A stretch of 64,000 nucleotides of DNA from Pseudomonadota bacterium (GTDB lineage: Bacteria; Pseudomonadota; Gammaproteobacteria; Xanthomonadales; Rhodanobacteraceae), in assembly GCA_021827205.1 (NCBI GenBank), contig JAKAWV010000002.1, positions 122,027 through 186,026 on the forward strand. Direction: 5' to 3'. Position 1 is the stretch's first letter, and each line of letters starts with the position of its first letter. The notes beneath the pieces are model-generated. The model made no database searches, was not told where the DNA came from, and was given only the letters and a program-made list of their open reading frames with translations. Shown here piece by piece: positions 1-64,000 of the stretch. Position numbers and translations under genes: made by a program.

Positions 1-1
1 C

Positions 2-1201
2 GGCCGCGAAGTGGGCGGTGAGCGCGCCTGGCGTCAGTTTCAGGAACAACGCGACAGCGAATGGCGCGCGCTGTTCGAGGACCATCCGCTGCCCGCGCTG
101 GTGATGGCGCAGGATGGCGCGCTGCTGGCGGTGAACGCCGCTGCCGAGCGCTTTTATGCCTACGCCGCCGAGGATTTGCAGGCGCTTGGCGCCAACGCCA
201 TCGCCGTGGAGCCGAGCAACGATCCCGCGCTGAGCCTGTTGCGCGGGCCCACGCACCGGCGCCGCGACGGACGGCAAATGCCGGTGCAGGTCACCTCCAG
301 TCCCTTGCTGTATGCGCGTCGCGATGCGCGCCTGCTGTTGATTCGCCCGCGCGAGGGCGCGGCCAGCGAGGGCGAGCTGTATGAGCGGCGTTATCGCGAC
401 CTGATCGACTCCGGCATCTGGCTGGTTTGGAGCCATGATCGCGATGGCCGAGTGCTGCAGGCCAACGGCGCGGTGGCCGGAGCGCTGGGCGTGGAAGCTG
501 GCGAATTGGTCGGCCATCTGTTGACCGACTTCATGGAGCCCGAGGATCACGACGCTGCGCTGGCCATGCTCGAGCGCAGCGCCAGCCGGCGTCGCGACAC
601 CGGCGTGATCAGCATGCGTGGTCGTGGCGGCGAGCGCCGCACCTGGCAGTATCACAGCCTGGCGTATCCCGAGGACACCCCGCCGCAGATCCTGCTGGTG
701 GCGCAGGACATCACCCTGCGCCAGAACTACGACCGCCAGTTGCGCGAGCGCACCATGAGCGATCCACTGACCGGTGTTTACAACCGCCGCTATCTGGAGG
801 AGTTCTCCGCGCGCGGCAGCGAACAGCAATTCGGCTGCATCGTGGTCGATGTGGTCAGCTTCAAGCGCTTCAATGACACCTATGGTCATGCCCAGGGCGA
901 CGCCATGCTGCGCAAGCTGGCGCAATTCCTGCGCGCCGCCTGTCGTAGCCAGGATGTGGTCGTGCGCCTCGGCGGCGACGAGTTCGCGCTGGTGCTGCCG
1001 GATACCAGCGAGAGCGTGCTGCGCGAGATCGCGCACCGGCTGGAACTGCGCTCCGAGGCCGAGCTGGGCTTCGCGGTGTCGGCGGGCTGGGCCTTGCGTC
1101 AGGGTGGTGAGAGCTTCGAGGCGGCCATGAAGCGCGCCGACCTTGATCTGCTCGCACGCCGCGCCGCCGAACGCGGCGGGCAGGGTGAACGCGAGCGCTG
1201 A
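2..1201 (+). CDS. PAS-GGDEF diguanylate cyclase, 5'-truncated by window edge
   Basis: Makes the second messenger cyclic di-GMP from two GTP. The frame is open from base 2, so the GTG at 11 may be an internal valine and the N-terminus probably lies outside the window. Two PAS-like sensor regions (about residues 20-110 and 125-240 counted from base 11) precede a GGDEF domain. The domain opens with the usual LTGVYNRRYL segment and has an intact GGDEF at about residues 321-325. Five residues before GGDEF is RSQD, fitting the RxxD inhibitory I-site, so product inhibition is expected. No transmembrane segment is visible in the part present. The family is certain from the intact motifs; the signal sensed is unknown. 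Confidence 0.9.
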   Translation, partial: GREVGGERAWRQFQEQRDSEWRALFEDHPLPALVMAQDGALLAVNAAAERFYAYAAEDLQALGANAIAVEPSNDPALSLLRGPTHRRRDGRQMPVQVTSSPLLYARRDARLLLIRPREGAASEGELYERRYRDLIDSGIWLVWSHDRDGRVLQANGAVAGALGVEAGELVGHLLTDFMEPEDHDAALAMLERSASRRRDTGVISMRGRGGERRTWQYHSLAYPEDTPPQILLVAQDITLRQNYDRQLRERTMSDPLTGVYNRRYLEEFSARGSEQQFGCIVVDVVSFKRFNDTYGHAQGDAMLRKLAQFLRAACRSQDVVVRLGGDEFALVLPDTSESVLREIAHRLELRSEAELGFAVSAGWALRQGGESFEAAMKRADLDLLARRAAERGGQGERER

Positions 1202-1347
1202 GAGTCCGGGACCTGGGACTCGGGAAAAAGTTTGCGCGGTTGCCGATGCGTTTAGCCTTTCCCGGCTCCCGGCCTCTAAACCCTCCGTCCCGCTGCGGCA
1301 TCCAACGCGGCATGATGGATGGAACCTTGCCCGGCCTGCGCCCGCAC

Positions 1348-1896
1348 ATGTCGCTGCCTTTGCCTGACGATGCCGATGCGGCTCTGGTCGCTGCGGCGGC
1401 GCGTGGCGCGGTGGCGGCGTTCGAGGCCTTGTATCGACGCCACGCGCCGCGCGTGCTGGGCGTGCTGCTGCGTCTGACCGGTTACGACCACGCGCGCGCC
1501 GAGGATCTCGCCCAGGATGCGTTTCTGCAGGCGTGGCGCGCCTTGCCGGGATTTCGCGGTGATAGCGCGTTCGGCACCTGGCTATACCGCGTCGCGGTGA
1601 ACAGCGCGCTGGCCAGCGTGCGCGCCGCGGGCAGTCGCATCGAAACCTGCGTTGACGAGAACCTGGCCGAAACAACCGCGGCGCAAGCCGTGTTCTGTCC
1701 GCTCGAACGCGGCGACCTGGAGCGTGCGGTCGCAGGCCTGCCGCCGCGCGCGCGCAGCGTGCTGGTGCTGCACGACATCGAGGGCTGGACGCACGCCGAA
1801 ATCGCGTTGGCGCTGGATCTGGCGCCGGGCTCGTGCAAGGCGCATCTGCACCGCGCCCGCGCGCTGCTGCGCGCACAACTGGAGGATCGCGCATGA
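1348..1896 (+). CDS. ECF-type RNA polymerase sigma factor
   Basis: Alternative sigma factor of the extracytoplasmic-function class, about 182 residues from this start. Region 2 is seen in the stretch around LAQDAFLQAWRALPGFRG with the following TWLYRVAVN. Region 4 is seen in LPPRARSVLVLHDIEGWTHAEIALAL and the recognition helix near SCKAHLHRARALLR. Start choice is uncertain: ATGs at 1240, 1312 and 1315 are in the same frame and none has a good ribosome-binding site; 1348 gives the usual spacing to region 2. It overlaps the next gene by ATGA, so the two are translationally coupled. The downstream membrane protein is the likely anti-sigma factor. Confidence 0.88.
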   Translation: MSLPLPDDADAALVAAAARGAVAAFEALYRRHAPRVLGVLLRLTGYDHARAEDLAQDAFLQAWRALPGFRGDSAFGTWLYRVAVNSALASVRAAGSRIETCVDENLAETTAAQAVFCPLERGDLERAVAGLPPRARSVLVLHDIEGWTHAEIALALDLAPGSCKAHLHRARALLRAQLEDRA

Positions 1897-2321
1897 ATAA
1901 TCACGATGACACGTCCGCCGCGCTGGCCTTGCGTCGCGCCTTGCGCGCGCTGGCCGATGACACGGTCCCGCCCGCCGCGTTGTGGGACCGCATCGCCGCG
2001 CAACTGCCGTTTGCGTCCGCGGTCGTGCTTGCGCCCGCGCGCAGTGCGTGGCGCACGCCGTGGCCGGCGCTGGCCGCCGCGCTATTGCTCGGTGTCGGCC
2101 TCGGTCTGCTGCTGCCGCAGATGCTGCAATCGCGCGCGCCGGCACAGCGCGATGTCGCCGGACAGCGCGCGCTGCAGACCGCGCTGTTGCAGCTCGATCA
2201 GGCGCAGGCCAGCCTCGGCGCCGCGCAGCGCGTGCAGCCACAGGCCGGCTTCATTACCGAGATGCGCGTGCAAACCGCTTTGCAGCGCGCGGCCATCGAG
2301 CACCGCCTGCAAGGCAGTTGA
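1893..2321 (+). CDS. putative membrane anti-sigma factor
   Basis: About 142 residues. A cytoplasmic N-terminal half (residues 1-50) precedes one hydrophobic segment around residues 52-73 (PALAAALLLGVGLGLLLP) and a helical periplasmic tail rich in Ala, Gln and Leu. It has no HxxxCxxC zinc motif, so it is not a ZAS-type protein by motif. The role is inferred from the 4-bp ATGA overlap with the ECF sigma gene and from the single-span architecture usual for anti-sigma factors. It could instead be an unrelated small membrane protein of the operon. Confidence 0.7.
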   Translation: MNNHDDTSAALALRRALRALADDTVPPAALWDRIAAQLPFASAVVLAPARSAWRTPWPALAAALLLGVGLGLLLPQMLQSRAPAQRDVAGQRALQTALLQLDQAQASLGAAQRVQPQAGFITEMRVQTALQRAAIEHRLQGS

Positions 2322-2374
2322 CGCCCTTGTTCACGCTGGCGCCGGCCGGTCCAATCCACCCCAAGGAGCACCCC

Positions 2375-3343
2375 ATGTCCATGCACATCCCGCATCATGA
2401 TCGCCGCCTGGCGCGCAATGTTCTGATCGCGCTGGCGGCGTGCGCGCTCGTACTCGTACTGCCGCGCGCGCGCGCCACGCCGGCGCCGGCCGATGCGCAT
2501 CCAGTGCCGATCAACATCACTCGTCCGCTGGCGGCGGATGGCACCGTCAGCATCGACAACGGCGCCGGCAGCATCCAGGTGATCGCCTGGGACAAGCCCG
2601 AAGTGCAGGTCACCGGCCAGCAGCCGGCCGCGGGCAAGCCGCCCGCAATCGAGAGCAGCGCCAGTCGCTTTGCGCTGCGCATCCGCGCCAAGGTCGAGCA
2701 GTGCTGGCTGGGTTTTTCCTGCTCGACCAAACTGCTGCCGGTGCACCTGACCGTGTACGCGCCGCGTGGCGCGCGCCTGGACTTGCACGGCGTCAGCGCC
2801 GACATGCGCGTGCAGGGCATGAACAGCCCGCGCCTCGACGCTGACGGCGTCAGCGGCGATATGACGCTGAGCGACGCGCACTTCGCGGTAGCGCGGCTGC
2901 ATTCGGTCAGCGGTGACATGCGTTTGAACGCGGTCATCGGCCGGCTGGACGCCGATAACGTGTCCGGTGACGTGCGCGGCGCGATGCTGGCGTGCGGCAG
3001 CGTGCGCGCCACCACGGTGTCGGGCGATATCAGCGTGGGCTGCGCGCGGGTGCGCGAGGCTGCGCTGAAAAGCGTGTCCGGCGATGTGCAGTTGAGTCTG
3101 AGCGCGCTGGCGCCTGCGGGCGCGGTGAGCCTGAACTCGGTCAGCGGCGATGCGCGGCTGAGCGTTCCGGCCGGCGTTTCGGCGCGGCTCGATCTCGGCA
3201 GCCTCAGCGGCAGCATCGGCGGGGCGCTGCCGGCCGGCGTGACCGTGCAGAAGCACAGCGTCAGTGGCCGCTTCGGCAGCGGCGACGGCAGTCTCCGCGT
3301 GCAGACCGTGTCGGGTGATATCCATCTGCAGCAAGGCGGCTGA
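2375..3343 (+). CDS. secreted DUF4097-type beta-repeat protein
   Basis: About 322 residues with a signal peptide (hydrophobic stretch near residues 14-29, then RARA). The body is a run of about ten short repeats around the core VSGD, at roughly 18-20-residue intervals (for example GVSGDMTL, SVSGDMRL, NVSGDVRG, TVSGDISV, SVSGDVQL, TVSGDIHL). This is the pattern of DUF4097/DUF4098 right-handed beta-solenoid proteins. A good ribosome-binding site (AAGGAG, 2362-2367) lies 7 bases before the ATG. It is 53 bp behind the anti-sigma gene and is probably the third gene of that operon, so likely an envelope component or sensor controlled by the ECF factor. Molecular function is unknown. Confidence 0.82.
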   Translation: MSMHIPHHDRRLARNVLIALAACALVLVLPRARATPAPADAHPVPINITRPLAADGTVSIDNGAGSIQVIAWDKPEVQVTGQQPAAGKPPAIESSASRFALRIRAKVEQCWLGFSCSTKLLPVHLTVYAPRGARLDLHGVSADMRVQGMNSPRLDADGVSGDMTLSDAHFAVARLHSVSGDMRLNAVIGRLDADNVSGDVRGAMLACGSVRATTVSGDISVGCARVREAALKSVSGDVQLSLSALAPAGAVSLNSVSGDARLSVPAGVSARLDLGSLSGSIGGALPAGVTVQKHSVSGRFGSGDGSLRVQTVSGDIHLQQGG

Positions 3344-3383
3344 GCGCATGGGCGCGGGCCGCGCACGGCCCACGCCGACTGCA

Positions 3384-5531
3384 TCACAGGCTGAGCTTGA
3401 AGCCCGCGTACCAGGTGCGGCCCAGGGCGGGCTCGATGCCGTAGGTCCACACCCGCGAGTAGTACACGCGGTTGAACACGTTGGACACGCCGCCCAGCAA
3501 CTCGACGCGCGGCGTGAGGTTCCAGTCGGCAGCGAAATCCCACACCGAGTACGCCGGAATCAGCGCCGGCAGCAGCACGGTGCCGCCCACGCCGGGCTGG
3601 TCCTGGGCGCTGTCCTGCCAGTACTGCGAGGAGGAGAACACGCCGGTGAACGCCACGCGGTAGTGACCGTCGCGGCGCCAGGTGACGCCGGCCTTGGCCA
3701 GATGGCGCGGCGAGTACGCCGGCGGCTTGCCGACCTGGTTGGGGATCGCGCTGGCCACGAAGCGCGCGTGCAGCAATTGCAGATTGACGAACGCCTCAAG
3801 ATGTTCGCCCCCGGCGGCGCCGTGCAGGAAATCGTAGGCCAACTCGCCCTCGAAGCCCTCGTTGTGCGTGTCGCCGCTGTTCTGCTCGATCGACACGATC
3901 GGACTGAGGTTGATGGTCTCGATGCGGTTGTGGAAATCCATCCAGAACACGCTGGCGTCGTAGAACAGGCCATCGACCGGCGTGCCGTGCACGCCTAACT
4001 CGTAGGACAGCACCTTCTGCACCGCCGGTGCCGTGCCGGGGATGATGTTGGCGTGCGGCGAGCCGATGTCGAAGTAGCGCACCGGGCGCCAGCCGGTGGA
4101 GACGTTGAAGTAGGTCTCGTTGAGGTGACCATGGTCGAAAAAGTCGTTGCCGATGCCGAGGCCGAACAAGGGTACCGTGCGCGAGACCGTGGTGTTCAGC
4201 AGCGGCCGCGACAGATTGGGCGGACGCACGGTCTCGTACACGCTGACCTTTTCGTGATCGAGCCGCAGCGAGGGCACGATGTGCCAGCGATGCCCCGGGC
4301 CGAAGCGAAACAGGCTGCCGGCGAACACCGAGGCGTAGTCGGAATGCCGCCCCTGCACCAGCGTGGGCACGCCGCCGGTGGCATCGCGCGGCGCCAGCAG
4401 GTTGGTGTAGTTGGCGCCGCGCAGCGGCGCGTCGGAGTGGTACAGCACGGTGCCGAAGGTCAGTGTGTCGCCAGGGCCGAAGTCGTGGCGCAGGCGCAGG
4501 TCGGTGCCGACGTAGCGGAAGCGCGCGTCCTGGATGTTGGTGACGGTGGGCTGCGGCTGCGGCGGCACCGCCGGGTTGGCCACGCGCTGGGTCAGCTCGG
4601 AATCACCCACCCAGGCCTTGCCGTAGAAGCGCCAGTGGTCGCCGAACCGCTGTTCGTGGGTCAGCACGGCGACGTTGCGGTCGGCCCACTCGCGGTTGGC
4701 CGGCGTGGTGGTTAGGTCGGGATTGGCCGCCCATTGCGCGTAGGTGAGGCGTCCGGCGTCGTTGGACGCGGCGTCGTACAGATGCAGGGCCAGACCCCAC
4801 CGCGAGGTCGCGCTGGGCGTCCACAGCAGGTCGGCATCCAGTCCCTTGACCTCGTAGCCGCTGTTGGCGCGCGGCCCGTCGCTGCGGTTGAGCCAGCCGG
4901 CCACGCGCCAGGCGACGTCGCCGCGGCTGCCCTTGACCACGTTGTAGGTCTGCCAGCCGCCGTGGCTGCCGATCATCTGCTCGGTGCTGGCGCCGAAGGG
5001 CTGGCCGGCGACCGCGCCCTTGGACACGAAGTTGATCACCGGCGCCGGCTCCGGCCCGTACAGCAGGCTGTTGCCGCCGCGGATCACCTGGATTTCGCGG
5101 ATGCCCTGCAACGGCGGCTGGTAGTACAGCGTGGGGAAGCCGATCCAGTCCAGTTCGGTGGGAATGCCATCCTGCAGCACGAGCACGTACTCGGACTCCT
5201 GCGGATTGCCCAGCCCGCGGTAGGTGAGATTCACGCGCAGCGGATCCTGCTCCTGCGAGACGATGATGCCGGGCGTGCGCACGAACAGCTGGGTGAGATT
5301 GTCCTGCGCCACGGTCGGGATCTGATCCATGCGCGTGATCGTGGTCTTGGTGGTCGCCGTGATCAGTGCGCCGTCCACCTCCGGCATCAGGTATTGCAGC
5401 TTCGGCTTCCAGAATGGCTCGACGCTGTGTTCGACCTCGATCTTGGGCAGCGTCAGCGGCGGCTGGTCGTTGGCGGGCAGTTTGTTCTGGGCGTTGGCCA
5501 GCAGCAAAGGCAAGGCAGCAAGTGCGAGCAT
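3384..5531 (-). CDS. TonB-dependent outer-membrane receptor (FecA-like)
   Basis: About 715 residues with a short signal peptide (LALAALPLLLANA). The plug domain follows: VAQDNLTQLFVRTPGIIV, then LQDGIPTELDWIGFPTLYY and IREIQVIRGGNSLLYGPEPAPVINFVSK. The remainder is beta-barrel strands ending in WYAGFKLSL. Such receptors import ferric chelates, vitamins or sugars using energy passed from TonB-ExbBD. The plug resembles iron-dicitrate/siderophore receptors, but the substrate cannot be read from the sequence. There is no adjacent regulator or transporter, and no N-terminal signalling extension, so it is not a transducer of the FecA-FecR type. Confidence 0.88.
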   Translation of the reverse strand: MLALAALPLLLANAQNKLPANDQPPLTLPKIEVEHSVEPFWKPKLQYLMPEVDGALITATTKTTITRMDQIPTVAQDNLTQLFVRTPGIIVSQEQDPLRVNLTYRGLGNPQESEYVLVLQDGIPTELDWIGFPTLYYQPPLQGIREIQVIRGGNSLLYGPEPAPVINFVSKGAVAGQPFGASTEQMIGSHGGWQTYNVVKGSRGDVAWRVAGWLNRSDGPRANSGYEVKGLDADLLWTPSATSRWGLALHLYDAASNDAGRLTYAQWAANPDLTTTPANREWADRNVAVLTHEQRFGDHWRFYGKAWVGDSELTQRVANPAVPPQPQPTVTNIQDARFRYVGTDLRLRHDFGPGDTLTFGTVLYHSDAPLRGANYTNLLAPRDATGGVPTLVQGRHSDYASVFAGSLFRFGPGHRWHIVPSLRLDHEKVSVYETVRPPNLSRPLLNTTVSRTVPLFGLGIGNDFFDHGHLNETYFNVSTGWRPVRYFDIGSPHANIIPGTAPAVQKVLSYELGVHGTPVDGLFYDASVFWMDFHNRIETINLSPIVSIEQNSGDTHNEGFEGELAYDFLHGAAGGEHLEAFVNLQLLHARFVASAIPNQVGKPPAYSPRHLAKAGVTWRRDGHYRVAFTGVFSSSQYWQDSAQDQPGVGGTVLLPALIPAYSVWDFAADWNLTPRVELLGGVSNVFNRVYYSRVWTYGIEPALGRTWYAGFKLSL

Positions 5532-5698
5532 GAAACTCTCGGGGCGGATGGATCAGGCGGACGGGTCGGGGCAGGTTGGCAAAGGCGCAAGATCTGGATT
5601 GGCTCCAGCATTTTTATCATGCGCTTAACGAATGTGGGATTGGAGTCGAACCATGTCGTGCAAGTTCCATGCGGTTGCGCCTTGGCGGTGAATTGACC

Positions 5699-6994
5699 TC
5701 AGTGACGTATTGCAGTTGCGGCGCGGCGGCGCTGCCAGAGCAGCAGCGGCAGCCCGGCCAGCAGCAGCGCGGCGCCCCACAGCAGCGTCACGGCGCCGAC
5801 GCCGAGCAGCGCCCACAGGCTGTAGACCAACGCGCCCGCGGCGATCAACTTGCGGCCGCGGCGCGCCGACGCATCGATGCGCCACCACGCCAGTACCGTC
5901 ACGGCATAAGGCAACAGGCTGGCTGCGGTGGCCAGCAGGATGGCGAAGGTGAACAGCGCGACCAGCGACTGGCTGTAGTTGGTGCTGATCAGGGCGCTGG
6001 TCAGCACGCTGCTCAGCAACAGCCCCAGCCACGGCGTGCCGCGGCGGTCCAGCCGTGCGAAGAACTCCGGAAACAGCCCATCCTGCGCCGCCGCCAGCGG
6101 CGTTTGCGCCTGCAGCAGCACCCAGCCATTGAGCGCGCCGAAGCAGGAGATCGTCGCCACCACGCCGATGCCGATCCCCGCGGACGCACCCCACAGATGG
6201 CCGGCCGCGGCCGCCATCGGCGCCGGCGAGTTGCGCAGCACGTCGGCGGGCAGCAGGCCGATCACCACGGTGCAGGCCAGCATGGTGGCGAGGCCGGCGA
6301 TCAGCATGCCGATCACGGTGGCGCGCGGCACCGTGCGTTCGGGGTCGCGCACCACGCCGGTGGGCACGGTGGCGGACTCCAGTCCCAGCATCGACCACAG
6401 GGTCAGCGCGGCCACGGCGGTCACCACCGGGAGCAACGGCTGGCCGCTGGGGTTGAAGGGCTGGTAGGCGCCGGCATGAATCCAGCCGAGGCCGATCACG
6501 CCGAACAACAGCAGCGGCACCAGCTTGAGCAGGGTCAGCAGCACCTGCAGATGGCCGGCTTCGCGCACGCCGGCCAGATTCACCGCGGTGAGCAGCCACA
6601 ACGCGCCCTGTGCCGCGATGGCGCCATGCAGCGGCGTGGCGGTCGCGGCCGGCCACACCGCGCCGAGGCTACCGGCAAAGGCCACCGCGATCGCGGCGTT
6701 GCCGACCCAGGTGCTGATCCAGTAGCTCCACGCCACCACGAAGCCGGCGCTGTCGCCGAAGGCGCGCCGCGCATAGGCATAGGCGCCGCCGTGGTTGCGG
6801 ATGGTCTGCGCCAGCCAGGCGTACACCAGTGCCAGCATCAGCGCGCCGCCGAGGGTCAGCGCCCAGCCGAGCAGGCTGGCCGCGCCGTAGGGGGCCAGCG
6901 TCGCCGGCAGCAGAAACACGCCCGAGCCGATCATGTTGCCGACTACCAGCGCGATCAGCGTCCACAGGCCGAGCAGGCGCGCGGGCGCGTTCAT
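5699..6994 (-). CDS. APC-family amino-acid permease
   Basis: About 431 residues with roughly 12 hydrophobic segments. The start shows the APC signature (LVVGNMIGSGVFLLPATLAPYG) and the family motif GGAYAYARRAFG follows in the third helix region. It is an inner-membrane amino acid/polyamine-organocation transporter; the substrate is not readable. The ATG at 6994 overlaps the stop of the upstream Rieske oxygenase gene by 4 bp (ATGA), so the two form one transcription unit. The permease probably imports the amine or amino-acid substrate that the oxygenase uses, which is inference from this coupling. Confidence 0.9.
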   Translation of the reverse strand: MNAPARLLGLWTLIALVVGNMIGSGVFLLPATLAPYGAASLLGWALTLGGALMLALVYAWLAQTIRNHGGAYAYARRAFGDSAGFVVAWSYWISTWVGNAAIAVAFAGSLGAVWPAATATPLHGAIAAQGALWLLTAVNLAGVREAGHLQVLLTLLKLVPLLLFGVIGLGWIHAGAYQPFNPSGQPLLPVVTAVAALTLWSMLGLESATVPTGVVRDPERTVPRATVIGMLIAGLATMLACTVVIGLLPADVLRNSPAPMAAAAGHLWGASAGIGIGVVATISCFGALNGWVLLQAQTPLAAAQDGLFPEFFARLDRRGTPWLGLLLSSVLTSALISTNYSQSLVALFTFAILLATAASLLPYAVTVLAWWRIDASARRGRKLIAAGALVYSLWALLGVGAVTLLWGAALLLAGLPLLLWQRRRAATAIRH

Positions 6995-8082
6995 GCAACG
7001 TCGGCGGATGCGTGGCGGTAGGCCTGGCGCAGCAATTCGTGGAAGTGGTGCACGGCGTTCTCGCGCAGCGGATTCAGCCGCCCGGCGCGGTACGAGCCCG
7101 AGGCCAGCCCGCGCTGCACCTGCTCGCACATGCCCACGTCCTCCTGCTGCACCTCGTCGCTGAAAGCCAGATCGCGCGCGCGACGTGCTTGCGCTGCGGC
7201 GCCGGCATCGGGTGCGTAGCAGAAGTCGAACTCCACGCGGCAGCGGTCCACGCCCAGCGGCAGCACGCGATTGGTCTGCAGGCGGCCGGGCAGGATGTTG
7301 AGCATGGTGTTCGGATACAGGAAGTAGTACAGCGCTTCGCCCTTGCCATAGAGGTCGGGGGCGCTGTCCAGCGGGCTGAACTGCAACGAATGCCAGGCCG
7401 CGGTTTCGGTGACGTAGCTGCGGTAGTCGAGCAGGCGGTTCAGTCCCGGATGGATCTGCGGGACGTGGTAGCCCTCCAGGTAATTGTCCACGTACACCTT
7501 CCAGTTGCAGGCCACGTCGTAATGGACGCGATGGTGGAACTCATGGCCGGCCAGGTTGCGTTGCGGCCCGAGGCGCGCGTCGATGCCGGCGACGAACTCG
7601 GCGAACGGCGCCGCCGCGCCGGTGGCCACGAATACCAGTCCCTGCCACACCTGCACGCTGACTTCGGGCAGGCGGATGTCCGCGGGTCTGAAGTCGGGCG
7701 TGCGGCCCATCTCCGGCGCGCCGCGCAGCACACCGTCCAGTCCGTAGGTCCAGCCGTGGTAGTGACAGCGCAGCGCGCCGGCGCCGCGTCCGGCGCAGGT
7801 GGCCAGCGGCCCGGCGCGGTGCCGGCAGACGTTGTGGAACGCGCGGATGGTCGCCGCGTCGCTGCGCACGATCAGCAGCGGCAGGCCGGCGACATCGGCC
7901 ACCACGTGGTCGCCGACGCCGCTCAGCTGCGCGGCATGGCCCACCAGTTGCCAGCTGCGCGCGAACACCGCGGCGGCATCCAGCGCCGGCAGGCGCGGAT
8001 CGGTGTAGTACGGCGCCGGCAGCGCCAGCGCGTGATCGAGCGGCTGCGGCGCGAGATCGGCGGGCGAGAGTAGGGCGGTCAT
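6991..8082 (-). CDS. Rieske non-haem iron oxygenase, large-subunit type
   Basis: About 363 residues. The N-terminal Rieske 2Fe-2S domain has C86-x-H88 and C106-x-x-H109 in CRHRAG and [10 protein letters not shown]. The C-terminal catalytic domain carries the mononuclear iron motif in [13 protein letters not shown] (H206 and H211, with E203 nearby). The [13 protein letters not shown] pattern is close to that of choline, glycine-betaine or carnitine monooxygenases, so an N-methylated amine substrate is plausible but not proven. No ferredoxin-reductase partner gene is nearby; only the permease gene is coupled to it. An electron donor must come from elsewhere. Confidence 0.88.
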
Positions 8083-8241
8083 GCGCGGCAACCGGTCGGT
8101 GCGGCTGCCGCAGTATGGCGCACAGTTCGGCTGGCGCACCACCTCGCCCACAGACCGAATGGCTGTGCGTATCCGCCACCATGCAACGCGCACACGGGCC
8201 GGGCCGTTACACTGTGGCGCTGTCGCATCGCAGAGCTGCAC

Positions 8242-9657
8242 ATGAATGCACGCACGCGCGTCCTCACCGGCATCACCACCACCGGCACGCCGCACCTCGG
8301 CAATTACGTGGGCGCCATCCGGCCGGCGCTGCGGCTCGCGGCGCAGCCGGATACCGATGCGTTTTTCTTCCTGGCCGATTACCACGCGCTGATCAAGTGC
8401 GACGACCCCGAGCGCATCGCGCGCTCGCGTCTGGAGATCGCCGCCACCTGGCTGGCCTGCGGGCTGGACCCGGCGCGCGTCACCTTCTACCGCCAGTCCG
8501 ATATTCCCGAGATTCCCGAACTCGCCTGGCTGCTGACCTGCGTCACCGCCAAGGGTCTGATGAACCGCGCCCATGCCTACAAGGCCGCGGTGGACGCCAA
8601 CACCGCGCAGGGCGAGGACGCCGATGCCGGCATCGGCATGGGCCTGTACAGCTACCCGGTGCTGATGGCCGCGGACATCCTGCTGTTCGGCGCGCGACAG
8701 GTGCCGGTGGGCCGCGATCAGGTGCAGCACATCGAGATGGCGCGCGACATCGCGCAGCGCTTCAATCACCTCTACGGCGGCGGCAAAGCGTTGCTGGCAT
8801 TGCCCGATGCGGTCGTCGACGAGGATGTGGCCACCCTGCCGGGGCTGGACGGCCGCAAGATGTCCAAGAGCTACGACAACACCATCCCGCTGTTCGCCGG
8901 CGGACCGCGCGCGCTCGAGGACGCCATCGCGCGCATCGTCACCGACGCGCGCAGGCCCGGCGAGCCCAAGGATCCGGACAGCAACGCACTGTGCGCGATC
9001 TACCGTGCCTTCGCCACGCGCGCGGAAGGCGATGCCTTTGCCGCCGACCTGCGCGCCGGGCTGGCCTGGGGCGAGGCCAAGCAGCGCCTGACTGCGTGCA
9101 TCGAGGCCGAAATCGGCCCGAAACGTGAGCGCTATGACCGGATGACCGTCACGAACTATCCCGAGGAAGCCTTGCGGGAGGGCGCCGAAAAGGCACGTAA
9201 GCTGGCAATGCCGTTGCTGGCCAAGCTGCGTCACGCGGTGGGCCTGCGCGCGCCTCAAGCTGGATCGGCGCAAGTGATGCGCAGTAACGCGTCAGCCCGC
9301 GTTGGTCGTTTCGTCACCTTTCGCGGCAAGGACGGACATTTCCACTTTCGCTTTCTCGGCGCCGATGGCGCCGACCTGCTGCTGTCGGTGCCGTTCGACA
9401 CACCCAAGGCCGCCGCCGATTGGGTGCAAGTGCTGGACAAGGCTGGCGGCGCGGCCAGCTTCGTATGGGGGCCGGACAACTTGCATCTGCGCATCGCTGA
9501 ACACGTCGGCGGTCAGGCCTTCGAGCTGTGGTTCATGCACGAGCGTCTGGCCGAGGCCGGTCCTTATGCCAACGCCGATGCGCGCGATGCCGCCATGCTG
9601 CAACTGGTCGATGCACTGGAAACGCGCTGGCGCGCGCTGGCTGCCGCGCAGCCCTGA
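8242..9657 (+). CDS. trpS: tryptophanyl-tRNA synthetase with C-terminal extension
   Basis: Charges tRNA-Trp. Class I motifs are intact: [12 protein letters not shown] (HIGH equivalent) and [10 protein letters not shown] (KMSKS). The synthetase core ends near residue 335, but the protein runs to 471 residues. The extra 135 residues hold [20 protein letters not shown] followed by a beta-rich stretch and [13 protein letters not shown]-like sequence, resembling the YegP/DUF1508 fold (GQFHF...LKAANG...). I recall that Xanthomonadales TrpS proteins are also longer than usual, so the extension may be lineage-specific. A possible -10 (TACACT) lies in the 30 bp before the start. Confidence 0.95.
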
Positions 9658-9831
9658 GCGCGGTGTCTGGCGATTTGGCCGCGGGGCGTGTCGCGGCAAC
9701 GGCGGGTTGACAGCAGGATGCGTCGGCCGTGGGTCTGCCTCGCGCGGCTCGCGCAGTCAGCGTCCGCAACCATTGCGGGACGGCGGCGCAAGTACGATGC
9801 GGTGATCTCCGCCCGCATGCAGACCGGCGCC

Positions 9832-11661
9832 ATGAACCCACTGCGTATTTTCCTGATGAAAATCCTCGGCCGCATGCAGACACAGTTGCATGCGGGTGCC
9901 GCGCCGGCCGCCGAATACGATGCGCAGCTTGATTTTCTGCTGTCGCCGGTGCGCGAAACGCGCCACGTCGATGGCGACGACTTGCTCAGCGCGGGCCTGG
10001 GCCGCGCCGGGTTGCGCGGTGCGCCGGTGGTGTTCGCCGATCCCGCGCAGCCGACGCCCGAGGAAGTGCGCCGGCGCGCGATCCAGATGAGCTGGAAGGG
10101 CATCGCCTGGTTGCAGCCACTGGCGGTATCCGATACCTACGGTGCGCTGGCGGCGGTGCCGGGGCGCGAGTACGGTGCCTTCGCGCGCGTGTCCGGCGCG
10201 CGCGCCAGCCATCGTGTGCTGGCGCAGATCCCCGATGCCTTCGATCGGCGCGCGCGTTGTTTGCTGGTGGCGCCGGCCTCGGGTTCGCGCGGCGTGTACG
10301 GTGCCATCGCCGTGGCCGGTGCCTGGGGTTTGCCGCGCGGCTGCGCCGTGGTGTACACCGACAAGGCAGCCGGCAGTGGTTACTTCGACCGCGCCAGCAA
10401 CAGCGGCGTGGCGCTGGATGGCACGCGCGCCGTGGCCGGCAGCGCGCCGCTGGAGTTCGAGCCGGCCTCAACGCTGGCTGGCGCCGACGCCATCGGCGTG
10501 AAGCAGGCGCACTCCGGCGACAACCCCGAAGCGGACTGGGGCCGGCACACGCTGCAGGCGGCGCGCTTCGGCTTGGCCATGCTGGATCGCGCGTTTCCGG
10601 CTGAAGCTCCGTTCACACCGCAGAACACGCGCATCATCGCAGCGAGCATTTCCAACGGCGGCGGCGCGGTACTGCAGGCCGCCGCCATCGATGACGCGCA
10701 CCTGCTTTCCGGCGTGGTCGCGGGTGAGCCCAACATTTACGTCGAGGGCGGACGACCGCTGTACGACTACGCCACCGAAGCCGCGCTGTGGCTGCCGTGC
10801 GCGCTGCTCGACGCGCGTTTCGATACCGCGCCTGGCGCGCGCGGTAATCCGCTGCTGGCCGCGACCGGCGCTGCGCGCTGCGCCACGCTCAAGGCGCAGG
10901 GTCGGCTCGCCGGCACCCGCTTGCCCGAGCAGGCGCGCGATGCCCGGGAATACTTGCGCGCGCAAGGTTGGAGCGAGGGCGCGCTGCGCAGCGCCGCCAT
11001 CAGCACCGCGTTCGATCTGTGGCGCAGCGTCGCCGTGCTCGACGCCGCGGCCTATGCGCGTACTGGCAGCGCAGCGATGCCCTGCGGCTACCACTACGCC
11101 GCGCTCGATGGCCTCGGTCATCCGGCTGCCGCGGCGGAGATCGTGCGCGCGCTGTGGTGGGCGGATGGCGCCGGCGTGCCGCCCGGCTCCGGTGTCGCCA
11201 TCGTCGATACGCAACAGGCGCCGCCCGATTCATACGCACCCGGGCTCTCCTGCCTGCGCGCGTTGTGGAGCGGCGATGACGAACTCGCACAGCGCCTGCG
11301 TGCCGGCGTCGCCGCCACGCGCAGCGGCCTGCCGCGTGCCGGTCTGCCGGTGCTGCTGGTGCACGGTGTCGAGGATGGCTTGATCCCGGCCCGCTTCAGC
11401 AGCGCGCCGTATCTCGCCGCATCACGCAAGGCCGGCTTGCCGGTGCGCGAATGGCAGGTCAGCCCGGCGCAGCACTTCGATGCCTTTCTTGCGCTGCCCG
11501 GCTTCGCGCAGCAGTACGTGCCGTTGGTGCCATACGTGCACGCCGCGCTGGATGCGCTGTGGGCGCATCTCGCATTGGACAAGGCGCTGCCCGGCGATGC
11601 CGAGATCAAGGCCGTGCCCGGCTTGCCGCCCACGGCGGCGAATCTGCGTTTGCCGCAGTAG
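9832..11661 (+). CDS. 3-hydroxybutyrate oligomer hydrolase
   Basis: Cleaves (R)-3-hydroxybutyrate dimers and oligomers produced during polyhydroxybutyrate breakdown. About 609 residues from this ATG; the frame is open from an ATG at 9688 (657 residues). Family landmarks are DDLLSAGLGRAGL, PASGSRGVYGAIAVAGAWGLPRGCAVVYTDK, and the nucleophile segment AASISNGGGAVLQ (S274). An alpha/beta-hydrolase C-terminus follows, with LLVHGVEDGLIP and a histidine in SPAQHFDAF. No convincing signal peptide is seen from either start, which suggests an intracellular enzyme. No PHB synthase or depolymerase gene lies in the window. Confidence 0.87.
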   Translation: MNPLRIFLMKILGRMQTQLHAGAAPAAEYDAQLDFLLSPVRETRHVDGDDLLSAGLGRAGLRGAPVVFADPAQPTPEEVRRRAIQMSWKGIAWLQPLAVSDTYGALAAVPGREYGAFARVSGARASHRVLAQIPDAFDRRARCLLVAPASGSRGVYGAIAVAGAWGLPRGCAVVYTDKAAGSGYFDRASNSGVALDGTRAVAGSAPLEFEPASTLAGADAIGVKQAHSGDNPEADWGRHTLQAARFGLAMLDRAFPAEAPFTPQNTRIIAASISNGGGAVLQAAAIDDAHLLSGVVAGEPNIYVEGGRPLYDYATEAALWLPCALLDARFDTAPGARGNPLLAATGAARCATLKAQGRLAGTRLPEQARDAREYLRAQGWSEGALRSAAISTAFDLWRSVAVLDAAAYARTGSAAMPCGYHYAALDGLGHPAAAAEIVRALWWADGAGVPPGSGVAIVDTQQAPPDSYAPGLSCLRALWSGDDELAQRLRAGVAATRSGLPRAGLPVLLVHGVEDGLIPARFSSAPYLAASRKAGLPVREWQVSPAQHFDAFLALPGFAQQYVPLVPYVHAALDALWAHLALDKALPGDAEIKAVPGLPPTAANLRLPQ

Positions 11662-11796
11662 AACCAGCAAATCCAAACTTGCCGGCTATTGGCTCCCGGC
11701 TTCCGGTTTCTGCGCTCAGCGCGCGGCCTCGCCGCAGGTGGCGGCGCGATTCCGGCCGTTCCCTCGGCGGCGCCTGGGGTCGCGCCGCCCTGGGCC

Positions 11797-13299
11797 TCAG
11801 TGCTGCCCCAGCGCGTGCCCGTTGAGTTGCATGGCGCCGCCGCGGTCACTGAAGTCGAGCGCGTAATTCGCGCCTTGCTGCAGCAGGATGCCCTGGCCGA
11901 GCAGTCGCGCCAGCAGTTGCTGCGCGCCCGCGGCCTGCTGGTCGGCGGGCATGCCTTGGCTGGCCAGCCGGTAAGTGGCCAGTTGCTGCGCGAACGGCGC
12001 GGCCACGCGCAGCGAGAATCGCGCATCCAGCGCGTGCATCAGCACTGGCGGCGAGACTTGCGCGTTCGGCGGCAACGGCAACCGCGCGCTGCCCTGCGCT
12101 TGCAGTGCGCCCTGCGGGCTGCCGATGCTGAGCTGCTGCAAGCGCAGCACGGGCTGATGTTGAAGCAGATCCAGCATCGGCGGCAGTATCGCGGCGTGGA
12201 TGTCCTGGCTGACGACTTGCGGCGGCAGATTCTGCTGCTGCAGCTTGCCCATCTCGCGCAGCGCCAGCATCAAATTGCGCAGCGCCGGCACGTTGATGTG
12301 TTCGAAGTCCAGATCCAGACTCAGCGGCGCGAACACCTTGTCGGCGGCGCTGAGACGCGCGATCCGCCATTGCAGCCTGGAATCGAGGTAATCGCCCTGC
12401 GGATCGGTTGTTGTCCCGGTGAGGCTCATGTTTTCCAGATCGAAGAACGGCACTTCATTGCCCGCCGCGGCATAGCGCACCGTGGCCAGGGTCATCGTGG
12501 ACTTGCCTGCCGCGACGCCCTGCGCGAAGTGCGTGTCGCCGCTCAGCGCGAGCTTGCCGACCGTGATGTTCTGCAGCGCGCCGGTGAGGTGATTCGGGAA
12601 GCTGGCCTGCAGGCCGCCCCAGGTCATATCGATCTTGCCCGCGCTCATGCCGTCGCGGATTTCCAGGTCGTGGAACTTGATCCGCAGCGGCGCGATGCGC
12701 GCCGTGGCCGCCACCACGCCGCCCTTGCCCAGATCGATCTGGCCGCTATGCCCCGTGCCGCTCCAGCGCGCGCCGTGCTGATCGAGCTCGAACCGCGACT
12801 CGGCCCACTGCAAGTGCGTGCCAGCGGCATCGGCGTGCTGCCCGGCATCGAGTTGCGCGCGCAAGTGATTGTTGCCGGTCAGGCCGACCACATCGCGCAA
12901 CACATAGTCGCTGCCGAGCGCGGTCAGCGCCTGGCGCAGGCCATCGATGCGCGCGTTGATCACCGCGACCTCCGGCAGCACGGTGAAACCGTGCCCCCAC
13001 GCGGCAAACGGAAACGGGCCGTAGGCGATATCAAGATGCAACTGCAACGGCCGCGTACCGTGCGGGTCGAACTTGCGCAGCGAGGCGAGCATCGGCACCA
13101 GCACCAGATCGCCCTGCTGGCCGAACCAGCCCGTGCGGGTGCGCGTATAGCTGGCTTGCAACGTGCCCTGCTGGTTGATCGCCGCGACCGCGGCATCGAG
13201 CTGCTGGTTGATGGTGCGTCCGGTGTACCAAGGCCCGAGTAGGCCCGCGACGATGAGCGCCGCGACGATGGTTGCGACGACGATGCCGGTCTTTTTCAT
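11797..13299 (-). CDS. DUF945 (YdgA-family) protein
   Basis: About 500 residues. An N-terminal membrane anchor or signal segment (KTGIVVATIVAALIVAGLLGPWYTG) is followed by a GxxxxQQLDAAV region and long beta-rich sequence, the pattern of DUF945/YdgA-like proteins of gammaproteobacterial envelopes. The ATG at 13299 follows a strong AGGGGAG ribosome-binding site. It probably sits in the periplasm anchored to the inner membrane. Biochemical function is unknown. It is transcribed from just beyond the 3' end of the OPT transporter gene on the same strand. Confidence 0.8.
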   Translation of the reverse strand: MKKTGIVVATIVAALIVAGLLGPWYTGRTINQQLDAAVAAINQQGTLQASYTRTRTGWFGQQGDLVLVPMLASLRKFDPHGTRPLQLHLDIAYGPFPFAAWGHGFTVLPEVAVINARIDGLRQALTALGSDYVLRDVVGLTGNNHLRAQLDAGQHADAAGTHLQWAESRFELDQHGARWSGTGHSGQIDLGKGGVVAATARIAPLRIKFHDLEIRDGMSAGKIDMTWGGLQASFPNHLTGALQNITVGKLALSGDTHFAQGVAAGKSTMTLATVRYAAAGNEVPFFDLENMSLTGTTTDPQGDYLDSRLQWRIARLSAADKVFAPLSLDLDFEHINVPALRNLMLALREMGKLQQQNLPPQVVSQDIHAAILPPMLDLLQHQPVLRLQQLSIGSPQGALQAQGSARLPLPPNAQVSPPVLMHALDARFSLRVAAPFAQQLATYRLASQGMPADQQAAGAQQLLARLLGQGILLQQGANYALDFSDRGGAMQLNGHALGQH

Positions 13300-13379
13300 G
13301 GAACTCCCCTGGGTGCGCGGCATGGCGTTCGCGCCGTGGCGATTTGTATACGGTCGATTATGCCGTGACACGCCGCGCT

Positions 13380-15383
13380 TCAGCCAGCCGCGCGGCGGCT
13401 GAGTTTGAACAGCCACGCATACATGGCGTACATCACCAGCACGAAACTGGCGCCGCCGATCCACACCGCGGCGTGCGCGAAGCCGGGGCCGACCAGCGCC
13501 AGCGGCGCATCCTTGCCCGAGAACACCACCAGCGCGGCCAGCGCCACGCCGATCAAGCTCTCACCGACGATCATGCCCGAGGCCAGCAGCACGCCCAATT
13601 GCTTGGTGGCTTCGGGTTTGGCCGTGCGCTCGGCGCGGCGATCAAAAATCGAGCCGGCGATGGCGCCGATCACCACCATCAGCGTGGTCGAGGTGGGCAG
13701 GTAAATGCCCAGCCCCACCGCCAGCGGCGGCAGGCGCGCGGTCCTGCCGCGCCGCGCCAGCAGTTCGTCGAGGATCACGATGACCACGCCGATCGCCGCG
13801 CCCAGGCCAATCATGCTCCAGTCGAGCTTGTGCTCGATCACGCCCTGCGCCAGCGCCGAGATCAACGCCGCCTGCGGCGCGGCCAGCGCCAGCACCGGGT
13901 TGGTGCCGGGCATGCCGGCGAAGCCGTAGGCCTTGAGCAGCAGATCCAGCACCGGCGGAATCACCGCCGCGCCGGCGATCACGCCGATCACCAGCGCCAC
14001 CTGCTGCTTCCACGGCGTGGCGTCCACCAGTTGGCCGGTCTTGAGATCCTGCAAGTTGTTGTTGGCGATGGTCGCCACCGCGAATACCACCGAGGTGACG
14101 AACAGCGCGAAGGCCACCAGCGCCGGCTGCGCGCCGACCGGCAGGCTGGGCGCCACGCCCAGCACCAGCAACAGCGCCGCGGCGATGATCACCAGGATGC
14201 CCACGCCCGACAGCGGACTGTTGGACGAGCCGATCAGCCCGGCCATGTAACCGCACACCGCCGAGACGAAAAAGCTCATCAGCACCACGAACACCAGCGC
14301 GCCGATCACCAACAACGTGATTTGCGCGCGCAACCCCGCGACCAGGCCGAAATGCAGCAGCATCCAGCCGATCGGCAGCAGGGAGATCAGCGTGATCAGC
14401 CCGACCAGGCCGATCGGCATGTCACGCTCGGTGCGCGGCAGCGTGTCGGCCTGACCTGACTTGCGCACGCGCGCCGCCGCCATCGCCCCGCGCAGACCGC
14501 TGACGACCGGCCGCACCAGCTTGACCAGCGTCCAGATCGCCGCCACGCCGATGGTGCCGGCGCCGACGAAGCGCACGCGCTGCGCCCACGCCGCCTGCGC
14601 GACATCCACCAGCGAGCCCGCCGCCGGATGCAATGCCGTGAACACCGGCACCAGGCCCAGCCAGCCGATGAGCAGGCCCAGCAGCATCGAGAGGCCCACC
14701 CACAGGCCCACCAGGTGTCCCACCGCGAACAGCGCGAAAGACAGGCTGAAATCAAATCCCGTCGCCGAGCCCTTGTCGCCGATGCGGAAATACGTGGCCA
14801 CGTTGCCGGCGAAGATTCTGGTCGCCACCACCACGGCGAATCCCGCCGACACCAGTGCGCTCAGCATCACCGCCAGCAGCCCGGCCTTGTTCTCCTGCTC
14901 GGCCGCGCTGCCGCTGGCCGCGGCGCTGCCCACCTTCAGCACCTCGGCGCAGGCCACGCCTTCCGGGTAGGGCAGATCCGAGCCGGTCACCAGCGCGCGG
15001 CGCAGCGGGATCGTGTACATCACGCCGAGGATGCCGCCCAGCGCGCACACGCCGAAACTCATCCAGAACGGAAACCCGCTCCACCAGCCCACCATCACCA
15101 GCCCCGGCAGTACGAAGATGATCGCCGACAGCGTGCCCGCCGCCGAGGCCAGCGTCTGCACGATGTTGTTCTCCTGCATGCTGCCGCCGCCGAGACCCTT
15201 GAGCAGCGCCATCGAGATCACCGCCGCCGGAATCGAGGTGGCGAAGGTCAGCCCCGCCTTCAGCCCGAAGTACACATTGGCCGCGGTGAACACCAGCGTG
15301 ATCACGATGCCGAGGATCACGCCGCGAACGGTCAGCTCGCGCATCGACGACGCGGCGGTGGTGGCAGGGATGCTGCGGTTCAT
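13380..15383 (-). CDS. OPT-family oligopeptide or metal-chelate transporter
   Basis: About 667 residues with some 14-16 hydrophobic segments. The N-terminus (LTVRGVILGIVITLVFTAANVYFGLKAGLTFATSIPAAVISMALL) and the conserved LPYPEGVACAEVLKVG segment are diagnostic of the bacterial branch of the oligopeptide transporter family. It uses ion gradients to import peptides or metal chelates; the substrate is unknown. It is probably transcribed together with the DUF945 gene 80 bp downstream. Confidence 0.92.
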   Translation of the reverse strand: MNRSIPATTAASSMRELTVRGVILGIVITLVFTAANVYFGLKAGLTFATSIPAAVISMALLKGLGGGSMQENNIVQTLASAAGTLSAIIFVLPGLVMVGWWSGFPFWMSFGVCALGGILGVMYTIPLRRALVTGSDLPYPEGVACAEVLKVGSAAASGSAAEQENKAGLLAVMLSALVSAGFAVVVATRIFAGNVATYFRIGDKGSATGFDFSLSFALFAVGHLVGLWVGLSMLLGLLIGWLGLVPVFTALHPAAGSLVDVAQAAWAQRVRFVGAGTIGVAAIWTLVKLVRPVVSGLRGAMAAARVRKSGQADTLPRTERDMPIGLVGLITLISLLPIGWMLLHFGLVAGLRAQITLLVIGALVFVVLMSFFVSAVCGYMAGLIGSSNSPLSGVGILVIIAAALLLVLGVAPSLPVGAQPALVAFALFVTSVVFAVATIANNNLQDLKTGQLVDATPWKQQVALVIGVIAGAAVIPPVLDLLLKAYGFAGMPGTNPVLALAAPQAALISALAQGVIEHKLDWSMIGLGAAIGVVIVILDELLARRGRTARLPPLAVGLGIYLPTSTTLMVVIGAIAGSIFDRRAERTAKPEATKQLGVLLASGMIVGESLIGVALAALVVFSGKDAPLALVGPGFAHAAVWIGGASFVLVMYAMYAWLFKLSRRAAG

Positions 15384-15478
15384 GCGCGTGCTCCTCGCAA
15401 GCGTTCAAATAGCCCGTGGCGCCGCGCGCGCGCTTTCATTTGTTGCGCCAACACGGAACCGAGGGTCGCGCCCGTCCC

Positions 15479-16894
15479 TCAATCAATCCCCAGCTTCTTG
15501 AGCTTGTAACGCAGCGCGCGGAAGGTGATGCCCAGCTCGCGCGCGGCGGCGGTCTTGTTGTAGCGGGTTTTCTGCAGAGTCTGCATGATCTTTTCGCGTT
15601 CGAGGCCGGTGACCATGTCGTCCAGCGATTGCGGGCCGGGGTCGGCGGGCGCGGCGTTGGGGTCGATCGCGGCGCTGGCGGTGCCGCCGTGGGTCGATGC
15701 GCCGGTGGCGGGCATCAGCATCAGGTCGTCGCGCTCGATGCTGCCGTTGTCGCACAGGGCCACGGCGCGCTCGAGGATGTTTTCCAGCTCGCGCACGTTG
15801 CCGGGGAAGCCGTAGTCGAGCAGCGCCTTCAGCGCCTCGGGCTGCAGCCGCGGCGGGGTATCCATGCCGTTGTCGGTGCTGAGGCGTTCGAGGATGCGCG
15901 CGGTCAGGCGCGGCACGTCCTCGCGGCGCTCGCGCAGCGGCGGCACGCGCAGCTCGATCACGTTGATGCGATAGAACAAGTCCTGGCGGAACTGGCCGCG
16001 CTCGACCAGCCGCGCCAGATCCTTGTGCGTGGCCGAGAGGATGCGCACGTCCACCGGAATCTCGGCGTGCGCGCCGATCGGGCGCACGGCTTTTTCCTGG
16101 ATCACGCGCAGCAGCTTGACCTGCATGTGCATGGGCAGGTCGGCCACCTCGTCGAGGAACAGCGTGCCGCCGTGGGCGGCCTGGAACAGGCCTTCCTTGT
16201 CGACGTTGGCGCCGGTGAAGCTGCCTTTCTTGTGGCCGAAGAATTCGCTTTCCATCAACTCGCCGGGAATCGCGCCGCAGTTGACCGGCACGAACGAGCC
16301 GCCACCGCGCGGACCTTGCTCGTGGATCAGACGCGCAACCAGTTCCTTGCCCACGCCGGACTCGCCCGAGATGTACACCGGCGCCTGATTGCGCGCGAGC
16401 TTGCCGATGGTGGCGCGCACCTGCTCGATGGCGGACGAGATGCCGACCAGGCGGCTGGCGGAGCCGGCATCGCTGCTGGCGGCATCGGCACTGGCGGCGC
16501 CGTTCTCGCCCTGTTCGCGGCGCTGCTGGCCGAGGCGCAGCGCGGTTTGCACCAGGCGCCGCAACATGTTGATGTCGACCGGTTTGGAGACGAAATCGAA
16601 GGCGCCGGCCTTGAGCGCGTTGACCGCGGCATCGACGTTGCCATAAGCGGTGATCATCGCCACCGGCATTTCGGCGTATTCAGTCGAGATCAGTTCCAGC
16701 AGTTCCTGCCCGGAGCCATCCGGCAGGCGCATGTCGGTGAAGCACAGGTCGTAGCGGTGCTCGGCCAGCAGGCGTTTGGCGTCGCCGACGCTGCCTGCGG
16801 AATCGACCAGCAGGTTCATGCGCCCAAGGGTGATGGTCAGCAGTTCGCGGATATCGCGCTCATCGTCCACCACCAGTACGGTTTGTTTGCTCAT
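15479..16894 (-). CDS. pilR: type IV pilus response regulator PilR (sigma-54 activator)
   Basis: About 471 residues. A receiver domain (VLVVDDERDIRELL; phospho-acceptor Asp in CFTDMRLPDGSG) precedes an AAA+ domain. The AAA+ domain has Walker A GESGVGKELVAR, the sigma-54 contact loop GSFTGA and Walker B GGTLFLDEV. A Fis-type HTH (KTAAARELGITFRALRYKLKKLGI) ends the protein. The GSFTGA variant and the C-terminus match PilR, the activator of pilin transcription with RpoN. The ATG at 16894 is chosen because the receiver begins immediately after it; longer upstream sequence in the frame looks non-coding. It lies 67 bp behind the kinase gene pilS. Confidence 0.92.
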   Translation of the reverse strand: MSKQTVLVVDDERDIRELLTITLGRMNLLVDSAGSVGDAKRLLAEHRYDLCFTDMRLPDGSGQELLELISTEYAEMPVAMITAYGNVDAAVNALKAGAFDFVSKPVDINMLRRLVQTALRLGQQRREQGENGAASADAASSDAGSASRLVGISSAIEQVRATIGKLARNQAPVYISGESGVGKELVARLIHEQGPRGGGSFVPVNCGAIPGELMESEFFGHKKGSFTGANVDKEGLFQAAHGGTLFLDEVADLPMHMQVKLLRVIQEKAVRPIGAHAEIPVDVRILSATHKDLARLVERGQFRQDLFYRINVIELRVPPLRERREDVPRLTARILERLSTDNGMDTPPRLQPEALKALLDYGFPGNVRELENILERAVALCDNGSIERDDLMLMPATGASTHGGTASAAIDPNAAPADPGPQSLDDMVTGLEREKIMQTLQKTRYNKTAAARELGITFRALRYKLKKLGID

Positions 16895-16961
16895 GTCCCG
16901 ATCCCTGCCTGCGACGGTTGCTGCGCCTGAGAGTAACGCCGCAGCGCTGTCCGGCAAAGGT

Positions 16962-18584
16962 TCATGCCGACGCGGCCATGCGCACCGAGGCGCCAAGGCT
17001 GATGCGGAAGCAACTGCCGCCACCCGGCACCGGCACGTATTCCAGCGTGGCCTGGTTGGCGTCGCACATCTGCCGCGCCAGATACAGGCCCAGCCCGGTG
17101 CCCATCTCGTGCGTGGTGAAGAACGGCTCGAAGATTTGCGCGGCGACCTTGGGCGGGATACCGGGGCCGCGATCGACCACCTCCAGCAGCGGCGGGCCCT
17201 GCTCGGTGGCGTTGCGCGCGATCACCATCACCCGCGCCGGCTCGCCGGGCATGCGTCCGTAGCGCAGCGCGTTCTGCACCAGATTCCATACCACTTGCTG
17301 CAGGTGCTGCGGATCGACCAGCGCCTCGACCGCGCGGGCCTGGGTGATCGCGCGCAGGCTGTCATCGCCGATGTCGTTGGACTCGGAGTATTCCTCGACG
17401 AAGCGCAGCACCCAGTCGTTGAGATCCAGCATCTCCGGGCGCGAGCGGTCGCGGCGCGAGAGCTGCAGGATGTTCTCGACGATATCGTTCAGGCGCACGC
17501 AATGGTTGTTGATGATCTCGACCATGCGCGTGTCCTCGGTGTTGAGGTCGGGCGACTCGGCCAGCAATTGCGCCGAGTAGCGGATCGCCGCCAGCGGGTT
17601 GCGGATCTCGTGCGCGATCGAAGCCGACAAGCGCCCCAGCGAGCTCAGCGTCATCTCCTCGGCACGCCGTGATACCAGGGACGTGTCGTCGAGAAAGATC
17701 AGCGTGTGCGAGTCGTCGTTGGCGGCCAGGCGCGTGAAGCGCGGCACCACCTCGGGCACGCCCTCGGCCAGCACCACGGCGGTTTCGTCCACGCGTCCCA
17801 GATTGCGCCAGTGGTACAGGCGCCGCGACAGCTCCGGCGCCAGGCTGCCGAGATCGCGCTGCTCGCTGCCGGGGCTGCCCAGCAGCAGCCACGCCGATTC
17901 GTTCATCTGATGAATATGGTTGCCGGCATCCACCAGCAGCACGCCGGTTTTCATGCGCTTGATGATCAGTTCGTTGACCTGCGCGAGGTTGGCCAGATCC
18001 AGCCCGCGGCGTTCGGCCAGTGCCTCGCTGGCGCGCATCTGCCGGCCGAGGGTGTGGTTGAGCCAGGCCGCGGCGATGTAGGTGAAGGCAAACAGCAGCG
18101 CCTCCAGCAACAGGCGCACCGGGCTGTTCTGCGTGGCCACGTCGAAAATGCTGAGCAGCATCAGCGCACCGCTGGCCGCACCCGACAGCGTGAACGCGGC
18201 GCGCAGCGAGAGCAGCGCCGCCGCCGCGCTGAGGTTGACGATCAGCAACCCGGCGATGCCGGTGTGCGCATCGGGGATGGCGATGATCATCAGCATCGCC
18301 GCCAGTACATCGATGCTGACCATCAGCGGCAATTGCGCACGCAGACGTGGCAGTGCGCGTCGCGTATTCAGCAGCATGACCACGGCGAGAACCACGTAGA
18401 CCACCGAGGTCCAGCGCGCCAGCAACGGCAGTTGCGGTTGCACCAGATCGCCCAGCCACGGGCTGAACGAGAGCCCGATGTAGGTGCTGGCCTGTAGCAC
18501 GCGGTACAAATTGGTGAAGTACAGCTCGCGGCGCACGATCTCGCCGGCGGACAGATGCGGGTTGGTGTCGTGTGCAGCCGCCAC
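16962..18584 (-). CDS. pilS: type IV pilus sensor histidine kinase PilS
   Basis: About 540 residues. Six or so hydrophobic segments fill residues 30-190 (beginning at [15 protein letters not shown]). A PAS-like region follows, then the H-box [25 protein letters not shown], and an ATPase domain with [22 protein letters not shown]. No ATG exists near the first membrane span; a GTG at 18584 has GAGGA seven bases upstream and is the best start. PilS is the pole-located kinase that senses pilin in the membrane and controls PilR. The gene pair is divergent from sucC. Confidence 0.9.
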
Positions 18585-18873
18585 GCGCAAATCCTCGTAC
18601 AGGTCGATGGGTCGGGCCGACGTTCGCCAGGGAGGCCGCGCGCGGTTTGCGCGTCGCGGCAACTGGCGCAGGCAGACCGATGTTGCTCCTGGCGTTGCGT
18701 CCCGTCCCGCCCCCGACTCACGCGGCCGCAGTATAGGCGAAGCGCCGCGCGCAACGCGCAACTTTGCCTCGGACACCGATAAGGCCGAAAATAAGCGGCT
18801 TTCCGCGGTCGCGGTGCTCTGCGCCGATGCCACGGCGCCGCGCTTCTTTCCCCCGCAATCCCCGAGGTCGTGC

Positions 18874-20037
18874 ATGAATTTCCACGAATATCAGGCCAAA
18901 GAATTGTTCGCCGAGTACGGCATCGCCGTGCCCGCGGGCAAGGTCGCCAACACGCCCGATCTGGCGGTCGATGCCGCCAGGGCGCTGGGCGCCGGTCCCT
19001 GGATGGTCAAGGCGCAGATCCATGCCGGCGGCCGCGGCAAGGCTGGCGGCGTCAAGTTTTGCAAGACCCACGCCGAGGTCAAGGCTGCGGCGGCCGGCAT
19101 GCTGGGCAAGCACATGAGCACGTATCAGTCGGCCGGACGCGCGCTGCCCGTGCACGAAGTGCTGGTGACCGATGCCGGCGACATCGGCAAGGAGTTGTAT
19201 CTATCGATCCTGGTCGATCGCGACAGCAAGGCGGTGACCTTCATCGCCTCCAGCCGCGGCGGCGTGGACATCGAGCAGGTGGCGCGCGAGACGCCCGAGG
19301 ATATCCACACCGTCAGCGTGGACTTCATCCAGGGCTTGCAGCCCTATCAGTGCCGCAAGCTGGGCTTCGCCATGGGCCTCGATACCAGGCAGATCGGTCA
19401 GCTCGGCAAGATCATGCTGGGCCTGTACAAGCTGTTCAACGAGCAGGATCTGGCGCTGATCGAGCTCAACCCGCTGGCGATCGTCGCCAATGGCGACCTG
19501 ATGGCGCTGGACGGCAAGATCAACTCCGACGACAACGCCGAGTTCCGCCACCCGCGCTTGGCCGCGATGCGCGACAAGACCCAGGAAGATCCGACCGAGG
19601 CCGAGGCCCTGGAAAACAACCTCAACTACGTGACCATGGACGGCAACATCGGCTGCATGGTCAACGGCGCGGGGCTGGCCATGGCCACCATGGACGTGAT
19701 CAAGCTGGCCGGCGCCGAACCCGCCAATTTCCTCGATGTCGGCGGCGGCGCCACCAAGGAGCGCGTGACCGAGGCGTTCAAGCTGATCCTGTCCTCGGAC
19801 AAGGTCAAGGCGATCCTGGTCAACATCTTCGGCGGCATCGTGCGCTGCGATCTGATCGCCGAGGGCATCATCGCCGCAGTGAAAGAGGTCGGCCTGAAGA
19901 TTCCCGTGGTGGTGCGTCTGCAGGGCACCAACGTCGAGAAGGGCCGCGAACTGCTGGCCAATTCCGGGCTCAAGATCACCCCCGCCGACGACCTCAACGA
20001 CGCCGCGCGCAAAGCCGTCGCGGCGATCGCCGCCTGA
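18874..20037 (+). CDS. sucC: succinyl-CoA synthetase beta subunit
   Basis: ADP-forming subunit of the TCA-cycle enzyme converting succinyl-CoA to succinate. 387 residues, the normal length. The ATP-grasp start is [16 protein letters not shown], with [16 protein letters not shown] in the nucleotide site. The C-terminal CoA-ligase domain includes [14 protein letters not shown] and [12 protein letters not shown]. It is followed 91 bp later by sucD. The spacer contains degenerate GAGTCCCGGG-like repeat sequence and no gene. Confidence 0.97.
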
Positions 20038-20128
20038 TCATCCCCATCGCCGCGGCCAGGATGGCCGAGTCCCGGGTTGCGCAGGGATGCGCCTGGACCC
20101 TGGACCCAATTCAATTCGAGGTTTCATC

Positions 20129-21007
20129 ATGTCCGTGCTCGTACACAAAAACACCAGGGTGATCTGCCAGGGCTTCACCGGCCAGCAGGGCACCTTCCAT
20201 TCGCAGCAGGCGCTGGACTACGGCACCCAACTGGTCGGCGGCATCACGCCGGGCAAGGGCGGCAGCGAGCATCTGGGTCTGCCGGTGTTCAACACCGTGC
20301 AGGACGCGGTGGATGCCACGCATGCCGATGCCAGCATGATCTTCGTGCCGCCGCCGTTCGCCGCCGACGCCATCCTCGAGGCCGCCGATGCCGGCATCCG
20401 GGTGATCGTGGCCATCACCGAGGGCATTCCGGTGCTGGACATGCTGCGCGTCAAGAACGCGCTCACCCACAGCTATCCCGGCACCGTGCTGATCGGCCCC
20501 AACTGCCCCGGCATCATCACCCCCGGCGAGTGCAAGATCGGCATCATGCCCGGTCACATCCACCAGCCCGGCAAGGTCGGCATCGTCTCGCGCTCCGGCA
20601 CGCTCACCTACGAAGCCGTGTTCCAGACCACCCAGGCCGGCCTCGGCCAGAGCACCTGCATCGGCATCGGCGGCGATCCCATCAACGGCCTGAACTTCAT
20701 CGACTGCCTGAAGCTGTTCCAGGACGACGCGCAGACCGCGGGCATCATCGTGGTCGGCGAGATCGGCGGCAGCGCCGAGGAGGAGGCCGCCGAGTTCATC
20801 GCCGACTACGTGCGCAAGCCGGTGGTGGCGTTCATCGCCGGCGCCTCGGCGCCGGCCGGCAAGCGCATGGGCCACGCCGGCGCCATCATCAGCGGCGGCA
20901 AGGGCACCGCCGCGGCCAAGTTCGCTGCGCTGGAAAAAGCCGGTGTGACCACGGTGAAATCACCGGCTGATCTGGGCAAGACATTGGCGCAGCGCATGCG
21001 CGACTAG
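20129..21007 (+). CDS. sucD: succinyl-CoA synthetase alpha subunit
   Basis: 292 residues. It binds CoA through the Rossmann domain ([23 protein letters not shown]) and carries the phosphorylated histidine in [29 protein letters not shown] is also conserved. A GAGG ribosome-binding site precedes the ATG. Together with sucC it encodes the alpha2-beta2 or alpha-beta enzyme. Its TAG stop overlaps, in the palindrome CTAG at 21004-21007, the stop of the convergent kdpE gene. Confidence 0.97.
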
Positions 21008-21705
21008 TCGTCATCGGCGAAGCGATAGCCGATACCGATCTCGGTCAGCAGCCAGCGCGGCCGGGCTGGATCGTCCTCGATCTTGGCGCGCAGCGCGCGC
21101 ATGTAGATGCGCAGGTAGTGCGGCGACTCGACGTGTGCAGGCCCCCACACTTCGCGCAGCAACTGGCGGTGCGTGAGCACCTTGCCACGCTGGCTGGCGA
21201 GCGCCAGCAGCAACTGGTACTCGCGTGGGGTCAGATGCACGTCGGTGCCCTGCTTCAACACGCGCCGTGCGGCGGCATCGATCAGCAGACTGCCGGCCTC
21301 GATGCGCCCACCGGCATTGCCCGGGTGTTGCCCGGCGAGGTGACGCAGAGCCGCGCGCAAGCGCGCCAGCAGTTCCTCGATGCCGAACGGCTTGGTCAGG
21401 TAATCGTCGGCACCGCAATCCAGCGCCGCGACCTTGTCGTGCTCCTGCGTGCGCGCCGACAGCACCAGGATCGGGCGCGTGTACCACTCGCGCAGCCGTT
21501 TGATCAGATCCAGCCCAGCCAGATCGGGCAAGCCGAGATCGAGAATGACCAGATCAGGTTGGCGCATGGTGACCTGACGCTGGCCCTCGGCGGCGGTCGC
21601 GGCCTCGTGCGGCGCGTAGCCGTGGATTTCCAGCGCCGCCACCAGGAAACGCCGGATCTGCGGGTCATCCTCGATCAACACGATGCCGGCAACGGGCTCA
21701 GTCAT
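21004..21705 (-). CDS. kdpE: KdpE-type response regulator
   Basis: 233 residues, OmpR/PhoB family. The receiver starts [19 protein letters not shown] with the phospho-acceptor in [10 protein letters not shown] and the KP pair in DDYLTKPF. A winged-helix DNA-binding domain follows, with [31 protein letters not shown]. It is the partner of KdpD and normally activates the potassium-uptake ATPase operon. It starts inside the 3' end of kdpD (8-bp overlap). No kdpFABC genes are present in the window. Confidence 0.93.
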
Positions 21706-24424
21706 CGCCTGGTTGCTCCGCGCGGTGCAGCGGCAGGGTGAATGCGAATTCGGCGCCGCCGCCGGCACGCGCCTGCGCGCTGATCTGACCGCCATGCGCG
21801 AGGACGATGGCGCGCGCGATGCTGAGACCCAGCCCGAAGCCGCTTTGCGCATCCTCGGTGCGCCCACGCCGGAATTTCTCGAACAGACGCTGCGTATCCC
21901 CCGCGGGCAGCCCCGGGCCGCGGTCGCGCACCGCGACGTGCAGCCAGTCGGCGTCGGCCTGCGCGGCGACTTCGATGGCGCTGCCGGCGGGCGTGTGCTT
22001 GATCGCGTTTTCGATCAGGTTGATCAGCAGTTGGCCGATCAGCGTCTCGTCGCCCGGAAACAGCGGCAGATCCGGCGCCAGATCGATGCGCAGCGGACGT
22101 TGACCCAGCGCGTCGCGCAACTGCGCCAGAGCCGCGCCGATCAGTTCGTCGATGGCCAGCCATTCGCGCTTGAGCCGCGGTCCACCGGCGTCGAAGCGGC
22201 TGAGGTCGAGCAGATTTCCGCTCAGTCGGTGCAGGCGTTCGGCCTCGGCCAGCAGGCTTTGCAGCAGCGTGCGTCGGTGCGCCTCGTCGATGCCCGCAGG
22301 CGCATCCGACAACAGCGTGGTGGCGGCGCCGATGATGGTCGCCAGCGGCGTGCGGAAATCGTGCGAGATCGAGCTCAGCATAGCGTTGCGCAGGCGCTCG
22401 GACTCGACCTCGATGCCGGCATTGCGCGCGGTCGTGGCCAGTTCCACGCGCTCGATGGCGATGGCCGCCTGATTGACCATCGCATCGAGCGCGTGCATCT
22501 GCTCCGGCACCTGCAATTGGCGCGGCTCGCGCGGGCGCAGTCCGAGCACGCCGATGCAGCGCTGCAGGGCCTTCAGCGGCAGATATACGGCATCGGCGCT
22601 GGCCAGCGTATCGGTGCCAAGACCGGCGTTACGCTGGTGATCGTAGGCCCACTGCGCGATACCGAGATCGTTGCCGGGCACTGGAAACCAGGTTTGTCCC
22701 GGCGGTGGCGCGTGCCCGCGCGTACAGAAAAAATCCGCATCCTGCAGGTGGCCCGTGGCATCCGGAAACAATACAGCGGCCTGGCCGCCAACGGCTCTGA
22801 GGATGTGCCGACGCAGCACCTCGACCAGGCTTTCGCGCGAACGTTCACGCGCCAGCTCGCTGCTCAGCGCATTGAGCGAGCGCATGCGCCGCTCGCGGTG
22901 TCGCGCCACCGCGGCGCGACGTCGGCCCTGGGCGGTCAGGTTGCTGATCGTCAGGCCCACCGTGAGCATCACCACGAAAGTCAGCAGGTACTGCGTGTCC
23001 GATACGGCGAACGAGAAATACGGCTCGACGAACAGGAAATCGAACAGCGCGACGCTGGTCACGGTAGCCAGCACCGAAGGACCGCGCCCGTAGCGCGCCG
23101 CCACCCAGACCACGGCGAGCAGATAAATCATCACCAGGTTGGTCGGTTCGAGCACGCGGAACAGCGCCGCGCATAGCATCGTTGCCAGCAGCACGGCGAC
23201 CAGTCCCTTGAGGTAGGCGGGACGGCGGCTGTTGCGTCGCGGCAGGCGTGGCATGGCGGCGACCGCTGCGCCCGGCTCGCTGGTCACCACCAGCACGTCG
23301 ATATCGCCGCTGCTGCGAATCAGCGCATCGACCAGGTTGGGGCGCAGGCGGTCGCGCAAGCGCGTGCGCATCGGCTTGCCGACGATGATCTTGCTGACAT
23401 TGCGCTGCCGCGCGAAATTCAGCAGTTCCTCCGCCACGTGTTCGCCGCTGAGGTTGTCGGTCTGCGCGCCCAGGCTCTCGGCCAGCTTGAGCGTGCGCAG
23501 CACGCGATCACGCGCGGCTTGCGGCAGATGCTGCAACTGCGGTGTTTCCACGTACACGGCGAGCCATTCGCCGTGCAGCGAGTTGGACAGCCTCCGCGCG
23601 CGGCGCACGAGTTGTTCCGAGAGTGCATCCGGACCGACGCACACCAGCACGCGCTCCCCCGCTGCCCAGGTGCCGGTGATGGCGTGGTGCTCGCGATATT
23701 CGCGCATCGCCGCATCGACGCGATCGGCGGTCGCGCGCAGCGCGAGCTGGCGCAGGGCGATCAGGTTGCCCTTGCGGAAGAACGCATCGACCGCGTGCCG
23801 TGCCTTCTCCGGCAGGTACACCTTGCCTTCGTGCAGGCGTCCGATCAGATCATCCGGTGGCAGATCGATCAGCTCGACTTCGTCGGCGCTTTCGAACACG
23901 CTGTCGGGCACGGTTTCGCGCACGCGCACGCCGGTGATCTGCGCAACCACGTCGTTGAGGCTTTCCACGTGCTGCACGTTGACCGTGGTGTGGACATCGA
24001 TGCCGGCATCGAGCAGTTCCACCACATCCTGCCAGCGCTTGGCGTGGCGCGCGCCGGCGTGGTTGGTGTGCGCCAGCTCATCGACCAGCAGCAGCGCGGG
24101 GCGGCGCAGCAGCGCGGCATCGAGATCGAACTCCGCGAGCGTGATGCCGCGATGCTGCAGCCGTTGCGGCGGCAGGATTTGCAGGCCTTCGAGCAACGCC
24201 TCGGTTTCTGCGCGGCCGTGCAGCTCGATATAGCCGACGACCACGTCGATGCCCGCGGTGGCCTGCTTGCGCGCGGCTTCGAGCATGGCATAGGACTTGC
24301 CGACGCCCGCCGACGCGCCGAAAAATATCTTCAGATGACCGCGCGCCGCTGCGCTGGCCTCGCGCTGCACGCGCTGCAGAAGTACGTCGGGATCGGGTCG
24401 CGCATCGGTATGCTCGGCGGCCAT
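21698..24424 (-). CDS. kdpD: KdpD sensor histidine kinase
   Basis: 908 residues, full family length. The N-terminal KdpD domain has Walker A GASAGVGKSYAM and Walker B LLVDELAHTNHAGARH. A universal-stress-like domain follows, then four close hydrophobic segments (about residues 410-500, with VEPYFSFAVSDTQYLLTFVV between). A GAF region, the H-box SSISHDFRTPLATIIGAATTLL and an ATPase domain ending in GFGLGLSIARAIVLAHGG complete it. It senses potassium limitation or turgor and phosphorylates KdpE. The gene is divergent from nadE across a 284-bp gap. Confidence 0.95.
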   Translation of the reverse strand: MAAEHTDARPDPDVLLQRVQREASAAARGHLKIFFGASAGVGKSYAMLEAARKQATAGIDVVVGYIELHGRAETEALLEGLQILPPQRLQHRGITLAEFDLDAALLRRPALLLVDELAHTNHAGARHAKRWQDVVELLDAGIDVHTTVNVQHVESLNDVVAQITGVRVRETVPDSVFESADEVELIDLPPDDLIGRLHEGKVYLPEKARHAVDAFFRKGNLIALRQLALRATADRVDAAMREYREHHAITGTWAAGERVLVCVGPDALSEQLVRRARRLSNSLHGEWLAVYVETPQLQHLPQAARDRVLRTLKLAESLGAQTDNLSGEHVAEELLNFARQRNVSKIIVGKPMRTRLRDRLRPNLVDALIRSSGDIDVLVVTSEPGAAVAAMPRLPRRNSRRPAYLKGLVAVLLATMLCAALFRVLEPTNLVMIYLLAVVWVAARYGRGPSVLATVTSVALFDFLFVEPYFSFAVSDTQYLLTFVVMLTVGLTISNLTAQGRRRAAVARHRERRMRSLNALSSELARERSRESLVEVLRRHILRAVGGQAAVLFPDATGHLQDADFFCTRGHAPPPGQTWFPVPGNDLGIAQWAYDHQRNAGLGTDTLASADAVYLPLKALQRCIGVLGLRPREPRQLQVPEQMHALDAMVNQAAIAIERVELATTARNAGIEVESERLRNAMLSSISHDFRTPLATIIGAATTLLSDAPAGIDEAHRRTLLQSLLAEAERLHRLSGNLLDLSRFDAGGPRLKREWLAIDELIGAALAQLRDALGQRPLRIDLAPDLPLFPGDETLIGQLLINLIENAIKHTPAGSAIEVAAQADADWLHVAVRDRGPGLPAGDTQRLFEKFRRGRTEDAQSGFGLGLSIARAIVLAHGGQISAQARAGGGAEFAFTLPLHRAEQPGDD

Positions 24425-24708
24425 GCGTCAGCTTGGGTGGTTGCGATGACGCCCATGGTGGACGCACGCGTGCCGCGGCGCCAGCCGGGCGTGGTTCAGC
24501 GCCGCGACCACAATCCGTCGAGGCGCGGATTCACTCCAGCATGTTGACCCGCGGTTCGTCCGGCGCGTCCCATTGGCGCGCGGCTGATGGGGCCGATGCA
24601 GGTCGCGGGTGCTCGGTGTCGGCGCACTACAATGCGGCTCTGCGCGTGCGCCACCACAAGCCGTGGATTAGTGCTGCAGCGCACGCTTCCATCGCGGATC
24701 GAACATCC
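24425..24708. promoter_or_regulatory. divergent kdpD / nadE intergenic region
   Basis: 284 bp with no credible gene. It must carry the promoters of kdpDE (leftward) and nadE (rightward). A TACAAT at 24628-24633 could be a -10 for nadE, but no good -35 lies at the right distance, so this is a weak call. Confidence 0.35.
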
Positions 24709-26364
24709 ATGACGAAATTGCGTTTGGCGCTGGCCCAGCATGATTTTCCCGTCGGCGCCATTGCCGCCAACGCCGCGCACATGCGCGCACTGGCGACGCA
24801 GGCGTGGGCGCGCGGTGCGCAACTGGTGGTTTTTCCAGAACTGGCCTTGTGCGGCTATCCGCCCGAGGACTTGTTGCTGCGCCCCAGCTTTCTTGCCGCC
24901 GGCACGCGTGCCTTGCAGCAGCTCGCCGCGGAGCTGCCCGCGGGCATCGCCGCCGTGGTCGGCCACGCCGAGCCCGGGGACGAGGTGTTCAACGCCGCCA
25001 GCCTGCTGCGCGGCGGACACGTCGAACGGACCTATCGCAAGCAGTTGCTGCCCAATTACGCGGTGTTCGACGAGAAGCGCTACTTTCGTGCCGGGCGCGA
25101 CAGTGTGGTGCTGGATCTGGATGACGTGCGCGTCGGCGTGCTGATCTGCGAGGACATCTGGCACGCCGCGCCTGCTGCCGCGGCGCGCGCGGCCGGCGCC
25201 GAGCTGCTGCTGGTGATCAACGCCTCGCCCTACGATTTTGCGCACGCCGCGCAGCGCGAACGCGTGCTGGCGCTGCGCGCGCGCGAGAACGCGATGGCCA
25301 TCGCCTACCTCAATCTGATCGGCGGTCAGGACGATTTGCTGTTCGATGGCTGCACGCTGCTGGTGCAGGCCGATGGCGGCATCGCCGCGCGCGCGCCGGC
25401 TTTTGTCGATGCGCTGCTGCTGGCCGAGTACGATCCGGCGACGCGCAGTCTGCGCGCGCTGGATTGGCCGGCGCCACAACACGAAGACCTCGCTGTGCTC
25501 TACGCCGGGCTGGTGCGCGGTGTGCGCGATTACGTGCGCAAGAACGGTTTCAGCGATGTACTGCTGGGTTTGTCCGGCGGCATCGATTCGGCGCTGACGC
25601 TGGCGCTGGCGGTGGATGCGCTGGGTGCCGAACACGTGCGCGGCTATCGTTTGCCCTCGCGCTACACTTCGGCGCTGTCCGGGCGCGAGGCCGAGGCGCA
25701 GGCGCGCGCGCTGGGCGTGACCTGCGCCGAGCTGCCCATCGAGCCCGGTTTCAACGCATTGCTGCACACGCTGGCGCCCGAGTTCGCCGGCCGCGCGCCG
25801 GATCTCACCGAGGAAAACCTGCAGTCGCGCATCCGCGGCGTGCTGCTGATGGCATTGTCCAACAAGTTCGGCGCGCTGCTGTTGTCCACCGGCAACAAGA
25901 GCGAGCTGGCAGTCGGTTACGCAACGCTGTACGGCGACATGTGCGGGGCGTATGCGCCGCTCAAGGACGTGTACAAGACCACGGTGTATGCGTTGGCGCG
26001 CTGGCGCAATGCATCGGGACTCGGGACTCGGGACTCGGGACTCGCAATGGCAGGGGGCGAGGCGATTCCGCGGGCAGTGATCGAGCGCGCGCCTTCAGCG
26101 GAATTGCGCGCGGATCAGACCGATCAGGATTCGCTGCCGCCGTATGACCTGCTCGATGCGATTCTCGAACGCTTCATCGAGGGCGAGCAGTCGCAGGCCG
26201 AGATCGTTGCCGCGGGCTTCGATGCTGAAACCGTGCGCCGCGTGGCGCGCATGGTATTGGTCAACGAGTTCAAGCGCCGCCAGGCGGCGCCGGGACCGAA
26301 GGTGACCACGCGCGCTTTCGGCCGCGAGCGGCGCTATCCGATTACTTCCGGCTGGCGACCTTGA
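24709..26364 (+). CDS. nadE: glutamine-dependent NAD+ synthetase
   Basis: Last step of NAD synthesis: amidates deamido-NAD with ammonia taken from glutamine. 551 residues. The N-terminal nitrilase-like glutaminase shows the catalytic pattern: E in VVFPELALCGYPPEDL, K in TYRKQLLPNY and C in GVLICEDIW. The synthetase domain has the P-loop GLSGGIDSALTLALAVDALG and STGNKSELAVGYATLYGDMCGAY. A stretch near residues 436-449 (ASGLGTRDSGLA) is coded by four tandem CGGGACT heptamers and appears to be an insertion between DVYKTTVYALARWRN and EAIPRAVIERAPSAELR. The 3' end overlaps the convergent bamD gene by 23 bp. Confidence 0.95.
   Translation: MTKLRLALAQHDFPVGAIAANAAHMRALATQAWARGAQLVVFPELALCGYPPEDLLLRPSFLAAGTRALQQLAAELPAGIAAVVGHAEPGDEVFNAASLLRGGHVERTYRKQLLPNYAVFDEKRYFRAGRDSVVLDLDDVRVGVLICEDIWHAAPAAAARAAGAELLLVINASPYDFAHAAQRERVLALRARENAMAIAYLNLIGGQDDLLFDGCTLLVQADGGIAARAPAFVDALLLAEYDPATRSLRALDWPAPQHEDLAVLYAGLVRGVRDYVRKNGFSDVLLGLSGGIDSALTLALAVDALGAEHVRGYRLPSRYTSALSGREAEAQARALGVTCAELPIEPGFNALLHTLAPEFAGRAPDLTEENLQSRIRGVLLMALSNKFGALLLSTGNKSELAVGYATLYGDMCGAYAPLKDVYKTTVYALARWRNASGLGTRDSGLAMAGGEAIPRAVIERAPSAELRADQTDQDSLPPYDLLDAILERFIEGEQSQAEIVAAGFDAETVRRVARMVLVNEFKRRQAAPGPKVTTRAFGRERRYPITSGWRP
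26015..26042 (+). repeat. heptanucleotide tandem repeat (CGGGACT)x4 inside nadE
   Basis: Four perfect copies of CGGGACT followed by CG. Translated in the nadE frame it gives SGLGTRDSGL. The unit is not a multiple of three, so gain or loss of one unit would shift the frame. The same GGGACTCGGGA word occurs in degenerate form in several intergenic spots of the window (about 1204-1226, 20068-20110, 29128-29195). Confidence 0.95.
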
Positions 26365-27202
26365 CCCCGGAGTCGGTCACGCCGAAACCGCCCTGGAACG
26401 GAATCAGGCGCCACAAGTCCCAACTGTAGTGCGGCCAACTGTTGGGGTGCTTGAAGTACGGGTGATCCGGGTAATTGAGCTTGAGCACGGCCAGTGTCTG
26501 ATCGGCCAGCTTGGTGTCGTCGAGGTGCTTGTAGCTCTGCACCATCAGCGCCAGCGCATCGCCGGTCTGCGGTGCCTGCTGGTAGTGATCGAGCACATAC
26601 TTGGCGCGGTTCAGGGAGGCGATGTAGGCCTGACGCTCGTAGTAGTAGAAGGCGATGTTCATCTCGAACTGCGCCAGTCCGTTGCGCAGCCAGATCATGC
26701 GCTGGCGCGCGTCCTGCGCGTAGATACTGGTCGGATAGCGCTGCAGCAGCAGGCTGAAATCATCGAAGGACTGCACCGCGTAGCCCTGGTCGCGCTTGCT
26801 GCGGTTGACCGGGAAAATGCGCGAGAGCATGCCGCCGGAGCGGTTGAAATTGATCAGCCCGCGCAGGTAGTAGGCGTAGGCGATGTCGTTCGAGGCCGGG
26901 TAGGTCTTGATGAAACGATTGACCGTGGCGTAGGCGTCGTCGGGCTGGTCGTTCTTGAACTCCGCGTAGGCCAGGTTGATCTGCGCGCGCTCGGTGTAGG
27001 GTCCGTAGGGGAAGCGCGCGATCAGCTTTTCGTATAGCTGCTTGGCAGCGCCATAGTTGTCGTTCTTCAGCGCGGTCGTGGCGCGGTTGTACAGCGCCTC
27101 GACCGTCATCGTGTCGAGATTCTCGCGTGTGCCATGAAACAATGAGCACGCCGGCAGAGCCAGCACCAATGCAAGCAACACAAACAGCCGGATGGAGCGC
27201 AT
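26342..27202 (-). CDS. bamD: outer-membrane assembly lipoprotein BamD
   Basis: 286 residues. Lipoprotein signal with lipobox LPAC (C19). TPR-type repeats follow, with the family motifs LYEKLIARFPYGPYTERAQINLAYAEF and DARQRMIWLRNGLAQFEMNIAFYYYERQAYIASLNRAKYVL. BamD is the essential lipoprotein partner of BamA in inserting beta-barrel proteins into the outer membrane. It is divergent from rluD, a gene order common in gammaproteobacteria. About 45 residues after the family core extend the C-terminus. Confidence 0.95.
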   Translation of the reverse strand: MRSIRLFVLLALVLALPACSLFHGTRENLDTMTVEALYNRATTALKNDNYGAAKQLYEKLIARFPYGPYTERAQINLAYAEFKNDQPDDAYATVNRFIKTYPASNDIAYAYYLRGLINFNRSGGMLSRIFPVNRSKRDQGYAVQSFDDFSLLLQRYPTSIYAQDARQRMIWLRNGLAQFEMNIAFYYYERQAYIASLNRAKYVLDHYQQAPQTGDALALMVQSYKHLDDTKLADQTLAVLKLNYPDHPYFKHPNSWPHYSWDLWRLIPFQGGFGVTDSGVKVASRK

Positions 27203-27304
27203 GAAGACAATCCGCAAGCGTGACAAAGCGCCAAGTGTAACGGAAAGCCGCCTGAGCCTTGCATTAAGCACGCGTGGCTTGATCAACCGGCCGGGGGTGC
27301 CCGA

Positions 27305-28261
27305 ATGAGCGCGGCGCTGGCCGCGATCGTGCCGCCGGACGCGGCGGGGCGACGCCTCGACCAGATCCTGGCCGAGCTGTTTCCCGACTATTCGCGCGCG
27401 CGCCTCAGCGGTTGGATCCGCGGCGGCCGCGTGCGCGTGGACGGCGGCGATTGCAGCCCCAGCCAGCGTCTGCGCGGCGGCGAGCGCATCGTGCTCGAAC
27501 CCGAGCTGGAGCAGGCCGTGCCGGCCGCGCCGGAGGCCATTGCGCTGGATCTGCTGCACGTCGACACCGATCTGCTGGTGCTGAACAAACCGGCCGGGCT
27601 GGTGGTGCATCCAGGTGCCGGGGTGGCCTCCGGCACGCTGCAGAACGCGCTGCTGCATTTCGATGCCAGTCTCGGCACGCTGCCCCGCGCCGGCATCGTG
27701 CACCGGCTGGACAAGGACACCACGGGGCTGATGCTGGTGGCGCGCTCGCTGCGCGCGCACACCGCGCTGACACAGATGATCGCGGCGCGCGCGGTGCGGC
27801 GGCAGTACCTCGCCCTGGTGCGCGGCGAAGTGATCGCCGGCGGCGCCGTGGATGCGTCGCTGGGCCGGCATCCTGTCGATCGCCTGCGTCAGGCGGTGCG
27901 CGATGATGGTCGCCCGGCGCGCACCCATTACCGCGTGCGCGAGCGTCTGCGCGGCCACACGCTGCTGCAATGCACGCTGGAAAGCGGGCGCACGCACCAG
28001 ATTCGCGTGCACATGGCGCATATCGGTCATGCGCTGATCGGCGACCCACTGTACGGCGGCGGCCCGCGTCTGCCGCCGGCCGCCACGCCGGAGCTCATCG
28101 CGGCCCTGCGCGCGTTCCAGCGTCAGGCGCTGCACGCCGAGTGCCTGGCCTTCGTGCATCCCTTCAGTGCCGAGGCGCTGGAATTCAGCGCGCCGCTGCC
28201 GGACGATTTCGCCACGCTGCTGGATGTGTTACGGCGCGAGTTCGCGGCCGCGCGCGCATGA
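27305..28261 (+). CDS. rluD: 23S rRNA pseudouridine synthase RluD
   Basis: 318 residues. An S4-like RNA-binding domain at the N-terminus (RRLDQILAELFPDYSRARLSGWIRGGRVRVDG) precedes the RluA-family catalytic domain, with the catalytic aspartate in IVHRLDKDTTGLM (D136) and the family motif RTHQIRVHMAHIGH. The enzyme modifies uridines in helix 69 of 23S rRNA. It is divergent from bamD and translationally coupled to pgeF (ATGA overlap). Confidence 0.94.
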   Translation: MSAALAAIVPPDAAGRRLDQILAELFPDYSRARLSGWIRGGRVRVDGGDCSPSQRLRGGERIVLEPELEQAVPAAPEAIALDLLHVDTDLLVLNKPAGLVVHPGAGVASGTLQNALLHFDASLGTLPRAGIVHRLDKDTTGLMLVARSLRAHTALTQMIAARAVRRQYLALVRGEVIAGGAVDASLGRHPVDRLRQAVRDDGRPARTHYRVRERLRGHTLLQCTLESGRTHQIRVHMAHIGHALIGDPLYGGGPRLPPAATPELIAALRAFQRQALHAECLAFVHPFSAEALEFSAPLPDDFATLLDVLRREFAAARA

Positions 28262-29127
28262 GCACGGGCGACTTGCCCGGGGACGCTGCGCGCGCACTTA
28301 TCGCTGGCACGCGGCGCACCGATATGTGGCGCGCGACCCGCGTTGCGGAATCCAGCCTTGCACCCGACTGGCCGGCGCCGCCCGGCATACGCGCGCTGAC
28401 CACGCTGCGCGGACCGCACGGCGACTCGCGGGGCGCCTACGCGCATTTCAATCTGGGCGCGCGCGCCGGTGATGACCCCGCCAACGTCGACAACAACCGT
28501 TTCGATCTGGTTGATGGCGCGGCGTTGCCCTCGTGGCCGTACTGGCTGCATCAAGTCCACGGCACGCGCGTGCTGCGCGTGGATCGGCCGGCGCACGCGC
28601 CCGAGCGCCGCGGCAAGGCTCCCGACGAGCCTGAAGCCGATGCCGCGGTCACCACCGCGGCCGGTGTAGTGTTGGTGATCCTGAGCGCCGACTGCCTGCC
28701 GGTGCTCATCGCCGCGCGCGACGGCAGCAGCGTTGCCGCCGCGCACGCCGGCTGGCGCGGCCTCGCCGCCGGCGTGCTGGAAGCCACCGTCGCCGCGGTA
28801 CGCACAGCACCCGCCGAGTTGGTGGCCTGGATCGGACCCGGTATCGGCGCTGATTCTTATGAGGTGGATGCGCGCGTGCATGCCGCTTTCGTCGATGCCG
28901 ACGCCGATGCCGCGCACGCCTTCCGTGCCACAAGGCCCGGTCACTGGCTGTGCGATCTGCCCGCGCTGGCACGCATGCGCCTGCAGCGCGCCGGCGTCGC
29001 CGCCGTGCACGGCGGCGGTTACGACACTTTCCGCGACGCGCGCTTCTATTCCTATCGCCGCGACGGTGCCACCGGCGGACGCATGGCCACGCTGATCTGG
29101 CGCGGGATGGGAGCCGGTAGTGGGTAG
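28258..29127 (+). CDS. pgeF: PgeF/YfiH-family protein (laccase domain)
   Basis: 289 residues from the overlapping ATG; an alternative ATG at 28324 would give 267. The family metal-site residues are seen in LHQVHGTRVL, LSADCLPVLIA and AAHAGWRGLAAGVLE. Members are purine nucleoside phosphorylase-like enzymes and editing factors in peptidoglycan synthesis (PgeF), though often labelled polyphenol oxidase. Linkage bamD / rluD-pgeF supports orthology. The rluD stop and this start overlap (ATGA). Confidence 0.9.
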   Translation: MSTGDLPGDAARALIAGTRRTDMWRATRVAESSLAPDWPAPPGIRALTTLRGPHGDSRGAYAHFNLGARAGDDPANVDNNRFDLVDGAALPSWPYWLHQVHGTRVLRVDRPAHAPERRGKAPDEPEADAAVTTAAGVVLVILSADCLPVLIAARDGSSVAAAHAGWRGLAAGVLEATVAAVRTAPAELVAWIGPGIGADSYEVDARVHAAFVDADADAAHAFRATRPGHWLCDLPALARMRLQRAGVAAVHGGGYDTFRDARFYSYRRDGATGGRMATLIWRGMGAGSG

Positions 29128-29190
29128 TGAGTAACTGGGAGCCTGGAGCCGGAACTTTTTGCGTGGCTCGCGGTTTTTCCCGAGTCCCGC

Positions 29191-31080
29191 TCAGCCTGTC
29201 TGTTGCGTGCGCGGGCGCCGCAGCAGGGTGCCAAAGCGTTGGCGGATGGCGGCCTCGATGCCGGCGGCATCCAGTCCGGCCTCGGCCAGCAGTTGCTCGC
29301 GGCTGGCGTGTTCCTGGAAGTGATCCGGCAGACCCAGTTGCAGCAGCGGCACGGCCAGCGCCCGCGCGGCCAGCCACTCGGACACGCCGCTGCCGGCGCC
29401 ACCGGCGATCACGTTGTCCTCGATGCTGACCAGTCCCGCGTGGCTGCGCGTCAGTGCAACCAGCAGCGCGGTATCCAGCGGCTTGACGAAGCGCATGTTC
29501 ACCAGGGTCAGATCCAGCGCTTCGGCCACGCGCGCGGCCTCGGCCAACGGCGCGCCGAATACCAGTAGCGCCAGCGTATGGCCGTGACGGCGCACTTCGG
29601 CCTTGCCGATCGGCACGGTGGCCAAGTCGCTGCCTGCTGCCACTCCGGCGCCGCTGCCACGCGGATAACGCACCAGCGCCGGGCCATCGTGGCGGAATCC
29701 GGTGCTGAGCAGCAGCCGGCATTCGCGTTCGTCGCCGGGCGCCATGATCAGCAGCCCCGGCACGCAGCGCAGAAAGCTCAGGTCGAGATTGCCGGCGTGC
29801 GTGGGGCCATCGGGGCCGACCACGCCGGCGCGATCCACGGCGAACAGCACCGGCAGTTTCTGCAGCGCCACGTCGTGCACCAACTGGTCGTAGGCGCGCT
29901 GCAGGAAGCTGGAATAAATCGCCACCACCGGCTTGGCGCCCTCGCAAGCCATGCCCGCGGCCAGCGTCACCGCGTGCTGCTCGGCGATGCCGACATCGAA
30001 ATAGCGCTCGGGGTACTCCTTCGAGAAACGCACCAGACCGGAGCCCTCGCGCATCGCCGGGGTGATGCCCAGCAGACGCGTGTCGGCGGCGGCCATGTCG
30101 CACAGCCAGTCGCCGAACACGTCGGTGTAGGTGGCCTTGCCCGGTGCCTTGGGCTGCACGCCGCGCGTCGGATCGAACGGGCCGACCGCGTGGTATTCGA
30201 TCTGCGCCTGCTCGGCCGGCGCGTAGCCCTTGCCCTTGGTGGTGATCACGTGCAGCAACTGCGGGCCGCGCAGCTCGCGCACGGTGCGCAGCGAGCGCAG
30301 CAGTTGCGGCAGGTCGTGGCCGTCGATGGGACCGGTGTAGTGGAAGCCCAGCTCCTCGAACAGCGTCGAGGGCACGAACATGCCCTTGGCGTGTTCCTCC
30401 CAGCGCTTGGCGAAGCGCGCCATCAGGCCGCGCCTGGGCATGGCGCGCTTGGCGCGCTCGCGCAGCGCGTTCAGGCGTCGGCTGATCATCAGGCGCGACA
30501 GCATCTTGGTCAGCGCGCCGACGTTCTCGCTGATCGACATGCCGTTGTCGTTGAGCACCACCAGCAGGTCGGGCTCGATATCGCCGCCGTGATTCAAGGC
30601 TTCGTAAGCCATGCCCGCGGTCAGCGCGCCATCGCCGATCACCGCCACCACGCGCCGCGCGTCACCCTGGCGCTGCGCTGCCAGCGCCATGCCCAGCGCG
30701 GCGGAAATCGAGGTGGACGAATGCCCCACGCCGAAGGCGTCGTAGGGGCTCTCGGCGCGCTTCGGAAATGGCGCCAGCCCGTCCTTTTTCTTGATGCTGG
30801 TGATGCGCTCGGCGCGGCCGGTAAGGATCTTGTGCGGATAACCCTGGTGGCCCACGTCCCAGAGCAGCCGATCCTCGGGCGTGGCGTACAGGTAATGCAG
30901 CGCCACGGTCAGCTCGACCACGCCCAGGTTGGCGCCGAAGTGTCCGCCCGAGCTGGCCACCGAAGCGATCAGGAACTGGCGCAGTTCCGCAGCGATGGCT
31001 GGCAGTTCGGTTTCCGGGAACTGGCGCAGGTCAGCCGGCGAGTCAATGCGCGCCAGGCGCGGGTAGGTGGCAGTATCCAT
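29191..31080 (-). CDS. dxs: 1-deoxy-D-xylulose-5-phosphate synthase
   Basis: 629 residues. First enzyme of the MEP isoprenoid pathway, joining pyruvate and glyceraldehyde-3-phosphate with thiamine diphosphate. The TPP site is in [36 protein letters not shown]. Other conserved parts are [16 protein letters not shown], and the transketolase pyrimidine domain [20 protein letters not shown]. The C-terminal domain is complete. It is a single gene, separated from the ClC gene by a 230-bp region with a strong inverted repeat. Confidence 0.97.
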
Positions 31081-31169
31081 AGGCGGCTATTGTTGTGCCG
31101 CGCGGCGGCAGCGGCAAGTGAACGGGTAATCGCGGTGCGCGGAGCGATGGCGCATTTGGGCATTGCCGG

Positions 31170-31231
31170 GATGCTTCGGCCTGCGGCCTCGGCATGACAA
31201 AGAGGGTGTCATGCCAGCGTGGCGAAGCATC
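31170..31231. repeat. imperfect long inverted repeat between dxs and the ClC gene
   Basis: The left arm (31170-31199) begins GATGCTTCGG and ends GGCATGACA. The right arm (31207-31231) is its inverse, TGTCATGCC to CGAAGCATC. The outer 9 bp and inner 9 bp pair perfectly, with imperfect pairing between. It resembles the widespread GATGCTTCG...CATGACA palindromic elements of proteobacterial intergenic regions, and could also end transcription from the ClC gene. Confidence 0.75.
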
Positions 31232-31310
31232 TCGGGGGCACGAGCACACGGTGCAACCTGTGGCGTCCGAATGTGTCTGCACCACAATCGGCACTCGTGC
31301 TTGTTGCGCA

Positions 31311-33134
31311 TCAACGCCGCCAGCGTAGATCGATATGGCGTGACATGCGCTGCGCCGCGCGCATGCGCCGGCCGTGCGCGGCCAGAATATCGCCGCGGGT
31401 GAGCATGCCGAGCACGCGCTGCGGATCGTCCGCGTCCACCACCACCAGGCGCCCGACATCGGCGGCGACCATGTGATCGGCGGCCTCGCGCAGACTGTGA
31501 TCCTCACGCACCAGCAGCGGCGCGCGGTGGATCAACGTGTCGAGGGTGGCGCTCGCGGGAGCCTGCACATCCAGCAGGTCGCGGCGCGTCAGCACACCCA
31601 GCAAATGCGCGTGCGTATCCAGCACCGGATACCCCTGATGCCGGGCAGGCGCGCCGCCCTCGTGTAGCCACGCGCGCAACTCGGCGATGGTCTGCTCAGC
31701 GCGCAGGCTCACCACCTCGCGGCTGCACGCATCGCGCACCAGCATCTGATCGAGATCATCCGCGCTGTAATCGGCGGGCACGCGCAGGCCGCGGCGGGCA
31801 AGTTTCTCGGTCATGATCGTGGTACGCATGAGCAGACCGGAGAGCAGATACGCGGTGATGCAGCCGGCCAGCAGCGGCAGCAGCACGTGTGGTTGCTGCG
31901 TGGTCTCGAAGGCGAACACCACCGAGGTCAGCAGCGCGCGCGACGAACCGGCGAACAGCGCGGCCATGCCCACCACCGCGGCGATACGCGGATCCAGATG
32001 CAGCCACGGCAGCCAGTGCGCGGCGGCCAGCCCGAGTAGGCCGCCCAGCGCGCCGCCGATGGTGAACAGCGGCGCCAGCGTGCCGCCCGAGGTGCCGCTG
32101 CCCAGCGCGATCGCCCACGAGGCGAACTTGAGCACGCAAAGCGCCAGCAGTGTGGTCACGCCCAGCGTGCCGGTGACGATCGCGGCGATGTTGGCGTAAC
32201 CGACGCCCAGGGTCAGCGGTGCGAAGAAACCCACCACGCCGACGGCGATGCCGCCCAGCGCCGGCCACCACATCCAGTGCAGCGGCAGCTTCTCGAACAG
32301 ATCCTCGACGACATACGTGGCGCGGGTCACGCCGATGCTCACCAGCCCCACCACGAGGCCCAGCACGGCGCAGGTTGCCAGCGCCGCCAAGCCCTGCGTG
32401 GCGATGCCCGGCATGGGGAACATCGGCGTGCTGCCTTCCAGTACGAAACGCAATCCGGTGGCGCTGATCGCCGCCAGCGTGACCGGGATCAGCGAACGCG
32501 CGCGACGCTCGAACAGCAGCAGCTCGATGGCCATGAACACCGCGGCGAAAGGCGCCGCGAACACCGCCGCCATGCCGCCGGCGGCGCCCGCCGCCAGCAG
32601 CGTCTTGCGCTCGTCGGCGGTGACGTGCAGCAGTTGCCCGATCAGCGAGCCCAGCGCGCCGCCGGTGGCGATGATCGGGCCCTCCGCGCCGAACGGCCCG
32701 CCGGTGCCGATGGCGATCGCCGAGGACACCGGTTTCAGCCAGGTCACGCGCGGCGCGATGCGACTTTCGTTGAGCAGCACTTGTTCCATGGCCTCGGGAA
32801 TGCCGTGGCCACGGATCGCGCGCGAGCCGTAGCGCGCCATCGCGCCCACGATCAGCCCACCGATGACCGGCACCACGATCACCCACAGCCCGAGGTGATT
32901 GCCCGCCGGACTGACGAAACTCGTGTCCACGCGCCCGTAGAAGGCGAGATTGGTGATCAGCCCGATGAGCATGGTCAGCGCGCGCGCGACCACGGCCGCG
33001 GCCAGCCCCAGCACGATCGCCAGCAGGCTGATCCACAGCACGCGGCGCTGCAGCGGCGCGCTCGGGCGCGGCATCCGCGCCGCCAACGAATCGCGTGCGG
33101 GCGTGGACGGCGCGGCGCGGGGGTCGCTGCTCAT
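31311..33134 (-). CDS. ClC-family chloride channel/antiporter with CBS pair
   Basis: 607 residues. About ten membrane helices carry ClC signatures in modified form: GHGIPEAM (usual GSGIP), GPFGAEGPIIATGG (gating Glu in GxEGP) and SGTSGGTLAPLFTIGGALG. A cytoplasmic pair of CBS domains covers about residues 465-590 (MLVRDACSREVV... and LIHRAPLLVREDHSLREA...). It moves chloride across the inner membrane, possibly in exchange for protons. It lies 101 bp after the anti-sigma gene on the same strand and could be co-transcribed with it. Confidence 0.93.
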   Translation of the reverse strand: MSSDPRAAPSTPARDSLAARMPRPSAPLQRRVLWISLLAIVLGLAAAVVARALTMLIGLITNLAFYGRVDTSFVSPAGNHLGLWVIVVPVIGGLIVGAMARYGSRAIRGHGIPEAMEQVLLNESRIAPRVTWLKPVSSAIAIGTGGPFGAEGPIIATGGALGSLIGQLLHVTADERKTLLAAGAAGGMAAVFAAPFAAVFMAIELLLFERRARSLIPVTLAAISATGLRFVLEGSTPMFPMPGIATQGLAALATCAVLGLVVGLVSIGVTRATYVVEDLFEKLPLHWMWWPALGGIAVGVVGFFAPLTLGVGYANIAAIVTGTLGVTTLLALCVLKFASWAIALGSGTSGGTLAPLFTIGGALGGLLGLAAAHWLPWLHLDPRIAAVVGMAALFAGSSRALLTSVVFAFETTQQPHVLLPLLAGCITAYLLSGLLMRTTIMTEKLARRGLRVPADYSADDLDQMLVRDACSREVVSLRAEQTIAELRAWLHEGGAPARHQGYPVLDTHAHLLGVLTRRDLLDVQAPASATLDTLIHRAPLLVREDHSLREAADHMVAADVGRLVVVDADDPQRVLGMLTRGDILAAHGRRMRAAQRMSRHIDLRWRR

Positions 33135-33235
33135 GCGTGCAGGTTCTCGTCAGGAAAGCGCGCGAGGCTACGCGGATGTGGCCCGCGTAGCTGGCTGGAA
33201 AATGAACGGGGTTGCGGCACTGCACCAGCGTCGCC

Positions 33236-33448
33236 TCAGCGCGGCGGCTTGGGATCGTCGTGATCCTGATGCTCGCGCCAGACGCGCAGCGCACCGCGCA
33301 GCATCAGCGTCTGCCGCTCGAAGCGCTGGCAGGCGCGGCAGGTGAGGATGTGCACGCGGATCGCCAGGCGCTGGTATACGGGCAGGGCGCGGTCCTCGCG
33401 CGCCAGCAGCAGGTGGGTGACATCGCGGCAAGTGTTAGGGATTTTCAT
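33236..33448 (-). CDS. small zinc-finger anti-sigma factor
   Basis: 70 residues. It has the zf-HC2/ZAS pattern: C7 followed by HILTCRAC (H33-xxx-C37-xx-C40), with a LLLAREDRALPVYQRLAIRVHI helix between. No transmembrane segment, so it is cytoplasmic or acts through a partner. Its ATG overlaps the stop of the sigma gene by 4 bp. It should bind and hold the upstream ECF factor until oxidation or metal binding alters its zinc site; the trigger is inference. Confidence 0.85.
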   Translation of the reverse strand: MKIPNTCRDVTHLLLAREDRALPVYQRLAIRVHILTCRACQRFERQTLMLRGALRVWREHQDHDDPKPPR

Positions 33449-34038
33449 CGCGCGTGCGGGGTGAACCAGCGGATCTGCAGGCATTCGCGCAGGCGCAAGC
33501 GCGCGCGATGCAGCATCACCCACAGATTGGTCGGAGCAATGCCCAGTTCCCGACAGATCGCGCTACTGTCCAGTTGCAGCCATTCGCGCATCAAGAACAC
33601 GCGACCCTGCTTGTTCGGCAGATATTCCAGACAGGCTTCAAGCACGCTGAAAAACTGTTCGCGCTGCAGCTCGGCGCAGGGGTCGGTCCATTCATCGGGC
33701 AACTCGCGGAAGTGACCGTCCTGCTTGAACAGCAGGTGTTCCAATTCGTTCTCGTCGTCATCGGCAGCCGCGGGCGCGGTCGGCTCACGCATGTGTTGGC
33801 GCAACTGATCGAGCACCTTGTGCTTGAGGATGCCGACGATCCAGGTCTTCAGTTGCGAGGTGCGGTTGAAACGCTGCGCGCCCTGCAGCACCGCGAGCAC
33901 GGTTTCCGACACCGCGTCCTCGGCCCAGGCGTGATTGCGCAATTGCAATTGCGCCAGACGCAGCAGGGTCGGGCGCAGCGCAGCGAGGCAGCGGCCCAGC
34001 CCCTGCGGATCGATACTGGCCTGCGGCGCGGTGCTCAT
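33445..34038 (-). CDS. ECF sigma factor linked to bufferin operon
   Basis: 197 residues. Region 2 is seen in HAWAEDAVSETVLAVLQGAQRFNRTSQLKTWIVGILKHKVLDQLRQ, and region 4 in LEYLPNKQGRVFLMREWLQLDSSAICRELGIAPTNLWVMLHRARLRLRECL. An insertion of about 45 residues (DDDENELEHLLF...) separates them, as in ECF factors that sit next to DUF2282/DUF692 operons. It overlaps the zinc-finger anti-sigma gene and is divergent from the DUF2282 gene, so it is the likely activator of that operon. Confidence 0.9.
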   Translation of the reverse strand: MSTAPQASIDPQGLGRCLAALRPTLLRLAQLQLRNHAWAEDAVSETVLAVLQGAQRFNRTSQLKTWIVGILKHKVLDQLRQHMREPTAPAAADDDENELEHLLFKQDGHFRELPDEWTDPCAELQREQFFSVLEACLEYLPNKQGRVFLMREWLQLDSSAICRELGIAPTNLWVMLHRARLRLRECLQIRWFTPHAR

Positions 34039-34357
34039 GACGCGTTTACGGCGATGGGGCGGGTCGTGTGCATGGGCGGCGCAAGGAACCCGGTGCGTGC
34101 CGCGGCCAAGGCGCGATGACGCATTCTTTCACCAAGTGTGCAGTTTGAGGAACTGCCCCAGAACAAGGATGTTGCGCCGCGACGTGCATGCGCGCGCGTG
34201 CCACGCTAGAAGCGGCATGGCTGGACGGTGCCAATTTGCTTACAAACCTCGACGGAACGACTGGTTTTGCAATTTGATCGAGTACCGGGCCGGCAGCGGC
34301 CACATGACCGCTTCAACTCATTAGGGCTTTCATCATTTTTGATCGAGGGCGTCCATC
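34039..34357. promoter_or_regulatory. divergent control region between ECF sigma gene and bufferin operon
   Basis: 319 bp without a credible gene. It should carry promoters for both directions and is less GC-rich than its surroundings from about 34225 to 34350. A GGAACG at 34254-34259 could be an ECF-type -35 for the rightward operon, but I cannot identify a matching -10 with confidence. The DUF2282 start has GAGG about 10 bases upstream. Confidence 0.4.
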
Positions 34358-34693
34358 ATGAACAAGTATCAGATCCTCAGCGTCGCCGCGGCATCCCTGA
34401 TTGCTGCCGGCGGCTTGGCTGCCGTACCCGCAGCGCACGCAGCAAGCATGGAAAAGTGCTTCGGCATCGCCACCGCCGGCCACAACGACTGTGCCGGTAT
34501 CTCCGGCCTGCACTCCTGCAAGGGGCAGGCCACGGCCTATTACATCCCCGGCGACTTCCGTGTGGTGCCCACCGGAACCTGTGAAAAAATGGGTGGGGTG
34601 GACATGGCGCAGGCCAAGGCGATCATGAATAAGACGTCCAAGGTCGTCGCGTTCGAGGCCAAGGTGCAAGCGAAAGCCAACTGGCAAGGCTGA
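34358..34693 (+). CDS. bufA1: DUF2282 bufferin-type precursor peptide (BufA1-like)
   Basis: 111 residues. A Sec signal peptide (residues 1-28, ending AHA) precedes a mature part with four cysteines, C34, C45, C54 and C75, in [23 protein letters not shown] and GTCEKMGG. This is the conserved pattern of DUF2282 proteins, shown in bufferin systems to be ribosomal peptides whose cysteines are converted to thiooxazoles by an MNIO enzyme and which bind copper in the periplasm. The C-terminal 30 residues are Lys/Ala-rich ([26 protein letters not shown]). First gene of a three-gene operon; the next gene begins 124 bp later. Confidence 0.88.
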
Positions 34694-34817
34694 GCATCGG
34701 TCACTCCGGGTTGCGCGCGCCATTCCAAACGGCGCCGCCACGACCAAGGAGTGAACGGTGTTGTCACGCTGCGGGGGCCGGCAAGGCCCGGTTCCGTCGC
34801 TGCGCGGGAGAATTCGC

Positions 34818-35741
34818 ATGCTGATCGAATCCACGGCGCGCGCCGGCATAGGCCTGCGCCAGCCGCATTACCGCGAGTTCCGCGCGCGTCGGCCCGCGGT
34901 CGGTTTCGTCGAAGTGCATTCCGAGAATTTCTTCAACCCGCATGACGCCGCGGCGCAGGTGCTGGCCGCGGTGCGCGCCGAGTACGCCGTGAGCCTGCAC
35001 GGCGTAGGACTGGCGCTGGGCTCGGCCTGTGGGCTGGACGATGAGCATCTGGATCGCTTGACTGCGCTGGTCGCGCGCACCGATCCGCTGCGCGTGTCGG
35101 ATCACGCCTGTTTCGCGCGCGCATCCTGGGCCGGGCGTGGCACGGTGCACGCCAACGATTTGCTGCCGGTGGCGTTCACGCGCGGCTCGCTGGCGGTGTT
35201 CGTCGCCAACGTGCAGCATGTGCAGGAGCGCCTGCGGCGCCCGATCCTGGTGGAAAATTTGAGTGCCTATCTGGATTTCGCCGAGCGTGATTTCAGCGAG
35301 CCCGGATTCTTCGCCGAGCTGGCGCGGCGCAGCGGCTGCGGCCTGCTGCTGGATGTGAACAATCTGATGGTCAACGCGCTCAATGCCGGTGCGGACGATG
35401 CGCAGGCGGCCGTGTGCGCGTGGCTGGACGAACTGGCGCGCCGCGCGCCGCCCGACCTGGTCGGCGAAATCCATCTCGCTGGGCACAGCCGCCAGCACGA
35501 ACTGGTCATCGACGATCATTCGTGCGTGGTCTCGGCGCCGGTGTGGAGTGCCTATGCGCATGCGTTGCGCTGTTTCGGCCCGCGGCCCACGCTGATCGAA
35601 TGGGACACCAGCCTACCGACACTCGACGTGCTGCTGGACGAAGCCGCGCACGCGCAGGACTTGCTTGATGCCGAGGCGCACGCGCGCCGCGCGGGCAACG
35701 CCATGCGCGCAACGCACGCCGCGGCGGAGTGTGCGTCGTGA
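34818..35741 (+). CDS. bufB: DUF692 / MNIO-family peptide-modifying enzyme (BufB-like)
   Basis: 307 residues, TIM-barrel multinuclear non-haem iron oxidase. Family segments: AGIGLRQPHYREF, VGFVEVHSENFF, VSLHGVGLALGS, RVSDHACF, VENLSAYL, CGLLLDVNNLMVNALNAGAD, GEIHLAGHS and TLIEWDTSLPTLDVLL. Candidate metal ligands H61, H96, E146, D179, N181, H219, H223 and the E of LIEWD are present. Two positions differ from the consensus I remember: SEH is SDH (D95), and the His of the NHG motif is Ala (N189-A190-G191). It probably oxidises cysteines of the DUF2282 peptide. Its stop overlaps the next gene (GTGA). Confidence 0.9.
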   Translation: MLIESTARAGIGLRQPHYREFRARRPAVGFVEVHSENFFNPHDAAAQVLAAVRAEYAVSLHGVGLALGSACGLDDEHLDRLTALVARTDPLRVSDHACFARASWAGRGTVHANDLLPVAFTRGSLAVFVANVQHVQERLRRPILVENLSAYLDFAERDFSEPGFFAELARRSGCGLLLDVNNLMVNALNAGADDAQAAVCAWLDELARRAPPDLVGEIHLAGHSRQHELVIDDHSCVVSAPVWSAYAHALRCFGPRPTLIEWDTSLPTLDVLLDEAAHAQDLLDAEAHARRAGNAMRATHAAAECAS

Positions 35742-36589
35742 CCACGCGCCACGCGCACGCCGCGGCGCGTGGCGCCAGCGGCCCCGCCGCGCGGCGCGAA
35801 GCCGCGCGCCAGCAGGCGTTGCTGCGCGTATTGTTCGCCGCGCAGCCGGCGCCTGCGCCGCTGCCCGAGTTGGGTGTGCGGCAGCGCGATCAGCGCTGGA
35901 GCGCGGGCCTGGCGGCGTATCGCGGCAACGGATTGGAGCACGCCGTCGCCGCGCTGCGCGCGCAGTTCCCCACCGTGTTGGCGATGCTGGGCGAGGCCCC
36001 GTTCGATGCGCTGTGCGCGCGCTATTGGTATGCGTACCCGCCGCAACAGGGTGATCTGGCGCGCATCGGTGCCGAGTTCCCCGTGTGCATCGCCGCGCAG
36101 GACGAGCTGCGACCCTGGCCGTGGTTGGCGGACAGCGCGCGTCTCGATCGCGCGCGCTGGGAAGTGCTGTTCGAGGCGCCATCGCCCCTCGCCGTGCAGG
36201 ATTTGCAGCGTCTGGCCGAGTGTGATTCGGCGTGCCTGCAACTGTGCCTCGCGCCGGGCACGCGCCTGCTGGAGACACGCTGGCCGGTGTTCCGGCTATG
36301 GCAGTTGCATCAGGCACCGAACATCGACGGCGCCGCGCTGCGCGCCGCGCTGCGACAGCCCGCCGCGCCGCTGTGGATCTGGCGCGCGGACATGCAGGCG
36401 CAGTGTCGCGAAATATCCGCGAATGAAGTCGACTGGCTGCGCGCGCTCGCGACCGGCACGCGCCTCGATCAGGCGCTGGATGCCGCGGCCGCGGACTTCG
36501 ATGTCGCTGCGTGGCTGCAAGCCGCCGTGCAACACGGCTGGATCGACGGCGTGCGTGCGTGGCCAGAGGCCAGCGCCACATCCCGCTGA
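35738..36589 (+). CDS. bufC: DUF2063 MNIO partner protein (BufC-like)
   Basis: About 283 residues from a GTG that overlaps the bufB stop. The N-terminal DUF2063 domain is seen in AGLAAYRGNGLEHAVAALRAQFPTVLAMLGEAPFDALCARYWYAYPPQQGDL and IGAEFPVCIAAQ. The C-terminal half (residues 140-260) is a winged-helix-like region with WEVLFEAPSPLAVQDLQRL. In characterised relatives this partner recruits the precursor to the MNIO enzyme. The Ala/Arg-rich first 25 residues are unusual, so a later start is possible. Confidence 0.85.
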   Translation: MTTRHAHAAARGASGPAARREAARQQALLRVLFAAQPAPAPLPELGVRQRDQRWSAGLAAYRGNGLEHAVAALRAQFPTVLAMLGEAPFDALCARYWYAYPPQQGDLARIGAEFPVCIAAQDELRPWPWLADSARLDRARWEVLFEAPSPLAVQDLQRLAECDSACLQLCLAPGTRLLETRWPVFRLWQLHQAPNIDGAALRAALRQPAAPLWIWRADMQAQCREISANEVDWLRALATGTRLDQALDAAAADFDVAAWLQAAVQHGWIDGVRAWPEASATSR

Positions 36590-36931
36590 TCCGCAGCGTG
36601 GAGAGCGCCCCTGAACACCCCGGCATCCGCGGTCGCCACCGCACGTAATCTCGACGCCGTGCCTTGTGCCCGGCGCGTGCTGGAGCGCGTCCCCGAATGA
36701 TTGCAGGCGTCGGGGCAGTGCGGGCGGTGCGTGCGCGTACTGGGATTGTTCGCCGTCAACGCTTGCGGGCGCTGCTGTTCTAGCTGCATGCGCTGCAGCC
36801 GCCAGCGATCATGTTCCCCTTCTCCGAGGCATGCCCCCGCCGATGGTGGCGCTGTGGGGGCCGGGACGCTGGTCGGTGGATTCGTGGCGGGCGCGTCGGC
36901 GACGCGCGGCGTGACGCAGATCGAACTGCGT
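36590..36931. other. gene-poor spacer after bufferin operon
   Basis: 342 bp. No open frame here looks like a real protein. On the plus strand around 36837-36920 a frame encodes a glycine-zipper-like run (GGAVGAGTLVGGFVAGASA), but the frame continues antisense into the next gene and has no sensible start. It may be a remnant of a small membrane or bacteriocin-like gene, or chance. No clear terminator seen. Confidence 0.4.
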
Positions 36932-37237
36932 TTACTCGGGCGGGTGCTGGCCCAGACGCAGCAGGGTGATCACGGCCTCGAGGCGGCGACGCAGCGTGAA
37001 CACTTCGAAGAACGCTACGAGACCCAAGGCATAGCCCACACCGGCGGTGATTCCTACCCACCAGGTATCCTTCCGTGCAGCGGCGCCCACTCCGGCGAAC
37101 AGCAATATGTTCATGGCCGCACCAATCCACCAAGTCCACCGATTGATCTGGGTGCGATCGAGCGTTCGAAGCGCCTTGGCGCGCGCTTCCACGTCCTTGG
37201 CGATGCGGCGTCCGTCGATTTCTTCAACGATGCTCAT
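36932..37237 (-). CDS. small two-span membrane protein
   Basis: 101 residues with two hydrophobic segments, about 35-53 (WWIGAAMNILLFAGVGAAA) and 57-78 (TWWVGITAGVGYALGLVAFFEVF), framed by charged helices. A good ribosome-binding site (AGGGAG) lies upstream of the ATG. The W-rich second segment is reminiscent of 2TM-domain proteins, but I do not recognise the family firmly. Function unknown. Confidence 0.65.
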   Translation of the reverse strand: MSIVEEIDGRRIAKDVEARAKALRTLDRTQINRWTWWIGAAMNILLFAGVGAAARKDTWWVGITAGVGYALGLVAFFEVFTLRRRLEAVITLLRLGQHPPE

Positions 37238-37278
37238 GATGTTGCTCCCTGCATGATCATCAGATCACTGCCGCGCGC

Positions 37279-37905
37279 TCAACTCGCCCTGCGTTTCTTG
37301 GGCAGATGCCCGACCAGAAACTCCATCTGGTCGGCGAGGATGTTGCGGTTGCACAGGATCAGGTGCTCGACCCAACTGGGACGGTAGGGCACGGCGAGCA
37401 GCGGCATGGACGCCTGCTGCGGGGTGCGGTTGCCCTTGCGCAGATTGCAGGCGACGCAGGCAGTCACCACGTTTTCCCACGCGTCGCGGCCGCCGCGTGA
37501 GGTGGGAATGACGTGATCGCGGGTCAGCTCGCCGCGTCCGCCATGGCTGCCGCAGTACAGGCAAATGTGGCGGTCGCGCGCGAACAGCGCGGCGTTGGTC
37601 AGCGCTGGCGATGGATCGAGCGCGTGGCTGCGGCAGTGGCCGGTGCTGGCGATGATGGGGTGCAACTCGATGATGCTCTGCCGTCCCGAGGCGCGGTTGT
37701 GGCCGCCGTGCACAGTGAGGCACGGCGTGCCCAGCGTCCACGCCACGGCGTCGCGCACGTACAGGCATACCGCATCCTGCCAACTGATCCAGTCGAGGAT
37801 GCGCCCGCCGGCGTCCAGCGCCAGCACGCGCGTACCCGCCGAGGGGCTTGGAAAACCGCCCGCAACATCCGGAACATCGGCGCGCAGGTCGATGACCTCG
37901 TGCAT
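37279..37905 (-). CDS. stand-alone HNH endonuclease
   Basis: 208 residues. The HNH core is CLYCGSHGGRGELTRDHVIPTSRGGRDAWENVVTACVACNLRKGNRTP, with zinc-binding CxxC pairs flanking the DHxxP and N-containing segments. The N-terminal part (VLALDAGGRILDWISWQDAVCLYVRDAVA) is the one usual for the widespread single-domain HNH family of proteobacteria. The ATG at 37905 follows GGAGGAAGG. It is probably a housekeeping nuclease of unknown target rather than part of a mobile element, since no methylase or intron is near. Confidence 0.88.
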   Translation of the reverse strand: MHEVIDLRADVPDVAGGFPSPSAGTRVLALDAGGRILDWISWQDAVCLYVRDAVAWTLGTPCLTVHGGHNRASGRQSIIELHPIIASTGHCRSHALDPSPALTNAALFARDRHICLYCGSHGGRGELTRDHVIPTSRGGRDAWENVVTACVACNLRKGNRTPQQASMPLLAVPYRPSWVEHLILCNRNILADQMEFLVGHLPKKRRAS

Positions 37906-38036
37906 GCCTTCCTCCGTTACTTGGACAACACCGGCGACGTGCAGGCGCACGCCGCATCCGCGGCAGGATAAGCCAAGCGCGTGGCAAACGGGTAATGAGC
38001 TCAGGAGAGGCTATTGCAGGCGTAAAGCAGTGCGCG

Positions 38037-38993
38037 TCAGCGCGCGCTGGCCAGGCGGCGCTCGGCGCGCGCGGCGATCAGCAGCAGAAACACGATGGCA
38101 TAGATGCTGGCCGTGCCCAGCACATCGCCCTTGTTGCCGGTGAAACCGGCGCCGTACGGCCCGCCCATGCCTTCGGCCGTGCTCCACAGCACCAGGCTGT
38201 ACAGAACGCCCAGCGGCATCGCCAGATCGATCAGCACACCCGTGATCAGCGACAGCGCCAGCGCGCTTTCCGCCAGCGCGGCGAAGATGGCGAAGTTCTC
38301 CGTGCCGACGCGCTGGATGATGTGCAGCACGAAGCCGATGTACGCCGCCACCCAGTGCGGCTGCCCGGCCATCGATTGCGCCAGAAAACTGCCCGCGCCA
38401 TGCAGGAACGCCGGCTGCCATTTCCAGTACGCGTCGAAGGCCCACAGCAGCCCGAACAGCACGCGCGCCAGGGTGAACTTCCAGCGCGCCGGCACCGTCA
38501 CCGGACCATTCCGGAACGCCGCCAGCGGCCGCCAGCCGTGCGTCAGCAGCACCAGTGCAAAGCCCAGTGCATAGACGATGGCCGTGCCCGGATCAGTAGC
38601 ACCCGTGGTGTACGGCCCGCCCAGCCCGCCCACCGTGCTCCACAGCCACAGGTTGTAGAACAAGCCGACCCAGGCGAGGCGATGCAACTGCCAGCCGCTG
38701 AGCAGGGAGAACGCCAGCAGCGCCTCCAACGCCACCATCATGCTGACCACGATGCCGACGCCAAGATTGGTCACCAGCGCGGCCATGGCGTGCCCGTAAG
38801 CCATCAGCCAAACCGGCTGCCCCGGCGCCCAATCGGCCGCGATCATGGCCACGAAGTGCTCGCGATAAGCCGGATCCAGATGCAGCAGCAGATTGACCAG
38901 GCACACCGCGCCGAACAGCAGCCGCGCCAGCCCCAGCGCCCATTCGATGCGAGTGCGATTGTCCAGCAGGTACGGCAGATTGAGGGTGCGCAT
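38037..38993 (-). CDS. tandemly duplicated DoxX/DoxD-like membrane protein
   Basis: 318 residues in two homologous halves of about 150, each with four membrane helices. Half one has LARLLFGAVCL ... LWLWSTVGGLGGPYTTGATDPG; half two has LARVLFGLLWA ... LVLWSTAEGMGGPYGAGFTGNKGD. The WxxAEGxGGPYG motif is that of the DoxD small subunit of thiosulfate:quinone oxidoreductase and the wider DoxX family. Function is unknown; possibilities are a quinone-linked redox role or a membrane partner of the nearby bufferin operon, whose relatives often carry a DoxX gene. Confidence 0.78.
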   Translation of the reverse strand: MRTLNLPYLLDNRTRIEWALGLARLLFGAVCLVNLLLHLDPAYREHFVAMIAADWAPGQPVWLMAYGHAMAALVTNLGVGIVVSMMVALEALLAFSLLSGWQLHRLAWVGLFYNLWLWSTVGGLGGPYTTGATDPGTAIVYALGFALVLLTHGWRPLAAFRNGPVTVPARWKFTLARVLFGLLWAFDAYWKWQPAFLHGAGSFLAQSMAGQPHWVAAYIGFVLHIIQRVGTENFAIFAALAESALALSLITGVLIDLAMPLGVLYSLVLWSTAEGMGGPYGAGFTGNKGDVLGTASIYAIVFLLLIAARAERRLASAR

Positions 38994-39371
38994 CAGTGAT
39001 CAGACCCCCGCGTGGGGCCGGCGTTCAATTACCGATTGGTGAGAATTGCGCCAGCGGATCTCACACTGTCCGTCAGACTCACGGTATCTGCATGCACCTG
39101 AAGCGGGTTCCGCTTGCGACCACCCCATGTGCATTGGTTACCTGAATCGCATATCCGCATGGCGCGCGGTGTGCCGACGCCCGCCTCTCAATGCGCGCAG
39201 AATGGGGGCACGAAGAACCGCTCTGACGCCATTTACCCATGCGCAGCGGTGGCTACAGTCAAGATGCCGCTGTCGCGCCACCCAGGATGAAAGCGCTCGT
39301 GCGCCGCGCAAGCAACGGCTTGCCCCCGCGGACTCCTGAACATGCTACCTGCAAGCTGATGGAGAACTCCG
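38994..39371. other. intergenic region before slipin gene
   Basis: 378 bp with no credible gene on either strand. It lies between two divergent genes, so both promoters should be here, but I see no convincing promoter box, operator or hairpin. A modest GGAG-like ribosome-binding site precedes the slipin ATG. Confidence 0.5.
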
Positions 39372-40190
39372 ATGTCCAACTCATTTTTTTATCCCGATAT
39401 CTATCTGGTGCTGTTTGTACTTGCGCTGTTTTTGCTCATGTCGTTGAAAATCATCTTCGAGTATCAACGCGCCGTGGTCTTCCGGCTTGGACGTTTTCAG
39501 AGGGTCAAGGGGCCGGGACTGATCATCGTGGTGCCCATCCTGCAGCGAATGAAGCGGCTGGACTTGCGTACCCTCGTGCACGAGGTCACGCCGCAGGACG
39601 TGATCTCGCGCGACAACGTTTCGGTCAAGGTCGATGCGGTCATTTACTTCCGTATCGTCGATCCGGAGAAAGCCTTCATCCAGGTTGCGGACTTCTTCGA
39701 AGCCACCAGCAAGCTCGCGCAAACCACCCTGCGCGCGGTGCTGGGCAAGCATGACCTCGATGAAATGCTCTCCGAACGGCCCAAGATCAACGCCGACATC
39801 CAGACCATCATCGACTCCCAAACCGAGGCCTGGGGAATCAAGGTCAGCGTCGTCGAGATCCGCAATATCGAGCTCACGGAAGAAATGATCCGGGCCATCG
39901 CCAAACAGGCCATCGCCGAGCGCGACCGCCGCTCCAAGGTCATCCATGCGGACGCGGAATTCCAGGCCGCGCAGACCCTGGTCAATGCCGCCACCATCCT
40001 TGCTTCCGCGCCCGGCGGCATGCAATTGCGCTACCTGCAAACCTTGTCCGAGATCGCCACGGAAAATAATTCCACGGTGATCTTCCCCATGCCCATCGAC
40101 ATCATCAAGCCGATCCTGCAGATCATGGAGAAAGTGGCGAAAGCGGGATCGACTGCCCCCGTGGCGGCGGGCGACCCCATCCGCACATAG
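39372..40190 (+). CDS. slipin / stomatin-like SPFH protein
   Basis: 272 residues. One N-terminal membrane helix (IYLVLFVLALFLLMSLKII) is followed by the SPFH/Band 7 domain: YQRAVVFRLGRFQRVKGPGLIIVVPILQRMKRLDLR, DVISRDNVSVKVDAVIYFRI, and the coiled AIAKQAIAERDRRSKVIHADAEFQAAQTL. It forms oligomeric rings on the inner membrane and often regulates a membrane protease of the NfeD type. No nfeD gene is adjacent, which is a little unusual for the slipin group. Confidence 0.92.
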   Translation: MSNSFFYPDIYLVLFVLALFLLMSLKIIFEYQRAVVFRLGRFQRVKGPGLIIVVPILQRMKRLDLRTLVHEVTPQDVISRDNVSVKVDAVIYFRIVDPEKAFIQVADFFEATSKLAQTTLRAVLGKHDLDEMLSERPKINADIQTIIDSQTEAWGIKVSVVEIRNIELTEEMIRAIAKQAIAERDRRSKVIHADAEFQAAQTLVNAATILASAPGGMQLRYLQTLSEIATENNSTVIFPMPIDIIKPILQIMEKVAKAGSTAPVAAGDPIRT

Positions 40191-40198
40191 GCACACCT

Positions 40199-40681
40199 TC
40201 ACCGCAGCGGCCGCACCAGCTTCAGCAGATCGGTCTGGAAGCCGGCGCGCTCGTACAGCGCGCGGGCGCGGGTGTTGCCGGGAAACACGTTCAGGGTCAG
40301 CGCGTCGGCGCCATGCTCGCGCGCCCAGTCGGTGGCGTAGTCCAGCAGCGCCCGGCCGATTCCTTGGCCTTCACGCGTGACCGGCACGGCGAGGTCGGAG
40401 ATGTGCACGGTCGGTTTGCCGCTGAGCAGGTCGCTGCTTTTTTGCAGATGCAGCAGCGCGGCGGGCTCGCCGTCGTCGTCTTCGGCGATGAACATGTAAC
40501 TGCCGGGCGGCTCGTCCAGCAAATGCCGACGCAGATCGCCCCGCAGATGCGCCAAGGCTTCCTTGCGTTTGCGCCAGGTCGGCAGGTCAAAGGCCAGCAG
40601 GCGCTCGGCCAGACTCAGGATGAAAGCTTCGTCGCCGGCTTCGGCGAGGCGGAAGTGCAGCTCCGGGGTGGTGTCGCTCAT
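40199..40681 (-). CDS. GNAT-family N-acetyltransferase
   Basis: 160 residues. The acetyl-CoA loop is in VTREGQGIGRALLDYATDWAREHGADALTLNVFPGNTRARALYERAGFQ. The N-terminus FRLAEAGDEAFILSLAERLLAFDLPTWRKRKEAL is typical of small single-domain GNATs related to aminoglycoside 6'-acetyltransferase. Target unknown. Convergent with the slipin gene, 8 bp apart. Confidence 0.88.
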   Translation of the reverse strand: MSDTTPELHFRLAEAGDEAFILSLAERLLAFDLPTWRKRKEALAHLRGDLRRHLLDEPPGSYMFIAEDDDGEPAALLHLQKSSDLLSGKPTVHISDLAVPVTREGQGIGRALLDYATDWAREHGADALTLNVFPGNTRARALYERAGFQTDLLKLVRPLR

Positions 40682-40791
40682 GCGCGGTGTGGTCGTGACG
40701 GCGGCGGTGTGTCGTGGGAGCCAATTTAGCCTGAACGCAAGGCTGTGGAAAAGGGCCGGGCGCCTGTGGCGTCGCGCCGTGGTTTTCACGC

Positions 40792-40826
40792 ACTGCGGAA
40801 ACGCCGTGCATGCGTTTCCGCAGTGG
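40792..40826. terminator. perfect 14-bp inverted repeat after acyl-CoA dehydrogenase gene
   Basis: Arms CACTGCGGAAACGC (40792-40805) and its exact complement (40813-40826) around a 7-base loop. It starts 15 bp past the acyl-CoA dehydrogenase stop codon in the direction of transcription. A strong terminator-like stem, but no U-tract follows on that strand, so it may be a processing or stability hairpin rather than an intrinsic terminator. Confidence 0.6.
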
Positions 40827-40841
40827 TGTCTGTTCTGTGGC

Positions 40842-42632
40842 TCAGCCGAAGAGCTCTTCCGGCAGATCCATCAGGCTGGCGGCGCCGGCGCGCAGGCTCG
40901 TGGCGTGCGCCTCGGTGCGCGGCAGGATGCGCTGGAAGTAAAACCGCGCGGTGGCGCGCTTGGCCCGCTTGAACTCTGCGCTGCGCGCGCCGGCATCGGC
41001 GGCGGCTACGCTGCGCGCCCAGAAGTAGGCGAGGGTGATGTAGCCGCTGTAGAACAAATAATCGACCGCGGCCGCGCCGATTTCATCGGGATTGCCGGCG
41101 GCGGCCACGCCCACGCGCTGGGTGATCTCGCCCCATTGCTGCGCCAGCTTGCCTAGCGGGGCGACGAACTCGGCGAGCGGCGCGTTGCCGGCATGCTGCT
41201 GGCAAAACGCGCCGATGCGCTCCAGGAACAGCTTGAGTCCCGCGCCTTGCAGTTGAAACACCTTGCGCCCGAGCAGATCCAGCGCCTGAATCTGCGTGGT
41301 GCCCTCGTAAATGGTGGTGATGCGCGCGTCACGCGCGAATTGCTCCATGCCCCATTCGGCGATATAGCCGTGGCCGCCAAGAATCTGCAGGGCGTCGTAA
41401 GTGCACTGGTTGGACAGCTCGGTGAGCAGGCCCTTGCAGATCGGAATCAGGAACGACAGCTCCTGCTCGGCGCGCTCGCGCTGCGCGGCATCGGTGCTGC
41501 GCAGTTCGATATCGCCCAGCAGCGCGGCGTGCAGCACCAGCACGCGCCCGGCTTCGGCGACGGCTTTCTGCGTGAGCAGCATGCGTCGCACATCCGCGTG
41601 CACGATGATCGGGTCGGCCGGCCTGGCGGGGAACTTGGCGCCGCTGAGCGCGCGCATCTGTAGGCGTTCGCGCGCGTAGGCGAGGCTGTTCTGGTAAGCG
41701 CGCTCGATCAGCCCCAGGCCTTGAATGCCGACCGCGAGACGCGCCGCATTCATCATGGTGAACATGGCGGTCAGGCCCTTGTGCGGCTGGCCGACCAGAT
41801 AGCCCTCGGCACCGTCGAAGTTCATCACGCAGGTCGCCGAACCCTTGATACCCATCTTGTGCTCGATCGAGCCGCAGGCGACGCCGTTGCGCGCGCCGAC
41901 GCTGCCATCGCGCGCCACCTTGAATTTGGGCACCACGAACATGGAGATGCCCTTGGTGCCGGCGGGGGCGTCGGGCAGGCGCGCCAGCACCAGATGCACG
42001 ATGTTCTCGCTCAGATCCTGCTCGCCGCCGGTGATGAAGATCTTGGTGCCACTGATCTTGTAGCTGCCGTCGCTGCCCGGCTCGGCGCGCGTCTTCAGCA
42101 GGCCCAGATCGGTGCCGCAATGCGGCTCGGTCAGGCACATGGTGCCAGTCCAGCGCCCGGCGACGATGGGCTTGAGAAACACCTCGCGCTGCCATTCCTC
42201 GCCATGTTGCAGCAGTGCCTCGGTGGCGCCAGTCGAGAGCAGCGGATAGTTGCTCCATGACAGGTTGGCCGAGTCCAGCATCTCCTTGACCAGCGCGCCG
42301 ATAGTCTCGGGCAAATCCTGGCCGCCGTAGGCCTCGGGCGCGGTCAGCCCGGCCCAGCCACCAGCCACGAACTGCGCGTTGGCGTCCTTGAATCCAGTCG
42401 GCGTGGTCACGCCGGCGCTGGCCTTGTCGTAGTGGCAGCCCTCGGCGTCGCCGCTCTGGTTGAGCGGGGCCAGCACCTGCTCGCTGAAGCGCGCGGCTTC
42501 ATCGAGTACGGCGTCAATGAGTTCGCGGTTGAGCGCCGCGCCGCGCGGCAGCGCCTTGAGCACCCGTTCGGCATCGAGCACGTCGTAAAGGGCAAAACGC
42601 ATGTCTTCCAGCGGCGCGGCGTACTTGGTCAT
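40842..42632 (-). CDS. acyl-CoA dehydrogenase (long, C-terminally extended type)
   Basis: 596 residues. Flavin-dependent alpha,beta-dehydrogenation of an acyl-CoA. Family segments: MCLTEPHCGTDLG, ISGTKIFITGGEQDLSENIVHLVLAR, FNVARLAVGIQGLGL-like (MNAARLAVGIQGLGLIERAYQNSLAYARERLQ) and LQILGGHGYIAEWGMEQFARDARITTIYEGTTQIQALDL. The extra C-terminal 130 residues and the length mark the subgroup that includes FadE-like and DmdC (methylmercaptopropionyl-CoA) dehydrogenases; the substrate cannot be decided. No electron-transfer flavoprotein gene is nearby. Confidence 0.93.
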   Translation of the reverse strand: MTKYAAPLEDMRFALYDVLDAERVLKALPRGAALNRELIDAVLDEAARFSEQVLAPLNQSGDAEGCHYDKASAGVTTPTGFKDANAQFVAGGWAGLTAPEAYGGQDLPETIGALVKEMLDSANLSWSNYPLLSTGATEALLQHGEEWQREVFLKPIVAGRWTGTMCLTEPHCGTDLGLLKTRAEPGSDGSYKISGTKIFITGGEQDLSENIVHLVLARLPDAPAGTKGISMFVVPKFKVARDGSVGARNGVACGSIEHKMGIKGSATCVMNFDGAEGYLVGQPHKGLTAMFTMMNAARLAVGIQGLGLIERAYQNSLAYARERLQMRALSGAKFPARPADPIIVHADVRRMLLTQKAVAEAGRVLVLHAALLGDIELRSTDAAQRERAEQELSFLIPICKGLLTELSNQCTYDALQILGGHGYIAEWGMEQFARDARITTIYEGTTQIQALDLLGRKVFQLQGAGLKLFLERIGAFCQQHAGNAPLAEFVAPLGKLAQQWGEITQRVGVAAAGNPDEIGAAAVDYLFYSGYITLAYFWARSVAAADAGARSAEFKRAKRATARFYFQRILPRTEAHATSLRAGAASLMDLPEELFG

Positions 42633-42661
42633 GGTCGATCTCGGGATGGGCGGGGATATGG

Positions 42662-43117
42662 TCAGCGCCAGGCGTCGGGCAGGCCGGGCACTGGCGACAG
42701 GTAGCCCTGATGCGTCAGCGGATAGTCGCGTTGGTCTCCGGGCCTGGGTCCGGCGCGTACGCTGCCGTCGAGGTTGTAGGCGATGTTGCCGGCCTTGTCG
42801 GCCAGCAGCGCAGCGCGCGCGGCAACGTCGGGCTGCAGAGTGAGCACGGCGACGTCGGAGCCGGTCGCGGCGATGTCCATATCCAGCGTCGTGTCGACCA
42901 AGCCGGCCGGGTGTCCGGCGATGCTCAGGCGCAGTTCCAGCCGGGTGAAGCGCATGCTGCGCAAGGCGTAGTTTTGCAAGCGCACGGTGACCCGCCAACG
43001 GCCATCGGCCTGCTGGCGGATCTCCTGCACGCTGGTCGCGGGTGGGAAGATCGGCCGGGTTGTGGTGCAGCCAGCGAGCAGCAGCACGGCGACAAGTGGG
43101 ATGAGCGCACGCTTCAT
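42662..43117 (-). CDS. small envelope lipoprotein of unknown function
   Basis: 151 residues. Clear lipobox LAGC (C17) after a hydrophobic leader. The mature part is beta-rich, with RWRVTVRLQNYALRSMRFTRLELRLSIAGHPAG resembling LEA type-2/WHy-like domains, followed by a proline-rich tail. It lies 29 bp before the acyl-CoA dehydrogenase gene on the same strand and may be co-transcribed. Role unknown. Confidence 0.75.
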   Translation of the reverse strand: MKRALIPLVAVLLLAGCTTTRPIFPPATSVQEIRQQADGRWRVTVRLQNYALRSMRFTRLELRLSIAGHPAGLVDTTLDMDIAATGSDVAVLTLQPDVAARAALLADKAGNIAYNLDGSVRAGPRPGDQRDYPLTHQGYLSPVPGLPDAWR

Positions 43118-43305
43118 GACAAACCTCGAACAAGCGTTTGAATCATACTCCCGAGTATGGTGTGGCCCGCAAGCCGGCTGCGACGTTTGGCGGCACCTGC
43201 CGCGGTCGTCAATGCCAGCCAAAAACATGGTGTGGTGACTGCCGGTGAGACCACCGCAGACTTGCCCGAGCGTCGGAAAGGACTTTCTTTTGCGCCCGGA
43301 ATGCT

Positions 43306-43311
43306 TACAAT
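43306..43311 (+). promoter_or_regulatory. candidate -10 box of the rpsP operon
   Basis: TACAAT, 65 bp before the rpsP start, in an otherwise AT-richer stretch (from about 43278). No good -35 match is seen at 16-18 bp, so the assignment is tentative. Confidence 0.4.
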
Positions 43312-43375
43312 ACACGGCTTTTCCACGCCGCAATCCCGGAGCGGGACTCGGTATCACTCGGGAGTTTTGTTCCTC

Positions 43376-43627
43376 ATGGTCAAGATTCGTCTGACGCGCG
43401 GCGGCGCCAAAGGTCGCCCGTTCTACCACGTGGTAGTCACCGATCAGCGCAACAAGCGCGATGGCCGCAGCCTGGAGCGCGTCGGGTTCTTCAATCCGAT
43501 GGCCGCCGGCGGCGAACAGCGCCTGCAGCTTGACGTGGCCAAGGTGCAGGGCTGGGTGGCCAAGGGCGCGCAACTGTCCGACAAGGTGCGCGTGCTGGTC
43601 AAGGAAGCCTCGCGGCAAGCTGCTTGA
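43376..43627 (+). CDS. rpsP: 30S ribosomal protein S16
   Basis: 83 residues, normal length. [31 protein letters not shown] is the family N-terminus. First gene of the conserved rpsP-rimM-trmD-rplS operon; its stop overlaps the rimM start (TTGA). Confidence 0.97.
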
Positions 43628-44136
43628 GCGAAACACGCTGGGTTGTGCTGGGCCGCATCGTCGGTCATCACGGGTTGCGCGGCGAGCTCAAGTTGTATTC
43701 GTACACCGAGCCTCCCGAGCAGATATTCAGCTATCGCGCCTGGCGCCTGCGGGCCGCCGACGGGCGTGAAACCGAGTTGCAGCGCGTCAACGGCAAGCGT
43801 CACGGCAAGGCGCTGATCATCAGCCTGCCCGAAGTGCTGGATCGCGATGCGGCCGCGGTCTGGATGGATGCCGAGATCGGCGTGGCGCGTGATGCGCTGG
43901 CGCCGCTGCCGGAAGGCGAGTTTTACTGGGCCGATCTCGAAGGACTCGAGGTCATCACCCTCGAAGGCGTGTCGCTGGGGCGGGTCAGTCACCTGATTTC
44001 GACCGGTGCCAACGATGTCATGGTGGTGCGGGATTCCGAGCGTGAGCGGCTGCTGCCGTTCGTGCCCGGACAGTGGGTGCAGCAAGTGGATGTGGCCGCC
44101 GGTCGCATCGTGGTGGACTGGGATCCGGCGTTCTGA
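43624..44136 (+). CDS. rimM: 16S rRNA processing protein RimM
   Basis: 170 residues, starting at a TTG that overlaps the rpsP stop. The N-terminal domain has [32 protein letters not shown]; the PRC-barrel C-terminal domain has [12 protein letters not shown] and [13 protein letters not shown]. It helps mature the 30S head domain and binds S19. TTG start is judged from operon overlap and family alignment. Confidence 0.95.
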
Positions 44137-44152
44137 ATCGCGGGAGCGGGAC

Positions 44153-44902
44153 ATGCGCATCGATGTCGTGACGCTGTTTCCCGAGTTCGTGCAGCAGAGC
44201 GCGGCGCTGGGAGTGATCGGCAGGGCACAGACGCGCGGGCTGCTCGAGCTCGGCACCTGGAATCCGCGCGATTTCGCCAGCGATGCCTACCGCAGGGTGG
44301 ACGAACGTCCCTTCGGCGGCGGGCCGGGCATGGTGATGCTGATCGAGCCTTTGCGCGCGGCGCTTGCCGCGGCGCAGGCCGCGGCGGCAACACCGGCGCC
44401 TGTGGTGTACCTGAGCCCGCAGGGTGCCAGGCTCACCCAGGCGCGCATCGAGCAGTTTGCGCAGATGCCGCGCCTGCTGCTGTTGTGCGGGCGTTATGAA
44501 GGTGTGGACGAGCGCTTGCTCGAACACGCGGTCGATGAGGAAATCTCGCTTGGCGACTACGTGCTTTCGGGCGGCGAGCTGGGTGCCGCCGTCGTGCTGG
44601 ATGCGGTTGGGCGCCTGCTGCCGGGGGCGCTCAACCATAGCGAGTCGGCGGCGCAGGATTCTTTCGCGGATGGTCTGCTGGACTGTCCGCACTACACGCG
44701 GCCCGAGCGGGACGCGCTGGGTGATGTGCCGCAGGTGCTGCTTTCGGGCGACCACGCGGCCATCCGTCGCTGGCGCCTGAAACAGGCGCTGGGGCGCACC
44801 TGGCTGCGGCGCCCGGACCTGCTGGCGGAACGCGTGCTCGATGCCGAGCAACGCCAACTGCTGGACGAATTTCGCCGCGAGCGGCTGGCGGCGTTAGGCT
44901 AG
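44153..44902 (+). CDS. trmD: tRNA (guanine-N1-)-methyltransferase
   Basis: 249 residues. Methylates G37 of tRNAs. The knotted SPOUT domain is seen in [53 protein letters not shown]. The ATG follows GGGAGCGGG, 16 bp after the rimM stop. Confidence 0.97.
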
Positions 44903-44948
44903 GCGTTCATTGTCGGGCGCATGTACTACGGAACCCAGGACCATTGTC

Positions 44949-45305
44949 ATGAACAAGATCGTTGAACAATTCGAAAAGGCCCAGATGACGCGCACCCTGC
45001 CCGAGTTCTCGCCGGGCGATACGGTGGTGGTCAACGTCAAGGTCAAGGAAGGCAACCGCGAGCGCGTGCAGGCCTTCGAGGGCATCGTCATCGCCAAGCG
45101 CAATCGCGGCCTGCATTCGGCCTTCACGGTGCGCAAGATCTCGCACGGCACCGGCGTCGAGCGTGTGTTTCAGGCGCACAGCACCGCGATCGATTCGGTG
45201 CAGGTCAAGCGCCGCGGCAAGGTGCGTGGCGCCAAGTTGTACTTCCTGCGCGAGCTGGAAGGCAAGGCCGCGCGCATCAAGGAAGACGTCGCCGCGCGCG
45301 ACTGA
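44949..45305 (+). CDS. rplS: 50S ribosomal protein L19
   Basis: 118 residues. Typical [46 protein letters not shown] followed by [33 protein letters not shown]. Last gene of the operon, 46 bp behind trmD. Confidence 0.97.
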
Positions 45306-45371
45306 TTCCGGCCTGACTGGTTCCTGCCTGCGGGCTTCGGTCCGCTTGCGCTTGATGCCTGTTTTGCCACC

Positions 45372-45398
45372 AGCCCGCGCGCGCGTCGTGCGGGCTTG
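45372..45398 (+). terminator. candidate terminator of the rpsP operon
   Basis: Stem AGCCCGC (45372-45378) pairs with GCGGGCT (45390-45396) around an 11-base loop, ending TTGG. It lies between rplS and the convergent FimX-like gene and could serve both. The weak T-tract makes it tentative. Confidence 0.4.
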
Positions 45399-45429
45399 GT
45401 CGCGTCCGCGCTGCGCATCCGCGCGATGC

Positions 45430-47469
45430 TCAGCCGGCGAGGCGCTCGGGCTCGTGCTGGAAATTGCCCTGCACGTAGCTGATACCGGCGGCAAACAGCA
45501 GCGACACGCTGTTGACGTCCTCGACCCACTCGGCCACGGTTTCCTTGTCGCGCGCCTGCGCCTGCTGCGCGATTTCGCGCACGCGCCGCTGATTTTCGGC
45601 ATTGCGCGCCAGATCGTTGACGAAGCTGCGATCCAGCTTGAGGAAATCGGCGTCGACGTGATCCAGCAACTGGAACGAGTTGAGGCCGACGCCGAAACGC
45701 TCCAGCGCCAAGCGGCATCCCAGTGCGCGCGTCTGCTGACCGAAGCGCCGTGCGTGCCTGAGGTTGGTCACCACCTCGTTTTCCTGGAACTCCAGAATCA
45801 GGCGTTGGCCGTCGACGCTGGACTCACGCAGCTTCTCGCCGATCCAGTCGGCCAGCTTCTCGTCGAGCAGGCTGGGCGTGGAGATCTTGACGAAAAAACT
45901 CTGCTGCGAGAAGCCGGACGAGCCCAGCAGACGGATCGCCTCGCGCAGCACCCAGCGGTCGATCGCCGGCAGCAGGCCGTGACGCGCGGCCACCGGCATG
46001 AAAATGCCGGGCAGCACCAGACCTTGCGCGCCGTCCATGCGCAGCAGCAATTCGCTGAGGTTGCCCTCGCTGCCGAGCAGGGCGATCACCTGCTGGTGGA
46101 ACATCACGAAGCGACCATGCGCCAGCGCGTCGCGCAGCAGGTTGTGCCAACGCTTGTCTTTCTCGGCGTCGGCGCGCTCCTGCGCGGCCGGGTCGTATAG
46201 CGCGAAGCGATTGCCGCCCTCGCCCTGCGCGTTGCGCAGCATGTTGCCGGCCTGATCGAGCACCGCCGCGGTGTTGGCATTCTTCTCGCCCATCAGGCTG
46301 CCGCCGATGCTGACGGTGACCGCCAGCGAGTGATTGCCAAGATCGAGGATCGCGCCGTTGATCGCCTGCAGCAGCGCGGTGCACAGCACCTGCACCGATT
46401 CGTGCGGGCGCCCGCGCAGCAGGATCACGAAGCCGTGGTCGGAGAAGCGCGCGGCGATGTCGTTGGGACCGAGCACGCCCTTGATGCGCTCCACCGAGCC
46501 GCGCAGCAGCGTATCGACGTTGCTGATGCCGATGCGATCGACCACGCTGGCGAAGTGGTCCGGCTCCAGCAGCAGCACGGCCTGATCGTTGCGGCCCTTG
46601 CCGGCGTCGGTAACCGCGTTGCCCAGCAGATCGATGAAATGGGTGCGGTTGTACAGTCCAGTCACGGCGTCGCGCTGCAGCTGTTCCAGCAGCGATTCGT
46701 CCACGACCTGGCGGCGCACGATGATCTGCAGGCAGGGCTCGCCCTCGAACGAGGCCTGCGAGAACTCCAGCAGTGCGTCGAACACGCTGCCATCGGCCCG
46801 CTTCAGGCGCAGATCCAGCCGTGCCGGCGGCGGTTCGCCGCGTGACAGGCGCTTGAGCAGGCCGCGGAAGTCCTCGGTACCGTCCTCGGCGACCAGATCA
46901 AGCAGGGTCTGACCCTCGATCTCGGCGAATTCCTCGAAGCCGAGCATCTCCAGGTAAGCCTGATTGGCGCGCACGTGCATGCCCTCGTGCACGTAAGCGA
47001 TGGGGTCGCGCGAGGAATCCAGCAGCGCGTCGCAGCGGCGGTCGGATTCGCGTAGCGCGGCCTCCAGGCGGCGCACCGCGCGGCGCGCGATGAGCGCGTC
47101 GGCTTCCTGCAGCACGATACCGCGCAATTGTTCGGTATTGCCGGCCAGCGCCACGGCGCGCGCGCCGCCGCGAAAGGCCTGTGCCAGCGCGGCGGCATCG
47201 ATGCTATCCAGCAGCGCCAGCAGCGCGATGTCGCGCGCGCTGGCGCCGATCAGACGCGCCACGTCCGCCAGCGGCAGATCGCGCGCGCTGGGCACCGCCA
47301 GCACCAGATCCGGGCCGAGGCTGTCCAGCGCCGCCAGGAACTCCGCCTCGTTGCCCACGCGCGCGGGGCGCACGGCGATACCGCCATTGCGCAACTGGCT
47401 GATGATCTGTTCGGCGTGCTCCAGCGCATCGGCGACAAACAGGATCTTGATGACGGAGTCTTGCTTCAT
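45430..47469 (-). CDS. fimX: FimX-like degenerate GGDEF-EAL c-di-GMP effector
   Basis: 679 residues: a degenerate receiver-like domain (1-125), PAS domain (about 140-255), GGDEF domain (about 265-425) and EAL domain (about 440-670). The cyclase motif is replaced by SDHGF (343-347), so no c-di-GMP synthesis is expected. The EAL motif is ELL (473-475, in SELLLRM), so hydrolysis is also unlikely. This domain order with both motifs lost is that of FimX, which binds c-di-GMP in its EAL domain and controls type IV pilus assembly with PilZ and PilB. Linkage with pilSR elsewhere in the window agrees with a pilus-bearing organism. Confidence 0.85.
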   Translation of the reverse strand: MKQDSVIKILFVADALEHAEQIISQLRNGGIAVRPARVGNEAEFLAALDSLGPDLVLAVPSARDLPLADVARLIGASARDIALLALLDSIDAAALAQAFRGGARAVALAGNTEQLRGIVLQEADALIARRAVRRLEAALRESDRRCDALLDSSRDPIAYVHEGMHVRANQAYLEMLGFEEFAEIEGQTLLDLVAEDGTEDFRGLLKRLSRGEPPPARLDLRLKRADGSVFDALLEFSQASFEGEPCLQIIVRRQVVDESLLEQLQRDAVTGLYNRTHFIDLLGNAVTDAGKGRNDQAVLLLEPDHFASVVDRIGISNVDTLLRGSVERIKGVLGPNDIAARFSDHGFVILLRGRPHESVQVLCTALLQAINGAILDLGNHSLAVTVSIGGSLMGEKNANTAAVLDQAGNMLRNAQGEGGNRFALYDPAAQERADAEKDKRWHNLLRDALAHGRFVMFHQQVIALLGSEGNLSELLLRMDGAQGLVLPGIFMPVAARHGLLPAIDRWVLREAIRLLGSSGFSQQSFFVKISTPSLLDEKLADWIGEKLRESSVDGQRLILEFQENEVVTNLRHARRFGQQTRALGCRLALERFGVGLNSFQLLDHVDADFLKLDRSFVNDLARNAENQRRVREIAQQAQARDKETVAEWVEDVNSVSLLFAAGISYVQGNFQHEPERLAG

Positions 47470-47589
47470 GCACTCATCTTATTCGGCGAAGCCCGCGTGG
47501 CGCGGGCGTTGTTCCCTGTTTCGGCTTTTACCGCAAGCATGACGTCATTGCCATGCCTGGCGCGCGCGCGACGAATGTTGGCGAACGCA

Positions 47590-48597
47590 TCACGGATTTT
47601 GCAGCGGGGTCTTGGCGGGCTGGCCGCGCTCCTCGCGCACCAGCCGCGGCAGCAGATAACCGGGCAGGCGCTGGCGCAGGGCATCCACCAACTCCAGCGC
47701 GCGCGCATCGTCCACCTCGAAGTGCAGCGTGCCCTGCACGTGATCGAGCTGGTGCAGGTAGTAAGGCAGCACGCCGATGGCGAACAGTTGTTCGCTGAGC
47801 GCACTGAGGCTATCGGCCGAGTCGTTGATGCGCTTGAGCAACACCGATTGATTGAGCAACTGCGCACCGGTCGCGCGCAGGCGCGCGCAGGCGTCGGCAA
47901 CACTGGCGTCCAGTTCCTGCGCGTGGTTGACATGCAGCACGATGGCCACCGGCCAGGGCAGGGCGGCGAGCCACGCGCACAGCTCGGCATCGACGCGCTC
48001 GGGCAGCACCACCGGCAGGCGCGTGTGCAGGCGCATGCGCTTGAGCTGCGGCAGATCGCGCAGTGCGTCGCTCAGCTCGGTCAGCTTGGCGGTGGATAGT
48101 GACAATGGGTCGCCGCCGGACAGGATCAGCTCGTCGATGTCCGGGCGCGCGCGCAGCCAGTCCACGGCGCCGCGCCAGTGCTGCGCGGCGGCGGTTTCCT
48201 CGGCGTAAGGGAAATGACGACGGAAACAGTAGCGGCAATGCACCGCGCAGGCACCGCTGGCGATCAGCAGCGCGCGCCCGCGGTACTTGTGGATTACTCC
48301 CGGCGCGGCGCGCGCGGCGCCATCACCAACCGCATCCAGCAGCGCCGCGGGGTGGCTGTCGCACTCGGCCAGTTGCGGCAGTACCTGCAGCAGCAGCGGG
48401 TCGCGCGCATCGCCGCGGCGCATGCGCGCCACGAAGCCGCGCGGCGCGCGCAGCGCGAAGCCGGCATCGGCGGCCGGCAGGTTGCCAGCCAGATGCGCAA
48501 GATCGAGCAGATGCAGCAACTCGTGCGCGTCGGTGATCGACTCGCGCCACAGGGTCTGCCAGCGTGGCTGCGGGCGCGTGCTGCTTGCCGCTATCAT
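47590..48597 (-). CDS. epmB: EF-P (R)-beta-lysine modification: lysine 2,3-aminomutase EpmB
   Basis: 335 residues. Radical SAM cluster motif CAVHCRYCF (C117, C121, C124), followed by [11 protein letters not shown] and PLP-domain sequence. It converts L-alpha-lysine to (R)-beta-lysine for attachment to EF-P. The gene is divergent from efp, whose product carries the target lysine, which supports the assignment over a catabolic lysine aminomutase. EpmA (the ligase) is not in the window. Confidence 0.94.
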
Positions 48598-48686
48598 TGA
48601 TGGTTCCAGTTCCGGGCCAGCCCGGCGCCAACCCTCGCATTCTATCCGCATGCCGCCCGCGCGCGGCCCCACGCCTCGGAGCACGC

Positions 48687-49253
48687 ATGGCCAGCTACGG
48701 ACTCAACGACGTCAAGAACGGCCTCAAGATCATCATCGACAACGACCCCTACACCATCGTCGATGCCGAGTTCATCAAGCCGGGCAAGGGTCAGGCGTTT
48801 ACCCGCATCCGCATCCGCAACCTGCGCAACGGGCGCACCGTCGAGCGGACGATGAAGGCCAACGAGTCGGTCGAAGGCGCGGATGTGGTCGACTGCGACA
48901 TGCAGTACCTGTACAACGATGGCGAGTTCTGGCACTTCATGCAGCCGGACAGTTTCGAACAGCACACCGCCGACAAGACCCAGGTGGGTGACGCCGCGCA
49001 ATGGCTGAAGGGCGAGGAGATGTGCATCGTCACGCTGTGGAACGGCGTGCCGCTGACCGTGACGCCGCCCAATTTCGTCGAGCTGAAGGTCACCGAGACC
49101 GATCCCGGCGTGCGCGGCGATACCTCCGGCGGCGGCGGCAAGCCGGCCAAGCTGGAAACCGGCGCGGTGGTGCGCGTGCCGCTGTTCGTCAATCAGGACG
49201 AGATCATCAAGGTCGATACGCGCTCCGGCGAATACGTCGGACGGGTGAAGTGA
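48687..49253 (+). CDS. efp: translation elongation factor P
   Basis: 188 residues, three beta-barrel domains. The loop KPGKGQAF places the modified lysine at K34, the position used by the EpmA/EpmB pathway, which matches the divergent epmB gene. Conserved C-terminal [32 protein letters not shown] relieves ribosome stalling at polyproline. Confidence 0.97.
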
Positions 49254-49260
49254 CGCGCCG

Positions 49261-49450
49261 GCGCGCAAACGCAGTTCGCGCCTTTGCCGGCGCGTCATCC
49301 CCGCGCAGGCGGGGATCCAGTGGGGTGCGGCGCGCAAACGCAGTTCGCGCCTTTGCCGGCGCGCCATCCCGGCGCAGGCCGGGATCCAGTCGGGCTTGCG
49401 CTGCGTTGCGCTGGATCCCGGATCTGCGCTGCGCGCCGGCCGGGATGACG
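49261..49450. repeat. array of REP-like direct and inverted repeats between efp and mtaD
   Basis: Two 61-bp direct copies, 49261-49321 and 49330-49390, begin GCGCGCAAACGCAGTTCGCG and end GGGATCCAGT, differing at only a few bases in the hairpin module. A third, partial copy of the GTCATCCC...GGGATCCAG module follows in inverted orientation at about 49411-49450. Each module is itself a hairpin (CCCCGCGCAGGCGGGG in copy one). These are the common proteobacterial GTCATCCCCGC...GCGGGGATCCAG elements. No gene lies in this gap. Confidence 0.9.
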
Positions 49451-49473
49451 TCATTGACGGAGATGCCGTCATC

Positions 49474-50802
49474 ATGAACGGCGTAACCACACCCATCGAC
49501 TTGCTGCTCAGCGCGCGCTGGGTGGTACCGGTGGAGCCGCGCGGCGTGGTGCTTGAAGATCACGCCGTGGCCGTGCATCAGGGCGCGATCGTCGCGCTGT
49601 TGCCGCAGGCCGAGGCGCACGTGCGCTATCACGCGGCGCAGCACATCGCGCTGGACGAGCACGCGCTGCTGCCGGGGTTGGTCAACGCGCATACGCATAA
49701 CCCGATGACGCTGCTGCGTGGTCTCGCCGACGACCTGCCGTTGATGACCTGGCTGCGCGAGCACATCTGGCCGGTGGAGGCGCGCGTGCTGGGACCGGAG
49801 TTCGTGCGCGACGGCACCGAGCTGGCCATCGCCGAGATGCTGCGCGGCGGCACCACCTGCGCCAACGAAAACTACTTTTTCCCCGATGTGTCCGCGGCCA
49901 CCTATCGCGCGCACGGTTTCCGCGCCGTGGTCGGGCTGCCGATCATCGAGTTTCCCAGCGCATGGGCGCGCGATTCCGACGAGTATTTCGCGCGTGCCTG
50001 CGAGCTGGCCGATGCGCTGCGCGGTGACGCGCTGGTCACCGCCGCGTTCGCGCCGCACGCGCCCTACACGGTGGGCGACACCAGCTTCGCGCGCGTGCGC
50101 CTGCTGGCCGACCAGCTCGATCTGCCAGTGCATTTGCATCTGCACGAAACCGCGCAGGAAATCAGCGACTCGCTGCGCGAGCACGGCCAGCGCCCGCTGG
50201 CGCGCCTGCAGCGCATGGGATTGCTCAACGACCGCCTGATCGCGGTACACATGACGCAACTGACCGAGGCCGAGATCGCGCAATGCGCGCAGGCCGGCGT
50301 GTCGGTGGTGCATTGCCCCGAGTCCAACCTCAAGCTGGCCTCGGGTTTTTGTCCGGCCGAGACGCTGCGTCGCGGCGGCGTCAACCTTGCCCTCGGCACC
50401 GACGGCTGCGCCAGCAACAACGATCTGGACATGTTCGGCGAGATGCGCAGCGCGGCGCTGCTGGCCAAGGGCGTCAGCGGCGATGCCAGCGCCATGGACG
50501 CCGCCAGCACGCTGCACGCGGCCACCCTCGGCGGCGCGCGCGCGCTGGGGCTCGATGCGCGCATTGGCTCGATCGTGCCCGGCAAGCGCGCCGATCTGAT
50601 CGCCGTGCGCATGGACGCGCTGGAAACGCAGCCGCTGTATCACATCGTCTCGCAACTGGTGTACGCCACGCCGCGCAGTCAAGTGAGCGATGCGTGGATC
50701 GACGGCCGTGCGCTGCTGCGCGACGGCGCGTTGACCACGCTCGAACGCGATGTCCTGCTGCGGCGCGCGCGCCACTGGCGCCAGCGCATCGCCACCATCT
50801 GA
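49474..50802 (+). CDS. mtaD: amidohydrolase, MtaD-like adenosine-derivative deaminase
   Basis: 442 residues, TRZ/ATZ family. Metal ligands are in NAHTHNPMTLLRG (H73, H75), HLHLHETAQE and the Asp of LGTDGCASNNDLDMF; HCPESNLKLASG is conserved. This is the pattern of 5'-methylthioadenosine/S-adenosylhomocysteine deaminases. It starts a unit with ubiG and two more genes, and the link to an SAM-dependent methylase fits recycling of SAH, though this is inference. Confidence 0.88.
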   Translation: MNGVTTPIDLLLSARWVVPVEPRGVVLEDHAVAVHQGAIVALLPQAEAHVRYHAAQHIALDEHALLPGLVNAHTHNPMTLLRGLADDLPLMTWLREHIWPVEARVLGPEFVRDGTELAIAEMLRGGTTCANENYFFPDVSAATYRAHGFRAVVGLPIIEFPSAWARDSDEYFARACELADALRGDALVTAAFAPHAPYTVGDTSFARVRLLADQLDLPVHLHLHETAQEISDSLREHGQRPLARLQRMGLLNDRLIAVHMTQLTEAEIAQCAQAGVSVVHCPESNLKLASGFCPAETLRRGGVNLALGTDGCASNNDLDMFGEMRSAALLAKGVSGDASAMDAASTLHAATLGGARALGLDARIGSIVPGKRADLIAVRMDALETQPLYHIVSQLVYATPRSQVSDAWIDGRALLRDGALTTLERDVLLRRARHWRQRIATI

Positions 50803-50821
50803 ACCCGACCCAGGCCGTACC

Positions 50822-51532
50822 ATGAGCACACCCGCCGCCAACACCGATCCCGCCGAGCTGGCCAAGTTCGGCAGCCACGCCGCGCGCTGGTGGGACGCCA
50901 GCGGCGAGGCGCGGCCGCTGCACGATCTGAACCCGGTGCGCGCCGCATGGATCGCCGCGCGCATGTCGTTGCAGGGCGCACGCATCGCCGATGTTGGTTG
51001 CGGTGGCGGCTTGTTGTCCGAGGCGCTGGTCGCACGCGGCGCGCAGGTCACCGGCATCGACCTCAGCAGCGAGCTGATCGAGGTCGCCAGGCTGCACCTG
51101 TACGAATCGAATCTGAGCGTCGATTACCGCGTCAGCAGCGCCGAGGATCTGGCGCGCGGCGAGCCGGCGAGCCGCGACGGCGCGTGCTGCCTCGAACTGC
51201 TCGAACACGTGCCCGATCCTGCCGCGCTGGTGCAGGCGCTGGCCGACCTGCTCAAGCCCGGCGGCAAGCTGGTGCTGTCCACGCTCAATCGCAGCCCGCA
51301 GGCGTTTGTCGGTGCGATCGTCGGTGCCGAATATCTGCTGCGTCTGCTGCCGCGCGGCACGCATCACTACGCGCGCTTCATCCGCCCCAGCGAACTCGCC
51401 GGCATGTTGCGCGCGGCCGGACTGGAGCTGGTCGAACTGGCCGGGCTGGGCTACGAGCCGTTCACGCGCCGCGCCTGGGTGAGCGCGCGCGTGGACGTGA
51501 ATTACATCGCGCTGGCGCGCAAGCCGGAATGA
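50822..51532 (+). CDS. ubiG: ubiquinone biosynthesis O-methyltransferase
   Basis: 236 residues. SAM site IADVGCGGGLLSEALVARGAQVTGID, N-terminal ELAKFGSHAARWWDASGEARPLHDLNPVRAAWI and LELLEHVPDPAALV. UbiG does both O-methylations of the quinone ring. 19 bp after mtaD, and overlapping the phosphatase gene by ATGA. Confidence 0.96.
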   Translation: MSTPAANTDPAELAKFGSHAARWWDASGEARPLHDLNPVRAAWIAARMSLQGARIADVGCGGGLLSEALVARGAQVTGIDLSSELIEVARLHLYESNLSVDYRVSSAEDLARGEPASRDGACCLELLEHVPDPAALVQALADLLKPGGKLVLSTLNRSPQAFVGAIVGAEYLLRLLPRGTHHYARFIRPSELAGMLRAAGLELVELAGLGYEPFTRRAWVSARVDVNYIALARKPE

Positions 51533-52200
51533 GCGCGGCCTCCCCGCGTTGCGCCGGTGTGCTGTTCGATCTCGACGGCACCCTGCTCGACAGCGCGCCC
51601 GATCTGGCCGCCGCGCTGGCGGTCATCACCCGGGAGCAAGGCGTCGCCATGCCCGATTACGCGCGCGTGCGTGCCGTGGTTTCCGCCGGTGGCAGCGCGG
51701 TCTTGCGCACGGCATGGCCGCAAGCTGCGCCTGGGCAAGTCGCCGCGCTGCTGCCGCGCTATCTGGATATTTACGCCGGCATGCTGGCCGAGCACACGCG
51801 GATGTTTCCCGGCATCGATGCGTTGCTGGCGCGCATCGAACGGGCCGGGTTGCCTTGGGGCATCGTCACCAACAAGATCGAGGCGTTGACGCTGCCGCTG
51901 CTGCAGCGTATGGGTTTGGCCGCGCGCGCCGGCGTGGTGGTGTGCGGCGACACGTTGGCGCAGAAAAAACCTGACCCGGCGCCGGTGCTGCACGCTTGCG
52001 CGGCGCTGGGTATTGCGCCCGACGCGACGCTGTTCGTCGGCGACGATCGTCGCGACGTCGAAGCCGGTCGCGCCGCTGGCGTGAGCACCATCGCCGTGGG
52101 TTGGGGCTACAGCAGCGGCGAGAATCCCGCCGATTGGCAGCCCGATGTGCTGGTGCAAACGCCCGCGCAACTCGCGCAGGCACTGGGTTTCTCGGCATGA
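51529..52200 (+). CDS. HAD phosphatase, Gph/MupP-like
   Basis: 223 residues. HAD motifs: DLDGTLLDSAPDLA, VTNK, KKPDP and FVGDDRRDVEAGRAAG. The sequence suits phosphoglycolate phosphatase and the related N-acetylmuramic acid 6-phosphate phosphatase MupP; position directly after ubiG is where MupP lies in Pseudomonas relatives, so MupP is possible. ATGA overlaps on both sides. Confidence 0.9.
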   Translation: MSAASPRCAGVLFDLDGTLLDSAPDLAAALAVITREQGVAMPDYARVRAVVSAGGSAVLRTAWPQAAPGQVAALLPRYLDIYAGMLAEHTRMFPGIDALLARIERAGLPWGIVTNKIEALTLPLLQRMGLAARAGVVVCGDTLAQKKPDPAPVLHACAALGIAPDATLFVGDDRRDVEAGRAAGVSTIAVGWGYSSGENPADWQPDVLVQTPAQLAQALGFSA

Positions 52201-53051
52201 GCGCCGAGGCCGCAGCCAGCTTCGTGCAGCAATGGCGCGCGGCGCGTCCACTGCGCGATCTGGCGCTGCGTTTTCTGCCCGCCGATGAAACCGGCGTGCC
52301 GCTGCTGCTGGCGCTGGAGTTCGAGCTGTTCGGCATCCTGCACCTGAGTGCCGCGCCGCAGGTGGCCGGCGCCAAGTTGGCGTGGTGGGCCGAGGAACTG
52401 GCCGGCTTCGGCACGCCCGCGGCGCGCCATCCGCTGAGCCTTGCGCTGGCTGCCGATGCACGTGCCGCGCGCGTACCCGTGGCGCTGTGGCCGCAGGCTG
52501 CCGTGTCGTTGCTGCGCGCGCTCGAAGCCCCCGCCAGCGCCGATTTCGCCGCGCAATTGCAGGCCGCGGAGGTCATGGCTGAGCCGTTCGCACGCATCGA
52601 GTGCGCGTTCGTGTTCGGGGCGCAGGCCGACTGCGCGCGCACGCGCCGCGTGCTGGCCGTGCAGCATCTGGGCAGCGAACTGCTGCAAGCGCCGCAGCGC
52701 ACGGCGCAGGGACGCATGCCGCTGTCCATGCAAAGCCTGGCGCGGCATGCGCTGGCGCGCGCCCAGCTCGATCAACCCGGCGCCGCGCGCGCGGCGGCGC
52801 TGGCCGAGCAGTGCGCGGCGCTGGCCGCAGCGCTGCACGGCGCGGATGATTTGCCAGGCCCGGTCAATGGCCCGCGCGCCGCCGAGGCTGCGCACGACCG
52901 CCGCGCCCTGTCGCGCGCTGCGCGCGCCGCCGAACCGCTGCAAACCCTGCTGGCCCAGCGCCAGGGCCTGACGCTGACGGCGGCCTTCGCCAGTTGGCGT
53001 GCCGCGCGCAGCGCGGCGCGCACGCAGCGCCGCATGCGCGGCGAGCCTTGA
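52197..53051 (+). CDS. degenerate squalene/phytoene-synthase-like protein
   Basis: 284 residues. The segment AGAKLAWWAEELAGFGTPAARHPLS matches the KLxWWRxEL...HPL block of trans-isoprenyl synthases, and LAVQHLGSELLQAPQRTAQGRMPLS matches the second block, in which active enzymes have QLTNILRDxxED. Here the aspartates are absent, so it is probably not an active synthase. Similar divergent proteins (NDUFAF6-like) assist respiratory complex assembly in mitochondria. It is translationally coupled to the HAD gene. Function unknown. Confidence 0.72.
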   Translation: MSAEAAASFVQQWRAARPLRDLALRFLPADETGVPLLLALEFELFGILHLSAAPQVAGAKLAWWAEELAGFGTPAARHPLSLALAADARAARVPVALWPQAAVSLLRALEAPASADFAAQLQAAEVMAEPFARIECAFVFGAQADCARTRRVLAVQHLGSELLQAPQRTAQGRMPLSMQSLARHALARAQLDQPGAARAAALAEQCAALAAALHGADDLPGPVNGPRAAEAAHDRRALSRAARAAEPLQTLLAQRQGLTLTAAFASWRAARSAARTQRRMRGEP

Positions 53052-53085
53052 CGCGACGGCCACGCCGCCCCACATAGCCTGCTTC

Positions 53086-54084
53086 ATGTCCAAGATACCC
53101 GCTCCCGAGGATTTTCCCATGGCTTTCGATGTTCCGGCGCCGCGCGCCATGCCCGATGTCGCCTGCGAGCGCGACCCCGAGGTTTCCGGCCGCCTCGAGC
53201 GCGTCGGCATGCAGCGCATCGAGGCGCTGCTGCGCCTGCCGCTGGCCGACGGCAGCCTGCGCGAGTTGCCTGCGCGCATCGATGCCTGCGTCGATCTGCG
53301 GGCCAGCGCCGCGCGCGGCATCCACATGTCGCGCCTGTACCGCCAGATCGACGCCGCATTGGCCGCGCAGGCGTTCACCCCGGCCTTGCTGCACGAACTG
53401 CTGCAAGGCTTTCTGCGCTCGCACGAGGGATTGTCCGCGCGCGCCATGCTGCGGGTGAATCTGGATCTGCCGCTGCGCCGCGCCGCGCTGGTCAGCAACC
53501 ACAGCGGCCTGCGCCATTATCCATTGGCGCTGGCCGGCAGCCTCGAGCGCGGCGGCGCGTTACGGCTGGAGCTGGGCGTGGCGATCACCTACGCCTCGAC
53601 GTGTCCGTGCTCGGCGGCGCTGGCGCGGCAACTCATCCAGGAGCGTTTCGCGCAGGATTTCTCCGCGCATGCGCCGCTCGACCACGCCGCGATTCGCGCC
53701 TGGCTGGGCAGCGAGCAAGGCATCATGGCCACACCGCACAGCCAGCGCAGCCGCGCCGATCTGCGCCTGCACCTGGCCACCACGGCCACGCACTGGCCGA
53801 TCGAAAGCTTGATCGATCGCGCTGAAGTCGCGCTCGGCACGCCGGTGCAAACCGCGGTCCGGCGCGAGGACGAGCAGGCTTTCGCGCGCCTCAACGCCGC
53901 CAATCTGATGTTTTGCGAGGACGCCGCGCGGCGCCTGCAGCACGCGCTGGACGCCACCCCCGACATCGCGGATTTCTGGCTGCGCGTCGCGCATTTCGAA
54001 AGCCTGCATTCGCACGACGCGGTCGCCGTGGCTTGCAAGCGCGTGCCCGGCGGCTATGACGCCGATGATCAGGCATTGACCTGA
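53086..54084 (+). CDS. folE2: GTP cyclohydrolase FolE2 (type IB)
   Basis: 332 residues from this ATG; an ATG at 53119 has a better ribosome-binding site (GAGGA) and would give 321. Makes dihydroneopterin triphosphate for folate synthesis without depending strictly on zinc. Family motifs: MPDVACERDPEVSGRLERVGMQ, VSNHSGLRHYPLALAG, and the active Cys in TYASTCPCSAAL; HSQRS and FCEDAARRL follow. Such genes often respond to Zur. Its last 97 bp are found again, diverged, at about 55098-55201. Confidence 0.93.
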   Translation: MSKIPAPEDFPMAFDVPAPRAMPDVACERDPEVSGRLERVGMQRIEALLRLPLADGSLRELPARIDACVDLRASAARGIHMSRLYRQIDAALAAQAFTPALLHELLQGFLRSHEGLSARAMLRVNLDLPLRRAALVSNHSGLRHYPLALAGSLERGGALRLELGVAITYASTCPCSAALARQLIQERFAQDFSAHAPLDHAAIRAWLGSEQGIMATPHSQRSRADLRLHLATTATHWPIESLIDRAEVALGTPVQTAVRREDEQAFARLNAANLMFCEDAARRLQHALDATPDIADFWLRVAHFESLHSHDAVAVACKRVPGGYDADDQALT

Positions 54085-54210
54085 GACGCGCGCTGCTGGT
54101 CTCGATCGCGACACTCAAGAGCGCACCAGCGTGTCGTGCGCCGAGCCTCACCCGAGTGCAGCAGAAACGGCGGTCATCGATGCGATGTCGGAACACCGGA
54201 CAAGCCCCTG
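53986..54210. repeat. left copy of the folE2 / hydrolase junction repeat
   Basis: Covers the last about 99 bp of folE2 (GCGCATTTCGAAAGCCTGCA onward) and about 125 bp beyond its stop. The beyond-stop part contains a decayed match (CAGCAGAAACGGCG, then GGAACACCGG, 54162-54201) to the 3' end of the alpha/beta hydrolase gene at 55280-55320. Together with the right copy it flanks a methyltransferase gene. Confidence 0.85.
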
Positions 54211-54298
54211 ATTGCCTTTGCGCCAGCGCCAAGCAGCGATAGATAAGCGATGTGCCCGAAGCTCGGAGTTTGTTTCGCTCGATGAGAACTATCCACTC

Positions 54299-55027
54299 AT
54301 GCTTCAACGCTTTCTCAAGGCGGTCCGATTGCTTCAACCGAGTGCCCTTCGTTTTGGGTGGTGGGCATGTCCAATCTGCGGCTCCGCCCTTCAGGTACGC
54401 CTCAACACCGATGAAATGGGCGTGCGCTGCGTGCGTTGTGGCGCGTCGCCGGTCACGCAGTCCATCGTGGACGTGATTCGCGGCAAGTGTTTAGATTTGT
54501 CTTCCCTGTCCGTCTACGAACTGTCATCTCGTGGAGCGCTTGTCGATTGGCTCACACCACGTGCTGGATCGTTGACGACCAGCGAGTACATCCCGGAGGT
54601 GGCGCTGGGGAGTATCCGCCAAGGCGTACGCTGCGAGGATGTGCGGCGACTGACATTTGCGGATGGCGCGTTCGACTTGTGCACGTCCACCGAAGTGTTC
54701 GAGCATGTCGATGACGATCACGCTGGCTTCGTGCAAGTGCGGCGCGTGTTGCGTCCCGGTGGCATGTTCATCTTCACCGTACCGCTGAGCGGAGCCACGC
54801 ACACCATCGAGCGTGCTCGCGTGCTCGATGGCCAATTGACGCACTTGCTTGAACCTGAATACCACGACGACCCGTTTTCCCGCAGCAAGCAGATTCTGTG
54901 CATGCGCAACTACGGAACCGATATCGTGGAACGGTTGCGCAATGCGGGATTTTCCCATGCTGAATTGACGCGTCCAGCGTTTGACATGATGCATTACGCC
55001 CGTACGGTGATTGTTGCCGAACGTTGA
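54299..55027 (+). CDS. SAM-dependent methyltransferase with zinc ribbon, inserted cargo gene
   Basis: 242 residues from this ATG (an ATG at 54212 is in frame but lies in repeat-derived sequence). An N-terminal zinc ribbon has CPIC (C24, C27) and CVRC (C44, C47). The methyltransferase core follows with VYELSSRG, LTFADGAFDLCTSTEVFEHVDDD and LRPGGMFIFTVPLSG. The motif I glycine loop is weak (YELSSRGALVDWL). Base composition is visibly lower in GC than its neighbours. It sits between two copies of the folE2 3' junction, so it was inserted. Possibly acts on surface sugars or lipids; target unknown. Confidence 0.8.
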   Translation: MLQRFLKAVRLLQPSALRFGWWACPICGSALQVRLNTDEMGVRCVRCGASPVTQSIVDVIRGKCLDLSSLSVYELSSRGALVDWLTPRAGSLTTSEYIPEVALGSIRQGVRCEDVRRLTFADGAFDLCTSTEVFEHVDDDHAGFVQVRRVLRPGGMFIFTVPLSGATHTIERARVLDGQLTHLLEPEYHDDPFSRSKQILCMRNYGTDIVERLRNAGFSHAELTRPAFDMMHYARTVIVAER

Positions 55028-55097
55028 TGGAGCTGGCCCCGGTTGTCGGTTAATTCCCTCTGAAAACTCATGTTGTCGCCTTATCGTCGGCTGCTCG

Positions 55098-55330
55098 TGG
55101 CGCACTTCGAAAGCCTGCATTCGCACGACGCCGTGGCGGTGGCTTGCAAGCGCGTGTCCGGCGGCTACGGCGCCGATGATCAGCCCTTGGCCTTGACCTG
55201 AGTCACCGCCAAGGCGCCGCTGAATTGCCAGTCGAAGTAGCGCGTCAGCCAGGTCGTGCGCGTGGTGGTATTCGCGCGCAGCAGAAACGGCGCGTAGTCG
55301 CGGTGGTGCCGGAACACCGGGCAACGTCGC
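55098..55330. repeat. right copy of the folE2 / hydrolase junction repeat
   Basis: Begins GGCGCACTTCGAAAGCCTGC. Translates to the last 33 residues of FolE2 with changes (V-to-V, P-to-S, Y-D to Y-G, and an extra PLAL region), ends in an equivalent TGA at 55199-55201, and continues into the intact 3' end of the alpha/beta hydrolase gene. It has no start, so it is a non-coding folE2 remnant. Confidence 0.88.
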
Positions 55331-56370
55331 GCCGGCTGCTGGGCCACGGAACCCACCCAGTGCACAAACTCGGCGCCGAAACCCTGCACGGCGAATGGCA
55401 GTGAGAGATGGTTATACGTGCGTGCCGTGACCAGTTGCACGCGCGGCAAGCCCTGCGCCATGCGCGCCAACCTGTGGCTGCTGATCAGTCGGTCGCGGCT
55501 GCCACGCACGATCAGGACGCACGCGCTCGCGTGAGTCATCGCGGGCCGTGGCGACAGCGTGTACAGGTCGAGACCGAGCGCGCGGTCGACGCGATCGACG
55601 GCGGCGTCCATCTCGTCGCGCGTCACCAACAGATGCGCCAGCCACAGCGGGATGAACAAACCCGAGTCGGGTGTGCGGCGGATCGCCGACGCCGCATTGG
55701 CGAAAGGCTCCAGCGCGATGACGCCGCTTGGCGGTTGCGCCAGCCGAGCGGCCGTGAACAGCGCCACGTCGGCGCCGTAGGACACGCCGAACAGGTACAG
55801 CGGGTAATGGATCGCGCCAGCCAGTTCGAGCTGCGGAACCAGCTCGCTCAAGTCCATGGCCTCGGCTGGGCCGAACCCGGGCGGCGCCTGCGACGAGCCG
55901 CCCTGGTCGGGCAGGTCCACCATCACCACGCGATAGCCGGATTGCGCGAAGGTGATGGCCCACGACGACATCAGCAGCGCATTCATGCTCCAGCCCGGCA
56001 GCAGCAGGACGGTGCCCTTGCCCGGCAAGCGCGCGGGCAGCAGATAAGGTGCCAGCGGCATTCCTGGCGCCTTGAACGACCAACCGCGGCTGTGCAGGCC
56101 GTGCTGGTCGTGCTGATGGATGTCGAAGGCGCGCGGTGCGCTGTACCAGTAGACCAGGGTCAGGCCATTGGCCAGATGCACCTGCGCGCGCCGGAATCCG
56201 ATGGCATGCCGCGCCATTTCGTGCTCGAAGTGCACGACCGTGTGTCCGGGTCGCGCCGGATGCTCGATCTGCTGTGCCACGTAGCGTGGCACGATCTCGG
56301 CGCAGCCCGCCAGCAGCAGCAAAGCGACCAGCAACACGCTCGTGCGCAGGATGAATCGCAGCGGATGCAT
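55180..56370 (-). CDS. alpha/beta-hydrolase lipoprotein
   Basis: 396 residues. Lipobox LAGC (C23), so membrane-anchored in the envelope. Hydrolase landmarks are [18 protein letters not shown], the nucleophile elbow GVSYGAD, a late Asp (SRDRLI) and the His of [11 protein letters not shown]. Fits a serine esterase/lipase-like fold; substrate unknown. Its 3' end is duplicated in decayed form at about 54155-54205. Confidence 0.85.
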
Positions 56371-56436
56371 GCTGAAAGTGTAGCCATTGCAGGCAATGTC
56401 GTGCCCGGTAGCGCGTCGTGGCCCGCCGCGCGTGCA

Positions 56437-57060
56437 TCACAGCGGAATGTGCACCCGCACCACGCCGGGATCGCCGGGCACGCGCGCCAGCTCGCCACCG
56501 TGCGCACGCGCCAGATGCAGCATGGCAGCATTGTCGTGGGCGACGTAGCTCCACAGCTCGCGCATGTCGGCGTGTCGCGCCGCGTGCATCAGGGTTTGCA
56601 GCAGCAGTCGGCCATAGCCTTGACCGGCTTCGGCACGCTCCACCAGCAGCGCGAACTCGGCGCAGGCGCTGGCCGTATCGAGAAACATGCGCCCCACGCC
56701 GTGCAATTCGCCGTGGCCGGGCTGCGCCGCGCTGGCAATGACCCATGCCTGCTCGATTTCGCCATCGGGTGCGCACAGACGCTGCGGCACGCCGGGCGGC
56801 AGTTCGCGCAGGCTGTGCAGAAAGCGGCGGCGGATTTCCGTGGGTGTCAGTCGCGCGAACAAACGCTCCAGCGCCGGCTGGTCGGGCGCATGGATGCTGC
56901 GCAACCACAGCGCATGCTGGCCGGCGCGTGTCAGCGCCGGTACGGCATCGCCGCTGGGCGCGAGCTCAGGCGCGGCATAGCGCTGCGCGGCGGGCGCAGG
57001 CGGGCGACCGTGGCGCAGCGCATCGAGGGGGCTGCTGGCGTTGCTGTCAAGGATCGGCAT
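56437..57060 (-). CDS. GNAT-family N-acetyltransferase
   Basis: 207 residues. GNAT core at residues 75-200: LFARLTPTEIRRRFLHSL, then EFALLVERAEAGQGYGRLLLQTLMHAARHADMRELWSYVAHDNAAMLHLARAHGG. The first 45 residues are Pro/Ala-rich and poorly conserved. This type resembles the acetyltransferase part of the acetyl-CoA synthetase-acetyltransferase (Pat) family, standing alone. Target unknown. Confidence 0.85.
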   Translation of the reverse strand: MPILDSNASSPLDALRHGRPPAPAAQRYAAPELAPSGDAVPALTRAGQHALWLRSIHAPDQPALERLFARLTPTEIRRRFLHSLRELPPGVPQRLCAPDGEIEQAWVIASAAQPGHGELHGVGRMFLDTASACAEFALLVERAEAGQGYGRLLLQTLMHAARHADMRELWSYVAHDNAAMLHLARAHGGELARVPGDPGVVRVHIPL

Positions 57061-57257
57061 GGCGCTATTGTGCGCCGCAACATGAGTTGTTGTATACGCC
57101 TGCGTACGGGCCGTTCAAGCGTGCATTCATGGTGGGCCCATGTCGCGGGCACGACAGCGTTCAGCACCTTTGAAATGGCGCGCGGTATCGGCGGACAGCC
57201 ATCGCGCAATAACCGCGTTGCTTCCGCTGTGCCGCGCGCTGCTGCGATCATCCGCGC

Positions 57258-57869
57258 ATGAATCCCGCGCCGCGCCTGCTGCTTGCCTCCCGATCGCCAC
57301 GCCGCCGCGAATTGCTGGCGCGTCTGGGCTGTGCCTTCGAGGTGATCGATGTGGAGGTGCCAGAGCAGCGCCACGCCGGGGAAACGCCGGCCGAGTACGT
57401 GCAGCGCGTGGCGCACGACAAGGCCGCGGCGGGCTGGGGGCGGGTGCGTGGGCCGCAACCGGCACTGGTGCTGGGCGCCGACACCGAGGTGGTGTTGGAC
57501 GACACGGTGTTTGGCAAACCCGCGCACGCGGCGGCGGCGCTGGACATGCTGCAGCGGCTGAGCGGACACGAGCACGAGGTGCTTTCGGCGTTGTGCCTGC
57601 TGGGTGCCGGCGGCGCGCGCACCGCGCTGGTGCGCAGCACGGTGCGTTTTGCGCCACTCGATGCGGAAACCTTGCACGCTTACGTCGCCAGCGGCGAGCC
57701 GTTCGGCAAGGCCGGGGCTTATGCGATTCAGGGCTATGCCGAGAGCTTCGTGGCACGCCTTGCCGGCAGCTATTCGGGGGTGATGGGTTTGCCGCTGCAC
57801 GCCACCGCCAGTCTGCTGCGTGCCGCCGGTGTGGCCTTGGGGCCACCGTCCACCACGCCGCGAGAATGA
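57258..57869 (+). CDS. maf: Maf-family nucleotide pyrophosphatase
   Basis: 203 residues. Hydrolyses non-canonical or excess nucleoside triphosphates (dTTP/UTP type by sequence) to monophosphates. Signature LLLASRSPRRRELLARLG, then VLGADTEVVLDD, GKP and GYAESFVARLAGSYSGVMGLPL. It lies before rng, the common Maf-RNase G order. Confidence 0.94.
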   Translation: MNPAPRLLLASRSPRRRELLARLGCAFEVIDVEVPEQRHAGETPAEYVQRVAHDKAAAGWGRVRGPQPALVLGADTEVVLDDTVFGKPAHAAAALDMLQRLSGHEHEVLSALCLLGAGGARTALVRSTVRFAPLDAETLHAYVASGEPFGKAGAYAIQGYAESFVARLAGSYSGVMGLPLHATASLLRAAGVALGPPSTTPRE

Positions 57870-57989
57870 GCCGCCGCGCGCGTTTCGCGCGGCCCTGCTG
57901 CATTGTGCATGACAGGCGCGCTGGCAGAAGGCTATAAAGCAGGCAGGACAATCGGCCGGCGTGAAGAACACGGGCACAATGAGGTTGCA

Positions 57990-59498
57990 GTGAGCGAGGA
58001 AATACTGGTCAACGTGACTCCGCGCGAAACGCGCGTCGCGGTGGTCGAGAACGGCATGCTGCAGGAAGTGTACCTCGAGCGTGCCTCGCGGCGCGGCAAC
58101 GTGGGCAATATCTACAAGGGCCGCGTGGTGCGGGTGATGCCGGGCATGCAGGCGGCGTTCGTCGATATCGGGCTGGAGCGCACCGCATTCCTGCACGTCG
58201 CCGACATCGCGCGCGCGGCGCAGGCCGAGGCTGCCGAGGCCGCAGCGGGCAATGCCGCGGCGGCTGGCGGCGACGCTCACGGCCATGGCACGCTGCCCTC
58301 GATCTGCGAGCTGCTGCGCGATGGTCAGGACATCGTGGTGCAGGTGATCAAGGACGCGATCGGCGGCAAGGGCGCGCGTGTATCGGCACACCTGTCGATT
58401 CCCTCGCGCTGCCTGGTGCTGCTGCCGCAGACGCGCACGTTGGGCATCTCGGCGCGCATCGAGGATGAGGACGAACGCGCGCGGTTGCGCGAGATCATCG
58501 CGCGGCGCACCGGCGAGAATGCGCTGGGTTACATCGTGCGCACCAATGCCGAGGGCGCCAGCGAGGACGCGCTGGCCTTCGACCTCACCTATCTGGGCAA
58601 GGTCTGGCGCGTGGTGCAGGAAAACATCGCGCGCGCGCAGGTCGGCGAGCGCGTGTACGAGGAGCTTTCGCTGCCGCTGCGCGCGCTGCGCGATCTGATG
58701 CACGAGGACATGGAGAAAGTACGCGTGGACTCGCGCGAAACCTTCGACAAGCTGGTCAAGTTCGTGACCAAGTTCATGCCCGAGTTGGCAGGGCGCATCG
58801 AGCATTACGCTGGCGAGCGCCCGATCTTCGACTTGTTCGGCGTCGAGGATGAAATCCAGCGTGCGCTGGACAAGAACGTGCCGCTGAAGTCCGGTGGCTA
58901 TCTGGTGATCGACCAGACCGAGGCGATGACCACGATCGATGTCAACACGGGGGGATTCCTCGGCGCGCGCAATCTGGAGGACACTGCGTTTCGCACCAAT
59001 CTGGAGGCAGCGCAGTCGGGCGCGCGGCAACTGCGCCTGCGCAACCTGGGCGGCATCATCATCATCGACTTCATCGACATGGGCGATCCCGAGCACCGTC
59101 GTCAGGTGCTGCGTCAACTGGAAAAATCCCTGACCGGCGACTACGCCAAGACCACGGTGTACGAGATGAGTCCGCTGGGACTGGTGGAGATGACGCGCAA
59201 GCGCACCACCGAGAGCTTGGCACGGCAGTTGTGCGAGCCGTGTCCGACGTGCTCGGGTCGCGGTGTGCTGAAAACCGCCGAGACCGTCACCTACGAGATT
59301 TTTCGCGAGATCACGCGCGCGGTGCGCCAGTTCGAAGCGCGCCAACTGTTGGTGCTGGCTGCGTCGCGCGTGGTGCAGCGTATCCTGGAAGAGGAGTCGA
59401 CCGCCGTGGCCGAGCTGGAGCAATTCACGCGCAAGAGCATCCGCTTCCAGCCCGAGGAGCACTACACGCAGGAACAGTTCGATGTCGTTCTGCTCTGA
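57990..59498 (+). CDS. rng: ribonuclease G
   Basis: 502 residues from a GTG with AGG upstream; ends 5S and 16S rRNA maturation and mRNA decay as a single-strand-specific endonuclease. S1 domain: ERASRRGNVGNIYKGRVVRVMPGMQAAFVDIG. RNase E/G domain includes TIDVNTGGFLGARNLEDTAFRTNLEAA and the zinc link CEPCPTCSGRG. An Ala/Gly/His-rich insert (residues about 72-101, AARAAQAEAAEAAAGN... to GHGTLP) breaks the S1 domain, a lineage feature. First of rng-yhdP-tldD. Confidence 0.95.
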   Translation: MSEEILVNVTPRETRVAVVENGMLQEVYLERASRRGNVGNIYKGRVVRVMPGMQAAFVDIGLERTAFLHVADIARAAQAEAAEAAAGNAAAAGGDAHGHGTLPSICELLRDGQDIVVQVIKDAIGGKGARVSAHLSIPSRCLVLLPQTRTLGISARIEDEDERARLREIIARRTGENALGYIVRTNAEGASEDALAFDLTYLGKVWRVVQENIARAQVGERVYEELSLPLRALRDLMHEDMEKVRVDSRETFDKLVKFVTKFMPELAGRIEHYAGERPIFDLFGVEDEIQRALDKNVPLKSGGYLVIDQTEAMTTIDVNTGGFLGARNLEDTAFRTNLEAAQSGARQLRLRNLGGIIIIDFIDMGDPEHRRQVLRQLEKSLTGDYAKTTVYEMSPLGLVEMTRKRTTESLARQLCEPCPTCSGRGVLKTAETVTYEIFREITRAVRQFEARQLLVLAASRVVQRILEEESTAVAELEQFTRKSIRFQPEEHYTQEQFDVVLL

Positions 59499-59594
59499 CC
59501 GGTTGTTGCACCAAGCCCATGCGAGCTTGATGCGCGTGCAGGACATTCGCGTCCAGAACCAGCACGCCGTTTCTCGACGCCCCGCCAGGCGCGG

Positions 59595-62500
59595 ATGCCC
59601 GTGTCGCTGAAGTCCCGGCATCGCAGTTGGCATCGGCGCCTGCGCTTCTGGCTGGGCGCGGTGATCGCGGCAGTGATCATCGCGTTGGCCACGGCCATGG
59701 CGCTGGGGCAGATTCTGCTGCCGCTGGCGGCACGCTATCCGCAGCGCGTGGAGGCATTGCTGTCACGCGAGTTGGGGCGGCCGGTGCGATTTCAGAGCAT
59801 GCATGGCATCTGGCGCCCAAGTGGCCCCGAACTGACCCTGAGCAACCTGACCCTGGGTTCGCGCAGCGGCGCGCCGCTGCTGCGACTGGCCGAGGCCAAG
59901 CTGCGCTTCAGCTTCGGACGGCTGTTCTGGCCTGATCGCCACTGGATCGAGCTGAGCGCGCGCGGACTTGATTTGCAATTGGCGCGCGATGCGGCCGGAA
60001 GCTGGCATATCGCGGGCTTTGGCGGCGCACCGAACGCCGGCGGGCAGAGCCTGTACTCGCTGCCGGTGGACCTGAAACTGACCGATTTGCGCGTCGAGGT
60101 GCAGCCCGGTCCCGCAGCGCCGCGTTATGGCTTCACCGCCGATGCGGTGCTGATCTCGGATCGCGATGATGCACTGCGTTTCGGCGCCAATCTGCGCCGC
60201 GACGGCATGGCGCACGACGTGCGCGTGGCCGGCCGCTTCAGCGCCGATGGTCACAGCGGTGCGCTGTACGTGAATATCGCCGATGCCGATTTGGGCCAGT
60301 TGGCGCGCGACATGCTGGTGTCGGGTTATGCGCTGACGCGCGGCCGCGGCAGCGTGCGCGCCTGGTTGCATTGGCGCGACGGCCGCCTGCAGCAGGCGCA
60401 AACCGAATTCGACGTGACCGATCTCGCGCTCAGCGGCCCGCAGGCGCGCGCGGCGCAGTTGCCGCGGTTGAGTGGCACGCTGGATTTGCGCCGCGACGGT
60501 GCGTTGTGGCATTTGCGTTATGCAACGCCTGCACCGCGTGGCCAATCGTCCGGCCTGCTGCGAGCGGTTTTCGAGCATCGCGGCGGAATGCCGTGGCTGC
60601 GCGTGCAGGCCGATGATGTGCAACTGGCGCCGCTGGCGCCGCTGTTCGGGCTGTTGCCGCAGGTGCCGCCGGGCTTGTCGCAATGGCTGGGGGTGGCCGC
60701 GCTACAGGGGCGTATCGATCACGTCGATGTGCGCTGGTACGGATCGCGTGCGTACAGTTTTGTCGGCAGCGTGCGGGGTCTCGGTTGGGCGTCCACCGGA
60801 TCACTGCCGGGCATCGACAAACTCGATGCAGTCATCCGCGGTGATCAGGAGGCGATCGCGCTGGAGCTGCCGCGGCAGGCGCTCACGCTGCGCTATCCGC
60901 ACGTGTTCCGCAGCCCGCTCGCGTTCACCGCGCTCAGCGCGACGCTGGCCGCGTGGCACAGCGCGGCAGGCTGGAAGATCGGCATCGGCGCGCTGGATTT
61001 CGATGCCGCGCAATTTGCCGGCCGTGCCCAGGGAACGATCCTGTTGCGTCCAGGCCAACCCAGGCCGGTGCTGGATGTCTACGCCGCGCTGCGCCGTGCC
61101 GATGTCACCGCCGCCAAGTTGTTCTGGCCGATCAACATCATCTCGCCCAAGGGCGTGGGCTGGCTGGATCGTGCCTTGGTCAGCGGCAGCGTGGACAGTG
61201 CGCGCGCGGTATTTCGCGGTGATACCGCCGACTGGCCGTTTCGCGATGATCAAGGCCAGTTCCAGGCGCTGGCGAAATTCCGCGAAGTCAGCTTCGATTT
61301 CAACCCACACTGGCCGCTCGCGGTGGATCTGGCCGGCACCGCGCTGTTCGAAAATGACGGTCTGACCGTGAGCGCCACGCAAGGCAGTGTGTTGGGCAAT
61401 CCGCTGCGTCACGCACTGGCGCGCATCAGCGATCTGGGTGCGATCACCTTGGCGCTATCCGCCGAGGGCGCGGGGCCGGCGCCGCAACTGCTGGACTTCG
61501 TGCGCAAGAGCCCGATCAGCAACCATTTCCGCGATGCGATCAAACCGCTGCACATCAGCGGTAGCGCCGGCTGGAGCTTCACCCTGGTGCTGCCGCTGCG
61601 CGACGTGCACCGGTTCGCGCTGGACGGCACCGCGCAGCTCAGGCAGGTGAGCGTGGAGGCGCCCGAGTGGCAGCTCGCGATTCGCAAGATCAACGGCCCG
61701 CTGCAGTTTGATCGCGGCGGCATCAGCGCCACCGGGCTGACGGCCGAGTTTCGCGGCACGCCGGCGACGCTGGCGATCGCCGCGGGCAAGGACACTGGCG
61801 TGCCGGGGCGCCCGCTGCAGGCCAGCCTCGCCGGGCAGTTCGACGCCGCGACCCTGCTGCGCGGCATCAATGCGCTGCAAGCCTGGGTGCCGCGTTTGCA
61901 AGGCAGCGCGCCGGTGACTCTGGGGCTGCGCATCGACACGGGCAACGGCACCGGTACCAGCGACAACAGCACCGCCGGCAACGCCGCCAGCAGCGCGAGT
62001 ACAGCCAGTGCAGCCGGCTCAGTCAGCAGCAGCGGCGGCAACGCGACGCGCACGCTGAGCGTGGATTCCACTCTGGTCGGCATGCGCCTGAACCTGCCGG
62101 CGCCACTGGACAAACCCGCCGCCAGCAGCCTGCCGCTGCATCTTGAGATCGGCCTGCCGTTCGCCGGCGCGCGGTTGCGCGGCACGCTCGGTGGGCAATT
62201 GCTCAGCGCCAACGGGCGTTTGCCTGCGGCTGCGGGGCAAGGCTTCGCGCTGAGCTTGGGCCTGGGTGGCACGCCGCCGCCGCCGTTGCCGACGGGAGCG
62301 GCGGGCGGCCTCGCGCTGGCCGGCAGCACGCCGGTGATGGATGTCTCCGGCTGGTCCGCGGTCAGCACCGGCAACAGCAGTGGCGCACGTTGGCCACTGA
62401 GCGGATCGGTGCAAAGCCCGCAGGCCTTGCTGTTCGGGCGCGTGTTCAAGAATTTGCAGTTGCAATTGCAAAGCAGCGCGCAGGGCCTGCAGGTGCAGGC

Positions 62501-63503
62501 CAGCAGCCCGGCACTGGAAGGCAGCCTTAGCCTGCCCGCTGATTTGCAGCGCGCCGGCATCACCGCGAATCTCAAGCGCCTGTACTGGCCGGCCGAGGGC
62601 GTCAGCACCGGACCCGGCACGCCGGCCGCGCCGACGCCGATGGCCGCGGCCAATCCCGCGCTGCTGCCGCCGCTGCACCTGCGTGTGGATGATTTTCACC
62701 TCGGCGCGGCGCAATTTGGCAGCGCTAATTTCCAGAGCACGCCGATTGCCGGCGGCATGCGTATCGACCAGATCGACTCGCATTCGCCCAACGTCACCAT
62801 GCGCGCACGCGGTACCTGGATGGGTGACGCGCGCAGCAGCCGCACGCAAATGGTGATTGAGTTCAGCGCGGCTGATCTTGGCCACATGCTGGAGGCTCTG
62901 GGCTACCAGAATCTGGTCGGCGGCGGGCGCACCGTGGCGCACCTGGATGCGAGCTGGGCCGGTGCGCCCTCGGCGTTCGCGCTGGATGCGCTCGATGGCA
63001 CGCTCAAGATCGCCGTGACCGAGGGCCGTATTCTCGAAGTGAAGCCGGGTGCGGGACGCTTGCTGGGCCTGTTCTCCATCGCCGAATTGCCGCGCCGGTT
63101 GATGTTTGATTTCGGCGACGTGTTCCGCAAGGGCTTCGCATTCGACTCGATCAAGGGAGATTTCACCCTCGGCAACGGCAACGCCGTCACCCATGATCTG
63201 GAGATTCGCGGCCCCTCCGCCGATATCAAGGTCGACGGCCGCACCGGCCTGCGCGCGCGCGATTACGACCAGATCGTGAGCGTGTTCCCCAAGGTCGGCA
63301 GCACGCTGCCGCTGCTGGGTGCGGTGGCCGGCGGCCCCGTGGGCGCGGCCGCCGGCCTGGCCTTGCAAGGACTGCTCGGTTCGGGCCTGGCGCATGCCAG
63401 CGCCACCACGTACAGGATCACCGGCAGTTGGGAGAAACCGCTGATCGTGAAGATCAATCCCGCGCCGGCTAGCTCCGCGGCCCGTCCGCCGCTGCGGCAC
63501 TGA
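59595..63503 (+). CDS. yhdP: AsmA-like inter-membrane phospholipid transport protein YhdP
   Basis: 1302 residues. An N-terminal inner-membrane helix (WLGAVIAAVIIALATAMALGQILLP) anchors a very long beta-rich periplasmic bridge of the AsmA/DUF3971 type, ending in the conserved TGLRARDYDQIVSVFPKV region and hydrophobic stretch AVAGGPVGAAAGLALQGLLG. YhdP carries phospholipids toward the outer membrane. A Ser/Gly/Asn/Thr-rich insert (about residues 780-820, DNSTAGNAASSASTAS...) breaks the repeat pattern. rng-yhdP-tldD order is classical. Confidence 0.9.
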   Translation: MPVSLKSRHRSWHRRLRFWLGAVIAAVIIALATAMALGQILLPLAARYPQRVEALLSRELGRPVRFQSMHGIWRPSGPELTLSNLTLGSRSGAPLLRLAEAKLRFSFGRLFWPDRHWIELSARGLDLQLARDAAGSWHIAGFGGAPNAGGQSLYSLPVDLKLTDLRVEVQPGPAAPRYGFTADAVLISDRDDALRFGANLRRDGMAHDVRVAGRFSADGHSGALYVNIADADLGQLARDMLVSGYALTRGRGSVRAWLHWRDGRLQQAQTEFDVTDLALSGPQARAAQLPRLSGTLDLRRDGALWHLRYATPAPRGQSSGLLRAVFEHRGGMPWLRVQADDVQLAPLAPLFGLLPQVPPGLSQWLGVAALQGRIDHVDVRWYGSRAYSFVGSVRGLGWASTGSLPGIDKLDAVIRGDQEAIALELPRQALTLRYPHVFRSPLAFTALSATLAAWHSAAGWKIGIGALDFDAAQFAGRAQGTILLRPGQPRPVLDVYAALRRADVTAAKLFWPINIISPKGVGWLDRALVSGSVDSARAVFRGDTADWPFRDDQGQFQALAKFREVSFDFNPHWPLAVDLAGTALFENDGLTVSATQGSVLGNPLRHALARISDLGAITLALSAEGAGPAPQLLDFVRKSPISNHFRDAIKPLHISGSAGWSFTLVLPLRDVHRFALDGTAQLRQVSVEAPEWQLAIRKINGPLQFDRGGISATGLTAEFRGTPATLAIAAGKDTGVPGRPLQASLAGQFDAATLLRGINALQAWVPRLQGSAPVTLGLRIDTGNGTGTSDNSTAGNAASSASTASAAGSVSSSGGNATRTLSVDSTLVGMRLNLPAPLDKPAASSLPLHLEIGLPFAGARLRGTLGGQLLSANGRLPAAAGQGFALSLGLGGTPPPPLPTGAAGGLALAGSTPVMDVSGWSAVSTGNSSGARWPLSGSVQSPQALLFGRVFKNLQLQLQSSAQGLQVQASSPALEGSLSLPADLQRAGITANLKRLYWPAEGVSTGPGTPAAPTPMAAANPALLPPLHLRVDDFHLGAAQFGSANFQSTPIAGGMRIDQIDSHSPNVTMRARGTWMGDARSSRTQMVIEFSAADLGHMLEALGYQNLVGGGRTVAHLDASWAGAPSAFALDALDGTLKIAVTEGRILEVKPGAGRLLGLFSIAELPRRLMFDFGDVFRKGFAFDSIKGDFTLGNGNAVTHDLEIRGPSADIKVDGRTGLRARDYDQIVSVFPKVGSTLPLLGAVAGGPVGAAAGLALQGLLGSGLAHASATTYRITGSWEKPLIVKINPAPASSAARPPLRH

Positions 63504-63591
63504 TGGCACGCGCGGGGCTTGCGCTGCGCCGCCGCTGTCCCTACGTTGCAGGTCTCACCCGTCATCCGGCGCGTCGCGTCAGGCATTCCCC

Positions 63592-64000
63592 ATGGATCAG
63601 GTTTTCAGCCTCGCCGAGCAGCGCCTGCTGGCGCCCGGCGATCTTGACAGCGCGGCGTTGCAGCGCGTGTTCGCGCAGCTCATGAGTCCGCAGGTCGATG
63701 CCGCCGATCTGTATTTCCAGCACTCGCGCGCGGAGAGCTGGGTGCTGGAGGACGGTATCGTCAAGGATGGTCAGCACAGCATCGAGCAGGGCGTCGGCGT
63801 GCGCGCGATCAGCGGCGAGAAGACCGGCTTCGCCTATTCCGATGACATCGTGCTGCCGCAACTGCTCGCCGCAGCCGGGGCCGCGCGCGCCATCGCGCGC
63901 AGCGGGCGGGGCGACGGCCAGCCGCTGGCGCTGCGCGAGCCGCGTCGGCTGTATCCGGCGATCGACCCGATCGACAGCATCGACACCGCGCGCAAGCTGG
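63592..64000 (+). CDS. tldD: metalloprotease subunit TldD, 3' end cut by window edge
   Basis: First 136 residues only. N-terminal FADLYFQHSRAESWVLEDGIVKDGQHSIEQGVGVRAISGEKTGFAYSDDI-type sequence is the TldD/PmbA domain, the zinc metalloprotease acting with TldE on peptides. Follows yhdP by 88 bp. Confidence 0.9.
   Translation, partial: MDQVFSLAEQRLLAPGDLDSAALQRVFAQLMSPQVDAADLYFQHSRAESWVLEDGIVKDGQHSIEQGVGVRAISGEKTGFAYSDDIVLPQLLAAAGAARAIARSGRGDGQPLALREPRRLYPAIDPIDSIDTARKL

Follow-up and report, generated by a model that had tools for sequence, protein, structure and literature searches.

A bufferin-type gene cluster with a tail-bearing precursor, a candidate promoter element and a divergent ECF sigma/ZAS anti-sigma pair

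The locus examined here, part of a 64,000-nucleotide stretch of DNA (the window), is a bufferin-type cluster of a distinct subtype, in which genes for a Buf1/DUF2282 precursor, an MNIO (DUF692) enzyme and a DUF2063 partner face those for a TIGR02943 ECF sigma factor and a ZAS anti-sigma factor. The reading that we favor, at a probability of about 0.7, is that of a Buf1 cluster with a tail-bearing precursor and a sigma-driven promoter element, likely exchanged with Thiomonas-like bacteria, and now in flux. An earlier note, made from the sequence alone, had described a bufferin-type cluster with a divergent ECF/anti-sigma pair, and this description agrees with the family matches, the synteny in relatives, the BufC fold and the promoter-like element. 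All five genes were found at the coordinates it had given (Table 1), and the Pfam matches of all five, scored against curated cut-offs, lay above them. The precursor with four cysteines that it had proposed matched DUF2282 (PF10048) at 73.4 bits (cut-off 22.4), BufB matched the MNIO/DUF692 family (MbnB_TglH_ChrH) at 290.2 bits (cut-off 25) and BufC matched DUF2063 (PF09836) at 55.6 bits (cut-off 27.2). The ATGA and GTGA gene overlaps that it had reported are likewise present.

Table 1. Features of the bufferin-type locus, in window coordinates.
Feature	Position	Strand	Basis or remarks
Soluble zinc-binding (ZAS) anti-sigma factor, 70 aa	33236..33448	-	PF13490 and NF052368
ECF sigma factor, TIGR02943/PRK12520 family, 197 aa	33445..34038	-	Overlaps anti-sigma gene by ATGA
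Promoter-like element, window copy GCAAGG-N16-CGGC	34081..34106	+	Alignment of 9 upstream regions
bufA, DUF2282 precursor, 111 aa	34358..34693	+	PF10048, 73.4 bits; Cys 34, 45, 54, 75
Precursor C-terminal tail, residues 76-111	34583..34690	+	Tail length, alignment, AlphaFold
bufB, MNIO (DUF692) enzyme	34818..35741	+	PF05114, 290.2 bits; open frame reaches GTG at 34758
bufC, DUF2063 partner (PME-type 1), GTG start	35738..36589	+	Overlaps bufB by GTGA
Decayed doxX remnant	~36613..36914	+	Last 29 codons recognizable at 36825-36911; N-terminal piece in another frame (by eye)

BufB retains every one of the 20 His/Asp/Glu/Asn columns whose conservation among 87 other MNIOs reaches 95% or more. Its more likely start is the ATG rather than the upstream GTG, given the N-termini of relatives and a plausible ribosome-binding site. 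The enzyme scores 303.9 bits against the NCBI BufB model NF050167, below a cut-off of 310 that governs the naming of proteins and does not stand for any published defining trait; all seven tail-type MNIOs scanned fall below it as well (290-307), while the single tail-less congener scanned reaches 385.6. Only one MNIO copy was found in this genome; across the genus, 11 of 13 genomes carry one each (7 of the tail type, 4 tail-less). BufC is a PME-type 1 partner, with a DUF2063 domain and an RRE fold. Its score against the HvfC model NF050145 is 15.6 bits (cut-off 142), and its AlphaFold model (pLDDT 90.4) matched in the PDB, at E <= 0.001, solely the TglHI entries 8hci and 8hi7 and NGO1945 (3dee), with E values of 7e-6 to 1e-4 and TM-scores, by query length, of 0.48-0.55.

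The divergent sigma factor scores 214.8 bits against TIGR02943 (cut-off 162.2) and 267.1 against NF009173 (cut-off 255), with Sigma70_r2 at 46.6 (cut-off 24) and r4_2 at 44.1 bits (cut-off 25.7), and it is the sole match in the genome to exceed the TIGR02943 cut-off. The anti-sigma factor, the extent of which was corrected to 33448-33236, matches zf-HC2 (PF13490) at 23.3 bits (cut-off 22.2) and NF052368 at 56.6 (cut-off 50). Its sequence reads C7-x25-H33-x3-C37-x2-C40, and no transmembrane segment was seen by eye. The promoter-like element is absent from the same strand within 450 bp upstream of the sigma gene in 31 rows (21 distinct loci); since the sigma genes examined lack it on their own strand, the circuit looks non-autoregulated. 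Related sigma factors occur in 65 plasmid records, every one at less than 60% identity. Three such plasmid regions were opened: one, from Sphingopyxis, encodes oxidoreductases, with nothing annotated as a bufferin gene close by, and the other two are unannotated.

In the mechanism that we propose, metal or thiol-oxidizing stress would disturb the zinc site of the anti-sigma factor and release the TIGR02943 sigma factor. The freed sigma factor would then start transcription at GTMAGG-N15/16-CGAC, in front of bufA, of stand-alone doxX and, at loci from which bufA has been relocated, of the MNIO gene. Still in the cytoplasm, BufB and BufC together would convert the inner two of the four cysteines to thiooxazoles; once exported, the modified peptide would buffer copper in the periplasm. 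Cysteine oxidation and copper binding are ascribed to the window peptide by analogy with characterized bufferins. A tenable but less probable alternative is that the system primarily senses stress of the oxidative, thiol or reactive-chlorine kind, or else gold or another metal, instead of copper, metal buffering being one output of a redox regulon. The anti-sigma factor is indeed a ZAS protein of the RsrA/MseR type, the related RpoE2/HrsE system is described as rising with HOCl and H2O2 (PMC7907618), and in Caulobacter exposed to dichromate, sigmaF is described as controlling a YedY gene besides bufferin operons (PMC3511200). In addition, three tail-type orphan precursors (L148-L150) adjoin an msrP-type gene, its family confirmed in L148 and L149. 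Against this alternative, the function reported for Buf1 is copper chelation (PMC12452194), and meningococcal sigmaE expression was, by the account in PMC2893595, unaltered by oxidants.

The precursor begins with a putative Sec-type signal peptide of roughly residues 1-28, recognized by eye from a K at position 3, a hydrophobic stretch and AHA-A, and its four cysteines are invariant across 28 alignment rows. Compared with its counterpart in the relative G071, the core shows a dN/dS near 0.06, so the precursor is not a chance frame. Beyond the last cysteine lie 36 residues. Tails of 33-36 residues are found in 33 of 34 tail-type precursors (55 in the other one), against 8-24 in 53 of 54 other DUF2282 proteins, a 34/54 split set by the text pattern C[FY]G...NDC, which may miss odd members. 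The 34 comprise the window precursor, 8 others in the genus and 25 in Thiomonas or other proteobacterial records. Altogether 96 DUF2282 places were listed, with longer flanks retrieved for 60, and five loci on the same contigs as G108, G129, G056, G025 and G119 were left out of the tail and element counts.

The tail noticed in the earlier note is therefore a real, clade-specific feature, but the suggestion that it might be a metal-sensing part found no support, and a metal-binding segment was rejected, as the window tail holds neither Cys nor His. A membrane-binding, amphipathic tail is not supported either, the helical moment being low in five tails (0.11-0.21). AlphaFold placed helices at residues 83-91 and 93-108 with low confidence (pLDDT 56-65 over residues 81-110), in a precursor model that is poor overall (mean pLDDT 50.6). 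Tail dN/dS values, each from about 34 codons and noisy, were 0.24/0.72 for the window and G071a (about 0.33, against about 0.06 in the core), 0.25/0.29 for the window and the precursor on contig C14, 0.39/0.37 for G071a and G119, and 0.11/0.04 for G056 and G129; equally noisy but low values came from C14 and G071b (0.11/0.87), C14 and G108 (0.13/0.45) and G025 and G119 (0.07/0.50). The tails thus change fast, with dN near or above dS in some pairs, which speaks against a strongly constrained tail.

The unit is in flux in this genome, where doxX has decayed, the window copy of the promoter element deviates and contig C14 encodes a further DUF2282 precursor, with an intact strict element. A search of the genome with the DoxX of a relative found only the window fragment (62% identity over residues 127-155), whereas a scan of 46 other loci turned up doxX frames at 33, and doxX is named among the core of bufferin clusters (PMC12452194). 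The C14 precursor gene is located at a contig end and has a fragment of an IS110-type transposase behind it. The window element carries two substitutions relative to the GTAAGG-N15/16-CGAC of its relatives and fails the strict pattern GT[A/C]AGG-N15-16-CGAC (GTMAGG). The doxX remnant, these two substitutions and the second precursor had escaped the earlier note. The remnant and the substitutions, like the BufB score below the NCBI cut-off, weigh against the favored reading. Taken further, the deviating window element beside a strict C14 copy, the doxX remnant, the lack of a precursor at this position in the related G108, and the tail values given above for the window against G071 and C14 could mean that the window locus as a whole is decaying, that its bufA is little expressed and that the C14 precursor is the working one. 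We regard this as rather unlikely: the precursor core is under strong purifying selection, the frames of the sigma, anti-sigma, MNIO and partner genes are intact, and the C14 copy itself lies beside a transposase fragment at a contig end. Under the favored reading, the C14 precursor would depend on modification in trans by the only BufBC pair.

The element is the likely switch sequence, a candidate promoter, by its association with particular genes. At a distance of up to 450 bp, the strict pattern precedes 30 of the 34 tail-type genes and 1 of the 54 tail-less ones. This contrast is partly circular, as nine of these loci had supplied the original pattern, which was then widened to GT[AC]AGG in the light of the neisserial consensus and of Thiomonas-type loci; related loci, moreover, share ancestry and are not independent events. 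In total, 70 strict matches were found in 1.41 Mb of sequence, counted on both strands. The element also lies within 300 bp upstream of doxX at 10 of 10 loci where doxX is separately transcribed and at 0 of 23 co-directional loci (18 of the 23 distinct), counts that still hold duplicates (28 distinct of 33 loci, 10 + 18). At the precursor-less G108 locus it heads the MNIO gene, the sole precursor found and the sole enzyme found there being on different contigs. The tail-type orphans L148-L150 have no element. A genus pattern, GTAAGGA-N14/15-CGAC, gave 22 matches in the 13 genomes, and a reversed-pattern control was commoner (44), so that the position of the matches alone is telling: 9 of the 22 lie at sigma/buf loci, the G108 MNIO locus included, and at the other 13 none of the five proteins of the window locus is encoded close by. 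A wider regulon was sought among these 13, five of which (L101, L109, L110, L111, L118) were viewed as reading frames and none taken as a target; a search with a CGTC -10 block (GTAAGGWW-N13/14-CGTC) gave 2 matches in the 13 genomes and none in this genome. That the element instead serves some other DNA-binding regulator is improbable. Its distance to the start codon does vary, from ~70 to 400 bp, and the transcription start at it is a predicted one. Yet it is like the neisserial sigmaE promoter in having two blocks, in their spacing and in their letters, and it points to bufA, doxX or the MNIO gene in the loci checked and to the sigma gene in 0 of 21 distinct loci.

In the MNIO tree, from which the partial duplicate L108 was dropped, the window enzyme clusters with Thiomonas-type enzymes. 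An AU test over 60 rows (27 of 87 left out; L076 retained but outside the forced group; groups named after the first tree was viewed) rejected a tree in which the 7 tail-type MNIOs of the genus were forced onto 28 tail-less enzymes of their own family (p-AU 3e-7), and did not reject one in which the 20 Thiomonas-type enzymes were held as their own clade (p-AU 0.35). Since the own-family grouping is rejected and the Thiomonas-type clade is not, horizontal transfer between this lineage and Thiomonas-like bacteria is likely, in one direction or the other. A Thiomonas tail-type precursor searched against plasmids matched 67 records, none over at least 80% of its length.

A broader proposal, which we put forward tentatively, is that tail-type bufferins form a separate, horizontally mobile RiPP system, in which one sigma/anti-sigma pair and one BufBC pair would govern precursors anywhere in the genome. 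Such precursors would be tagged by the GTMAGG-N15/16-CGAC promoter, which would assign them to the regulon, and by the helical tail, which would serve in follower-type recognition by BufBC. The element is simple and testable, and natural rearrangements, stand-alone doxX and relocated bufA, serve as controls. The tail is a defined, deletable piece with which to study how an MNIO complex recognizes a Sec-targeted substrate, a question left open in the account of PMC12452194. The likely horizontal spread of the cluster suggests that this copper-handling unit is common to distant proteobacteria.

ECF sigma factors have been reported in Buf1 clusters (PMC12452194). The sigmaF-regulated Buf1 cluster of Caulobacter vibrioides (CC3252-CC3257) shares with the window the DUF2282 precursor, the MNIO, the DUF2063 partner and an adjacent ECF sigma factor, and its sigmaF promoter, GTAACC-N16-CGAA, has the same two-block layout as the window-type element, as described in PMC3511200. 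The anti-sigma side differs, being the six-transmembrane DUF1109 protein CC3252 in C. vibrioides and a soluble ZAS protein, paired with a TIGR02943 sigma factor, in the window; the window-type precursor also differs in its tail of 33-36 residues, and its doxX is only a remnant. The gigPABT/rpoQ-rsqA genes of Cupriavidus metallidurans, called a bufferin cluster in PMC12452194, likewise form a divergon with an ECF sigma/anti-sigma pair and are induced by Cu and Au (PMC10304878, PMC11022561). RsqA, however, is predicted to be membrane-bound, unlike the 70-aa window protein. In the account of PMC10304878, no promoter had been identified for the gig operon and the sigma role and promoter are reported as unproven, whereas for the window type a promoter-like element was deduced. 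The Haemophilus RpoE2/HrsE system resembles the window pair in its ECF sigma factor, its 67-aa ZAS anti-sigma factor and its very limited control of its own gene, but is described as targeting msrAB and a DMT transporter rather than a bufferin (PMC7907618).

The neisserial sigmaE gene lies inside the operon that it controls, is autoregulated and also acts on msrA/msrB, whereas the window sigma gene is divergent. That operon, NMB2140-NMB2145, we take to contain MNIO and DUF2063 genes, as is supported by the location of gonococcal NGO1945 beside an MNIO and by its fold match to BufC. NGO1945 is described as a PME1 protein, and the gonococcal product as of the EGKCG kind and not DUF2282 as in the window (PMC12668002). 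As set out in PMC2893595, sigmaE/MseR is likewise an ECF sigma factor with a ZAS anti-sigma factor and controls the six genes of NMB2140-NMB2145; MseR has a Cys-to-His distance (26) and an HxxxCxxC motif identical to those of the window anti-sigma factor. The sigmaE/MseR promoter, GTMAGBWTT-N12-13-CGTCTAAH, closely resembles the element of the window's relatives, which has CGAC for CGTC and a spacer of 15/16, and from which the window copy deviates further (PMC2893595 for the neisserial sequence).

The bufferin-type locus lies in a genome of 3.04 Mb in 43 contigs, the window being part of contig C28. A DUF2282 (Buf1) precursor gene, bufA, precedes genes for an MNIO (DUF692) enzyme, bufB, and a DUF2063 partner, bufC, and diverges from a sigma/anti-sigma pair in which the anti-sigma start is overlapped by the sigma stop. 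The anti-sigma carries the motif C-x25-H-x3-C-x2-C. Intact doxX is absent after bufC, and the remnant there was the sole match to a relative's DoxX in a whole-genome search. Farther along, the HNH protein also gave partial matches to Cas9d and IscB models, below their cut-offs, and a membrane protein 1.4 kb from bufC matched nothing in Pfam or NCBIfam at E <= 0.1.

Features of the bufferin-type locus and its 3' flank
Feature	Position in window	Strand	Basis or remark
ECF sigma, TIGR02943 type	34038-33445	minus	family profile match
Zinc-binding anti-sigma, 70 residues	33448-33236	minus	family profile match
DUF2282 precursor	34358-34693	plus	family profile match
MNIO enzyme	34818-35741	plus	family profile match
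DUF2063 partner	35738-36589	plus	family profile match
doxX remnant	about 36613-36914		3' of DUF2063 gene; match to relative's DoxX
HNH endonuclease-type protein	37279-37950	minus	HNH_5, 59.9 bits
Membrane protein, 318 aa	38037-38993	minus	two similar halves; by eye DoxX/DoxD-like

Precursors were compared in a set of 88 DUF2282 proteins, picked by text pattern within the fetched loci. Residues past the last cysteine number 33-36 in 34 of them (tail-type), apart from one with 55, and 8-24 in the remaining 54 (tail-less), save one with 79. The tail, roughly GGLDMxQAKAxLxxPAKTKAFEAxMAKxM, is predicted with low confidence to be helical. Between the window and its congener G071, tail evolution outpaces that of the cysteine core (dN/dS about 0.33 vs about 0.06); in other pairs, tail dN is near or above dS in some and well below it in others. 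Tail length and consensus are conserved and constraint is uneven. Two Thiomonas-type loci (L131, 3547-3822; L135, 568-843) have a tandem second precursor, 92 aa long and short at its C-terminus, directly before the tail-type one.

In a comparison with 87 other MNIOs, 20 His/Asp/Glu/Asn columns were conserved in at least 95% of them, and the window MNIO retains every one. Against the NCBI BufB model (cut-off 310), tail-type MNIOs scored 290-307 in all seven scanned, from genus and Thiomonas-type records, and the single tail-less enzyme scanned scored 385.6. The DUF2063 partner was modeled with high confidence (pLDDT 90.4), and its only PDB matches at E <= 0.001, two TglHI entries and NGO1945 (3dee), are those that would be expected of a PME-type 1 partner as described in PMC12452194.

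When the upstream regions of nine tail-type genus genes were aligned, a single block stood out as strongly conserved, GTGTAAGGAAT with variants; CGAC comes 12-13 bases after it. GTAAGGA-N14/15-CGAC occurs 22 times in 13 genus genomes, the reversed control being commoner (44); nine of the 22 lie at sigma/buf loci, one of these a precursor-less MNIO locus in G108. The pattern was broadened to GT[AC]AGG-N15/16-CGAC only once the neisserial consensus and the Thiomonas-type loci were known. This strict element has 70 matches in 1.41 Mb of both-strand sequence. Of the tail-type genes, 30/34 carry it no more than 450 bp upstream, vs 1/54 of the tail-less genes, the exception being the tandem neighbour in L131. 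A check independent of pattern derivation came from doxX: the element stands no more than 300 bp upstream of it in 10/10 loci where doxX runs opposite to bufABC and in 0/23 others (18 distinct). It was absent from sigma's own strand in all 31 sigma rows (21 distinct loci).

The tail-type genes without the strict element are the window's own and those of L148-L150. The window has GCAAGG...CGGC, with two substitutions, and its copy may be weakly expressed or decaying. In L148, L149 and L150 (about 3040-5314), which share their MAGs with L126, L129 and L128, an orphan tail-type precursor has a divergent response regulator on one side and an msrP-type gene on the other, the msrP-type family being confirmed in L148 and L149; the arrangement hints that bufferins may be tied to methionine-sulfoxide repair through a second route of regulation. 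A tail-less DUF2282 gene in another genus of the family has a related sigma/anti-sigma pair (L076, L077; 120-132 bits) about 1.3-1.4 kb away.

The window genome holds a second DUF2282 gene, with a tail of the same kind, at the end of contig C14; it diverges from the start of another sigma copy, of which 35 residues, 69% identical, are present before the contig ends. An IS110-type transposase fragment is directly 3' of this precursor (L004, 8589-9832), where orphan precursors in G071 and G108 have doxX. A single MNIO turned up in the window genome, and 11 of 13 genus genomes have exactly one match each; seven genomes are tail-type, four tail-less and two have none. The two types were never found together, as if one had replaced the other, a pattern that is provisional because 6/13 genomes are under 90% complete. 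In G108 the sole precursor found is beside doxX, on a different contig from the MNIO locus.

The tail-type alignment, when scanned against a genome collection, picked out 34 loci, of which four were tail-less outliers and five were contigs of genus genomes already included (one, of G108, titled 'Rhodanobacter sp.'). Six of the remaining 25 are titled Thiomonas (four), Burkholderiaceae or Betaproteobacteria, and 19 'Proteobacteria bacterium' only, a title that gives no class; acid mine drainage and sulfidic caves are the presumed sources of many, going partly by isolate names. In an 87-row MNIO tree, the seven genus enzymes cluster with 14 Thiomonas-type enzymes (97% SH-aLRT). Forcing the seven onto the 28 own-family tail-less MNIOs kept in the test was rejected (p-AU 3e-7); Thiomonas-type MNIOs as their own clade were not (p-AU 0.35), and transfer may have run in either direction. 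The tree thus makes transfer between distant proteobacteria likely.

Gene content, promoter association, core conservation and phylogenetic placement were seen directly. From work on Caulobacter Buf1, captophorin, and neisserial and Haemophilus sigma systems (PMC12452194, PMC12668002, PMC2893595, PMC7907618 and PMC3511200), we infer that sigma would read the element and the anti-sigma zinc-thiol site would be the sensor; BufBC would form thiooxazoles on the two inner cysteines ahead of export, and the product would buffer copper in the periplasm.

The components are of known kinds. They combine a Buf1 precursor bearing a discrete C-terminal tail with a TIGR02943 sigma and soluble zinc-binding anti-sigma, and a deduced promoter common to scattered bufA, doxX and MNIO units with likely transfer between distant proteobacteria; no description of the whole was found in the part of the bufferin/MNIO literature covered, which included few subscription papers. 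The anti-sigma motif has the spacing reported for meningococcal MseR (PMC2893595), and the element is very similar to the meningococcal sigmaE promoter (GTMAGBWTT and CGTCTAAH, 12-13 base spacer; PMC2893595), GTAAGGATT in L040 and L047 fitting its -35 consensus exactly. The layout is also like that of the Caulobacter sigmaF site, GTAACC-N16-CGAA (PMC3511200).
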